From Polytrichum commune (Eukaryota; Streptophyta; Polytrichopsida; Polytrichales; Polytrichaceae), in contig OX485804.1 in the NCBI GenBank assembly GCA_950295325.1, positions 37,744,429 through 37,808,428 of the forward strand: a stretch of DNA of 64,000 nucleotides, read 5' to 3'. Made by a program: the position numbers and the translations under genes. This document shows, in pieces, positions 1 to 64,000 of this stretch. The notes beneath the pieces are model-generated. The model did no database searches and had not been told where the DNA came from. It was given only the letters and a program-made list of their open reading frames with translations. Positions within the stretch are counted from its first letter, which is position 1. Each line of letters starts with the position of its first letter.

Positions 1-2050
1 CGAGCAAGACTAGAAATGCCAAAGGTTGCATTGTAGGAGGACATGACTTTTGCGTGGATCACAACGCATAAAACTTTGGAGTTGGCCGAAGTACACGCAA
101 TGTGCCACAAATTTTGGTGTGCATTTGTCATCGCAATCAATCCTTGAAGCATGTCAAGAAGTTTATTGGGGACATTAAAACCCACATGGTCTGATCTTTG
201 CACCCAAGTCATTAGTACATCTTCGTTTGCTATTTTTGAATTGTTTCTCTCCTTCTACATCGTTTCTCCCTGTTGTGAAAATTAGTTGTGTGTCTATTAA
301 CATCTTTGGCAAATACTACAAAGGGAATGCATGTAGCAACAACTCCAAGTTGGCAAGTCCCTTCTTAGCTATGCCTCTTCCTAGGAACTTTGAGCAATGG
401 AACAACTGAACTAGTGCTCTGGCCTAGTTGTCAACAGTAGCCTCAAACATGTCAACGCCATTTTTCTTGGCATGGCATATTATTTATGGTGGACGGTCTC
501 GGCAAGGCTGCAAGTGGGCATGCTTGCATCCTCTTTTAGCCCCATATCTCACTTAGAAACAACAATGAAACAAGAGGAGGTGGAACAAAATATAACATAG
601 ATTACAACATTATATAGGCCAATGTCAAGGACAAATATTTGTGGGACATATAGATCAATGGCGGAACCCAATTGGGTAAATCAAGATATCCAAATTTCAG
701 CCAATGCAACATGGTTTCCTCTCCATCATAGCTACATGCTCATGATGACTCCAATCATTCTTTCATGCTTCCAATTGTTTGCCATCCTTTTGTCTGATGT
801 TTTTTTAAAGATTCCACTCATAGAAAAATGCATTGAAGTCATTAAGAAAGCAATCGAGAAGGTGCTTTCTTTGTTGTTGAAGTGACTATTCCTAGTGCAA
901 ATCGCATGTCCTTTCCATGCCTTCCAAGGGTTGCTTCACATTTATGCTTTCAAAGTTCATGCACATTGCATTTTAATTGGTTTGGGCATGATATGCCATT
1001 AGTGCATGAAAACTAAGGTGTGGAACATCATGAAGCTTCATGTGCTTGATCATCAAGTACAACATACAACTCTAGGACTTCATGTCTTCATATTGCATGT
1101 CGCAAAATGAGAATATCAGGATTGATTTGATGGTGGACACGTGGATCATCCACGTGGTAGGCCATGGACATCCATCATTTGACCCTCTTGATGTGGTCAA
1201 ACATGAGTTATGCACCAAGTTGCATGCACTTCATCAAGTCCACCCTAGATCCAGGTCTAATGTTGCTCATGTAAAATATATAACAACATATGAACCCTGG
1301 CATGAGAATGAGCTACCCTAAATGTAGTCCACCTTGTTGGTACGCTTCAACTCTAGAGTCCAATCAATATTGCCCTTCTTGGCATATTAAGACTTGAAGA
1401 ATGCCACATGATTCCGAGCATTAGGAGAAATATTGTTTTAAACCTAGACATGAAATTTGCATGGCATTTGTCGTCGAACTTCTAGACGGTCTAGCCCTCG
1501 GGTCCCAAAACTTTGCCAGACATCTATGTCTTTTCCACAACAAGAGCAATAGCGAATGCCTTTGCTCTAGGAGAACGGTGAACTTCTTCTTGGACCATCT
1601 TCTTCACAATGTCCACTGTCTCTTTACATTCTCCTTGAGCCACATGGTGCTTTTGTTCACCTAGATGAACACAACCCATGTTCACATACTACATATAGTT
1701 GACAATGTCGAACATTATGGCAAAATAAAGACTGACACACTCAAGCTTGGTCAAGTAATGCTTACAAGCAAGGGTTGATTTCTTGACCAAATCCTCATAT
1801 CCATTGTGAGGTTGTTTTTTGTGGCACCAACCCACATAGTCATGTTTGATGAGTTATGCGACTTAAGGTAGTTGTAGGAGTTGTTGGAGCAAACCAAGTG
1901 ACCAACACAAGTCACATACTAAAAGATTGAGGTTGTGATCATTCTTGATGTTGCTCATCTTGGTGATAGTTCAAATGCGCCCATCAAAGTGCCAATCTAC
2001 TCTAGACAAAAGATTGATGGAAACAAAAGGTGAGTGATACTTGAGTGGGG
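1..2050. other. Gene-poor stretch, no supported feature
   Basis: Only short open frames occur on either strand and none resembles a known family or shows plausible splice structure. The sequence looks like decayed repeat DNA. I found no terminal repeats that would delimit an element. Confidence 0.5.
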
Positions 2051-2059
2051 GATGAGGGG

Positions 2060-2835
2060 GGAGCTTGAACATGACGTTTCCATCTCCTTAGCATTATGTT
2101 GAAGCAATGTGGGTGTTAACAACTTGATGAATGGTTGAATTTTGTGCCCCTACTTGTATTGGGGCTATTCTTTGTCTTTCGGTGGAATTATGTTGAATCA
2201 ATGAAGGTGTTAAGAGCTAATTTTAAGTTTTTTAATGTTCAATCTAGCTATTGTGAGGAATTTTATTTTATTTTTCTTTTTCTTTCCTTGATTTTTTCTT
2301 GAATTGAATAAGTTGATACTTGGCTTAATGTAGTGCCCCAACTTTTGTTGGGAGTTCTATTATATCTATTTTTGGTCTCATTCATATTATGTTGTTTTAT
2401 TTAGGGTGTTAACAACCAGATGAATGATTGAATGTTGTGCCCCAACTTGTATTGAAGCTTCTTTTTGGTCTTTCCTTCAAGTGGTGTAGGTATTGCACCA
2501 TCTCAACTAGCACCTAAAAAAGGTATGCCATTAACGACACCTTTTGTTAGGTGCCAATTGAGATTCAAAATGTGGTTTGAATGTTATATCCAAGTCTTTG
2601 TTAGGGCTTTCTAGGGTTTTTTCTTTGGTTTTTTTATTGAATTGAATAGGTTGATATTTGGCTTAATGTAATGCCTCAACTTGGGGATTTTAATTTATAT
2701 ATATATATATATATTTGGGGGGGGGTCCCTCCTAAACTTTTCTCTTGACTTGAATAGTTGATGCTTGGATTGATGTTGTGCCCCAAATTTTGCATGGGCT
2801 TTTCTTTTGTTCCCATATGGGGATGTTAGGATATA
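2060..2835. repeat. Diverged direct repeats around a TGCCCCAACTTGTATTG core
   Basis: Variants of the core TGTGCCCCAACTTGTATTG recur near 2146, 2332, 2432, 2668 and 2780, each followed by a T-rich stretch that includes words such as TTTTTGGTCT. Spacing is irregular (about 100-240 bp), so this is a decayed repeat cluster rather than a clean tandem array. A short (TA)n run lies inside it near 2696-2713. Confidence 0.5.
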
Positions 2836-4104
2836 ATTACCTCCCCCTCCCCCCCATAATCTATACAACCCTATTCATTTTCACAAAACTAAGTAAGTTA
2901 ATACATATCCCATATGTATACATTGTAAGCCACATTTTCGTGCAATACCCTTAAATTTATACATCAACATGGTATTGTATGGACTTACCTTGAGTGGCTT
3001 CATGAGATCCTCGTACATAAAACATACATTCCCAACAACTATGATGCTTAGCATGAATTTGAAGAAATGGCAACAAGCTTTCTTGCCAGAATTAAGTCTC
3101 CTTGAATTGCACATAGGTCTAACAGTGACTTTTAAAGGTTGAATTGCAATGCTAATAGAACTCTAGGGATAAAATGCAAATAGAGGAACAATTGTAACCA
3201 TGACACTTGAAGAATATTATGAAGAATATTATGAAGAATGTTATGAAGAAATATTTTAAACGAAATAAACTGGTACTTTGACATTTATAGCACAAGTCCA
3301 TAGATGGCTTGAGGAACTCCTAATATATTTTCCCATGCAATGTCTTGAACTCACCAACAACCCATGTTAGCCCATGCCCATGCATGCCCATGCATGCCAT
3401 GTTAGGGACCACACATGGCATTTATGACCCAAAAAAACTAATAGGAAAGTTACTTATCATGTTACTTATGATGTTGACCGGGTTTCAATGTTACATTACA
3501 ACAATGTATTTTTATCAAGATACATGTGCATGGTAGATTGACAATCTCATTTTGGTCCCCAAAAGTACTCAATAATGAGGTAATCCTTAAATGGTCATAT
3601 AGAGGGTGAAACAAAACAAACATCCTTGAGTTTCATCGGCAAATTTATTCTTTTATAAGCTTACATGTTTAGGGTTAAGAATTCTAAAGAAACACATGGT
3701 CAAAAAATGAAATTTTATCTTAATCTCAACCTCACCAAGGTTTCACCGCATGTCACACATGAGTGCTCATTTCCTCATCCAACATAACAACTTGACCCTG
3801 ATGCCCTTCAGGTTTGTGGATGATTCATATCAAATGACTAATTCGGGTTCTTCGGAAATCGAATTAGCTACCCCCCCCCCCAAAAAAAAAAAAACTTCCA
3901 AACTACATACTACTTTAAGGTTGTTATGTTGGATGAATGTGAGGCACTTGTACACGATAATTCCCTCTTGCACACAGTTCGATTGGGAACGTACATGTTG
4001 AGCCTAAGAACTTCTTGGGAGCCATGAGGGAGCCACGAAGTTGGGGTGAACTTGGTGTGCCTAGATTTGGAGGATTTGTTGAAATGGTAGAGTTTCTAGC
4101 TAAC
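2836..4104. other. Gene-poor stretch, no supported feature
   Basis: No convincing coding region. It contains a C-run followed by an A-run near 3870-3894 and a short CATGCCCATG iteration near 3365-3400. Confidence 0.45.
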
Positions 4105-4445
4105 ACATGTGGACACCACACTGGTTTTGAAATGGAGATTGGCGGGCTAAGGTAGAAGAATTTCAACCTTGGCATGTGCCTAACCTTTGAGAGCTTGGTT
4201 TCAAGGTTGGTCTCTCATTTATTGGATAGAAAAACGTTCATTTTTAACTTTGATCAAAGATGGCGATTTTGTAAGGCTCAAAACCTTCATTTATGATCGG
4301 AGCTGAAAATGGGCGGTTTCAACCTAGAAATAAGGACAGATCTTGAAACAAAGCTCCACGAGATTAGGCACATCTCAAGGCCAGAAAGCTTCTACCTCAA
4401 CCCACAGATCTCTGCTTTGAAACCGGCGTTCTCAAATGTGTATGA
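4105..4445. repeat. Foldback (inverted-repeat) element, copy 1
   Basis: The left arm around 4120-4195 contains AAGGTAGAAG followed by GGCATGTGCCTAACCTTTGA. The reverse complement of the right arm around 4365-4440 reads nearly the same (GAGGTAGAAG, then AGATGTGCCTAATCTC). The arms are about 80-100 bp with many mismatches and a centre near 4275. The structure is repeated at 4558-4915, which argues for a mobile foldback family rather than a chance hairpin. Confidence 0.55.
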
Positions 4446-4557
4446 CCTCCCCAGACCAAAAACAAGATGCACCTCCATATCAAATGATTGTTCCTAGAGT
4501 CTTCAAAAACTACTTAAACAAAGAACAAAACGGAAATGGATGTTGATGGTTAGAGGA

Positions 4558-4915
4558 GGGGCCACACACGTTGAAAAACGCCGATTTGGAAACAAAGTTC
4601 GGTAATCCAAGGTAAGAGAATATCGGCCCTTGACATGTGCCTAGCCTTGGGGAGGTTGGTCCCTCTTTAATTGGGTAGAATCATCCGTTTTCCAACTTTG
4701 ATCCAAGACGAGGGTTCGGAAAGGCTTAAAGCATCCACTTTCAATTGGAGTTGAAACCGGACGATTTTAACCCCCCCAAAAAGAGGATCCACTCTTAATC
4801 CAAACTCCTCAAGGTTAGGCACATGCCAAGGGCCGAAATTCTTTTGCCTTGGCCCACCAATTTCCGTTCCAAAACCGGGTAATTTTGCGAACGTGCGTGG
4901 CCTCTCCCCTAATTA
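4558..4915. repeat. Foldback (inverted-repeat) element, copy 2
   Basis: The arms begin with GGGGCCACACACGTT on the left and the near-identical reverse complement of a CACGCACGTT-type sequence on the right. They continue through a shared CTTGACATGTGCCTAGCCTT / CTTGGCATGTGCCTAACCTT segment. Each arm is about 110 bp. The internal sequence is shared with the copy at 4105-4445, including the ACTTTGATCAAAGA-like middle. Confidence 0.55.
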
Positions 4916-7590
4916 ACCTACAGGTGTGGTTAGGAAAGGGCTTTCTAGGTAGTTGGAAGGACATCATTGTGACTTACGGTGTCCCAAAAAAAGGTCTTGT
5001 CGTTGTCCCCAAAAGCTATGCTTGTGTGGATTTCCCTTTTCCTCCGTCTCAAGATTGGCCCTAATCGCGTGCTAATACCGATATTAGCAAGGATTGGCTA
5101 TTTGGCGACGTGAGAATCGAGAAGTGAATGGCTACGGGACCCCCTTAGTTTAAAAGGGGCCATGACTAATGTACATAAATGGCATCTTCCGTGATGAGCT
5201 TTTGTACTTAGTACAGTAAGTCTACCAAAAAGAGGGACGGGCATCTGCCATCATTGCCTGCATGTGGCAATGGCCACATAAATGGTGTGGTTTGTAGGCA
5301 TATTTATCCAAAGGCTTTCTTTCCGAGAGGGAGGCCGGGGCCCGATTTTGTTGATGGAATATTAGTTTGTTTATTTGGGGCTATCCGTTTTTGTCCCCTT
5401 TGCCCATTGCAAACACAACATCGGCAAAAAGGTGACCTCCGAAATCTTCTCAAATTAGCCCCCCCCCCCCGCCCCCCATCAAGCCCGGTCTTCCCTTGAG
5501 CCACACAACACGGCGGGGAGGGGGCTTGAAATGGGGCGGCCTTGTAGTGGAGGTTCAATTTCGCGCCTTCATGGGCACATTTGTCACAAATTTGGGTTTG
5601 TTAACATCGTTGGAGCACCCGATGTTTGGGTTTGAGTATATATTGTTTTGGAGGTAAAATTTCATAGAATGGGCACTAGGCACACATACCAAATGCATGT
5701 ATGCCCGCTTCTATGTGAGCAGTCTGTCATTTTTTTCAATATTAATAAATTCCAATGTCAAGAAATGTACTCGTTGAAGTAGCATGTCTCCTAATCCGTA
5801 AGCGTTTCATGACTTGACACCCATTTAAAATAAGCGATCACCTATCGCCATTACTAGCACGCTATCATGAGTCACCCTTCTAGATCTTATCCTCAGTCGT
5901 TGCCTTGAAACTTGCCAGATTTGCAGTGGTTTCGTGCCACGACTCTACTTTTCTTCGTCTGAATTATCCATAGAAACTGACGTGGATGCTTAGAATATGT
6001 ATACACGAAACCAAGGTAGAGTTCCGTGGTGCCTAGGATAATATATGTGTAGGGAATGTGAAAATTCAACAACTTCTTCCATAGCATTTTTTTAGGCGAT
6101 TTGTGTCCAAAATTAGTTTAGTAGGCCCTAACTGGAAGGAAGTGGTCCTCACCTTATAGGGGAATTATGTCTACCAAAGCCCTTTCATCCACAATGGGTG
6201 AGTGTACCTAAACACCACGAAACAAGAGCCCTCCAAAATCAACTATATACTCGGTATTGTACCCTTGGTCGTGTAGGAAATTGATGAAGATAATGAACAC
6301 AATGAGCATCACTAATCTATTATGAATTCTTCCAGTTTCAAATCAAGGATGAATGTGCTAATATGAATGCTTAGATTAGTTCATCAATTTACATATTTCT
6401 TGAGTCAAGATTTGAGGGACCAATTTGTTGTTGCACCACTCAACATCAAGAAGTTCTAAAGTTTTGCCATACTTTAGTAACAATTGTGTTATCAAGTGCT
6501 CGTCGCATAACATTATTAAGCTCGCTATGAGGGTTGCATCCCAAGAATGACCAAATCTTGGAGACGGAGCTCATTCATGCCATTTTGAACCCTATCCATG
6601 CCTATGCTCCAAAATTGTGAGCTTCCCCACTACCTTAACAATGTTATGTGGAGCAACAACTACTCAATGCTTCATTCAAATTAATCAAATAGTTCACCAA
6701 GTCCCAAAACCAACTACATGGTGCCAATATTTGGAAACCTTGGTCAAAGAGAAGCCACTATGAATCCATGCATGGAATGCTACAAATCGCTATTTGTGTG
6801 CATGGAATGGCCAAGAATAAACACCCAAAGTTTATTAAGGTCATAGCCAACGACAAGTTGGTCGTCAAGCTAGCCAACGAGTGACTCGGATAAGGAATGT
6901 TGGGAATTGATCAATTTGGGTGGTTGGTTGATTCGAGGCAACAAAGTAATCCGCATGGACCAATACAACATTCCACAAATGAATAGGTACTCTAAACATC
7001 ACATCGCTTTGTAGATAGAAAGTCGAAATGCCATGATAATATTAGATATTAACAATAGCCTACTAGACTCGGCATTATATACACACTCAATATGTGCACA
7101 TGTTGGTACAAAATTCGATGAAGTGTACGGTGCCTCCATATGCATGCCTATTCAAACATCTATCCTCGTGGCATAGGAGCCAAGGTATGTGGGCATTATG
7201 AGTGGTCACTCATTTTAATCAAACTCCTATATTTGGGTGGTATATGGCAAGGCTTGTTGTCAAGGATGGACACCAAAATGACACATGGTACATTGAGATT
7301 GAACCACGTGCATAAAATTTGATAACCATTCAATAATTAACACAATTGGGTGGCCTTATGTGATCACTTATTGGAAGAAAAACTCTCCACTTTGACTTCT
7401 TATAACTTGAGATTTATAAGAATGGTTTTACAAGAATTAATAAGAGAAATCCACAAGAACTTCTATATGATGTGGGGCAAAAATCTTCACTTGACTTTCT
7501 ATAAATTTGAAGATTGCCTGCATGACTTCTCAGATTACGTCAGTTGATGAGGTGTTAAATTGTGACCGTGTTAGCACCTTTTCAACATGA
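4916..7590. other. Gene-poor stretch
   Basis: No coding region can be supported. A C10-type run interrupted by one G lies near 5460-5477. The short open frames overlap on both strands and none shows family resemblance. Confidence 0.45.
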
Positions 7591-8347
7591 TAACTATGCT
7601 CCCTCTTTAGTATGACACATTTGGGAAACACAAAAAAGTCATATTATCGAGGTGTCGTCTCCTCATCAATATGACAGATGGTGTAAAGTTGTTGTATTAT
7701 TGAGGGAATACGAAAATATTAGGAATATGAGCTTAAAAATATATACAACAAGTTAAATCAATATAGATGGTATGAAATGATAATTTATAACTTCAAAAAT
7801 ATACAAATATTCTCAAAAACTCTTGAAATAAGAGTTTATAGATTTATGGCGTTGCCTACTCAAGTTAGCAACTGTCAACTTATTTAAATTCCCTACTAAC
7901 TTTTGAAAACTAATAATTTCATTAACACCAAAATATAAACAGTTCTCTAATAAGAAACTAGACAACAATGATGCATGACGTTTAACATCAAGATACTAGT
8001 GATACTATATCACCCATGTACAAGGCAACATACTAGGCAGGAGGCCACTCAAGCCCCAACCATGTCCATTCAACATTAGTAACCCTAATTATCATTAAGT
8101 TCCCAATGATAAGTGAAGTTCCCAAGTAGTTCCCAAGTGACAATGGATGTATTTTAGATGTACATAACATAGATGAAAAGGATTTTAGCATTAACTACCT
8201 CTTTGATATGACAAAACAAAGATTCTCAATGTCGCATTATTGAGTGTCGTAGTTGTATAAAAGAGGGAGTTTTGAACTAAAAAAGTTGGTCACACAAAAA
8301 TGCATCGTACTGGTGAGGGTGTGTTGTATTAACAAGGTTAGACTGTA
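7591..8347. mobile_element. pogo-like MITE, long copy
   Basis: This element is homologous over most of its length to the one at 53710-54294. Its right end reads AACAAGGTTAGACTGTA and its left end is CTCCCTCTTTAGTATGACAC. The reverse complement of the right end (TACAGTCTAACCTTG then TTAATACGACAC) is an imperfect match to the left. Subterminal motifs of the ATTATCGAGGTGTCGT type recur in both orientations. CAGT-starting termini flanked by TA are typical of pogo/Emigrant-like MITEs. This copy holds about 170 bp of internal sequence that the other lacks. No transposase is encoded. Confidence 0.6.
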
Positions 8348-8379
8348 CCACTAAGTGTCCGGGGAGATTTTGGGGCATA

Positions 8380-8640
8380 ATCAGTCAACATGCTAGTGTT
8401 TCCAAGTCCTACCGGTTACATGTTGGCAATCTTGCGTTTTCTTTATAAATTTAGGGTATATTTTATAAATTCCTCTAAAATGATTGGTGATTTTCCTGAA
8501 GTTTTGAACTTCAACCAGTTATTTCTCAAACTCAACCAGGTCATCTGTAACTAGCAGCTGGTTCTCCTCTTTCATTGTTACCACTTGCCCCCGGCCCCTC
8601 ACCTGCTGGTTGGTGGTTGGTTCAATGTTTTGGTTCCCTG
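8380..8640. repeat. Dispersed repeat shared with 53310-53490 and partly 41030-41080
   Basis: The block around CTCAACCAGGTC, with a preceding TTCCTCTAAAATGATTGGTG, recurs at 53400-53475 as TTCCTCTAAAATGATCGGTA and ACTCAACCGGTTC. A shorter part (AACTTCAACCGGCTATTT) is at about 41037. At 8.4 kb and 53.4 kb the repeat lies beside a copy of the same MITE, which suggests shared insertion history or a composite repeat. Confidence 0.45.
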
Positions 8641-9741
8641 GGTTATGGTAAGAATTCCCATGGGGTCATTTCCTCCCTGGGGATCCTGGCATATCCTGTG
8701 GGTTGTATTTTCACAACCTTATCAATGGAAGTCTCTTATTTAATACAATGAAAAAGAAAAGAGCTTATCAGAAAAAATAAAGGTTTGATTCAGTCCAGCC
8801 TGAAGCGATTTTCGAAACAATCATTTCCTCCACTTGAATTGCACCACAAAACCCTGGAGATTATGTTCACATGCAAAAGTGAACACTCAATCGTCAGACA
8901 ACATACACAATTACCCACACAAAGTCTAGAATTGGGTGGAGTTAATTCATGAAAGTATCATTCAAAGGTTTTCATGAAGCAACCCCACCGCCAAGCCTTG
9001 TACCATGAAAGTATCCTTTATGTTGCCAATCGATTCAGATTAGCAGAACAACGAGGACTTAGGATGTTGCAGTTCCATCTTAACAAGTACATACAGAATA
9101 TATTACTGTAGTAGTCATTAACAATTTGAGACTAAGCTGCCATTGCTGCTTGGTGCTCAATGTAAGGATGACTTATCATCTTCTATCAACACCATTTTGC
9201 AAGGGTTACGGCTTTATTGGGTTACTTCATAGTTGATGGAACACAGTTCTTAGGAGAACCTTATCTCTCTTTTCCAGAGTTACACGAGGCTGCGGGAAGA
9301 GTACAAAGGACTATCCAAGCCCCCCATCACCAAAAATTGGAAAGCTGTCCACTATTAAGATCCTGGAAGATGATTTGAATGTTAACAGTCCATGTCAGTG
9401 CTTTCAGAAAATTGACTCAGTTGTGACTGATGGGATTTGGACACATAAAAATCATTTCTTGGAGGATTACAGTTGTATAGAGCTAAGTTGGCACTCAGTT
9501 ACATCCAAGGCATCCTGTAACCTTCCCATTCTCAGAAGAAGCTTGTATAAAATCATGACCCAAAACCCATTCTTCTAGATTGGTGGTATTTCTGAGTTTC
9601 TTCACATCCCACTCTGAAACCAGCTGCATCTTCCATTTCACTAACAGCATGCTCATTAGTTTATGTATATTGGCGGATGGAATAAAAATTGTGTCCAAAA
9701 TCCTAGAATTTTAAAAAAAAAATGAAGGAAGCTCACAACTT
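8641..9741. other. Intergenic region downstream of the SET-domain gene
   Basis: This is the 3' flank of the minus-strand gene that ends at 9742. No other coding region is supported and no repeat boundary was found. Confidence 0.45.
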
Positions 9742-12700
9742 TTACTCAGAACTCTTCTCAAGCGCCACTTCAGCTTCTTGTAAGAAAAGGCGACATAAGT
9801 GCTTTTGGCCCTTTCTGTAGATCACACATGCTCGCTTGTTCACAGAAAGTACATTTGAGTCTTCAGATTTCTCATTGCCATCTTGCTGCCTGCCAAGCCA
9901 AAGAAGATTGTAGGGGGTTCAGAAACATAACAGCACTTGGAACAAATAACGATTTAAAAGGTTAGCTGATTAATTTCTTTGAATCCAGTGGTCTATACCT
10001 ATGGATTCCATACGACCATATAGCATTCTTAAGCATGTGTAAGGATGTTCACTTTCTATTCAAACTTTAAGAATTAAATTTCAAGAATCAAGGTCCTCGA
10101 GTACATGCATGAATGCTGAGTAATGTAATGGGCAAACTTTCATTAGTCGGCACCTCATCGGTGCCTACCTTTGGACACAAAGCCTTTTCCCATCTACCAA
10201 GATACATTTGAAGAGGTGCATCCCCAATTAAATCATTCCTAGGCTATCCAGGTTAACTAAGAATTATACTGTTTGCATTGGAACCTAAATAGGCTACTGA
10301 ACAATGTTTTGGGCATATAAAAAATGACTTGAAAGTTGCAAGGGATGCACCTTGTTAGCTGGCCCTGTTCCTTGACCTGCAGGCGGCCTTTTTTGTCCTT
10401 GTCTAGCAACTCTTCATCTACAGCTTCAGGACCCGTCCCCTCCTCAAGCTCCATCATTCTACACAGGCAATACAATCATGAACCGGAAATTGAAATCACG
10501 ACAAGCAACTCATATTCCTCATGTCACTGTATGAGTACCTCTGCACAAGATGTAGCATGTTGTAGATAAGAGTAGATTGTACACTCAAATGGTGGTTCTA
10601 ACAAAGAATCTCCATACATGTTGAGTCCTGTGTGGTTTGAATTTGTCATCACAATGTGCAAATCACAGCTTTCTTGCTATGTATGACCTAATAAAACACA
10701 ACTCCCGTTAACCCTAGTCTAAATGGTTTTTCCTTGACAACAAAACCAGGTGTGAGGCAATACTTAGATGTAAGGAGGTCAACAAGCAACTGAAGAGCCC
10801 CTGTGTTTCCACAAACTTCCCAGACTGCTGCTCGGATGTCCACATCTGTAGGTATTCTTCCAAGACCTCCATCTACAATCTACAGAAACAGATCAACAAC
10901 TTCTCAATCAGATGCTGCACACATGTAGTAGAGGCCACATGCTTGACAATGCCCTATGTTGTGGTACACAGTGAGATGCACGACGCACTGCATAGTCAAA
11001 TAATTATCTTGAAATTCCGAACTTCCAATATTAACTAGACTGATCCTAAATGCAAGTTTAAAATGTCAAGTTCATGAAGTTTAAAAGCTTCTTATACTTG
11101 CATCAATGCCTGTACTGAAAAGACTCCATGTAAACTCGAAGTTGTCACAGCCAACCACTGCCAGAACACTCCCATTGCATGTAATTAAAGGACACAACAT
11201 TCTTATAAATCCAAGAACCAACGATTTGTTGAAATTCCCAAGTACTGACCAAGCTTGCAGTTATACAGAAGGCTACACAATATACTATTCCCAAACTAAA
11301 TCACCATGTTGGTGAAGAAGGTCATAAAACCTTACCATAGCCCTTGGAAAGTAGAACACCTGGAGCTATACACCTTACCAAGAAACCAACCAAGGCAGCT
11401 AGCACTGAGGAGTCAAGATAGCAACCTTGAAATGAGCTAGCAAAGAAAGGTAAGGTAAAGCAAACAACCTCTTCAAGCAAGCCAACCACATGATAAACTT
11501 CATCCTCTTTCATAGCTACAATGCGCAATGCTGTCAAGAGGTCTTCAGGGAACACTATTTGTTCCACATAAGCAGGTGCCTTCCGGTGCCCACTCCAGCT
11601 GTGCCCAGTAACAATCAGCTTCTGTGTCTCAACCAGAGTCCTAGAGAGTGTTGCTGACTTTGACTGACCACAAAATCCCCTTTTGAGCTCTGATGATGGA
11701 AGGAGCCAGCGGAGGGGAAGATTCTGCAATGCATGCTCTAATTCACATCAGCAGACTAGCAATTCCACCACAAATGAGCTTCTCAAGAACTGTAAACATC
11801 TACCTATAACCAAGCACACATCCACCTATAAATGTACAAATTCAAATATGTTCACTATGGAGTAGTATATATGTATAAGTATAAGTATGTCGTACGTATG
11901 TGTATGTGTATGTGTATGTGTAAGTGGGCTGGGGATTCGTGGCACTCACTAAAAATCATCCATCCAAGATATCGTGGATGAAGTGGCTCCAATAAAAAAA
12001 GCCCCCCTATGGGGTTGAGGCCGATTCATTCAAATGTGACGTCACCAGACTAATTCGGGGCCATTGACTCTATTTCCGGAATCAATTTTCCCAAAAATAG
12101 CCATTTAGATGATTCCTGTGTTTTTTTCATCCGCACGGATGATTTTTAGTGAGTGCCACGAATCCCCGGCCGTGTAAGCGTAAGTGTAAGTGTAAGTGTG
12201 TGTGTGTAAATCATGAGAAGGTCAAAATTGCAAAACCTTGTATAATGAATGTGACAAGTAACAGAAGTAAAAAGAGTGGCAAATTAACAAGGATGCTTTC
12301 AATACAATGGAGGAAGGTAACAAAGCTCTGATATTGATATTTTGTTACAGTAGATCATAAGTAATCTGACCATGCTTTGGTAGACAAGGAATCCCAGTTC
12401 AAACCTTAGAATTTCCCCATTTAGCACCAGTGTTTCAATGCAAGAGGGATGATAGGTTGTACTAAATGTACCAGTTCTGCAAGCAGCTGTGATTTAGTGT
12501 CACTGCAAGCACTATCTTGCAGAGCCTCCTTTGGGAAGTATACCTGCAGTAGTCATGACAAAGAAAATCAACAACAAAATGGAGAAAAAGCTTCTGTAAG
12601 TTGAATTTCAGAGTTTCCCACAGAATTGTTGGACCTCTAAAGAATTTAACAGTCCTTCGACAGTTGGCTGTATGATATCACGTGCTTTGTAAACTTCTTA

Positions 12701-15700
12701 CCATAAGATAATCATCAGGATTATTCTCTGTCACAAATCCATACAGGTACAGCAGCTCCTGCAAAATCAGGTACTAATGTGAGCTTTACCTTTTAAAAAG
12801 CTGACGTATTCTAGAAGCTAACTCAAAATCCATAATCCGACAATTCATAAATCTAGATTCTTCTCCCTTTTACTGTCATGACTACATATCTTTTCATCTG
12901 TGCACATCCTAGGATAAGCTAGTAATAAGTGCACAACCCATACCTCATTGCCTTTGTTGCCGTAACTGATGAACACCTCTGAGGAAGCAGTGACGCTCAA
13001 ATCAGGGCCTGAAATCATTGCAACAGTCAAGGATTGTCATGAGGTTTGGCAAAATTTTGATGGATAAGATTATGCAACAGTGGTGAAAAATACATGAGAG
13101 CATTGTTTGTCGTCCATTGCCTATCCTTACTTTGGCCTGCAGCCATCATAAAGAAGGCTGTCCAGCATTGACTAATCCTTAACATCCACAGAGACCACAA
13201 TGTAGTTGCCACCTCATCTAGGACTGTTCGTCGACATCCCAAAAGACCCAAACTTACATGCTCATCTGTTTTTTGAGGCAATTTTATAATTGAAGTTTAC
13301 TAGACTCAAGCGTCAGCCATACGGATGCGAACTATGACTCAAAACTTACAAATTCACAGCCATGCAACCTTCACTTTATAGTCAATCTTGGAAATGCAAA
13401 CAGCACCTCGGACTAAAATTAACTACTTTAATGTTTGTAGAGATGGCCAGCAGCAAAAATTTAATGGGCAAGGCCTTCAACACACTTTGAGTCACTACAC
13501 TAAATATGATATTTAGTGTCACTTACTATTTGGAGTTACACAATGCTATATCTTTTACTATTAATGTAATTCTTTTACCAAGTAAAGATGTTAATGTTCT
13601 ATAATGTCCAAACAACCAACTCAACCTTTGTTGGTAAAAAATCAGATGTACAGTAAACAGTTATAGCATTGCGTAGTTAAAAATAGTAAGTGACACTAAA
13701 TATCATATTCAGTATAGTTATCAGATGCCAATAGCATAGTTTTTTCTTAAATAATAAATTTAAAATCATTTATTAAATTAAAATTTTCTCCGTGTACACC
13801 ATCCAGTCAACAATGTATGTTGCCACAGAAGATGGGTTGGGTACCTGTGATGAGATACATGGAGTTGGGGACGCCAGTAAGAGAGCCTTGAGGACCATCA
13901 ACCTCCCATAAAGCAACTGCTCTATGATCTACAAACAACAGAACCAAGAGTGAACCTCTTACCATCTTTTCCAACTTTTTGAGCCTTCATAAATTGGAAG
14001 ATACAGAACTAATACAGAGCAGTACATGTATATACAAGCACTAACAAGCACATAAACAACAAAGCAATTTGAATCTACACTTGAGTAAACTACCATGATT
14101 ACAGAAGTCGATGCCTGGAACAAGGCCTTCAACCCATACTGATGATGGAGTTTCATCTCCGTTAGATTCAGCATTCTGGGTTGATTGGTGGACTTCATCC
14201 ATCACAGATGATACCACCCGAGAGTCATCCCCAAGCTCAGGATCTGCTACATCCTTATCAAGCTTTTCATTTAAGCTTTCCTCCTCTAAATCAGTTTTCA
14301 ATGGGGCAACTGCATTGGAATCTGGGTTGGTCTGTTCAACTGATAACATAAGACCTCGAATAGCAGGTGGAATAGGGAGCTGTGCTGGAAATACGAAAGA
14401 GTGTGCACAAGGAATATTTAGTGCACGAGTCCAAAATATGCAATTGGCCCTGTTAAGCAGTACCAGTATAGTATTAGTGCAGAGTAAGATGAGCACAAGA
14501 AAATGACCTTTCCTCCACAATTACTGAAACACTACACACTTTCCCCCACTTCACTGACCAGATTAAAAGAGGACAAACCAGTAACCACCAAGGAAAAAAC
14601 CTTACATATATATTAAAACAAGCCCTGGAAATTTCACTGTATTGGAAAGAAAACAAGCCCTGGAAACAGCAACCTTAGCAAGAGCCCTAACAATCCTCAG
14701 ATGTAGCATATACATGGACCCTCTTATCACAGATATAAATTTACTGTCAGTCACATGCCAGAGTTGTCTCAGAGACATGTAATGTAATACATAGTGATGT
14801 AAATGTGTGAGAAAAGCAAGAGCAGTTGTATGTGCTTACCACATGAAGTCTTCAAAGTTGACCTCTCTGCATGGGTTCCCACCAGCCAGATAAGTAACTC
14901 AGGTGCCAGTTCCTGTAATCATTCCTCCCAACTTTTGAAATCCCCTAATCCTGGACCCAAAGATCAGAAAGTCAAGATGCTATATCAAACCATTAATACA
15001 TACATCTCTTCATGCCTGAACTTGAAGATGCTGTGAAATTTTCGTACTTAGCAACATTCACTAACTTCTCAATGGATCCAAGGGCCTGTTAACAAATAGG
15101 AGGGTCAAGGGATATCACCTCTCACATGCAATAGATGACAAAACATTCTCCGCAAAGGTCTTCACTGTCTTCTTGAAGACTGCGTTCAATGCTCTAAGCT
15201 GTATATAAACTCCAGGATTAGTAAATAAAAAAAAGGCAGCATAGCCCTGCACAACAGTAGTTTATAAAACTAGAATACACTAGCTGTCAGCAGGATCATT
15301 GAGAGGATAATTAAAGTGCCCATCTTGCAGATTTTCTTCTTCCAGGAAGTTGATACGTAATCAATCTACAAAGATTATCTCAAACTAAATCCAATCTACC
15401 ACCTTGTCTTTGTCACTAAATCTTTCCTATGCTCCGTAAATCCTCAAAGTCTATAAGTCAATCAGAATTTTGTGGAACACTTGCCTGTTGCTGAGTTGCA
15501 TGGAAGAGAGATGACCCCTTTAACTCCAAAAGCTCTTCTTCAGAATACAATAGTGGAGTTCCAAACTTGGAGGGCAGCACATCCAAATATCTGGATGATC
15601 ATCTAAGGATTCTCCAGTGCCATATTCAGAGTTCATTTGCTATCAGAGAAAATACTAATTGTAGTCACCAGACGCTTTTATGCACTCTAAAATTGACTGG

Positions 15701-18195
15701 AGCAGTTCAAGTTCAGTTGATAGAATAGTGAAGCTCCAAACACAAAGGATTCAGAATTGAAGGATACGGGGCCCAAAATGATGACTCTCCTCGTGCATGT
15801 TCGATCAAGAGAAAGAGCATAATCAGGAGGCGGTCATCAACACCTCCCTCTTCAAACAATCTGCAATATTGAGGCCCTAGCAGAGGGTCTTGTAATACAG
15901 TCATGGGTGTGATAGCCAGTATCAGTGGTGTCACCATCAGCACACCTGATTTATCACAGCTTAAGAGGACAAATCAGTTTGATTTCCATGCTTGATGAGT
16001 TCAAACAATACAAGTGAAAAAGATATTGATTCTAATAAAGAAATCAAATAACTGTGTATGTGGATCTATCAACAAATAATCATCAAGTTCAGAATCAAAC
16101 ATAGAGCTGTCTGTGAGATCAAACCTTAAATAAATTAAATAAATTAAATTACAAAATTTATTTTTAAAATCAAAAATATTGAAACAAATAAATACATTTA
16201 TAAATAAATAAATAAAGACCTTGAGTATTGTCCTCTGTAGCGAAGACACCCAGCCCTGCTTGCTTTTCTTTAGAGCTGGCTCTGATTTCACAGCCATGAA
16301 ACTGCACACCATTCACCTGAAACACCAATACCGACATCTCTTAATGTCCATTTTCCTACTAGAATGTTATATCAACTACAACTTCTACAATTGCGGCACT
16401 TAGAGCAGCGCAGAAGATAGATGTCATTCTAGTTGTTCACTTGTAGTTTAAAAGCAATTCATGTAACACAGGGACAATCAAAGGTCCAGGGTTTGTCACC
16501 CCCATCAACCAAAGAAGTAACAAATTCTGAACTGTTTCCACCCACTTCACAGGATCTTTAAGGCATGTTCATTTTCAGCACAGGATGGGCTAAGATACCC
16601 TGCTTAAACATCTCCCAAACATCTCTCATTCTCAGACACAGCGGAAAGTACACATACCCAAACCGTACTTAACTGAGTCTCAACCCAACAAACGCACAGG
16701 AAACACCTTCCCTTCAATTGCAGTCTTTGTGCATTTCTAGAGCCTCTAAAACAGGCAAAAGTTGATGTAAACATGCTCTCGCCTCCTTTCTCAACATCCC
16801 TCTAAAATCCAAACCTCAACTAAGAATTCACTAAACTCCAAATCATACACAAAACGACAAGATCCTCCCCAACTGCACTCTTCCACAGAAACGAGAGGAC
16901 TTAACACCGTCAATTGCATCTGAATTACAAACTCTGTCACCACATCCCCCAGCCTCCCAAACCTGTAAAAGTCCATGAACATGATTCTCTGCCCCTCAAC
17001 ATTCGCTCATGACCTTTCAGGTACCTGAACCTCATATGAGACTTTTCTCAACTTCACAACATAAACAGAAAACCAAAAACGAACGTCAATTGCACTCTTC
17101 GAACAGCAACCGTGAAACACCTTCAACATTAATTACAAAATCCCTCAGAACATGTAAAACATCCCAAAAAAAAGTTTAGACACGCTAGGGTCCGAACCAA
17201 CCTCGTCTGAGACTCGTCTCAAATCCAAATCAAAGACAAAATGTCATACTTGGAATCCAGACAACATGCAAGAAGTCGTTGAAATGTCCTGCCATAGTGT
17301 TGGATAGCCCTTCGCTATCAAAATTTCGCATGACCTCAGATGTGTAATGCATTCTGGGGTCTGATACAGCTCTCTTTGGCTTGCCTATCGCCAACATAAA
17401 TTAACAACCACTATCGCTAGCCAAAGATACTGCCAACAAAGGTTGGTTGATAATGTGGTATGATCCACCCAGCTATTTCCAAGGTTGACCTTGACAATAA
17501 CGGGTACAAACCCCTAAACCCTGCTCTCCTAAACCTTACCCCTCCAAGAATCCCAGTGGAATCGCACATAAACGGTACAAGCACAATGCATCTGTGAAGA
17601 CTCAAACTCAAATACCATAATTAAATAAAAGCTCCGATATGTCCGCCTACCTATTGCTGATTTCACAATACGGTCTTCTGAAGACTCTCATTCTTTATAG
17701 TTCGATCGTCCACCCAATCCAAGAAGAAGAGCTCTTTCAGTGTACACTGCTAACGCCAGTGACATGTGGCCTCTCAAAGAATCAAAGTCGATGCCAAGAG
17801 TATATCGAGATGAGTGCACACATATTTCATGCTTTCATACCTAACCCACAGAAACCACCCTCACTCAGCACCAAAAAAGTATGGCAATGCGGTTCCTCCG
17901 ATCCAGCACTCAAGAAAAATGTTAAGGACATAGAAATTTTTACCAGCAGCCATTCTCGAAACCTCCGCAGCCGAATTGCTTCCGGGCTTTCATCCACATG
18001 TACATCTTCCATATCCTTCTTCAAGACCCCATGGACAAGCTCATCGCCGAGCTCCATGTCAGAAGGCGCAACCTGTGTGGTGAATTCTTTCGTTTGAGAA
18101 TCTGCGGGACAATGTTTCTTCTGTTGGAGATTTGGTTGTGGCTGCAATGCTGCTGATGCCGCAAGTAAGTTATGTCTTCGCCATAGCCACTGCAA
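9742..18195 (-). CDS. SET-domain methyltransferase, RuBisCO-LSMT/SETD3-like (15 exons)
   Basis: Predicted protein lysine or histidine methyltransferase of the split-SET class. Exons (minus, 5' to 3'): 18195-17944, 16316-16220, 15945-15768, 15590-15485, 15198-15119, 14866-14840, 14449-14094, 13928-13845, 13008-12944, 12758-12702, 12543-12472, 11723-11469, 10879-10764, 10458-10351, 9889-9742. All phases agree and give 666 aa ending in TAA. Family landmarks seen: HGCEIRASSKEKQAGLGVFA (entry to the SET domain), DPLLGP, FWAPYLDVLP (rebuilt across an intron), VNFEDFMWANCIFWTRALNI (across a 27-nt exon), the NH of FCNH (about 364-365), and SYGNKGNEELLYLYGF (about 408-423) with the catalytic-type Tyr. 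Exons 11-15 match the C-terminal LSMT substrate-binding region. An acidic, low-complexity insert precedes the FCNH block. The Arg-rich N terminus could be a transit peptide. Intron 4 appears to be GC-AG. Exon 6 and the first exon are the least certain. Confidence 0.85.
11927..12171. mobile_element. MITE with about 35-bp TIRs and 9-bp flanking repeat (Mutator-like candidate)
   Basis: The left terminus GGCTGGGGATTCGTGGCACT is matched by the reverse complement of the right terminus (GGCCGGGGATTCGTGGCACT). Identity continues through CACTAAAAATCATCC. The flanks are GTGTAAGTG (11918-11926) and GTGTAAGCG (12172-12180), a 9-bp near-perfect direct repeat as expected for Mutator-type insertion. The caveat is that the insertion lies inside a GTATGT/GTAAGT-rich microsatellite that could mimic such a repeat. 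It lies in the intron between exons 11 and 12 of the SET gene. Confidence 0.65.
13495..13717. mobile_element. MITE with about 58-bp TIRs containing nested palindromes
   Basis: The left end CTACACTAAATATGATATTT continues as AGTGTCACTTACTATTT. The reverse complement of the right end is CTATACTGAATATGATATTT followed by the same AGTGTCACTTACTATTT. Similarity extends inward to ACACAATGCTATA. Each TIR contains an 11-bp-arm palindrome around ATATGATAT. It lies in the intron between exons 8 and 9 of the SET gene. Its TIR resembles that of the element at 20834-21166. Confidence 0.65.
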
Positions 18196-19439
18196 GTCTC
18201 ATCATGCAAGTGCCCCACTTGCCTGCTTTCTCAATGGACCCCTATACCCGTTCTGTGCAGTTCCAAAGATTCAATTATAAGGTTAAGAACTTAAGAAGAG
18301 ACATCAAGGTCTTTATATAGGTCTGGAATTGGTTAATTATTCCTAATACACCGTTATTGGTATTTAGTGTCACGTACACTCTTTGCGAAGGGCCTAAACT
18401 AGATGCTTAAGGCCTTAGGGTTAGTTTCCATGTAAGTTGTTCACTCATCATATTCTAGTGGAAATGTCAAATATGATATTGTTTGTCAATATCTTAACCC
18501 TAATCCTTACAATGTCACACCCGTTAATTGCCAATGTGATATTTTTCGTCAACATAAGTAACTTTTTAAAGTGAAAATTATTCACATGATGACATTTAGC
18601 ATAGTCTATTGGGCTATTTGAGATGATACTTTTTCATTTTAGTATGCAAGGGGAGGATATTACTAAGCATAATAAGAAGTATATTTTTGCATACAAATGG
18701 TCATGTGTTTATAGTTTAGTATGCAAGGGGAAGATATTTTTTAGCATACTAATGTCAAGTGTCATTTGTGTACACTTTAGTCAACTTGTTAGGCCATTGT
18801 ATTCAGTCCCATTAGCCTTTTGGATTCTTGGACTTGAAAATCAATTTCATTTCATTGTGTATAATAAAGACATAAGGGGCGTGTGCAATTCCAAAGATTT
18901 GATTATAAGGCTAAGGAAAGAGATTTTAAGGTAAGCAGAGCTACATCTTTCACACCTCTTACTGTGGCCCACTATAATTTTGATCGATGTAGCTTTTCTT
19001 GACCCACATCACTTTCTAGCCCACATAATCATATGTTCAAAATATGAATGTAAGATCAATGTTTTCACGGACATGAATAATTGTGGGGTTGAACCCCGAT
19101 AATACAACACCTCATTTATACAACACATTTGCCATTGACCAAACTTTGAATTGTTAATTTACCTTGATATTATGACTACGACGCTAGTAATACTTTTAAA
19201 AAAATAGGCATGATTCGTTATATAGTAGAGCTAATTAATGCATGCATGTGATGGGACCCATACTAAGGATATGCCTTGGGATCGGGGGAGTACATGATGA
19301 ATTCATCAATGGATTACCTTCAGTTGACTCAAGTTAATTGTTTTAAACCTTCATTGCAAAACAAACATTGCACCTATGAGTCTTTGGGTTTGGGTGGAGG
19401 TTGAAGGGTCTAGGGATTGTGTGGGTCTGCATACTAGAA
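18196..19439. other. Intergenic region, SET-gene 5' flank
   Basis: No gene is supported. A solitary TATTTAGTGTCACGTAC near 18359 resembles the inner TIR of the 13495-13717 MITE and may be a remnant. AGTATGCAAGGGGA is repeated at about 18641 and 18718. Confidence 0.4.
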
Positions 19440-20680
19440 TTATGTAGTTGTTGATTTCCCTTCTTGATTTGAAGTTTGTTCTCACACTTGAATCTCACAT
19501 CTCTTTAGATTGGAAATTTCAATCCCATATGACTTATGCTCTTAGATTTGCCCATGCCACTTTTCAATTTCTTGGCTCTAGAGGTGACGGCAGTCTTGTG
19601 TGGCGGATGCTTTTCATTTCGGTTATAATTTCAGCAATTTTGATGTTGATGACCATATTTGCACACAAAACAACATGCATATAAATTGGTAAGCATTGAC
19701 CTCCTCCACATTGGTTATGGGACCAAAAGATGTTTACAATATGGATGAGACTGATTTATTTTAGCAGCCCAACCAAACAAAGACACCAAGCAAAAGGAAA
19801 AATTCATGGGCTCAAAATTCAAAAGGATTGTCTCACTCTTGCTTTTGTTGTAAACATGACATGCACTAACAAGTTGAAACGTGTGATTATTGAAAAATCT
19901 TCATGCCCAAGATGCTTTGGAAGGTGGTTTGCCAACAAATTATGTGTGTTGGTTTGCAAACTGAACGCCCCAGATGACATCAAATATATTTTAGAGTTAG
20001 ATGATGAGCCTCAATGTACATTTTAAATCTCAAAAGTGGAAGGTACTTTTAATTATGCACAAATATGCTACTCATTCCCTTGAGCATGTTGGTAGGGTGA
20101 ATCATTTGGTTTTTTAACCTTGCAGTTGAGCAATATTATAATTTCTTTCTTACCACCTAATGTTACAAGTGTGATACATGCAATCCTTGGATCAAGGAAT
20201 AGTTACTTCATTCAAAGTTCAGTATAAGAAGAAGTTTTTGAAATGGGTTATCTCTCAATTTGATTCTTCTACTACTCACCATGACTTGGGGAAAATAATG
20301 TCTAATGTAGGGCATGCTACTATGTAGTGCTCTCAAGTGTGGAGAGAGATGAATCCCCAAACCATACGAAATAATTGGAGGATGTCCAAAATTTTACATG
20401 CAAATTGGAGTGTTGATTTTGCCATGAATGATGAACGTGGGAAACTGAGAATGAAAGAAGCAACAAAAATGAATTTGTCAAGTCTCATATCCTCTTTGAA
20501 TCTTCGAGTGAAGAAATGCCTATTGAAGAATGTGTGCAATTGGCATGAGAGGAAATTGTTGACGTAGAGTACAACATGGGTGAGTTGGTAGATTTTGCAC
20601 AGGGTAGAGAAATCCATTTGGGTTTAGATTTGAATGACAAGCCAATGGAGGTCCCACACATCCATATCAGCAATGCATTC
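19440..20680 (+). pseudogene. Broken pogo/Tigger-like (DDE_1, Tc1/mariner superfamily) transposase
   Basis: Fragments in several frames follow the order of a pogo-type transposase. DVYNMDETDLF (about 19728) is the first catalytic Asp block and is followed by a stop. Next come KGKIHGLKIQKDCLTLAFVV and KLKRVIIEKSSCPRCFGRW (19790-19925). Then THSLEHVG and a PPNVTSVI remnant appear (about 20080-20175), and LDQGIVTSFKVQYKKKFLKW (about 20190-20250) lies in another frame. A hydrophilic tail reaches about 20570. Stops and frameshifts separate the blocks, so it is not functional. I found no clear terminal repeats. Confidence 0.75.
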
Positions 20681-20833
20681 CATGCGTTGGTGTAATTCGG
20701 TTTTGGTTTGGAAGTATATTGCTAGATAGAAGATTTGTAATGATCTAGAACACGCCACCTTTGCAACATAGGGAACTACAACTGAAGTTGAAGATGTGAA
20801 TAGTATCGTGGGTAGCCCCTCTACATGTAATTT

Positions 20834-21166
20834 TACACTAAACTAAATAGGATACTTAGTGTTTGATACACTAAATACGAACATATACACTACATATCAA
20901 CAATCCTATGAAAATAAGTAATATTAAATGTAAACTCCAACACTAAAACCCAACTATGGTAATATGTGGAAGTTACATATTTAAATTTAGTGTGTAGTAA
21001 GGATATGGAAAAGAATAAAAAAGAACAATGATAAAAGAAGAATTTCAGCATATCTTCTAGCATATCTTCTAACACTTATTGTCAAGGAATTGAAAATTAG
21101 TGTTAAGCAGGATAGGGTGGTAACAACACTAAATATAATCAAACGCTAAATATCCTATTTAGTGTA
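20834..21166. mobile_element. MITE with TACACTAAATAGGAT-type TIRs
   Basis: The left end TACACTAAACTAAATAGGAT and the reverse complement of the right end (TACACTAAATAGGATATTTA) match apart from a 5-nt duplication on the left. Both continue into a TTAGTGTTTGAT / TTAGCGTTTGAT segment. Length is about 333 bp, non-coding. The TIR consensus is shared with the MITE at 13495-13717, so the two form a family. Confidence 0.6.
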
Positions 21167-22667
21167 CTGTAAACACAAGCCAGGTGTCAATCGACTCCTA
21201 AACTTGTATTATTGCAATGTGTTCAATGACATGTCGTACATGAATAAGAATTAGCATGTATTTTGTGTGCATATACGTGTGTTTGTAGAAGGAGGGAGGG
21301 AGGGAGGGGGGGGGGGGGGGATGCAAATGGGACACAATACAATATTATCTACATAGGCACTCAAAAATTAATGCAGAAAATCCAAATTTACTGAACTGTT
21401 AGTTAGGTTGACCACCTCAAATCAAATAACTATGGAGCACCCTAACTATTGGCCCAACATTGAACACAGGGCACATAAGGTATGCGGGTGTTAGTCCGAA
21501 TTGGTGCTTATTTTAATTGTACCTCAATGATTGAACGGTGTGTGGTTAGTTGTGGATCTAATAACAAACACCAGAAAGACATGTGTTTACAAGAGATTGG
21601 GCTATGTTTTCAAATCTTATTGAACTGTTCCACATTCAATAAAGAACACAATTGAGAGCACCTATGTATTCAATGAAGGAATCAACAAACATGCACTTCC
21701 AATAATCATAAATAAATAAAGGGAAATTTCATTTTCAAGTTGTCACTTCATTGTGATTTTCTAGTAAGACATAGGTCTAGGGGTGGAACGAACAGACACT
21801 TCATTCACGTCGGTCCCTACCGGGGATCGAAGTTTCTTCTCTTCTCTGGTTTTCTAGTTCAACATAAGTTTTTGTTGAGGAAATCTAATCAGCAGAAGAT
21901 GGAGAAACATGAAAAACAAGAAAACTGTAGAACCGCGAGTCTCTGTCCTTTACCACGAAAGACTACAACTGTAGCTGTCCACTTTGCTCATGCCAGTCCA
22001 TGGCTATTTACTATACCTATAACCAAACCTTTCTTGGATTTTGTGCACCTTCTTCTCAAATGTAGGTCAAGGATTGAAGCTACTCATTTGTCACCCGAAA
22101 ATTTTGAAAATAAATAATTAACAACTACCAAAATAACTATAGTTAATTATATTTTTTTCAATACATTATAGGGAGCAACTATAGTTAAGTAGATATATAT
22201 AACTATAATTAACATTCACATTAAATAAACCGGACCAAAAATAGCAAGAACAAGTAACATCCAAGTGTGAACACAAAGTGGTTAGGAAATTTGCTTTTGA
22301 AACAGAGAAGTTGATGCATATTAGTCACTGTCCTATAGATAGAGCCAACAACCTGAATGACACCCACATACCTTATATTGTACCATTTTCCCAACCATAT
22401 CCTAAAGCAGTACAAGCCAATTCTGAATAGCAGGATCGGCGTTAGGATTGGAGGCCACATGTCACGATCTTAGAGCCCGACGATCTTGAGCTAATCTGAA
22501 CCGGTCGTTCATATGCCGCGCCCCCGCTACATCCCGGGTAGTATACCTACCGTAGAACTGTATAAGCGCCTGTAACACAAGATTAAACCTCCAAAGCCAA
22601 ACAGCACGCACATTGTAAGGACACGGGCTCAAAGTCTTCTTGGAAAGAACATTCTAGGTCTACATCA
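21167..22667. other. Intergenic region with homopolymer and palindromic AT segments
   Basis: A GGGA iteration runs into a G run near 21290-21320. AACTATAGTTAATTA-type palindromic AT sequence lies near 22130-22215. The open frame at 21740-22117 has no recognisable motif. This region includes the distal promoter of the first AWPM-19 gene. I saw no ACGTGKC-type ABRE between 22450 and 22953. Confidence 0.4.
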
Positions 22668-22692
22668 CTTATCTACGATATACGTAGATAAG
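22668..22692. promoter_or_regulatory. Perfect 10-bp-arm palindrome upstream of the first AWPM-19 gene
   Basis: CTTATCTACG, then ATATA, then CGTAGATAAG. It lies about 260-285 bp upstream of the start codon and contains two inverted GATAA-type words. It could be a factor-binding site or simply a cruciform; nothing in the sequence decides. Confidence 0.35.
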
Positions 22693-22880
22693 CGTATAGG
22701 AATGAATCTGGCGGGGTGAGTTTCAAGAAACCTCAGCTTCGGCGGCTCCAGTGCTTCAAATGGATTCACAACTGTAGTTCAAAATCAAAATTCTTGCAAT
22801 CAGTTCACAGAGCTACAATTGCAGTGAGAGCTGATCGTCTGAGTGGAGTGGGATCAGTGAGGAGAGAAGGATAATTTGGT

Positions 22881-22940
22881 GTAAGTAGTGGCCGGTTTGT
22901 TGTTGTTTGAGTATATTATCTTGTTTTCTGATCTTTGCAG
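22881..22940 (+). other. Possible 5'-UTR intron of the first AWPM-19 gene
   Basis: A GTAAGT donor at 22881 and a TTTGCAG acceptor ending at 22940 bracket a T-rich 60-nt segment. The ATG follows 12 nt later. The second gene copy also has a CCTGCAG acceptor-like site shortly before its ATG. Confidence 0.4.
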
Positions 22941-22952
22941 CGATTTGTGGCG

Positions 22953-25244
22953 ATGGCATTCGGAATCGGAAGGGGAGTGGCGACGCCGCTTCTGGCAGTG
23001 ACTTTCGCCATGTATGTTGTCACTGCAACCATGGCGGGACGGATTCTGAACAGGAACATCGACGCTACTGCAGGCGCCGGCGGCTACATTGGTATGTTGA
23101 TCACTGGTCAATGTCATCTCAACAACAGAGTTATCCTATGATTCAATGGGACTTTTGGTCGAGAGTTGGTAGTTCTGCATGCAACACTTTCTATGTTCCG
23201 TAAATTTTTTTGGTGCTAATGTGAAGGTTTGAACATAGAACATATTTTATCAGGTTATTGAGGGTCAAACTCATTTTGGAATAGCAAGAGGTCTTAGTTT
23301 AAGGATTTTGGGTCTTAAGATGCCCATATCATAGAATGTCCTACACTTAAACCTTTACATCAACTTCAAGTATGCACCAACTTAGAAGTTACCGAACATG
23401 GAAAGTGCTGTATATAAATCAACCAACTTCCGACCAGGAGTCCGATTTAAATGATAACTGTAGTAGAGTTATCGTTGACCTCAATGGGACTATTTGTCGG
23501 GAGTTCTTGGACCCTATGATTTTTCATTGGTTGTTTTGCATATGAAATCGATTATTATTTCTTTCCACTTGTGGTGCATGCTTGGAGAGAGTGTTTAGAA
23601 TGTATAGCTACCTATTTGTGTTTAGCACCTCTTGCCATGCCAAAATGAGTTTGACCTCAATGGAGTCATATATAGAGTATTCTTTAATCAAACCTGCACA
23701 CTCGCTTCAAGCATGCACAAAATACTTACTGAACATGAAAGTATACATGCAAATCAACCAACTCCCACCAAAAATGATCTTCACTTAGAGGATAGCTCTA
23801 ATTTCAACAATTTCGTTTCCAAAATCAAAGAAAGGCGTAGTGCAATGAGGTCTTTGTATTCTGGAGAAGAGAGGATGATGATCAACTTCTTTTCGAAACT
23901 TTTGACGGTTTCGTTTCTAAAATCAAGAAAGGGTTTGAAAGTGCAACGAGGAAATTGTTTCTTAAGTAAGAGAAGATTTTTTGAGCTCATAACGAGGCAG
24001 CGCGTGATTTCTTTGAGAAGGTTTGGCCGCATTAATCTCAATCGTCCTGATGAATGCTGTGAGTTATATTATGCTGGAGTTATCTTCCGTCTTGATCCAT
24101 GCGAGCACTACTGAGATGCATGTGTGATTGCTATAGGCAATGCGGCGACATTTTACTTCCTGCCTCTTGTACTCATCGCCTCAGTGGCGGGCCTGGCGTC
24201 TACTTTGGCGGGAGTTCATCACTTGCGCGTGTGGAGGACTGACAGCCTTGCTGCTGCTGCGTCCGCCTGTCTGATCGCCTGGTTGCTCACTCTCCTTGCC
24301 TTCGGGTAAGCTGATTGTTTATGTGCGCAAGTCGGAAGATATATAGATGCGTAGAATGTCGCAGAGTTGACATTAAAGTGCGCAGTAAGATGACATTAAC
24401 TCGATCAAAACGCATTCACCTAACGCATTATCTACATGATTCAATCGAAGCTGCTGCAGTTGTGGATTTCTGCAATTCAGCTACCTGGAGGTCTGGAAAA
24501 GGCGACATATTTTTTTTCCTATTGTTTTCTTTCTCGAGAGTCTCTTGGTATTGAAATTTGAAGAACCATGATGTGACTGGAATTCCTCAGTACTCATCTT
24601 TATTTATAAGATACTTGAGCCGCATTGATTCGAGTGATTTCAGAATTGAGATTCCCCTGTCTTGTTGACATTCAAAATCTGGATGATAATTAAGAAGGAC
24701 TGATGGCTCTTCTCGATCGACTGTGCAGTATTTCTTGCAAGGAGATCCACATTGGCGGCCCACGCTCTCGGGAACTGGTAAGACCACATTCATGTCAGAG
24801 TATTTTGTCAAAGATATTTGGAGCTGCCATGATCTCTCAGGATGGCATGTTTTACATGAATATGACGTGTATTCTGAGGAAAAGGAAATTTGGAATGATC
24901 GATTCACGTTTAAGGTTTAATTCTTGAAGTTTAATGATTAGATGGAGAACTCCTTCCATCTTGGTAAGTTGCAACTACGTAGGTTTACCCCTGGCGGCCA
25001 CTTCTATACGGTGGTAGAGTGACTTTGACATGCAACTTATTTGGCTTCTTTATTGCAGAAAGCAGTGGAAGCAATTATTATCATATTGGCTTTCTTTGAG
25101 CTCGTCTATTTGCTATCCCTCCATGCCGGAAGCTTGGGTGGCGACTACGGCCCCGCATACGCCAACACTGCTTCTGGAGCTGGCCATATCAGTTTGCAGG
25201 CAGAAAAACATCACCACGGTATCCCGGCTGCTGCAGCTGTCTAA
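22953..25244 (+). CDS. AWPM-19/PM19-like plasma-membrane protein, copy 1 (4 exons)
   Basis: Exons 22953-23091, 24137-24305, 24729-24777 and 25059-25244 splice in consistent phase (1, 2, 0) to give 180 aa. The protein begins MAFGIGRGVATPLL. It has four hydrophobic segments, about residues 12-34, 50-70, 82-104 and 120-142. Family motifs are RNIDATAGAGGYIGNAATFY, LASTLAGVHHLRVWRTDSLA, CKEIHIGG and LLSLHAG. The C terminus has GGDYGPAY followed by a His/Ala-rich tail. AWPM-19 proteins are integral plasma-membrane proteins associated in seed plants with ABA, dehydration or freezing responses, and some members are reported as ABA transporters. That role is inferred here from family only. The 1045-bp first intron contains diverged internal duplications. 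A second copy follows 2 kb downstream. Confidence 0.9.
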
Positions 25245-27198
25245 ATTATTATGGCGATCGATCCCTTGCAGGCATCCCCTATCTAGTCGACCGCAACACG
25301 TATAAAGCGGGAGGTTTAAGAGTGGCACCAGAGGACTAATTGAAGATCCTTTAATTAGTACTTACAGGATGGTGATCCGTGATGCAGCGTCGAGTACTTA
25401 TAGCTCAATTTGCACTGCATGAGCATAACTTTTGACTCCGGACAACTCTCTGAATGTAATATCTCGTTGTCAATATTCTAAAGAAGGGGTATTTAAGGCA
25501 TGAACTTGCATTTGGGCTCATGTGCTTCGTGTTACTGTGAGTCTAATTTGGGTCGTTGGCTATTCTTGTCTTTCATTGCTTGTGAGATGGTGCATGCTTA
25601 TCCTCAGATGTATCCATAGCTGATTGAGATACATGAGCTTTAGTCACATTTTACCTCACGATAGTGAATCCGAGCAACATATATAAAGACAAATCAAGGT
25701 TCTAGGAGTAATTCTAGCACTCACACTGGAGGACCATCGGAGCACATTCCGCTTCAACGCATCAGGATACACCATGGTGTAATGAATTAGCTACACCCCT
25801 GAACAGGATGAAGTCGGACTCATGAACCCTACCCTGGTTGCATGCATGCAGGCTTGTTTCCATCCGACCGTTTGCCAGCGGCACGCTGTGAATATAGGTA
25901 TTGAAGCTATTGAGAGTTTCCTTCGTACATTATTACAGATTTGCATCAATGTGGTGACCTTACTTACAGATTAGTTACATACGTATGGGAGTAAGAATCA
26001 ACACAGCTTCTCTAATAAACCTTTTAGGTATATCATGTATATGGGCATCGTACCTACAAGAATTTGGTATTCAGACATCATTAGAAACCGAATCCGATTT
26101 AACGATACTATATTACTTAATTGAGTAGGGAACATAAAGGTACCTTCCGATCGAGCGAATTAGGGTTTGTTCATCCCAACAAACTTGGGTATGTTAATTC
26201 TTGCATTCGTGACGAATCAACGTGCTCCACATGGAGGAACTATGCTGTACACTCATCAGACGACGCATGCACTCTACGCGCCGATTCCATCATGGGTAGG
26301 ACATATAACTGAACGACAGGTACGATCCCCTGTACAATCTTGCACATTAAAATAAGTTAGTTGGTGCATGATTTAAAAGAATGTGCTCACGAATAGGTAG
26401 TCACGAACTGTGGATACTAGCTAGGTATGAACTGCGTGCAATCAACTTATAATTTCCAACAACCGAAGTGATAGATGAATGAGCATCTTGTAACAACCGA
26501 CATGCACAGTGCAGACTGAGACTTGGAAGTGAATACTCATCTAATGAGAGGAAGTCTCGAGAAATTCAAAAATGGAGAAGAAGATCACGAGGGTGGGATC
26601 GTTCACCTCTGAAGATTTTCCCGCTCTTGGCTGCAAGTCCATGGTTGACGGTTAGCCCTAACTGCCATAGGCGGAGACGGAAACTCTAATTTCCAACGTT
26701 CCTATTTTCAAATTCTGGCCACCCATCGAGGCGTATTTCCCATATCACCGGCTGCCATATGGCAGTACACATCATGCGTGGCCATGCTGAACCTCACTAT
26801 AGGATAGCTGAGGTAGGAGGGAAAAGTGAGAAAGATAGTGTTTCTGCATTGTCATGGTTTACTAAGACTTGTCGACTTTCTTGAAGGTTCAGCTTCTTAT
26901 CGATATTCTCCAAGTCATGAAGATAGTAGGTATATTAGTGCAGTTTCCTATTTGAGCTCTTGCAAAAGATCATTGCAGAGTCTGCCTACATAGTTCCTGT
27001 GCTTCCATGCAGTTAAATATTTGATGTCATAAATTTTCCAGATTAATTACTTCAAGGAAGCTTGTTCTTTGCTGAACATTTATGCGATCTCTGTGTGCAG
27101 GAAAACTGGTTGACAATTCTTGATATCGATTGAATCCGCCAAGACTTGTTCTGTGCATTCCTGCAGCAGTTATCTGATCTTTGAAGCTTATCATCGGG
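25245..27198. other. Spacer between the two AWPM-19 genes
   Basis: It contains the 3' region of copy 1 and the promoter of copy 2. No additional gene or clear repeat is supported. Acceptor-like sites GTGTGCAG (about 27100) and CCTGCAG (about 27168) suggest a non-coding leader exon for copy 2. Confidence 0.4.
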
Positions 27199-29081
27199 AT
27201 GGCCTTCGGTGTTGGAAGGGGGATTTCCACCCCACTTCTGGTTGTGAACTTTGCCATGTACCTTGTCACTGCAGTTCTTGCAGGATGGGCTCTTAATAAA
27301 AACATCGACTCGTCTGCAGGCACTGGTGGCTACGTAGGTATGTGCCGATCATGAACTTTGTAATTTTATCTCAACAATGTAAATAATTCCTGGTTGGTAT
27401 TCTCATTGCCCTACTGAATAAAGAAACCAGGTAGAAGATGATGATGTGAGCTCAAATATGAAAGGATTTGCATACGTAGAAGAAATTGCCCCAGAAGTGG
27501 TATCAACGAAGGACGGGAAAAGCACATCTTTGATTGATGTCCTGTCATGTCATCTTTATCCAAATGCAAACTTGACGCATGATAGTCATGGTCACCTATG
27601 GTTTCGAAAGGTGGGTTTCCTCTTCAATCTTTTTATTGTATGGATTGTAATGGGAATATTATTCTATTGATTGGACCGGTGGTCTGGCGATCATAGGCAA
27701 TGCGGCGACATTCTACTTTTTGCCACTAGTGCTCATCGCCTCTGTGGTGGGCCTGGCGTCCACCTTGGCTGGGATTCATCACCTCCGGGTATGGAGGACT
27801 GATAGCCTTGCTGCTGCTGCTTCCGCCTCCCTGGTCGCCTGGTCACTCACCCTACTTGCCTTTGGGTAAGTAATCATTATTCTTATTTCTTTCTCAAAGA
27901 TTATATCGCACGATGTTCCGCCATAGCTGCAAGTATGGCGAGTCAAAGTTTATTGTGCTGTCATGTAGTCAGTTGGAGGAGAGCATACCAGTTGCGTATA
28001 CTTTCTCGTCACCGGTATGTACAACTGCAAAATCTTAAGTAGCATTTCGTTCAAGTAAAAAAATGATTACTGATTTCACATACGGTTGAATCTGATTTCT
28101 TTCTCAAAGATGATATCACACGTTGTTTCTCCATAGCTACAAGTATGTTGTGTCAAATTTTCTTGGCTGTGTCATGTACTCATTTGGAGGAGGCATACTG
28201 GTAACACTTTCGCCTCACCGATATGTTCAACTGCAACGTCTTGGATTACATTTCTTTCATATTTAGAAAATTCTTACTGTTATTAGATACGGTTAGAGAA
28301 CACTCTCATGGTCAAACCTTACACCGGAGTTGCACGGAACACAAATGTGGACATTGAACGACTTAAGTAACGCGATTTCAAATAACAGGCAATGTGATGA
28401 TTTAGTTTTCTGAAGTGCCGGAAAATACACATTGTGCTATCGAGTTTCTTGGTTGTGCAGCGTTTCTTGCAAGGAGATGCACATCGGCGGCCCGCGCTCT
28501 CGGAAACTGGTACGTCATCCTCCTTGCCTGAAATGTTCAGCTACATGCTCTCATTGTGGAATTGTATGCTATCTTTTCATTATAGCTATCTATCGTCCAA
28601 GAGGTGGTGATGATGAATCTCGATTCCTTAGGACATTGCATACCCAAGAGAATAAGAACACAAGGTTGCTTGAAAGCTCGCAGAGTGTGAAACAAGAAGA
28701 CAGATTTCAAGCAACCTTGTGTTCTTTGCAAATTGCATACCCAAGAGAGTGACTCGAAGCCCAACATCTTCCGAGGCCAAACCGCCTTCCAAACCTCAGT
28801 CACGAAATTTGTTGGCAGGAAGTTGTTTGGTACGGGTATGTGGAATGTGATGCTACTTGGTTTCTGATGCTAACTTCTTGCTGCAGAAAGTGGTGGAGGC
28901 CTTCACCATCATCTTGGCTGCCTTCGAGCTGCTGTATTTGCTGTCCCTCCATGTTGGGATCTTCGGAGGTGACTATGGCCCTGCATGCACAACCACTCCT
29001 GGGGTGAGCGCCGCTACTACTGGCCATGTTGGTTTGCAGAGTGAGAAACATCACTCTGCTGCTGCTGCTGCCGCTGTCTGA
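27199..29081 (+). CDS. AWPM-19/PM19-like plasma-membrane protein, copy 2 (4 exons)
   Basis: Exons 27199-27337, 27697-27865, 28461-28509 and 28887-29081 give 183 aa. The first three exons are exactly the same length as in copy 1 (139, 169 and 49 nt) and splice phases are identical, so the two genes are a tandem duplication. The protein begins MAFGVGRGISTPLLVVNFAM. It has GGYVGNAATFYFLPLVLIAS, GLASTLAGIHHLRVWRTDS, CKEMHIGGPRSRKL and LYLLSLHVGIFGGDYGP, with four predicted membrane segments. The tail carries HH and a poly-Ala run. Both copies appear intact. Intron 1 holds an exon-like open segment (27431-27609), intron 2 a 210-bp tandem duplication, and intron 3 a perfect 22-bp hairpin. Confidence 0.9.
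27887..28300. repeat. About 210-bp tandem duplication in intron 2 of AWPM-19 copy 2
   Basis: TTTCTTTCTCAAAGATTATA at about 27885 and TTTCTTTCTCAAAGATGATA at about 28098 start two diverged copies. Both continue with CCATAGCTGCAAGTATG / CCATAGCTACAAGTATG and end near an ACGGTT word. Confidence 0.65.
28635..28748. repeat. Perfect 22-bp hairpin flanked by 17-bp direct repeats
   Basis: Direct repeats ATTGCATACCCAAGAGA lie at 28635-28651 and 28732-28748. Between them, 28654-28675 is the exact reverse complement of 28705-28726, leaving a 29-nt loop. The arm includes ACACAAGGTTGCTTG. It lies in intron 3 of AWPM-19 copy 2. It could be a small insertion with a long target duplication, a template-switch product, or a small-RNA foldback. 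Confidence 0.7.
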
Positions 29082-31177
29082 CTGAAGCACTGCAAGAAGT
29101 TTGATGTAGTTTCTAGACCCAAGAACCGCAAGAAGTTTGAGGGAAGCAATGACATCACAGAATAGATCACTCTGCATGACTTAGTAGAGCTATTACTAAG
29201 AGAATCGAAGTGTTCCGGTTGTCAATTTTATCTTTAGAGAAAACGAATCCAACTTTGCTTGAAAGCTATCTTCACGATTCACTCTGTAGGCCTTAGAAGA
29301 GCATAGATTTATCCCTCTATGAAACTTACTGATGATGTTTCCATATTCTCAGCATGACATTGTTATGGGGTTCCAGCTCAGAAGTGTGCATCTCGTGTAT
29401 GCAGAATGTCACAATGTTCTCACTGTTACCAAATCTTGGAGCCTGATGTGCGATCCAGACGGCAAAAATACAATTCTGTGTCTGAATGTAGCCGCCACCT
29501 CTCAACAGAGGCCTTTAAGCATGTCTTGTAAGGAAAGTCCACACTGTGTGGTTTGTTGAAGTCGGATTGCATACGGCCATACGTTCTTAAAATTTGTGGG
29601 TATAACCGTCCTGAAGCAGAAGACAATTGGAGGCCTAACAAGCTAGAATCGACAAGATTTTGCTCTGTGTGTTTGGCTAATGAACAAAAGAATGCTCCAG
29701 GAGTCACTCATTGTCTGCGACATATTTAGAATCTTTTTGTATGATCATTCAGCTCCGGTAAGAGAAGTATCAGATAACCCTCAGATTTCTCATCAGAGTG
29801 CGCAACGTACTCAAATGATCCAAGGGAACTCGTGACATTGGAGCGAACAGCGGGAATTATATCGACACCTCTCTTACAGACGCTTTTATGTGCAGGAAAA
29901 GACCTCGATCGCTTCCGTGTTTCCAGTATACTCGTGTTGGATTTCACCTCAATACTGTGCGTATGGGCTAGGCAGAGAGTTACTGATAGAGTTTCATCTC
30001 AAAATCCAAGAAAGGCTAAAAGACATCAGCCTTATAATTTCTCTGTTACATATCCGCCATCTTCTTCAAGACCCATGGGAAGCGGAAGGACAAGTGGAGG
30101 CCTGTCAACTAAATATTGACAAAACTTGATTTCTCTCGCAAAATGAGGAAATCACACTCTAGGAATCACTTCCAATCTGGGAACTTTTGAAATGCTCTGT
30201 AAAAGAACGTATCTGTAGCTGCATTGACAGTTTTGAAGAACAGAATTTCTCACCAGAGTGAGCAATGTACTTGAATTGCAATATACAGGGGAACTCGTGA
30301 GCTTCAATAGAAATAGAGCAAAGGGGGTAAGAGGAGCCTCACACCGTGAGAGACTGTTTCAAATGTATACCTACTTAATTCTTCGATGGCGTTGGTGAGC
30401 CCTGTTCGAAGAGGAAACGCATCCTTTTAGAATTTAGCCTTGAGGATAGATTTTAGCGTTCGCGAAACTTGAGTGGTCCTAGAAGGACAGCGAGGATAGA
30501 ACTGAAATTTCATCTACACTTAGGTGAAGAATGCCGATTTTTAAATTTAGAAATTCAACCAGAGTTTAGCAGAAAAAGAATACAGTCCCAACTGAAGACA
30601 ACTGTATGTATTTCAGAGTGGTAAGTAAAATGAAATTATGGTACTTAAGCCTCCGAAGTTGATATGAACGAATCTAGGAAGAGCGTTTTGAGAAGGGAGA
30701 CACGATTGATTGGAGACCATCAGGTAGAATGTCACAACAATACGCTTTACGTGCTTTGACTTGGGAAAGAAACACTTTAGTCTACTATTTGGAAGGTCAT
30801 TCATCCTCGGAAGGTGCAACCGGGATACTTATTGTCGATGCTCTGCTTAAATGTAACCTCTATCATTTTGATGGAAAGAATTAGAATTTCCTCCTCTACA
30901 ACATGAAGTGTTCCTTATCCACCTTCCATTGCAGGAACATAAACTCGAAGGGATAGATAGCCAGCAGTTACGGAGGTTCCAAGACGTCGAGGATCATGTG
31001 AGCACCTTGTCAATAACGACAGGTAAACTACAAGAAGAGTAAGTTAGAAGCACAACACATGCTTAGAGATTAACGATTTATTGTTTACGGAGTTAACAGA
31101 AGCCTTGATGCTCCTTACCTGTTGCTGCTGCTGCTCCTGAGGCTGGAAGTTACAGAAACTTTGGCAGAGAAGCATCC
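29082..31177. other. Intergenic region between AWPM-19 copy 2 and the RING-CH gene
   Basis: No gene is supported. A diverged duplication relates about 29620-29705 (TTGGAGGCCTAACAAGCTAG) to about 30085-30170 (GTGGAGGCCTGTCAACTA), both ending in an AGGAATCACT / AGGAGTCACT word. Confidence 0.4.
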
Positions 31178-32475
31178 ATGGCAGAGCCAACTCCAAGCAG
31201 ACCCATGCATCATGATGCGGTTTCGGCCCTTACAAGCAATTCGGAAGCGACAACAGAGCATGTAATGACGGTTAGCAACCTTGGAACAGGTGGACATAAC
31301 TCCACTGAGATTGACAGCAATTTGGCCATGGCGGCCGCGTCCAGCCTTACGTTCCCCAAAGACAAAACCAAGTTGGATGTTATTGCAGAGCCAGATTCTA
31401 TGGGCCGTGTTTCTCCACTCTGCAGGTATGTATGACATATATATATCTCATCATAAATACACATCCTGCTATTTGAAGTACTGTGTCATTGAATCAAGCA
31501 GACTCATTAGACAATATTCCTTTGGGAGGATCGTGAATTTCGTACAAGAACTGGAAACTTATGGAAATTATTACCCCTGATTACATAGGATCTGTAAAGA
31601 AGGCAAGACGGGAGACGAGGACCCTCTGATATGTCTTGGCTGCAGTTGTCCCAATGAACTACGCCAAGCCCACCGTTCTTGCATCAAAGTTTACTTTGGT
31701 AGAAGAGTGAAGCGTGGGGAACATTTCTGTCGGCTTTGCAGGTAATTAAACTTTACTATTTCATTACAAACTTGACTTGCAGATTGGCTAACCTGAGCTT
31801 GTCAGATGAATGGAAATCATGTAAGTTTCTTCAATTGTTAAGGATTTTGTTCGTGATGATATAAGGTTGATGTCTTCCAAACCCTGAGGAACCGGGAAAG
31901 AATCACTTATTGAATGCAGAGAAGTGATGATGAATTTAGTAATTGAATCCACCTGTGCAGAGATGTGTTGAGGCATCATGTCTACAAATTGGCTATAGGG
32001 GACTCCGGTGACGACACTGACGTCGATGAGAAAAGAGAGAGCGTGAAAATCCAACCCAAGCAAGTGGGATTCAAGGGAATCAGAATTTATCCAACACCGC
32101 CACCTCTTTCTGACCAACATGTTCAGATGCAGCCTGCTCCTGTAAGTTCCTCTTAATTTCATCCCTACTTGTTTTATTGATGTGCACAATAAGTTAGGTA
32201 AGGGCCGCTTTAATCCGAGGTTTAAGGTTTATAACCATAGCCTAATTTTGCCAAGCGAGGTGTTGTCGTTAAGCTTAAAGTTCTCGCTTGTGGACGTGCT
32301 TACAAATTGTAGTTTTCATATCTTGCAGGATCAATTAAATGCCCGTAGAGCTGCGAACCAGGGATTACACAAAAGGAAAATGTTTGAGAGATTCGAAATT
32401 ATTTTGTTCCTCGTGTTCGTCGTGTTGGTTTTTGTCCTCTTCACTCTGTTATGTCTTCTTCTCGTGACCGCCTAG
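31178..32475 (+). CDS. RING-CH (C4HC3) zinc-finger protein with C-terminal membrane anchor (4 exons)
   Basis: Exons 31178-31425, 31589-31741, 31961-32141 and 32329-32475 splice in consistent phase (2, 2, 0) to give 242 aa ending in TAG. The RING-CH domain spans residues 82-133: C82-x2-C85-x15-C101-x-C103-x7-H111-x2-C114-x15-C130-x2-C133. This is the complete C4HC3 ligand set, with LGCSCPNELRQAH as its core. RING-CH proteins are generally E3 ubiquitin ligases; that activity is inferred from family. The N terminus (1-80) is Ser/Thr-rich and probably disordered. Residues 170-194 are Pro-rich. A basic stretch (RKMFERF) precedes a single hydrophobic segment, about 218-241, that ends the protein, suggesting a tail-anchored membrane protein. 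The zinc finger is assembled from two exons plus one split codon, so no single open frame shows it. Confidence 0.85.
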
Positions 32476-32964
32476 AGGGAATGCAATACATTTGTGCAGA
32501 TTCTGGTGATGTTTCAATCGGACAAACTGCTCAAGAAGATGTTCAGCTTCTTGGGTTCACTCCTTGTAAAAGTTTGATACCTGCTATGCAAATTTATATC
32601 TTTTACATAAATATCGTGCAGCTTAAGCTTGTCAGGTCATCTCTTCATGATATTCTACGATAGAAGACATATCTGTTGTTAGAAATCGGCAACTAAGTTT
32701 TTTGTGTGGGTTTTACCACTGTGAGACTCTGGGTCCTAAATTCATACAACTTAGCTGACTCTTCTCGTGTCAAGGCCGTTCTCGGAGGTTGAGTAACTAA
32801 GTCCGACCTGGCAAGTTTACAGATGAACAAAATGGATCAGAGCCTTACTACTGAAAAAAGAAATCGTTCGAAGAAGTTGATGATCACCAGCCATTATACA
32901 TTGCTAGTGCAGAGATCGAAACATGCGATTTCTGATCTGCAAGGACTCTAATCTATGGATCCAA
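32476..32964. other. Intergenic region, 3' flank of the RING-CH gene
   Basis: No feature is supported beyond the presumed 3' UTR of the RING-CH gene. Confidence 0.4.
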
Positions 32965-33340
32965 GGGCATCGATCAGGTTGCGACGGTCAGCAGGTTCCA
33001 ATGATCTCTGGATCGATCACAAAACTCGGGTGCTATTCAGGATGGAAGAACATATATAGCATAGTGATCAAGTTATGACGTTCAAGTTGCGGAGTGTTTT
33101 CCAGGTCGATGTAATTTAGTACGCCTTACGTTTCATCGAAGATATTCAGAGTTTCGCATGTACAAGTACCACCCTAAACATGTTGCTACACATGTTGCTC
33201 AACAAAATACATCGGAGCCTCACCTCTAAAAACAAAGACTGCCCGTGGATGTTGATGATCACTCGTCCCTTGCCAGAGAAAAGCATTCATCTATATTCAA
33301 TTCATTTTCAAAAGCTGAAATCCACTATTACGTAAATCTA
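32965..33340 (-). pseudogene. Tandem copy A of the GH5 gene 3' end
   Basis: This matches the 3' part of the GH5 gene and its downstream flank: TTCCAGGTCGATGT, CGTTTCATCGAAG and the CATGTTGCTACACATGTTGC flank. It is a roughly 376-bp unit next to copy B. Only the last codons of the enzyme are represented and they are diverged, so it is not functional. Confidence 0.7.
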
Positions 33341-33705
33341 AGACATCAATCCGGCCAAGGCTATGATCAGGAGGTTATAACTATGATGTTCGATTCGATC
33401 ACAATACTCGGGGGTATTCAGGATGGTGGAGCGTAGTATCGTAAGGAAACTCAAGTTGCGGAGGGTGTTCCAGGTCGACGTAAGCACGCCATACGTTTCA
33501 TCGAGGTTATCCACAGAGTTTCACATGCATAAGTACGTACCATCCTACACATATTGCTACACATGTTGCTCAACAAAATAGATCGGTGCCAAACAAAAGC
33601 TGTCCGGGGAAGTTGATGATTGCTCGTACCTTGCCAGAGAGAAGCATTCATTTATACTCAATATATTTTCCAAACGTGAAATCCATTATTACGTACGTGG
33701 GGCCA
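33341..33705 (-). pseudogene. Tandem copy B of the GH5 gene 3' end
   Basis: A roughly 365-bp unit beginning AGACATCAATCCGGCCAAGG, parallel to AGACATCGATCAGGTT at 33706 in the intact gene's flank. On the minus strand it encodes LDETYGVLTSTWNTLRN followed by LSFLTILRSTILNT, which mirrors the true C terminus (LDETYGLLTSTWNTIRN and LNFLTLLRSTILNS). Nothing upstream of that is present. Confidence 0.75.
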
Positions 33706-33759
33706 AGACATCGATCAGGTTTTCATGATCGTAACGAGGCTAGTCGATGTATGAATTGA

Positions 33760-35046
33760 TCACAAAACTCGGCTGCTATTCAGGATGGTGGACCGTAGCA
33801 ATGTTAGGAAATTTAAGTTCCGGATAGTGTTCCAGGTCGACGTAAGCAATCCATACGTTTCATCGAGGTCACGCACACCGTTTCGCAAGTAATAGCTTCC
33901 CTGAAGCCCCCAGAGCGCCCAGTCCTGGTCCGTCTGCTCCAACAATCCAAGCACACATGCTAAGTACCTGCTGTCACCGAAACTCGTCACCGCCTGGTCA
34001 ATTCCAAATTCAGAGAGCAATACAGGTCCAGTGAACACCATGCCATCAGCACGCAAAAAGTTAACCTGATTCTCAACTTCAACTCTATTAACATCGCAAG
34101 GATCAGTGGCGGAGACGTTGTCATAAGAATTAGAGCCTCCGATCCAATTCTTGTACCAGTGAAACTCATACACAAGCTTGTTCTGAAACGCAGATGCGTC
34201 AAGATGGCGAGTAGCAGACAAGAAGCTAAGGTCATGAGCGTAACTCAAACCTCCGACAACGATGAGCACATCAGGGTTTACAGCGTGCACAGCGTGAGCC
34301 GCATTCTGCATGTGTGTGAACCATTCATTGATGTTGTTTTGATCTTGCGATATAACGCCTCGAAGCTCGTTTCGGAGGCTCATGGCTACCACATGTGCGG
34401 TATTGTTGAAAGTCTCGGCAACTATGGTTAACCCTGTCAACCATGTGACGGGGTCAAAATACTCATCTCCAAAGAAACCGTTGCCATCATTATCTGCACA
34501 GCACCATCCAGGTTTGCTCACATGGTTGTCAAGAATCACCATCACTCCGTTGGCACCGAGAATTTCCACGACGGACTTGTGCACATCACGTAGCGTTTGA
34601 AACAGGAAGCTAGGGTTGAATGCTGCAATGCCAACCGCAGCGAAACTGAGGTTGAGGTTGTTGAAGGTTTGTAGAACGGTTGCGGTGCCGTAGGTGTCGT
34701 TCGTCCATAGCCATGTGGAGGAGGTGAGGCGCACGCAGTTGAAGCCGTTTGTGGCGACCAGCTTGGCTATGGCGTCTGCGGTGTTGTGGCTTAACCCTTC
34801 CGGAATGCCGGCTTCCATGTGGCCTGCCCAGTTGACACATGCGAGCTTCACTCGAGTTCCGGCCTGATCTATGATCCATTTGGAAGCTGTTGACAGTGGG
34901 AGCAATGCAGGTCGCCGGATTACCTTTAGTGACGCTCCTTCGGTCTTACCTCCTCCACTGCCATAGCCGACAATGATCAACAGAAATATCGATAACATGG
35001 TAACAAGTTTGATGCATCGCCTTTCCACCTCGAAAATCATCGCCAT
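33760..35046 (-). CDS. Glycoside hydrolase family 5 (plant cellulase-like), secreted
   Basis: A single-exon gene of 428 aa from the MAMIFEVERR start. An upstream in-frame Met at 35202 would add 52 residues, but they lack family character and would bury the signal peptide. Residues 14-28 are hydrophobic (VTMLSIFLLIIVGYG), a signal peptide or anchor. The catalytic domain covers about 45-415. Motifs: VNWAGHMEAGIPEGL (72-85), GFNCVRLT, VILDNHVSKPGWCC (170-183), the acid/base block SLRNELRG with E227, FHWYKNW (295-301), the nucleophile block LLSEFGID with E346, and DWALWGLQGSYYLR (375-388). Both catalytic glutamates are present. The family hydrolyses beta-linked glucans or mannans; the substrate of this plant clade cannot be read from sequence. 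Extra copies of the 3' and 5' ends flank the gene. Confidence 0.9.
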   Translation of the reverse strand: MAMIFEVERRCIKLVTMLSIFLLIIVGYGSGGGKTEGASLKVIRRPALLPLSTASKWIIDQAGTRVKLACVNWAGHMEAGIPEGLSHNTADAIAKLVATNGFNCVRLTSSTWLWTNDTYGTATVLQTFNNLNLSFAAVGIAAFNPSFLFQTLRDVHKSVVEILGANGVMVILDNHVSKPGWCCADNDGNGFFGDEYFDPVTWLTGLTIVAETFNNTAHVVAMSLRNELRGVISQDQNNINEWFTHMQNAAHAVHAVNPDVLIVVGGLSYAHDLSFLSATRHLDASAFQNKLVYEFHWYKNWIGGSNSYDNVSATDPCDVNRVEVENQVNFLRADGMVFTGPVLLSEFGIDQAVTSFGDSRYLACVLGLLEQTDQDWALWGLQGSYYLRNGVRDLDETYGLLTSTWNTIRNLNFLTLLRSTILNSSRVL

Positions 35047-35156
35047 ATTGCAGTAGAACTGATCAGCCAGGTCACAAGGTGGAGAAATCTGACAACCTCT
35101 GCAGTAGATCGAAATGTAATTCCTCAGAGAGAGGAAATATACGATGAGACTGAAAT

Positions 35157-35330
35157 CACGAGCAACAGAAACATCGACACCGTGGTAACAAATTTGAAGC
35201 ATCTAAATTTCAACCTTCAAAACCATGCCAAATTGCATCAGAACTGATCAGCCTGAATATCATAAGGTGGACAGATCTGAAGACCTCTGCATACATCAAA
35301 CTGTGGTCCCTTGGAGAGAGAATTAGAAGA
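35157..35330 (-). pseudogene. Diverged copy 2 of the GH5 5'/signal-peptide region
   Basis: GCAACAGAAACATCGACACC (about 35160) and CAGAACTGATCAGCCTGA parallel the functional gene's ATCAACAGAAATATCGATAA (34973) and TAGAACTGATCAGCCAGG. The ATG equivalent is lost and the reading frame is not maintained. Confidence 0.6.
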
Positions 35331-35370
35331 TGTGAGGTTCAGTACTGATGGAGCATGTAGGTCATGATCT

Positions 35371-35590
35371 TCACCTCCGCTCCTTCGGTCTTACCTACAC
35401 CAGCACCATTGCCGAGGATGATGATCACGTGCAACAGAAACATCGACAACATGGTAGCAAGTTTGATTGTCGACTTTCAACCTTGGAAACCATCGCCATA
35501 TTGCAGCAGAACCAATCAGCTTGATCATAAATGTGGAGAAACCTGAACCCTTTACAGTACATCAAAACTATGATTCCTCGAAGAGAGAAA
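35371..35590 (-). pseudogene. Copy 3 of the GH5 5'/signal-peptide region
   Basis: It includes the coding words for GKTEGA (CCGCTCCTTCGGTCTTACC on plus) and a hydrophobic run MLSMFLLHVIIILGNG on minus that mirrors MLSIFLLIIVGYG of the intact gene. CATCGCCATATTGCAGCAGAAC parallels the intact start region. A frameshift separates the MAMV start from the hydrophobic run and the catalytic domain is absent, so it is a partial duplicate. Confidence 0.65.
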
Positions 35591-36567
35591 AGTTGTGATC
35601 AGACTCAGTCGAGCATGCCAAAGAATACATGCACAATGTGTTTTGTGGCCTTGATGGGACCTTGATGATGACGGGCCAGCATAGAATTCTTTGCAGCTTG
35701 GCTGTGATCATGATGCCACTCAATTACTCGATCAATTCATGGCCTGCGCTTAGTTAATCTGTTGTGTAACATAATATTGTGCTGATCGTCGATGCAGGAG
35801 CTAATTCATCGACACTCTTTTGGCCATGTTCTGATAATCCTTGTTGCAACTCTTAGGCCGGAGGTGGATTTAACAGGCAAAGCTCTCGATTTTTCTCTCG
35901 GAGGCACTAGTATTAATCAATCCTTCAATTTCTTTCCGAATCAATCCCCATTCAATCCAACTCAAACCTGCCCTCCATCACTGGATCAGGATGAATGCTT
36001 CAGACATTTAACTTGATATGTATACATACTGCACCGTGGAAGTAATCAACTGGATTGAATTGAAATTGCTTTGATGCGGATCGATAGAGAATGTGGAGTG
36101 TGGGCTCCATTTGATCAACCTCTCAGTTACATTTGCTCCATCTGTAACCAAACTACAATTTAAAGATTGGCTTGAGAATGTTTCGTTCTTCGATGCTATG
36201 GTATCTGTATTTTGGGCGCTTTCCTTAGAATGGTGCCAACCTCATCTTGACAAGTATCTTTCCAGTGTCCATTAATGACTAGAAGCCTTGCCATTAATCA
36301 CTCATAGGTGTCCAATCAAGAAGAGTGGCCACACAAAGCCCACAAAAAATACAAGGAATTGAATTGAGTGAAGAGTAAACACATATCTACCATATCTAAT
36401 TTGGTTTATATCATTTTAGTACACTATGGTTTCTCCGATGTTGCATGGAGCATAATTTTCACCTCTCATTTGGTTTTGGGAATAATGAAAGTATGACCAA
36501 TGTTGGACCGTTATGTAGATAAATGCATGGTATCAATAATTAATCAACAGTACAATCTACGAGTCTT
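35591..36567. other. Gene-poor stretch, no supported feature
   Basis: Short open frames only, with no family resemblance. This is the upstream flank of the GH5 locus. Confidence 0.4.
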
Positions 36568-37290
36568 AGGGGCACACTAAAAATGACACAAGAGGAGGGG
36601 AGCCATGTTAAAAATCAAATTTTGGTTTGAGCTTTAAAAAAAAGGAGGAGTTTTCTAGCAAGCTTACACAATTACCCTTAAACTTCTAAATTATACTTTC
36701 AGTCCCGAAACCACAATTCACAAGGCTTATGTGTGAACAAGAGGGTCCCAAGAGGAGGGGATCCGTGTCTAAAATCAAATTTTGGTTCAAGGTTTTGGCA
36801 AAATGGGACTTTCCAACATGCTTCCAAGGGTGCCTTCAAACTTGTTGATTGTACATTCGGTGCTAAAACTACAACTCACAAGGACAAGGGTCACACTAAA
36901 ACTGTCTCCAAAAAGAGGGGATGCATATGCAAAAGCAAAATTTGGTTCATAGTTTTAGGAAAATGGGACGTTCCAACAAGCTTACTTGTAAACTTGTGAA
37001 TTGATTTTTGGTGCCGAAACTAAAATTGATAAGGGGCACAATAAGAGTGTCACTAAAAGGAAGGCAAGGATTAATTGAAAGCAAAAATTTGGTTCAAAAT
37101 TTACCAGATACAAGACTTTACAGCAAGCTTCCAAGATTTGTATCCTTGAACTTGTCAATTATACTTTTCATGCCGAAACTGCAACTCACAAGGATGAGGG
37201 TCAAACTAAAGGAGTCTCCAAAAAAAAGGGATGGATATTCAATTTCAAATTTGGCTCAAAGTTTTGAAAAAAAAAATCAAAAAAATCAAA
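36568..37290. repeat. Five-copy tandem repeat, about 145-165 bp unit
   Basis: Units start near 36589, 36749, 36908, 37054 and 37218 with AAGAGGAGGGGA-type sequence. Each continues through an AATCAAATTTTGGTTC word, a CAAGCTT word and a CCGAAACTGCAACTCACAAGG-type segment. Divergence is moderate and the array is A/T-rich. The open frames over it are by-products of the repeats. Confidence 0.75.
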
Positions 37291-39149
37291 AGGGTTTTGA
37301 ACATTAGAATGTAGTTTGTATGAGTATGAATACCCTTAGAATTATGGAGTGTAAGTGTTTGAAGTCCAAAAATTTAGTTTAGATTATTCTTTGGCACATA
37401 CAAATGGATAGATATTAGGGTTTGAATTTTGGGGTATATATGCCAAATTTTATTTAGTGGAGGCTCTCAAGTAACAACATGGGAACATGGAAGATGGACT
37501 TCTAGATTGGAGGGCCCATTTTGCCCCCCCCCCCCCCCCCTCCCCATTATTATTGTGTAAAATGTTATTAAATAGAAGGATTCCTACTAACATAGGATGA
37601 AAAAGGTTTATTATAGATACAACATCATCAGGCTTAATTTCCACTCTTATGGTTCATTAGTGCTTTGAGTTGTGTGCGGGTCTGTCCTTTCTGACAACTC
37701 CTATCACTTTAGTTTCATGCTTCTTAATTCCATTGTGAAGCTCAAAAGCTTTGGCAATAGTCTTCCAATGGATTTTCAACCTATTGCGTTTAGTATCTTT
37801 TTGCTTCAATAAAATCATAATGCAATGCCACCAATTTTAATTCAAATGATTTTATTTGGCACAATAGTTCAATTCCTTATTCCCTTACATTAATCTTTCT
37901 TAATGAACTTATCTAAGTTATGAACCATCACACATAGCATCTTGGCCCGCAATCTCTACACAATTCAAGATAAAACAAACATACATGGCTATATTTTGTA
38001 CTGGCATAAAGCTTAATTAGCCAAGTGTTAATTGCGTCAATAAGTTAAACAATATCAACCTCTAATTTTTTATTTTATCATCTCAATGTTAAGTGACAAA
38101 TTCACATACTAAGTAATGATGAATGCTACACTCTCAGCCCATACTTCTCTCACCTCCAAGGCTAATACGTCCCTAATCCCATCATCAACGTGCACTGATC
38201 TCCATTCTGCCAACGCTCTCTCTGGGCCACTCACTCTTACTAACTCTCAGTGTCCTCGCCTCTCTCTTTCTCTTGCTAACCTCACTCTCATAGGTTGCTA
38301 TCTTGCTTAGATGGCTATAGTATTTTTTTGGTTTCTCAGCCCTCTGGCATTCTCTCACATAATTGCGCTCCTGGTTGTAGGTTTGCTTCCTTACTAGCTC
38401 TCGGCGAAACAAGTTAGGTCGGCCTTTCGACATTATACTCAATTACTCTCTCTCAGATGGTTCACTTAGTCTCTTACCGATCTCAGACATTCAAGTTCTA
38501 ATTTCTCTCTTACTGTTGTTTTTTTTCTTATTGCGAGATGCCTTCACTCATTCCCTTCACTCAATTCACTAAGATTTCTTGCTCTCAGACACTCAATTTC
38601 TTGGATTTCCACTTATATTGTGGTTCTAATCTCCTACTTTCACATTCTCATTTCAAACATTCCCTTCATGACAGGGTGTTGCTCTCGTACACTAACATCT
38701 TCAGCAAATCAATATAACTCAATTACTTTGTGGCTATAGCCTGATTACAATGCCTCACTTCACTTTATTACAAAGTTAAAGCATTATCATTCCATCTTTG
38801 GCACTTTGGCCAATCCTACAAACTCCTCCCTATGTGCGACTACTCTAATCTATTGCCCGAAAATACTCTTTGATTATGGCCTACCTCTTCTCTACGGCAA
38901 TAGTTTCTAATTCCACGACTCTCTGAGACAATTGTAACTCCTTCCTAACGTCATTCAGTTACTAAAATTGCTATTGAGATCTTTTTATCTGACTATAGCC
39001 TCTCATTTTCATCTAATCCTAAAAAAAATCTTAAGTAAAAAAATCTTATTTCATATTATAGCCCAAAAATCTACTCTACATTAATTATAGGAATCTTATG
39101 CATGAATTTAAGGTATAAAATATGACTTTTGTAAAACAATTAGTACTAT
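37291..39149. other. Gene-poor stretch with C-run and pyrimidine-rich segment
   Basis: A C homopolymer of about 18-20 lies near 37523-37541. The plus strand is strongly pyrimidine-rich at 38140-38720 (many CTCTC words). No coding region is supported. Confidence 0.4.
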
Positions 39150-39198
39150 GTGACTAATGTGATTAATATCCAGTCATGACATTAATCACATTAGTCAC
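39150..39198. repeat. Perfect 18-bp inverted repeat
   Basis: GTGACTAATGTGATTAAT (39150-39167) and its exact reverse complement (39181-39198) are separated by 13 nt. The word CATTAGTCACATTAGTCAC recurs near 39422-39440, so this motif is iterated locally. Confidence 0.7.
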
Positions 39199-40305
39199 AA
39201 CATACTAAATATTACAAAATTCTCACACACACTAAGGCCTAATTTCTACATAGTTGCCAAATTATATAAGTTGCAATTATGTGAGTTTCTATGGGCATTG
39301 GATTTTTCAATAAAATTTTATAAAATTTTGGTTAATTTCAAACCCAAATTTTTAAAAATCTAGTTGAATAACATTAGATTATCTATAATATTGTGTTTTT
39401 TGGTGCCAAGGCATTAGTCGCATTAGTCACATTAGTCACAATATCCCAAATACTACATAACTCTCACACGTAGTGTCATAATTTTTCAAAAAATTAAATA
39501 TAGCAAAGTTTCTACATATTCAAGATTTCTAGCAAGATAAATTTGTTAAACATTGTTATAATTTTATACAATGATTAAAAAAATGGAATTAACAAAAAAT
39601 CCAAATAACAAGATGCACAGCTTTTAATATCATTCAAAAAATGCCTATATTGTTGCAAGACAACACAACAAACTTTAATTCAAAATAAAACATGTAAATA
39701 CATGATAATAATAAAGCATATATGTTTTAATTTTTATATATAATTTATGCTTCCAAAAACACAATCCAAACTATAACAAAGAAAGTCACAAAAAGAATAA
39801 TGATTACCACAAATATAACCTAGGATAGAGGAACACCCTTGGCCAAAATAACAGCAAACATTGCAACAATTCGCTATTGTGAAGTTATTGCTTCACGTTG
39901 AGCCTTCCTCTCAAGTTGTATAATGTTGAGCATGATGTCATTGTTATCTTTATTAATTGTCTCGTCGAAAGCAATTAATAATGATGTTATTTATTTAGAA
40001 GTTGTTGCATTGTGCTCCTCAACACGGACAAATCCCTCTGTAAAGTTTGCAACAACATTTACAAAATATATAGTGTATATCAAAGATGTTTTTTTGCACA
40101 ATTGATTTGCTTGAAACGTTATGTTTCTTGTAAGAAACAGTATGAGAAGAATCACCGACAAAAAGTGAACCCTCCCCAACACTAGTCCCTTGAAAATCTC
40201 AAGCAGGTGCCAGCAACAAGGTTACATACTCTTGATTGCCTACATTACCATCAATTTCATTGAAGGATATCAGTGGAGAATTCGGGAGGTCGTCTGATTG
40301 CGTCT
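39199..40305. other. Very AT-rich gene-poor stretch
   Basis: Low-complexity A/T sequence with no supported coding region. Confidence 0.4.
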
Positions 40306-40882
40306 TCAGCACCCGATCATTTTCATTGATATCTGCCTCCCAAGTCGATCTATCCTGATTGGTACCACCTTTTTATCCATATCCCTTTGCAGAACCATCC
40401 ACAATACTATGCATTCGATCAAATTACGGCCATGTAGAACCAATATTGTTCGTTTGCTATTCAGGCAAAGTCTTTGCTTATGGTATTCGGCCTTCAACTT
40501 CTTAATTTTATTCTTGATATGAGCCTCCAACCTCTTAGCTTCTTTGGATATTTGTTGTTCGTGCTCCTCACGCATATGAGTCTAATTGTTTTTTTGCCGA
40601 AGATCTTTGATTGCAGCAATGTCACTTCTCATCATACGAGTCGTTGATGTTCGCAATAGCTGCATCCAACCACATGCTCCCTATTGATACATCCGCAAAT
40701 GTTAGTGCAACCCTCTTCTTTGCCTTCGATTTTGGAACTACGACATGTTAAAAAGTAATTGGCGGCAAGGCTCCAAAAACGACCATTGGAAAATATGTAC
40801 CTCCAACAAAAGTTGGATTGACCTTTCCAATACCATTATGACCTTCATGTGACCCTAAACGTCCAAAATCTCTCACATTCAT
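40306..40882 (-). pseudogene. Decayed coding remnant of unknown family
   Basis: On the minus strand a frame opens at 40882 (MNVRDFGRLGSHEGHNGIGK). It runs 44 codons to a TAA at 40748, then stays readable in the same frame (VVVPKSKAKKRVALTFADVS) to a TGA about 41 codons later. A 1-nt frame change leads into a charged, probably coiled-coil stretch (40575-40306: EAKRLEAHIKNKIKKLKAEY). Two stops plus a frameshift suggest a dead gene or transposon fragment. I do not recognise the family, and it may be chance. Confidence 0.3.
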
Positions 40883-43800
40883 CGTTGCTACAATTGCTAC
40901 AAATCTAACAGATTATTTTGCACAAAATTCTGACAAAGTCTCACTAAAAATTTAATAAAATAAAAAAGACTCGAACCTTCAAACTATGTAGCAGACCAAC
41001 GGCATATGTGCAATAGGTAATTTTTTCGCCATCTTGAACTTCAACCGGCTATTTTTCAATCTCAACCAGTTCATTTCTAACTAACTAACTAACGATTCTC
41101 TCTTATAGTAATGTGAGAGTTGTATACTATTGAGCCGGGCTCAAAAAATTGTGAAGGCTTTGTTCGTAGCTAGTCCACAGTAATGAGGAGTGTTTTTTAA
41201 CTTGAAAATTAATAATTCAAAGTCTGGTTATTGCTTAAATGTGTGAGAAATTCAAAGAGGCTATGGCTTCTTGCAACCAGTCGTGGCGAAACTAGCAGTA
41301 TCAATCAATTTGGTCCCTAAGAAATTTACTTCTTATAAGCTTTGGCAGACTTGAGGTTGGAGTCGAGGAGACGACGATTTACGTCCATTGTTTGTGAAGT
41401 GCCAAGGAAAACTAGAAAGAGATGCGTCACCTTCAAGACTTAATAGTTTCTGGTGTGGATTAAACACCCCATGCAGTAAACTAGGATAAAAAATAAAATT
41501 AGCTTAATGAGATAAATTAATCAATAGTATATGGAATCAATTATGTGCACTGAGCATTTATTTGAACTAAGGAAAGTGAGCATCCATGTTTCAAATTAAT
41601 TGAAAAGGAATGTGTGAATGAACCCTGCTAAAGATTATGAACTTGTACATGTGTTGTGACCTTATGAAGCCAACCATGAGCACAATGGTTACTAAGGCCA
41701 AGATTAGGTTAGAGACAATTGTCGGACTTCAAACTTAACCTCAAATTCTATCAAAGAGACTGACAATCCTAAACAGATGACTGCACCGTACTTTCAAGTT
41801 ACATTAAATGGGATTAATTAAGGAAAGACTACTGACTCCACCAAAGTGCCCTATGCTTCGGTAAAGAGACAAAAATGGGTTACTTATGCAAGAACATTGA
41901 CTATGGCTATGCCTATGCTTGTACACTGCACTTGGTCCAATTAAAATGAACTCACTGTCAGACCAATGCCTGAGAAATTAGAGTGAGGTGAGCGACTGTC
42001 ACAATTGCATGTACTGATATGGAGAGGGTTTTAAACGTTTTTATCCCTTACCCATAATTCAATTGTCGGTCTTAATCCAGAATAAAGTGAAATACTCTTA
42101 TATTTTTCCTAATAAATCTTATATGAGACACCTAGATGATATACAAGTCACCTTTTAAGTCTTCCTTGAGTGTTTTCCTGTGTTTGTTTCTAGTCGAAAA
42201 CTAAACTACACTTCTACATTAATTTGTAGAATTGGGTTGCCTTCGCAAATAGATTGCTTATTTACCCATGCAAATCGCCTTGGTCAAAACTATATCACAT
42301 AAATATTTTCTCTTCAAATTTAAGAAGGTTAAAAGATTAAATGATCCATCAAGGCTAACCATTTTCATTGGGACATGTCATTCCTTTAATACCCAGATTT
42401 TTCCAAAACAAAAGCCAATTCCAATGATGATAAGGAAGTATAATGCATAACTAAGACAAAAAAATTTAAGTAAAATCTAAGAATGTTGGATTCCAATGGA
42501 ACTCCAATTATTCCAATAGATTATTATTGACAAGAATACATGCACCCTTTGCAGCTATTCTACCAAAATTTGGATATGATGAATGCATCATAGTTTTTAT
42601 GCAAGGTGCGGTTTCTAGCGACAACAACCTAAAACTGCAAATTTGATTTTACTTATGTAGTTAATTTGACTATTTACATAGATTTTCTTCTTATATTTCT
42701 ATTTATTTTGTGAATGTGTAAATTTTTCAATTAATTTTCCATATTGATACTCAATTACTTGCACTTGCCTGAAAGTAGATAACATTGTATTAAATTCCTT
42801 ACCCAAATGTTTGTATGTGATGCAACATGCATACAAGTAGAAAAGCCTAAATGAACTGAGATTTGTGGATGCCGAAGATAAATGATTGTTTGAAGGGTGG
42901 TTGATAAAGGCACCTAGGTTGGGGAAGATATGTAATTTTTCAAAACTAACCTATGTTATCGAACATAGTGGCCTTGCAAACATAGGCTAAAATCTTAAGA
43001 ATGTGAATTTTAAAAGGCCATAGGGTTGCTAGGTAGGATGTGAGGGCAAAATGATTGGTCACCTCCAACCAATTGTCGTCAGCCCTCCTCCCAAGTTAGA
43101 CCTTGATCCTTTGAAGCAATCTTCCACAACATGCCATCAACATAATTTGCCCCATGGCCTTGCTATCAATTTTTTGAATTTTTTTTCATCGTGAATAAAC
43201 AAGTGTTGAAACTTGGGTTCCGGAAAGAAATTGATGTCCATTAACCAAGTTTTATGTTTGAATCAAGAAGGCATGGTGCACATTTAGTGAGGTCAAATGA
43301 ATTTTGAGGGGGCTTGTGGCCTCTTGAGTTTATGAAAGGGCATGGGTAATACGTATGGCCTAAGAGGAAAGGACAAAATGGTTGGCCATGAGATTCTAAA
43401 TTCCCTCTGCATTCATCCAAGTCATATCACAACCCCACATACCACTAAATCTATTCAATCCTCAAAGGTCCCAATCTTTGCTGACATATTTTTGGCAATA
43501 GTTTCTTCCGATTCGCAAAATTCATAGGGTAGAGTCGGAGGTCAACAAACACATACACATTCCCAAAAGTTTCTACACAAATAAGCGTAGGGGGGGGAGG
43601 GGGGGACTTAGACACATCATTGAAGACCTGAATGACGTGCATGGGTCACTATGAAATTTCAACAATTGTATACATACTAATGGCATGCTAGAAAATGGAC
43701 TCACGTATGTATATTAAAATTTTCAATTTTAATGTGATAAACACCTCCACTACATATTACAAATTTAAATATGAAATAAATAGGCCTTTATTACATATAG

Positions 43801-44252
43801 ATCCACTTTCACTCTCCAATGAGAGTCATTGAACTTTTTCTCATCCATAGGAAGTAACTCAATGATTACATGAAACAAACAAAGACAAGACCACAATAAC
43901 TTAGCCACACTCCGGAGAACAAAACTCAAGGGAACCAAATCAAGATGGAGAGTATAGTCATTGAACACTATTACCATATGATAATAATGGATGAAAATGT
44001 GAATTGGATGAAACTAACATATCTATTATCAATGTTTAATGTGCCTTAGGGTCCCCTTTCACACATCTACCTTCACTTCAAAATTCTTGATAGCCTCTTT
44101 AAAAGTACAAACTAGAGAAAACTAATACCTCTCCCTTATGTATATTATGTACGCAAATACATCAATTGATACTCATTCTTACACTCACGTTAGATTATCC
44201 ACACAAAAGGTATGAAGAGTGCACCCCCCTAGCAAGGGGGAGGGGGCATTCG

Positions 44253-44288
<36 letters not shown>

Positions 44289-44699
44289 TTAAAGTCAGTA
44301 AGAGTAAGAGGTCATTAAATAATATACTCCAAGTTAAAATAGAAAAGTGTCAAGTGAGTGCATCCCAATTGCAAAGATTCCAATCATGTTTTTTGAATAC
44401 ATAGAGATTTTTTTTCTAATTTAATGTAGGGTTACTTGATGTCCCCAAACATCGCCAATGACTTTCCCTAACATGGCCTCACTTTTGGCTTTGTAGTAGG
44501 AGTATTAAACATTATTAGGGAGTCATTTTAAAATTCTAAATGAATTGTTGTAAGTTGTAAATATGATCTAGCCTGATCATACTTTGTCAGAGTGGAGCCT
44601 AGGGTTTCTCAATACTGTAGGAGTACAAAGTTATGCCTTACATGTTGGAATCTATTATTATTTTATTTTCATGTGCATGTAAACATGCTTTTCTTTTGT
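40883..44699. other. Gene-poor stretch with microsatellite
   Basis: No coding region is supported. It contains (AT)n at about 44256-44285 and G-runs near 43593-43606. Part of the CTCAACC-type dispersed repeat lies at about 41037-41075. Confidence 0.4.
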
Positions 44700-44996
44700 T
44701 CGGGTAAATACTTAACATGATATTTGTGAAATATCACATGACATATACAAATATCACAAATGTTGATTTCTTGAATACAAGGAAGGCCGGCTTGAATTGG
44801 TCTTTGGAAGCAGCTTTTGCCAATTATGTATGAATGTATTTATAAAATGCTAGTAACATGTGCAAGTGATAACAAGGAAAGAAGACTCGAGAATAAAATT
44901 TGATAGGCGTGGAGAATTTGTAAATGGAGCTAGGTATTTCAAATATGTAATGACGCACATTTGAGTGATAAAGAGTTCCACACACACACACACAGA

Positions 44997-45038
<42 letters not shown>

Positions 45039-46860
45039 GTAGCAAATTTTGAAGAATTCACTTTTTTAATGCACATGTTCATCATTGTTACTTCAAACAC
45101 TCTTGATAGCAAACCAAAACATAACATTTGTGTTAGAAAAAAACTTCTTTTTAGTCTATGAACTTGTACTAGAGATACTCATATAAAATTAGTTTCAAAA
45201 CGCAAACTTTTTTAAAGTACAAGTGCACTCCACAAGACTAGAAACCAAGTCGGCCTTAAAAAAAACTGTCACACATGAATGTGACATTCTCATGAATAGT
45301 TAGTTACTAATGGTTGCTACTTGGCATTGATGTGTGTTCAATTTATAAATTGATTATACATTTGAGTCATGATTCAACGTTTGAAGTGGCCCTCATCATT
45401 GCTAGTGATGGATTATGACGTTTTGGTCCTAACCTTTTTGGGGTCTTGGTGGATTGTTAACTTGAACATGAGGCTGGGAGGGGACCTAAACCAAAAAACC
45501 TCAAATTGGTAGCTCATATTTGACTATTTTGTTTATATGATAATCTATTAAGACTAGGCCTTGCATAATATTACCATTCCATTGTTCATCACTCATTGTT
45601 CATGGTTTGAGAAGTTTCTTCGTAGAATCCTACTTCACTGCAATATATGTCAAATCTAAATTATTTCTCTTTTGCTCATGATTGTTTGTAATCATGACAC
45701 CTATGCATGCAAATGTTTATGTGTGAAGCCAACCAGCTAAGGCTCCAAAAATTGCCACATGTAGAGTAGGCCTATGATGTATTAATGTATTCATAATTAG
45801 ACCATTGATAATAAACCAAAGCCACTTATTCTAAGAAAATAAAATAAATTTTATCAGATTGTTGAATTCCACTTGTATGCAATACTAAGCATATCGATAT
45901 TAATTACTTAAATCCCACAAGGATAATTTACTGCTATAGAAATCACAAGAATGGATTACATGTTCATTTGAGCTAAGAACAATGTCCGAATATCAACTTA
46001 AAAAGGTTGAAGTGGCTTTCTTTCGAGCCCTTTCATATCAACCTTGACAGATCAACAATTTCATTGCTCCATCAGAGCAAACCATAGATGGGGGGTTAAA
46101 AAATCTCCCATTAGCAGAGCAAATATTCCTTCCCTATTTCTAAAATTTGGCCAAGCTTATGGTGCCACGCCCTTTAAATGAAGTGACAATGTGTCATTGA
46201 CCATCCTACCTATCCAATCTATCCAACAATAAGCCTAAAGAAAACCCTCTATCTGCTAACTCTTATTTCCTAATCTTTAAAATTAACCCAAAGGGAGCTC
46301 GATTGGGAACTATGTTCCCATTGGCTTGGCATCACACTAGGAAGGCGTTGCTACGCATTATGATTACCAAATAAAAGTCTAAAAATAAGGAGATTGTTGC
46401 CGCCCATATTATGACAAATATCCATTAGTGCCTCCATTGTGCCACTTCTTTACAAATTTCTTCATGGCAACAAAATTGTGGTAGCTAAATAACTTCTTCA
46501 ACCTTGAGTAGCATCACAATCAAGTAGAGTTGCCTTGCAGAAAATAACATGGACCAATCTCCTTGAAAAATTGTCAACCACCAAATTCAGAATTGCACCA
46601 ACGTAGTATTCGTGAAACGTCACATTCACATGTGATTTTTTTTTTTTGGGGGGGGGGGGTTGCATATTTAGTTTCTAGTCTTGTGGAATGCACTTGAACT
46701 TTGAAAAAAGTTGTAGTTGGCAAAAACTTCTGTAGTTGGTAAATGCTACCTCCAAAGGCCAATTCAAGTCGGCCTTCCTTGCATTCAAAACAACGACATA
46801 TGTGACATATTTTTAAGTGCCATATGACGTTGTCATGAATAACATTATGATAATGTTTTG
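44700..46860. mobile_element. Large foldback element with long diverged inverted arms
   Basis: Left-arm words AAGGAAGGCCGGCTTGAATTG (about 44780) and AGTGCACTCCACAAGACTAG (about 45223) reappear in reverse complement on the right. There they are AAGGAAGGCCGACTTGAATT (about 46755-46785) and AGTGCATTCCACAAGACTAG (about 46675-46695). Further matches include the CATGAATGTGACATT / CATGTGAATGTGACGTT pair. The left arm is expanded by about 370 bp including (CA)n and (TA)n at 44979-45034. The centre has no supported coding sequence. Confidence 0.55.
44979..45034. repeat. Compound (CA)n-(TA)n microsatellite
   Basis: A CA run at 44979-44993 is followed by a TA run at about 44999-45034. Confidence 0.9.
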
Positions 46861-46862
46861 AA

Positions 46863-47230
46863 AGGCAACATGGCTGAAAACCAAGAACCTTCTTGGATAT
46901 AATGATGTCTTGAAAGTTTGGCCACATTTGATTGAAAATAATCAAGCAGGCACCATTGTCCTTAAAGAATCGCCAACCACCAACTTCAGAAATGCCCCAT
47001 GACATATCCGATTTAGCCAACATGGTCGAAAGCCAACAACGTGCTTGGAGATGATGATGTTTCGGAAGTTCGGCCAATTTGATTGAAAATGAGGAGGGGC
47101 CAATGTGCTTGAAGAACTGCCAACTGCGTCAACTTCAGAAATGCACCACGAAGTGTCAAAATTAGCCAACAATGTTCCCGGAGATGATGACGCTTCGAAA
47201 ATTTAGCCAATTTGATTGATGACCCTCAAA
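46863..47230. repeat. About 150-bp tandem repeat, 2.4 copies
   Basis: Units start at about 46863, 47016 and 47165 (GCAACATGGCTGAAAACCAA / GCCAACATGGTCGAAAGCCA / GCCAACAATGTTCCCGG). They share GATGATGATGTTTCGGAAG- and AACTTCAGAAATGC-type words. The minus-strand open frames across it are repetitive by-products of the array. Confidence 0.65.
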
Positions 47231-49597
47231 CACAAAATTTCTCGGCGGCCATCGGGTGGCTGGATCACAAAAAGAAAACATTTGTATATGATGACATTCT
47301 GAAGGCTTTGGAATTTTTCCTCCACCAACGTTGAAGATGTGTATCCCAATCAAATGCCATGGAGTGCGGGGATGGTGAGAAATTTAAGTTTCAAATAGGA
47401 GCGCAACCTGCACTCCATTCTAGTGTAATGACTAGGAAAAGTACTATAGATTGAGGGACCTACACTAGGCAAAACCTTGTTCGTAGCTATGGCTTTTTTC
47501 TCGACTTGGTTTGTCCTATGTAACAGTCATTTGCTGCCAATCAAACCAGTCTTTTGTAGCAGATTCAGTAGGTCGCTTTAGATCGCTTTAGATCCGCTCC
47601 CCTGTCCAAATTTCCTGTAATATCTCAAACTGCAACAAATTCCAACAGCAGAATACGATGATTCTAAATATAAAATGCTCATACCAGAGCTTGTGTGGAC
47701 CCTGACCTGAATCCCTTGATAGTATAAAACTCGCTCAATTGAAAACAAGAGTAAATTTGAAGAACTATCATTGAGTGCCCTGAGGATTTACAACGTGAAT
47801 GGGGATGTGATTGATGTCGGTGTGAATGGTCTCGGGAAGAGCTGGAGGCCAAGGAGCTGGAGGCCAAGGAGCTGGAGCAGGAGTTGGGTTCCAGTTTGAT
47901 GGACTGCGATCGCCCTCCATTGGATCTAGCTTCTTATAATAAATATCTCAAACTCCACCCACTGTGACTACTTTTAAAAGATCAAACCATACTATCCAGC
48001 AAATGAATGGTATTAACTGCAGCTTAGAGGTTCAATATCACAAAACAAACATACAAAAATTTCTGTCAACTATCGTCTATGCCATATCACATTAACGATA
48101 TATGACAATCGGTATTTGGGGTCGAGGAGACCCTTGTGGGTTGTATGCCGTTTTACCACTATCGAGCTGTTTCCCACCGTCCATCTTCCTATATAATCTC
48201 AAACTTCCAACAACTCCTGACCCCTGACAACAAGTCTCGGTTATCTTACCAAACAAATCTCTAACTCAGCTGATAATATATAGCTGGAAGTAGTATGTAT
48301 ATGTGAATTATTTTTTGACCGTGAAGCTGACTTACAAGAATGGGGGGATCACTTAATTCACTCTATCCTGAGGAATGACCAAGTAAATTTTGCAATTTGT
48401 GTCGTCTAAGCAACATTGACCTGACATTCCACCCACCCGCACCCTTACACTGTGAACTCGCTCTCTTGAAGTAAATACGAGCACCTCAGTGATTTCTAAA
48501 CAGCTTCTGTTCTTTGCATTCAGGCTTGCAAATTGGGAAACGAGTCATCAATTTCAACAAACAAAATGACTCTCTAAATCAGTCGTCCAGTTTTGCACTT
48601 GCAAACCTCTCACTCGAAGTAGAGAAGAGAATTTCTGACGCTCTTTGCATTGAGGCTTGCAAATTGGGTATGTCGATACGACCTGGCCGAATCAAAGCAA
48701 TGACCCTCCTTAATATAGCACACTTTCGGGCCGGAATTATAATTAATGGATCGAAGATTGTGGTCGACGTCTGCAAAGCTCGACTTGCACATCACGTTCG
48801 TGAGGATTTTGCTGGTCGTCTTGCGAGTTGAAGATGTCAATACACAAGAGAGTAACCCACATGGGCACAAATATGTATCAGATCACTTAGCAGTTTGCTC
48901 ACCACCGGAATGATAAATAAGATGTCTGTAACTCATGTCTGTCTGTACCATTTAATGTGTGTGAAGATAAAAGGTCATAACACAACATTGTTGTGCCGAC
49001 AACTAACAACAACAGAGACGGTAGACACTACAGGCAGCGCAATAGTGAAATTAAAACTATGCGTCCATGACACGCATCATGCAATATTATCCTACCTGAA
49101 TTAAGCGGCCCAATTTTCAAATCATTCTATAATACGTCAGCACCGAACAACATCATCAATCGCCAGCACCACCCTGAAAAACGGTCTTCGGACAATGCAT
49201 GGCACATTGTTCAGAGTAAATTTGAATGTGGACAATTCGGTGTTTAGACCCAGCCATCCATACACTTGCCAAAGAAGTCTCCACAACAAGTCCGTTTGCA
49301 GACCTGTAGACATTTATTCCTCGGCTATGCCAATTAGACCCTGATAGGCTAGGCACTGGTCCCCTGTGGCAACTCCACTGTAACCTCTCCTTAATGTGAC
49401 TCCTTCTCTTATATCCCGAAACCCGAGGGATTGGATGTTCTTAGTTGAAATCTTGCTCCTTGTTGTCATGTTTCCTTTCCATACATCATGGGTTTCGACA
49501 TTAAAATAAACTACACGTTTGCATGCATCACGTTGTCATCATTGTCATTAGTGTTATTATTGCAAAGTTGACTTTGTTTTATTCCATAATGTTGTTG
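47231..49597. other. Gene-poor stretch
   Basis: A small tandem duplication of GAGCTGGAGGCCAAG lies near 47837-47875. TTTGCATTCAGGCTTGCAAA at about 48513 recurs as TTTGCATTGAGGCTTGCAAA at about 48644. The segment around 48140-48200 has distant similarity (CACTATCGAGCT words) to the duplicated blocks at 58.0 and 61.6 kb. The 105-aa open frame at 48514-48831 has no recognisable motif. Confidence 0.35.
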
Positions 49598-49758
49598 AAG
49601 GTGGAGCATTAGATTGCTCGTAGTCGATAGAAATGTAATACTCGATGGAATTGTAGAAGTTAGAGCATTAGATTGCTTGTAGTCAGTAGAAATGTAATAC
49701 TAGAAGGAATTGGAGAAGGTAGAGCATTAGGTTGCTTGTAGTCAATAGAAATGTAATG
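49598..49758. repeat. 59-bp tandem repeat, about 2.7 copies
   Basis: GAGCATTAGATTGCTCGTAG occurs at 49604, with variants at 49663 and 49722, each followed by TAGAAATGTAATA. The spacing is exactly 59 bp. Confidence 0.85.
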
Positions 49759-52470
49759 AAAAAGGTATGAGAAACAATAAGGTTAGAATAAGGCCACAAC
49801 GTTGGTCCGAGAGGGATAAGAGTTATCCCATATTGTTTGTATGAACCAAGGAAAAGAAGAAAATTAATAAAACACAAAGCAAGGAGAGCATGAGACCATC
49901 TCATTCCAAGGATTGTTCATATGCTTGTGCATTCTCATCTCTAGTCCTATTGACTTCCAATAAATGTCACATGCTATACTAATATTTTTTTTATCACGCA
50001 TCCACATTAACACTACCAAATACCTTAATATCATGTGCACTTTGATTGCCACAAGCATGATGTTACAGAGTTTAGAGTGTATCTAAACACAAATTACAGT
50101 AGCCTTATTCAGAAGTGATCTATTTTGCAAGTGTGTAAAGTGGGTTTCATATTCTCTTTAAACAACGAACGCTACTATCATTCTTTTATGGATCAAAAGT
50201 AGATACGATGGCTCATAGGTTGGGATAACCATATAGTCAATGCTCAACACCCGCTCGACACTAATCGCTTTGTGTACACCCACTTTATTAACCACTTACA
50301 GATATTGGGTATCTGAGTATTTGCTCAAATTTGAATATCAATCAAAAGTTGACATTTTGTCATGTCAATCTCATTCTTGTGGAATTGGATTCGTACATTA
50401 TATCTTGTTGTCTACTATATTACTATTATTTCTAAAAAAGTTATTGCACATGAGAAGAGACAAAACCTTCTAATTGAAAATGTCGCAAACTTTACCCTGG
50501 GCACTCACACAGTCAACGTCTTTAGACCTTGATTTGGAGTTGTTAAAACATTTTTAAGAAGCATTGTTTTGCATCCGATTTCACATTATCAAATTTTAGG
50601 ATTATCGATTCTAAGAAATTTCACTAAAAGTAGAATTCTAACACCTAGGGTCTCTACATCAATGTACGAGGAGTACTAACGTTTAGTTACGAGCTAGCCG
50701 AATTTTTTTGGAGATTTTTGAATGAGTTCGCAATGATTCGGACGAGGTACCGATGTAAAATTGTCGAGGTCGGCAATCAATTGGTTCAAGGGAGAATAGA
50801 CCGGCAATATGGCTGGTTGAGGCATCATAGTTCAGGATATTTACCGAGTTGATTTTTAAAATTTAGGCAAGTAGCCGGAGGGACTAGGGATAGGACATAA
50901 ATGTTACTAGGGTAATACTAGAGTCATGACTCATAAGGTCAAAACCATGGAGGTTGATTTATGGTTGGTTATGTTGTCATTAGGCCGATTAGGGTTTTGA
51001 GGCTCTAAGCAGCCAGGGACCCTCTCTCACAAGTATAAGAAGAGTTTGAGCCCCTTGGGCAAAGTACCTCACTCCTCCATTAGGGTTTTTTCTCTCTACC
51101 CCATTCCTGCTCTAAGCTTCCACTTCTGCTCTTGTATTTTCAGTTGATGTTTTCAAGCTCCGTGTTTGGCTTCAAGCTTAGTGGGTAGCTTCTGATCTTG
51201 CACCACTTGTCAATCTCATTCAAGGGTACATTGAATTAAATGCTAAAATGCTAGTTTTTTTTCTTCATCTTTTCTTTTGGTTTTGCAATTGTGGGTAGTA
51301 GTAGTTATGGTGATTGTGGCCATGTCTTGACAATAGATGGATTGTAGGTTGAGTGATGATATTCGTGGATGCATGGAGGTTCGAGGACCATTTATGCTAG
51401 ATTTTCATGTTGGTGGGTTGATTCTAAGGTGTGGGTGCTTATGGTGGTTCGGGGGATCACATTCGGGTGTCGGTTGTGAGTGATTCCAGGCCTACTGGGT
51501 TGGAAGCAATAATTTGGAAGCTATTCTTAGAATTGCTTGGGAGGGGCCATATGAGAACTTTGATAATATCATTGAAGAGGCAAATCCTTTGTGGGAAAAT
51601 GGAACTAAGTACCGGCTCCTATATATATGCCAACCATTCATGTTATATATATGTCTTCTGCAAGTGACGCTTTTTGTTCAATAACTTCAATTATGTTCCC
51701 AATTCTAAGATTGTCAATTAGTTTCAAGGTTGCATGTGTTGTCGTACTAACCAACCTCTAAAAAATGTATGCACCCTCTTTGGATCCATACATCTCTCAA
51801 AGGCTACATTCTTGGCCCCAGGATGGTGGGGGGCTTGGCAAGGTTCAACTCCTTCCAAAGATACTTGGGATTTCTTTCAACACAAATACACTCCCTTAAA
51901 AGCAAACTGTACCACCAATTTCATTATATATATATATATATATATAAATATAAAATCCGACTTAATATACTTAACTTCGGAAATATACCGAAGTAAAATT
52001 TAGAAACCACGCAAATTGCCAAATGGTAAAGGTAAATCTCAGAATTTTACCCCCCCCCCCCCCCAAAAAAAAAAAAAAACTGGCTTTCGGTAGCTTCCGA
52101 GTGAAAAGAAAACAATCCAAACCGTTTTATAAAAGGTAGGAAATGCACCGATTTTTGTATAGAACTCCCTGGACTGTGCTCCAAATAAGAGCATCCTTCC
52201 TTCCCTTCCTTCCCTGCCTGTCGCTTAACATACATGAGATATAAGTTATACCACCGACAAAAGAAGCAGCGTGACACTCTTCTTCATTGCTGATGGCCAA
52301 TTCAAGGCCACATTGAGCACTGGGATTGAAAATTCCACAACCAAGTGCATGGTTACCGCAGACCACGACAAGTCAAGTCACTGCATGCTCTGCGGTCGGT
52401 GGGTCGGTCGTGTGCGCTTCGTAATTCCCGAGGCTGTTCACGGCGGCTTCTTCATATATTAACTACAGTA
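49759..52470. other. Gene-poor stretch, possible decayed LTR-like segment
   Basis: Around 50930-51240 a segment resembles a promoter/leader (TATAAGAAGAG, then a pyrimidine-rich leader starting near TTAGGGTTTTTTC). It could be an LTR, but I found no partner LTR, primer-binding site or coding domain. A C-run followed by an A-run lies at 52051-52079, and a (TA)n run near 51925-51945. Confidence 0.3.
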
Positions 52471-52707
52471 GGACCGATCGGATCCTTCTCGAATGTTCTT
52501 GAAAGTTCCGAGAGAGCGAGGGTGGGTTCTTGAAGGTTCTGAGAGAGGGTGGGTGGGTTCTTGAAGGTTCCGGAGAGGGTTCCGATGTGGCACCAATGAT
52601 AGGTAAACTTGACCATCTGACGCAGGCTGTTGGGCCTTAGGGTGCAGACATGCATGCTGGTGGGGAGAGGACACGTCCTTTGCCACCGAACGTTTTAACT
52701 TAACTTA
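52471..52707. repeat. HSE-bearing repeat, unit A
   Basis: Begins GGACCGATCGG. It shares with units B and C the HSE, the words GATGTGGCACC, ACTTGACCATCTGACGCAG and GGGTGCAGACATGC, and an end of the TTTGCCACCGAACG type. It continues after the inserted element at about 53222. No coding function is recognised. Confidence 0.75.
52486..52570. promoter_or_regulatory. Cluster of perfect heat-shock elements (unit A)
   Basis: 52486-52508 has five alternating TTC/GAA blocks each separated by exactly 2 bp, a perfect five-unit HSE. Two further three-unit HSEs (TTCTTGAAGGTTC) lie at 52527-52539 and 52558-52570. This spacing is the consensus for heat-shock factor trimers. Whether the sites are used is unknown. 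Confidence 0.7.
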
Positions 52708-53218
52708 GGGCCCCTTCACACACGAGACTGAGAGCCCGTGAGCATTACGCTTCAAGCACTCTCATTGGTGGAATGGGCGGATCGAGTCCAAGTTCGCTTC
52801 ACACTACGTTTGAGGGACCGACGGAGTATGTGAATGCAAGATGGATGTAGAGTCTACATGGATTCCGACATGGCATCGAATGGATCATGTTTCATGGTCA
52901 CTTGGATTATTTTCAAAAACCACTTCTTGGAGGTAGGCCTAACTAACACAAAACCGTTGGGAAACCATAGCACTTCGAACGCTCACGACCGTTGGTTTAT
53001 TGTATTTTATCATGTGTGACGACCCAAATGAATAGAGATTCGTTGAAATAGCATTTGGTTGAGGGCCCGATCACATAGGACTTCACACTACACTTGAGGG
53101 TCCGAGACCACACCTCATGAGTTTGGAGGTGTGTTGGGACGGCCTTTGGACACTTTCTTTTCTTTTGGACTCTCACACTTTCATGGTCACGGCTCTTGGC
53201 TCGTGTGTGAAGTGGCCC
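52708..53218. mobile_element. Tourist-like (PIF/Harbinger) MITE, 511 bp
   Basis: The left TIR GGGCCCCTTCACACACGAG and the right-end reverse complement GGGCCACTTCACACACGAG continue for about 30 bp. The flanking 3-bp repeats are TTA at 52705-52707 and 53219-53221, typical of PIF/Harbinger. Removing the element and one TTA restores the sequence CTTAACTTATAACTTA, which is found uninterrupted in unit C near 54396-54411. No transposase is encoded. Confidence 0.8.
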
Positions 53219-53221
53219 TTA

Positions 53222-53475
53222 TAACTTAATCCAGTCAACTTCATGGCCACCACCTCAATCACTGCCTGGGAAGCTTTTGGGCATAATATATAGTCGGTCA
53301 GCATCCTAGCTAAGTTAGTGATTCTAAATCCAGCCGGCCACATGTTGACATCATCTTCTGGTTTTGCTTTCATTCATTCGAGGTATATTCCTCTATAGAT
53401 TCCTCTAAAATGATCGGTAGTTCTCCTGAAGTCTCCATCTTCAACCGGTTATTTCTCAAACTCAACCGGTTCAAA
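53222..53475. repeat. Dispersed repeat block shared with 8380-8640
   Basis: After the end of unit A this block carries the CCACATGTTGACATC and TTCCTCTAAAATGATCGGTA sequences found near 8.4 kb, ending in ACTCAACCGGTTC just before unit B. Confidence 0.45.
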
Positions 53476-53640
53476 CCTTCCTTCTCGAATGTTCTTGAAA
53501 GTTCCAGAGAGGGTTCGGATGTGGCACCGATGATAGGTAACTTGACCATCTGACGCAGCGTGTTGGGCCTTAGGGTGCAGACATGCTGCTTGGGAGAGGA
53601 CCCATCCTTTGCCACCGAACGCCCTAACTTGACTTATTGA
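53476..53640. repeat. HSE-bearing repeat, unit B
   Basis: A perfect five-block HSE lies at 53482-53504. It is followed by the same GATGTGGCACC, ACTTGACCATCTGACGCAG and GGTGCAGACATGCTGCTTGG order as the other units. This unit is uninterrupted and directly abuts unit C. Confidence 0.75.
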
Positions 53641-54412
53641 TGGACCGATCCTTCCTTCTCGAATGTTCTTGAAAGTTCCGGAGAGGGTTCCAATGTGGCA
53701 CTGCTGATACTGTTCTCCCTCTTTCTTATGACACGTTTGGGAAACACAAAAAAGGGGGTCGTATTATCGAGGTGTCATCGCCTCATTAGTATGACAAATG
53801 GGGTAAACTAGTCGTATTATTGAGGGGAATACGGAAACATAAGTAACGTGAGCTTTGAAATATAAACAACGAGTCCAAGCAATATAGATTGGTATGAATT
53901 AATAACTCATAACTCCAAACAAATACAAATATCCTCAAGAACTCTTGAAATACGAGTCCAAAGAAATCTCGTGTTGCAGGCCACTCTAACCCTGACCATG
54001 TCCGTTCTACATTAGTAACCCTAATTCTCATTAAGTTCCCAATGATAAGTGAAGTTCCCAAGTAGTTCCCAAGTGAGAGTGGATGTATTTTAGATGTACA
54101 TAACGTAGATGAAAGGGATTTTAACATTAACTACCTCTTCAATATGACAAAACAAAGATTCTAAATGTCGCATTATCGAGTGTCGTAGTCGTATAATAGA
54201 GGGGGTTTTGAACTAAAAAGTTTGGTCTCGCAAAAAAGCGTCGTGATATCGAGGGTGTCGTATATATGAGTGTCGTATTAACAAGGTTAGACTGTAGGTT
54301 AACTTGACCATCTGACGCAGCCTGTTGGGTCTTAGGGTGCAGACATGCTTGCTGCTTGGGAGAGGACCCATCCTTTGCCACCGAACACGCCCTCACTTAA
54401 CTTATAACTTAT
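53641..54412. repeat. HSE-bearing repeat, unit C, split by a pogo-like MITE
   Basis: The left half 53641-53709 holds a perfect five-block HSE (53656-53678). It breaks off at GTGGCACTGCTGATA. The right half resumes at 54295 with TAGGTTAACTTGACCATCTG and runs to the end of the unit. In units A and B the equivalent point reads GATAGGTAA with no interruption. Confidence 0.8.
53710..54294. mobile_element. pogo-like MITE, short copy, TA target duplication
   Basis: A 585-bp element with imperfect TIRs (left CTGTTCTCCCTC with TATGACAC; right-end reverse complement CAGTCTAACCTT with ATACGACAC), flanked by TA on both sides. Homologous to 7591-8347 but internally deleted. Subterminal ATTATCGAGGTGTC words occur in both orientations. 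The precise target (GATA then GG) is preserved in units A and B, so the insertion boundaries are well supported. Confidence 0.8.
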
Positions 54413-54416
54413 TTAA

Positions 54417-54726
54417 GGTAGAGGTGCCAATTTCCGTGCGGGTCCTTAAACCGCTCACTAGACCTATCCAAACAAGAGGTACATTATAGCTTCCAACCTC
54501 AAATTTCTATGTAATCATGGTGTACATTTTAGGGTGAGTGGTTTTGGGTACCCCTACGAGTTCTCCTTCCAAAATTCATAACTAATTCAATATTAATCCA
54601 AAATTAATTATTCCAATTGGTCCAATTTCCAATGTACTTTGCACATCTTCCAAGATTGATTGCCCCTTAATAACTCCCCAATGAACATGCCAATCCGAAA
54701 TTCGAGCGGGAATTGGCACCTCTACC
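54417..54726. mobile_element. TTAA-flanked MITE, about 310 bp
   Basis: The left TIR GGTAGAGGTGCCAATTTCCG and the right-end reverse complement GGTAGAGGTGCCAATTCCCG are near-identical. TTAA lies immediately outside both ends (54413-54416 and 54727-54730). A TTAA duplication is the signature of piggyBac-type insertion. As TTAA is palindromic, it could instead be the outermost part of a longer TIR with a different duplication. No coding capacity. Confidence 0.6.
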
Positions 54727-54730
54727 TTAA

Positions 54731-56819
54731 GTCTTGATGATGGTCACGCGCTTATGGGTTTAGGGTTTAGGGAGTCGTGGCATAAAAGAGCAACCCGGCC
54801 CTCCCTACATTGCCTCCTCAATATCTAGGAACGTTGTTTTGGGCCTGCTGCTCTTGGGACGCAGACACGCTGTGGGTCGTCATGGCCTAAGGGAAGGACT
54901 CCTAGGGTATGTGGGGAATGGTTTTCCTATTCATTGTTGGCTAATCCCGCGTGCTCATTTTGCACAACTTTCACATATCGTAGAGGGCTATCTTGTTCAA
55001 CACTTCAATGGGTACCGGTATGTGGAGTTCATGTCGGAATATGTAGGGTGCTCGTATATAGGGTGTCGAGCATGTGACGACAATGTATCGTGTCAAAGTA
55101 GGTATGCAACTATAGGGTATCTACCGCAATGTATTATGTCAAACTACATACGCAAATATGGTATGTCTATTGCAAAGTTTCAATACCTCGTATATCGAAA
55201 GAGAGACAACCCTTGAAAGTTTTTTTGTCACTCAATTCTTGAGAGTAGGAATGGGCTTGAAGGGGTTACCTCTCTCTTGATGATCGGTGGAAAACAAGGA
55301 TTTGAAAACATTTGATGATTATATATAAAAGAGGCTCTGAGACGGGACCTTTTGTGAATATTGGCTCGTCTAAGGGTTGGTCCACATTTGTGGGAAGTCG
55401 CTGCCCAAGGGTCTTATCATGCGTCAAACTTGCCAAGAATCATGGATCTTTCAATCCAGGATGCAATTGGTGCTTCAAATGTGGTAGTTTTTAGTATCCC
55501 ATTGTGGTCCATAATGGACAAGTACATAATATAAGGAGTTTGCTCATTATAAAGCAAAACTTGTAAAAAGTTTTCAGGGGTTTTTGTGGGATGAGCATGC
55601 CCTTTCAAAAAAAAACTAAAAAATTAAAAACAATTAAAAACAATTATTGAGATAATCATTTTTCAATGACCACATAGTTGCTATAACATTTTTCCTTGAT
55701 TGGTTTCAAATGCAATACTCATTGAATGGGGCATGGGCTCATGGAGCACGTCCATCCACTTTTGGCTCACTATTATGGAGTTATTATAGGCTATTTAAAG
55801 ATTTTTCAAGGAAATTTGTATCATGGCCGCACAAATTTTTTAATGTTGTCCTTGACAAAATTTTCACATGACTTCAAGTTATTACAATGCAAACTTGAAG
55901 GACAACTATTTGCTATATTTCAATATGGTTAATATACTATAAGCAATACAAAACTAGAACAAAGACATATGGTATTGCTTGTATTTATTTTCCAATCCTT
56001 TTAAGTTGTTCTCCAAGAACTGGTCATTGAATCTTTGACCGCTTCCAAATGATCAGATCACTATTGTGCATGCATCAACCCTTCTAAAAAACTTCAAAAA
56101 AAAACTTGGAGTATTTGGTGTCATTTTGAGTTCAAATCACTCATATTTCATTTACCGTATATTCAAGGAGGGTGCACATATTCCATTTACTCTTTTGGCG
56201 TGGGTTGTGTTCTTGTACAATGTGTCACGCTTTCCAAAATCTAAGGGTAAATGATCTTCAATAGGCTTCTAGCTAAATAAAATGGCTAAGTTTCTTTGCT
56301 GAAATGTTGAAAGTGCAAAAAGGCTTGGGGTTTTGCACTTCTTTGTGCTAGAGTCCAAATTTATAATCAAGGAAATACTCCTCGCAATTAGCAGCTGATT
56401 TTGTAAAATTTTAAAACATGGTACTAATTGTAGCATATTTGTTACTCTCTCTATCCCAAAATGATTGTTTGTGTTTCTAGCTTCAGCGAGATTAAGGTCC
56501 GCTAACCATTGACCAAGTAGTTGTAAGTATGACTCTTAAAATAGAAAAATTTCCAAAACACCCCTGGAAGTTGCGGTGTCAAAAGACTTCTTGATATAGA
56601 AAGTTTGGCACAACAATATTTGATTTTGAGCCTCAAATTTCTAGCTAGGCAGATAAACCGGACAATCATTTTGGGACAGAGAGAGTATAAAATAAGAAAC
56701 CAAATGAACACTTCTCCAATGCAAGGCCTAGCATTCAACACCTAAGAGAATCGTGTTCATTCTTAGTAGGTCATCAACTCCTTGTTATGTCAAAATCAAA
56801 TCTCACATTAAGTTGGCCT
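54731..56819. other. Gene-poor stretch
   Basis: The longest open frame, 54839-55216 (125 aa), shows no recognisable domain and no splice context. CAAAAAGG- and A-rich tracts occur. No element boundary was found. Confidence 0.35.
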
Positions 56820-58640
56820 AGACTCATGAGAGTAGCAAGCTCACCCCTAAAGTTCACATTTACTTCTCGAAAAATATTGACAATGTGTGTAAACAAGGTT
56901 TGCACAATGCACTTTTGAATTGGAAACCAAATTAGGTGCCCTTTAAAAATGAATAATATAAATAAACATATTTGCCTAATTTTTCATAAATGTTTCTACG
57001 GACTGCCTAAGCCCGTAAATTACACAAATTACAAACAAACACCAGAAAAAAAAACACAAATTACAAACACTCTAACAACACCTAACTAATTAGGAGCCGC
57101 GATCCTCTGCAACTACTGCAAAATTTGTGTGGTTGCATGTGGCAAGGTGGGAAGTATTCAGCCAAGAAGTGTTGGCCAAGCAACTCACAGTAGATGATCA
57201 GATCTTGTAATAGGCAGCCACTAGCCACCTCACAGATAGCCTGCAACATTTGTGTAATTGAGGATGACATTCTGTCGAAAGTGATCAATGCGAAGTGTTG
57301 ACATGAACTCCTCAATTGAGGATTTTGCCGCCCACCACATGCCATGAGCAGTGGTCAGTGAGGAATCACTCTGAATCGAAGCTGATGAATCATTTGATGC
57401 ACTGTCATGCACATAATAAATGTTGAATTTTTTTGACAGTACAGGTTATGCAGGTGTGCATGTGCTGCTTGTTATTACAACACGTGAAAAATGAACTGGG
57501 GCTTCTAAGCATTGCTCCTTTGTTGCAGAACAAATGACATCTGTCTGTCCCGACAATTTTCATTTCTTGGGAGGATTAGTACCAGGGTTGTATACCGAGT
57601 TGCCAGGGTCGCTCTCCATGGCCATATTTCCTGTATCTCAAAGCGGACTAACTCACTCTAATGAGTGCGTACAATATGGTACTTAATCTAAGAAATCTAT
57701 CACAGTTGCAGGAGTTTGCGCCCTCGCTCAAATGACTAGAACAAAGTATGCTAACTTAATATACCTCAAAGTCCACCAAGTAATCCTATCAACAGCAGGT
57801 TTCCAACAAGCGACCTATTAGCGTACAAAAATGATGCTGCAGAATCTTGCACTCTCAAATGAATCCTTGATGATCAACTGACGATGGGATAAAAGAACAG
57901 TAACTCAAATCAAAGAAAGATTTGTCAACAGTTTCTGGGCAACTTGTAATACTGCATCACATAAAAATTAATTAAAAGTTGCTTGAACGTCTATTGCTAC
58001 TTAATTCACTGTTCAACCTGCCCGGTAACGATGCGAATCGGTCTCGGAATAAGAGGGTAACTTGTAATCCAACCGACCACTATCGACCTCCTTTTAATCC
58101 ACTATCCACAATCTCCTCTTCTTCCTCAAATTTCACCAACTCCTCCTTCACAACAGTTTGTTTGCAATGACGAACCACGCTACCCTAATTTCAATATCAA
58201 CAAACTCAACTGGCTAAGGACTTAGATTCCATCGATTGCTCAGCACACTCTGCGGATATTGGTTCAATATCACAATGCGCTTTGGATATCTTTGCAAACA
58301 CAAATGGTGGATGTTATAGGCCGGTCGAGCTCTCTCATCATATATGCATGTTCCATCACCTTCGTTGTTTACGCGTGAGCAGATGTGTCTGCAGATTCAG
58401 TTGTCTGCAAGGGGAGGTGAAGGCCAACTTCCTTTAGACATGCTGATGAGTGACCTGGTCCACGTCACCTTGAGTGTGAGCCACTCTTAACAAATTGCTG
58501 CCAGCATGATTCTGAGTCTGTACAAGGTATGTATGTGTCTTGATCGACCGATGCAATCTCTGGATGTCGGCCGACTCTCCATAATCCGAATTCTAGGTGT
58601 GTATAGGGCAAAAGCTAGACGCATGCTCATGATCTCATCC
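56820..58640. repeat. Segmental duplication, copy 1
   Basis: Blocks in the same order and orientation as 60070-62150. Examples: TTGGAAACCAAATTAG (56916 / 60196), TTGAGGATGACAT (57258 / 60784), the run GATGCGAATCGGTCTCGGA (58030 / 61572), AACAGTAACTCAAA (57897 / 61453), and GGATGTTATAGGCCGGTCGA / AGATGTTGTAGGCCGATCGA (58307 / 61842). Divergence with indels is substantial and no conserved reading frame is evident. Confidence 0.6.
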
Positions 58641-60069
58641 ACAAAACCTACGTGTTTTCCAAATCTGTGTTTATTGTGAGAGGGGGATGCAACCCTCGTC
58701 TGAACGCCTTCCCACCCTCCAAAATCAGGTGACCCAAGACTTCAGAGGGTTGTCAATCAGAAGATTTATGATAAAAAACAAAAAAAAATGTACATTTTAG
58801 GTGGATGAGAATGCAACATTGGCCCCCAGAAACTTTGAAGGCTGATCGCTTATTGAGAAAAATCATTCTACAATGTAGATCGATGGACATGCTCTAATTC
58901 CTGACGCATGCCCTTCATGAGTCGAATTTTTTGCCAGCAGCCTTGTATCGATCAAATAAGTTGGCATGAAACGTGGGTAATTAAATATTCAAGTCGGTAC
59001 AGATCGAGCATTAAGCGAAGGTTTTGCATTTAAATTGCCTCACATCCACGTAGTAAATCAGCGCGTATGCGGACAGGTATAGCTACCCTTGAAAAAGAGA
59101 GTCAAAGGGCACAATCACCAACACGAAGAGGAAAAATGTCCTCAGCAATCACTTTGGCTACCGAACTCTTGGTTGGGGAGCCGTTTTTGGGTTGTCTGCG
59201 ACTGGCTACTGAATTTGATCCTTGTTGCGACACTTAGATGACGGGTGGCTTACCAGACTTGTTAGTGTGAGCAACCCCCGAATGCATGGCCGTGAGGAAA
59301 AAAATGGTATCAAATACTAATTTGGTGAGATTTCCTCATAAATAATACAACCATTGGAATTAATATTGCATTGATCTTGATGTGTATGTCTTAGGCTGTG
59401 TATTGAAGTTCCCCAGGCAACTTGGGGTTGTCCATTACGATCCTTCACGAAGTGGGCGCTCATGTGTCGAATTGGTCGTAAACTACAAGTTTGTGAGCAC
59501 TTGCCCATTGACTGACATAGATACATTGTTCGAATTACGAGGAGTTGGGTCACAAAATTTCACTTTATGATGGTCAAGTGGACGACGAGTGCCCCACATA
59601 TGCCTTAAAGAAAACTCGTGGTCCATTTGGCTCGTAAAGAAAATGGTTGCCACAAGTGCAAGATGCAATAATCATTTTGTGATTGGCCTTGTCATGCTTG
59701 CAACGTATGAGGCCAATTGATTACCTATGTTGACAATCGGTTATCACAAGAGGAATGATTAAGGGGAGCAACTATCATTGATTTGCAAATACATCTAGTA
59801 GCGATAAGATCGGTAATTACCACACTGCCAATGCATGATAACGAGTCATTCTCTCATTTTGACCTCAAGTTGTATATAATTTTAGAATGATATATATTGT
59901 AGCAAATTTACAATAAAATTAAGAAACCAAATATCGGTGCTTCATCAGATCCATTCACCAGATTATTAAATTATGTCATTGCAAGCTTCAGGTCATCAAA
60001 ATCTAACCTCAGTACGGTACCTCGTTGTGTCAGAAGTACTTGAAAACTACTTCTCAAGAAGTCGTGGGA
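58641..60069. other. Spacer between the duplicated segments
   Basis: No supported coding region. Overlapping open frames on both strands at 59317-59668 are short and unrecognised. Confidence 0.35.
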
Positions 60070-62150
60070 AATCAGTCAGAGACTGTGAGTAACTTAGCAA
60101 AATCATCCCTAAGGTTGACACTTGTGGCAAAATGTTGAGAAATACAAGATGCATACTGACATATACAAGTCTGCACAATGTACAAGTTCTAAATTGGAAA
60201 CCAAATTAGATACCCTTTCAAAAAAATTAGTTTCCCAAAATACAAAAAGCAAGAAAGAATGTTCCAATCACCGTGGAAATGGTGTAAAACTAAACGTGAG
60301 GAAGATAATCATCTTCCACTCAACCGCTTCCATCTACCTAATAATTCCGGTATGATCCTCCTCGGTGATAATAAATGCCAGAGACTCAAAATGTTCTGTA
60401 CCTAACTACATCCTCATTACAGAACCCAATCAACCTGTTTCTGATGGCAGAAACTAATTGGTGACAATCTAACAACACTTAGCTTGCGGCGGAATGAACC
60501 GGAAACTATTGTCAAGTCCTCCAGCTCATAAAAGGGCCCGTACAATTAGATGTAAGCTTACAGCGCACATCACAAGACAAGCCTGTGATGGGAATTCCAC
60601 TGCTTCAGAAGACATGGTAATATTTAGGAACTGTACTTCAAAGCTTGTGTGGTCGCCGTATGTGGCAAGCTGGAAATAATATTATTTCAGCCAAAGAAAA
60701 CATCAGCCACTAAGCTTAGACTTGTTGAAGAATATTGGATTTTGCACTGCCAGGTGGCCACCAGCTTGCAACATTCGTGTTTGTTGAGGATGACATGTCG
60801 AATGATACTTCGAGGTGCTGACATCTGCACCATTCAGGTCGAAATTGCCCCCCAAATAATATGCCATGAGCGGACGCTCGCAAGGATTGAAGTAAAACCT
60901 CTGAAGCTGATGAATCGCTTTGATATGGCGTTGTTACACAAACAGCGTAACTACTACTTATGTGTAAGGTATTTGGAAATTTGCTTGTCTTCGTCTGCAG
61001 ATTGCTTATAGTTGCATGTGGAAACCTGGGACTTGTAATTCTTGCTCCTTCGCCCCTCCTTCAATACAGAACGAATTACAAAACACTGAAGGTCATCATT
61101 TCTTTTTGGTGGGAGGAGGAGGAGGATTATAGATTGTGCAGCCAGCATCGTAAGCCATGACTTCATTGGCCATTTTCATGTATCTCAAATCGCACTAACT
61201 CACCCTATCAAGTGCCTACACTATTATGGTCAATTTAATAAGAAGCCTTTGATGGTCTATCAAGCTTGTAGAATTCTGTGCACCCACTCAAATGAATAGA
61301 ACAGAATAAAATCCTAATACATTATCTTAAATTCCAGCAACGACTATCAGCGGTATATTGTTTTGATATGTATGTCATACAAAGATTTTGCTGCTAAAAC
61401 TCACACTCTCAAACATTGAATCTTCGATCAACTGACTTATGAATAAAAAAGAACAGTAACTCAAAGAAGGATCTCTCAACAGTTTCTGGACTAATACATG
61501 TACAAATTTGTTGCTGCTGGAATTATAATGTCGAAGATCTGCTACTTCACTGTCCCTCTGACCTGGCCGATAATTTTTACGATGCGAATCGGTCTCGGAC
61601 CCTAAGGGTTGTAATCCTACCTACTACTATCGAGCTCCTTTCCGTTGTTCAGATGTCGTGTACTTCCTCAAATCACACCAACACCTCGTTCACAGCCCTA
61701 ATTTTCACGACGCATCAACTCATGCAACTCACTCACCCCTAAACCCTAATTAGCTCAACACACTCTGCGATTGGAATGGAAGGCAATGGAAGGCCAAAAA
61801 CTGCGCTCAAATCTCATATCTGACATGCAAACACGAATGGAAGATGTTGTAGGCCGATCGAGAGCTCTCACATATATATGTATATAAATAGATTGACCAT
61901 CTCCATCTCCATGTGTGTGCAGATGATCAGTCTGCATATGCTGTCTGCACGCGGCATATGCCGAAGTTGATCCTCAGCATGATGATGAGTAGCCTGGATA
62001 ATTTTCGTCTCTTTCTTAATACGATAAATTGCAGATTCACGATCGGCCGAGATGATGAATCTGAATTAGGTATGCATGTATGATATTGCAGACTTTGCAT
62101 CTGACTGCTGACATCATGTCGGCTGATGTTCGGAAATTGCACCGACAACG
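60070..62150. repeat. Segmental duplication, copy 2
   Basis: Partner of 56820-58640, collinear in the same orientation at about 3.3-3.5 kb distance. Ends with the GATGATGAGTAGCCTGGA / GCTGATGAGTGACCTGG pair (61982 / 58442). No intact gene is supported in either copy; they may be decayed remnants of a duplicated gene or element. Confidence 0.6.
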
Positions 62151-62980
62151 GCACATGCATTTTAATTCCAGGAATTTGTTGGTGAATTTCGTGCTTATCC
62201 TGCCCCGAATGGATCGTCGTAAGTTACAGGAAGGCGGGCATTTTCAAACTGATGTTATATATCAAATGTTAGTTCCGACGTGGAAGCTGCATACGATAGG
62301 ATAATTAGAAAGTTAAGTTGTTTGGCTAAGGGCATGATAAATTAACCGGGCCCTCCGAACCGTTGAAGCGTCTGCAACATCAACAATCACAGTCGGTAGG
62401 AAGTTTCTCACAACATTCAATCGGCTTTCTAGGGTTTTGGAAAGCAAACATAACCAAGCTGTATGCTCATCTCAGCAATATTTGGATAATCATTTCACAT
62501 GTGATTGTCGGACATGGTGGCCTTAGGGATTGACAAGTTGGATTCATGTGATGAGAGGCTGACGCATGCAATTGAGTCGACAAGTACTAACTTGCAAGCC
62601 TTGTTTCGATCATATCACTCGCCATACATGAATCGCGGGTGACAAAAATTCGGTCGGGTCGGTTGGTTGCACGAATTCGACTCACATCCATCCATCCATC
62701 CCCGCCGTATCAGGGCGTGTGCAGACAGACAGCATACACCTGCCTTGAATGCTACCTGCCGACGGTAGTTTCACCCGCCGGCGTGTCCACGTGGAAAGTT
62801 TCAAGTGCCGCGAAACCTCACCGCCACCACCGATTCCGTCACACCACCGAGAGTATAATTGTGGTGGCCTCCTTCGCAGCTGCGTGAGTAATAAGAAATT
62901 GCTCGTGACTCCTAAAGGATGTTCACCGGAATTGAGCAGCAGCTGCCGCAAAGGAGGCCCGGTAGCACTCTTCATGTGAT
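62151..62980. other. Gene-poor stretch, GC content rising to the right
   Basis: No supported coding region. A CATC iteration lies near 62687-62700 and CGCC-rich sequence at 62750-62850, higher in GC than the rest of the window. Confidence 0.35.
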
Positions 62981-63034
62981 GCAATCAATCAATCAATCAA
63001 TCAATCAATCTCTCTCTCTCTCTCTCTCTCTCTC
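62981..63034. repeat. Compound (AATC)n-(TC)n microsatellite
   Basis: CAAT repeats from about 62982 to 63010 run directly into a CT run to about 63034. Confidence 0.9.
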
Positions 63035-63143
63035 GCATAATTTTTCCCCGCTCGCAGGTTGGCCAATGAAGTCGGAAGACGTTAAATACCCCCCCACGAA
63101 CTTATAGGGGGCACCTCTGACAGGTACAAGACTGCCCGCGAAG

Positions 63144-63151
63144 TGACGTCA
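63144..63151. promoter_or_regulatory. bZIP/CRE-type palindrome TGACGTCA
   Basis: A perfect 8-bp palindrome in a GC-richer segment with CATCCACTCCAC iterations (63165-63198). It could belong to a promoter, but no gene is seen within the window downstream. A second TGACGTCA lies inside the SET-gene MITE near 12038. Confidence 0.3.
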
Positions 63152-63396
63152 GCAGTGTCCAGCCGTCCATCCACTCCACTCGACGTTCATCCACTCCACG
63201 TCCGCGTTGAAGGCGTCCTCCAGACCTGCGTAGCTAGGATTTAGTACACGACATTGACATATACTAAGATCCTTTATACATTTATACATACAATGTTATA
63301 TACACAATGTTACAAGTATAGGGTACTGTATATCCAGTTCTGCATCTGTTGTTCTGTATACCCATATCTGTACACCCAGACCCAGTTCTGCATATG

Positions 63397-63710
63397 TACA
63401 TATACAGTACATGCTCTACAGATCTGCGATGGAGTGTTCCTGTATATCTACCTATACAGAACATTCCCTTCAGATTTGCGATGGAGTCGTTATGCATATG
63501 TACCTATACAGAACATACTCTACAGATCTGCAGAATGGACTCGTTCTCAATCTCTACCTATAGATAACATGATTGCAGATCTGTACATGGACTCGTTCTC
63601 AATATCTACCTATAGAGAACATGATCTGCATATCTGTAAATGGACTCGTTCTCAATATCTACCTATACAGAACATGCTCTACAAGTATGCGAATGGAGTG
63701 ATTTTTGGAT
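63397..63710. repeat. 52-54 bp tandem repeat, six copies
   Basis: Copies start at 63397, 63449, 63501, 63555, 63607 and 63660 with TACCTATACAGAACATGCTC-type sequence, followed by ATCTGCGATGGAGT- or ATGGACTCGTTCTCAA-type spacers. More diverged traces reach back to about 63260. Open frames across the array (up to 155 aa on plus) arise from the repetition; the unit length is mostly not a multiple of three. Confidence 0.85.
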
Positions 63711-63822
63711 CTAGGGTTTAAGGGTCTTGGAACGCAGAGCACACATTTCTTTGCATAGTGTGTGATGGTTTAGGGTTTCGTCATTTGTGCTCGCGTTTTC
63801 AGATTTTGAGTTCTTTGCTATC

Positions 63823-64000
63823 CGTTTCCAGTTCTGCTGTTCGAAGTTGTTGGGTACTGCTCAAATTTTCTTCATCGCCTTCACCTTGCAAGGACACATC
63901 CCCTCCCTCGTTTCCAGTTCTGCTGTTCGAAGTAGTTGGGTACTGCTCAAATTTTCTTCATCGCCTTCTACTTGCATCCCCTCCCTCGTTTCCAGTTCTG
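63823..64000. repeat. 78-86 bp tandem repeat running off the window end
   Basis: CGTTTCCAGTTCTGCTGTTC starts at 63823 and 63909, and CGTTTCCAGTTCTG at 63987, cut by the window end. The first two units are nearly identical except for an 8-bp difference (AGGACACA present only in the first). The preceding TTTAGGGTTTCG (about 63769) resembles a plant 5'-UTR, so this may be the start of a gene to the right. Confidence 0.85.

What the first reader, a model, noticed from the sequence alone, without database searches (positions are those of the whole stretch)
52471..54412. Repeat family carrying perfect five-unit heat-shock elements in every copy
Three copies of one repeat each carry five alternating TTC/GAA blocks at exact 2-bp spacing (52486-52508, 53482-53504, 53656-53678). 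Unit A has two more three-unit HSEs created by local reduplication. Conservation of the motif in all copies, with divergence around it, suggests either a heat-responsive mobile element (compare HSE-bearing LTRs of ONSEN-type elements) or a duplicated heat-shock promoter. I know of no named family with this sequence.
Basis: partly seen in the sequence, partly recalled or inferred. Interest (0 to 1): 0.75.

Follow-up and report, generated by a model that had tools for sequence, protein, structure and literature searches.

The report
Local cluster of strong heat-shock elements
Three neighbouring copies of one short piece of apparently non-coding DNA in a plant-like genome each carry an unusually perfect binding site for the heat-shock switch protein; they look like local duplicates rather than a jumping element, and whether they switch anything on in heat is not known.

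Summary
The motifs are real: three exact five-unit HSEs (TTCTCGAATGTTCTTGAAAGTTC) and two three-unit HSEs at the stated places. The mobile-element reading is not supported for this sequence: a search of the 408-Mb assembly with the unit found only this locus. It is a local triplication, later cut up by short dispersed repeats. At two insertions the target duplications are visible and another copy of the unit shows the empty site. All three copies keep the HSE, but copies differ by only 7-11% and the spacers are unchanged too, so evidence for constraint is weak (P = 0.024 for those 23 columns; a shuffle test of run length gives 0.44). No gene was recognised close by. The exact HSE runs are longer than in the 16 HSP20/HSP70 upstream regions sampled, and this is the only one of 12 non-LTR loci with more than one exact five-unit array. 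Most likely: a single-copy HSF-binding promoter or enhancer, possibly decaying; close rival: a chance motif multiplied by duplication. Elsewhere the genome does hold an ONSEN-like case: a Ty3/Gypsy chromodomain LTR family with five-unit HSEs in 15 of 20 long LTR matches.

The parts
52471..52706 (.). copy A of the HSE unit (its tail continues after the insertion at about 53222-53235)
   Evidence: self-comparison and three-way alignment
52486..52508 (.). exact five-unit HSE of copy A
52527..52539 (.). three-unit HSE made by a 31-bp tandem duplication
52558..52570 (.). three-unit HSE made by a 31-bp tandem duplication
52453..52462 (-). TATA-like TTAATATATG, 23 bp from the HSE of copy A; candidate core promoter reading leftward
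   Evidence: read from the sequence; function inferred
52185..52470 (.). low-copy flank, 48.6% G+C; no scored genome match reaches beyond about 52188
   Evidence: (40 of 136 candidates scored)
52708..53218 (.). dispersed TIR element inserted in copy A, target duplication TTA at 52705-52707 and 53219-53221
   Evidence: TIRs; 39 long genome matches at 87-89% and one at 83%; empty site seen in copy C; coordinates
53260..53473 (.). dispersed repeat of about 214 bp, lacking the right-hand end seen in most other copies compared
   Evidence: (2550 first-look candidates, 40 scored)
53474..53640 (.). copy B of the HSE unit
53482..53504 (.). exact five-unit HSE of copy B
53641..53709 (.). copy C of the HSE unit, first part
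53656..53678 (.). exact five-unit HSE of copy C
53710..54294 (.). dispersed element splitting copy C, target duplication TA at 53708-53709 and 54295-54296
   Evidence: 1797 first-look candidates, 40 scored; junctions
54297..54412 (.). copy C of the HSE unit, second part
54413..54730 (.). dispersed element with 24-bp inverted ends at the right edge of copy C
   Evidence: 255 first-look candidates, the 39 other scored copies 94-96% identical
50660..52184 (.). dispersed element of about 1.5 kb at the left edge (ends approximate)

Best explanation
A single-copy intergenic HSF-binding locus. Shown: one segment of about 170 bp headed by a five-unit HSE was copied to three neighbouring places; copy A has two more three-unit HSEs from 31-bp duplications (about three helical turns); later insertions of unrelated dispersed repeats cut the array. 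Inferred: heat-activated HSF trimers bind these arrays cooperatively and act as a promoter or enhancer. The likeliest output is a non-coding transcript reading leftward from copy A through the TATA-like site at 52453-52462. The locus may be the leftover of a once tidier heat-shock promoter.
For: Exact arrays in all three copies, each with a sixth unit one base off. Runs of five exact units, against a longest exact run of 1, 2 or 4 in the 16 HSP20/HSP70 upstream regions sampled. The only one of 12 non-LTR loci with more than one separate five-unit array. Zero changes in the 23 aligned columns while 20 of 134 ungapped body columns vary. The copies and the left flank are richer in G+C (0.49-0.53) than the surroundings (0.39-0.41). 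A TATA-like site 23 bp from the HSE of copy A; that plant heat-shock promoters have HSEs close to the TATA box is recalled, from no call.
Against: No Pfam gene recognised nearby. The codon model gives no clear gene between 48 and 62 kb; its best ORF there (8.4, overlapping copy A itself) lies above the top score of 4 of 5 simulated windows and below the fifth (11.3). Conservation is marginal: P = 0.024 for the 23 columns, 0.089 for the 15 core columns, and the spacers are kept too; shuffling all columns gives an invariant run as long in 44% of trials; the body has its own 20-column invariant run. If one mismatch per unit is allowed, the gap to HSP promoters shrinks: 5 units in 2 of 16 against 6 in the window. 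The locus is full of insertions, as neutral DNA would be. No expression or binding data were available.
Confidence: 0.4

Rival explanations
1. Chance motif, multiplied by local duplication, with no function. One ancestral five-unit match arose by accident and the copies are simply too young to have lost it.
For: All three arrays descend from one event. Five control matches stand against 12 non-LTR loci, so perhaps four in ten of these loci are accidents. Copies differ by only 7-11%, the spacers are as invariant as the core, and an invariant run of this length turns up in 44% of column shuffles. No gene recognised nearby.
Against: Five exact units plus a sixth with one mismatch, and extra HSEs in copy A at a 31-bp period. 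Zero changes in those 23 columns has P about 0.02 under the rate of the body.
Confidence: 0.38
2. The HSE core was seeded by the HSE-bearing Ty3/Gypsy LTR family of the same genome (by recombination or filler DNA) and then duplicated with its new neighbourhood.
For: In the best register the eight spacer bases match those of the window array at 6 or 7 positions in 10 of 15 LTRs, against at most 4 in the 11 other non-LTR loci. The best local alignment spans 38 bp with 32 identities, beyond the 23-bp core.
Against: The other 5 LTRs match at only 3-5 of 8 spacer positions. Nothing else of the LTR was found in the unit. HSF base preferences beside the core could give the same spacers. Many registers and copies were compared, and no significance was computed.
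Confidence: 0.12
3. Promoter of an undetected protein gene with short exons, or of a gene outside the window.
For: A telomere-like motif at 54756-54772 and a weak TATA-like CATAAAAG at 54781-54788, with low-copy DNA to the right, look promoter-like. Codon scores of 11.9-13.4 at 47.8 kb and up to 12.6 at 62.6-63.2 kb could be coding.
Against: In 59 + 85 ORFs scanned around the locus the only Pfam scores were weak: five families at E 0.004-0.04 and one at 0.013, each in one ORF. Between 48 and 62 kb the best codon score is 8.4, while the GH5 gene scores 29.5. No HSP20 or HSP70 match in the window.
Confidence: 0.08
4. Heat-responsive mobile element.
For: HSEs in every copy of a repeat.
Against: No copy found elsewhere in the 408-Mb assembly. 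No inverted ends around the unit. The dispersed repeats present are different sequences; of 22 copies of the 214-bp repeat compared with the window one, only L020, which was fetched because it has an HSE, carries one of three or more units.
Confidence: 0.02

Closest known systems
ONSEN/COPIA78 and other heat-responsive COPIA elements of Brassicaceae (PMC3907296, PMC5059998; passages read)
   Same: HSE (HRE) arrays that an HSF can bind; duplication of a proto-HRE is described for ONSEN.
   Different: Those are dispersed LTR retrotransposons; this unit was found only here and shows no LTR.
Helitron-borne HSEs of Caenorhabditis (PMC6927752; abstract and outline seen)
   Same: HSEs outside classical heat-shock promoters, next to mobile DNA.
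   Different: Here the HSE-bearing unit itself is not dispersed; the inserted repeats in the window show no exact HSE of three units of their own.
HSF1-activated satellite III and other stress lncRNA loci (PMC9032817; passages read)
   Same: Tandem non-coding DNA with HSEs that could be transcribed on heating.
   Different: Three copies rather than megabases; transcription unknown.
HSP20/HSP70 upstream regions of the same genome (16 sampled)
   Same: HSE-type arrays upstream of genes.
   Different: Longest exact run 1, 2 or 4 units; window 5 units, three times; no HSP gene attached.

Membership tests
ONSEN-type HSE-bearing LTR retrotransposon | dispersed copies in the genome | tested here: not met
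   four matches, all in this locus
ONSEN-type HSE-bearing LTR retrotransposon | HSE inside an LTR (TG...CA, paired), with gag/pol between | tested here: not met
   no similarity to the LTR family outside the HSE and a few bases beside it; no retroelement domain in the ORFs scanned around the locus
ONSEN-type HSE-bearing LTR retrotransposon | transcribed on heating | not testable with these tools
   no RNA data
Non-autonomous DNA element (MITE) | terminal inverted repeats around the HSE unit | tested here: not met
   the two inverted-repeat pairs of 14 bp or more found at 52400-54800 bound other segments; shorter ends not tested
Heat-shock gene promoter | perfect HSE array of at least three units | tested here: met
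Heat-shock gene promoter | TATA box close to the HSE | tested here: inconclusive
   TTAATATATG on the minus strand, 23 bp from copy A; by eye none directly beside copies B and C
Heat-shock gene promoter | a downstream gene | tested here: inconclusive
   none recognised by Pfam or clearly by codon use, no HSP20/HSP70 in the window; short-exon or non-coding genes would be missed
Heat-shock gene promoter | heat induction through HSF | not testable with these tools
   needs RNA or binding data

The most novel reading that the evidence does not exclude
An HSF-driven intergenic heat locus in a plant: HSEs donated by a heat-responsive Ty3/Gypsy LTR family were captured in single-copy DNA, amplified by tandem duplication into an array stronger than the heat-shock gene promoters sampled here, and now drive a non-coding heat transcript or soak up HSF.
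Probability: 0.06. Interest if true: 0.6.

Novelty: new member of a known kind. Interest (0 to 1): 0.35.

Why it matters
If bound and active, it would be a plant example of very strong HSEs away from any recognised heat-shock gene, with a readable history of growth by duplication and break-up by transposons. The by-product may matter more: a chromodomain Ty3/Gypsy family whose LTRs carry long perfect HSE arrays upstream of a TATA-like box, whereas the HSE-bearing plant families in the passages I read (PMC3907296, PMC5059998) are COPIA; PMC5059998 also reports heat-responsive GYPSY elements in Arabidopsis, without HSEs in the passages I saw.

Tried and rejected
Mobile-element origin of the unit: not supported by the genome search. 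The 214-bp dispersed repeat beside copy B as carrier of the HSE: rejected. Of 22 copies compared with the window one (20 fetched of the 54 match rows, plus window 8.3-8.6 kb and L020), only L020 has an HSE of three or more units, and L020 had been fetched for its HSE. Derivation of the whole unit from the LTR family: rejected outside the HSE and a few bases beside it. A protein-coding unit: rejected, because the copies differ by frame-breaking indels and no domain was found. HSP20 and HSP70 neighbours: none in the window. Rfam at gathering thresholds: no match in the window. tRNA genes by ARAGORN with the bacterial code: none.

Limits: the genome search scores at most about 40 candidates and skips very common words, so copy numbers are lower bounds or rough first-look counts, and N stretches are unseen. 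In one search the 40 scoring slots went almost wholly to the 52708-53218 element, so I repeated 52095-52480 alone. Pfam scans covered 59 ORFs from 40-64 kb (50 of the 53 ORFs of 75 aa or more, plus nine shorter), 56 of the 86 ORFs of 75 aa or more left of that, and 85 of the 105 ORFs of 40-74 aa in 47.5-58.5 kb listed; of the 20 left out, eight were already in the first set and most others lay in inserted repeats. In one search one further ORF gave a weak DUF1431 score (E 0.0007), not followed up. The codon model was trained on only 3043 aa and compared with five simulated windows. HSP yardstick: 10 HSP20 and 6 HSP70 upstream regions, chosen from 26 and 43 match rows; some may not be heat-inducible. 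For the LTR family I counted the 20 matches of 322 bp or more and left out the 22 shorter rows. No other plant genome was available, so conservation between species is untested.

Full report
Observation. Two hundred windows simulated with the same first-order statistics held none of four or more units. In the whole assembly (408 Mb, 64 contigs; the window is G000:C2:37744429-37808428) the exact five-unit pattern gives 60 overlapping matches against 5 for the pattern read backwards. Sorted by position they fall in 15 LTRs of one retrotransposon family and 12 other loci, of which this is the only one with more than one separate array.

Not a dispersed family. The unit 53476-53640 matched only this locus (four matches, the query included). 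Self-comparison shows copy A at 52471-52706, copy B at 53474-53640, and copy C split between 53641-53709 and 54297-54412. Over 134 ungapped body columns A and B differ at 15, A and C at 15, and B and C at 10.

History. The gap inside copy A is a 511-bp dispersed element with 20-bp inverted ends and a TTA target duplication; copy C still shows the empty site. Thirty-nine long matches across the genome are 87-89% identical and one 83%. The gap in copy C is a 585-bp dispersed element with a TA duplication. A 214-bp dispersed repeat lies between A and B and lacks the right-hand end present in most other copies compared, so the A-B junction was probably rearranged after it inserted. A 318-bp element with 24-bp inverted ends bounds copy C on the right; its 39 other scored copies are 94-96% identical, so its family is the youngest of those seen here. 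A 1.5-kb dispersed element bounds the locus on the left. These look like ordinary short transposon-like repeats; family names (PIF/Harbinger-like for TTA, Tc1/mariner-like for TA) are my inference from recalled target-site habits and are not tested.

Is the motif kept by selection? Twenty of 134 body columns vary, so the chance that 23 given columns all stay the same is 0.024, and 0.089 for the 15 core columns alone. Against this, the eight spacer columns, which HSF does not strictly need, are also unchanged, the body has an invariant run of 20, and when all columns are shuffled a run of 26 or more appears in 44% of trials. This is weak evidence at best. In copy A a 31-bp tandem duplication added two three-unit HSEs.

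Strength. In 16 upstream regions of HSP20 and HSP70 genes of the same genome the longest exact HSE run was 1, 2 or 4 units (4 in 2 of 16); the window has 5, three times. With one mismatch allowed per unit the HSP regions reach 5 units in 2 of 16 and the window 6.

Surroundings. Around the locus the Pfam scans gave only weak scores: five families at E 0.004-0.04 in 59 ORFs and one at 0.013 in 85 ORFs. A GH5 cellulase gene at 33763-35202 is the nearest gene recognised. The codon model ranks that gene first (29.5). The best ORF between 48 and 62 kb scores 8.4 and overlaps copy A itself; the top scores of five simulated windows were 6.9-11.3, four of them below 8.4. Higher scores lie just outside, 11.9-13.4 at 47.8 kb and up to 12.6 at 62.6-63.2 kb. 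No HSP20 or HSP70 match falls in the window. The low-copy stretch left of copy A (52185-52470) has 48.6% G+C and a TATA-like TTAATATATG on the minus strand 23 bp from the HSE. This is the best candidate for a core promoter; it is an inference.

The ONSEN idea elsewhere in the genome. The pattern search uncovered a Ty3/Gypsy family: three copies (L006-L008) have LTRs of about 350-380 bp, 5.6-5.9 kb apart. In L008 the ORFs between the LTRs hit protease, reverse transcriptase, RNase H, integrase and chromodomain models; ORFs outside them hit COPIA gag and pol models, so this copy seems to sit inside a COPIA element. In coding orientation the HSE array lies upstream of a TATATATA stretch (read from the alignment, ORF strand). 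Of 20 long LTR matches 15 carry an exact five-unit array, and six pairs are spaced as whole elements. LTR pairs within the three elements are about 91-94% identical, so these copies are not young. The ONSEN papers (PMC3907296, PMC5059998; passages read) describe HSEs in COPIA elements; PMC5059998 also reports heat-responsive GYPSY elements in Arabidopsis. Putative HSEs are reported in LTRs of a fungus (PMC12810828; passages read). My searches for Gypsy or chromovirus elements with HSEs listed no paper whose title or abstract start names such a plant family; I did not read the listed reviews, and only open-access text is held. The spacers of these LTR arrays resemble those of the window array (best register 6 or 7 of 8 in 10 of 15 LTRs, 3-5 in the other 5, at most 4 in the 11 other loci) and one alignment spans 38 bp; common origin of the core is possible but not shown.

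Verdict. The sequence observation stands; the mobile-element reading is not supported; the promoter-like reading is possible and untested. I give 0.40 to a bound, heat-responsive regulatory locus and 0.38 to a chance motif copied by duplication.

Noticed in passing
L006, L007, L008 and 14 other LTR matches on C1, C2, C3, C4, C6 and C7 of G000: Ty3/Gypsy chromodomain LTR family whose LTRs carry exact HSE arrays of five or more units (15 of 20 long LTR matches) upstream of a TATA-like stretch: a probable heat-responsive retrotransposon, ONSEN-like in layout but not COPIA.
   Followed up: partly
L020:2034-2056 (G000:C3:2066333-2066355): One copy of the common 214-bp dispersed repeat has an exact five-unit HSE where the other 21 copies compared have none of three or more units.
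   Followed up: partly
L024 (G000:C7:8286161-8286193): Seven consecutive HSE units next to an ORF with leucine-rich-repeat matches.
   Followed up: no
window 54756-54788: Telomere-like GGGTTTAGGGTTTAGGG just right of the inserted element, followed by a weak TATA-like CATAAAAG: promoter-like, no gene recognised.
   Followed up: no
window 33763-35202 and 33082-33869: GH5 cellulase gene on the minus strand with a 361-bp tandem repeat overlapping its 3' end.
   Followed up: no
G000:C4:28809773-28811513: The 214-bp dispersed repeat is arranged head to tail here in seven copies about 260 bp apart.
   Followed up: no
window 47791-47964 and 62591-63241: Short ORFs with codon scores above most simulated maxima (10.5-13.4), one beside a 15-bp tandem repeat; possible exons or composition effects.
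   Followed up: no
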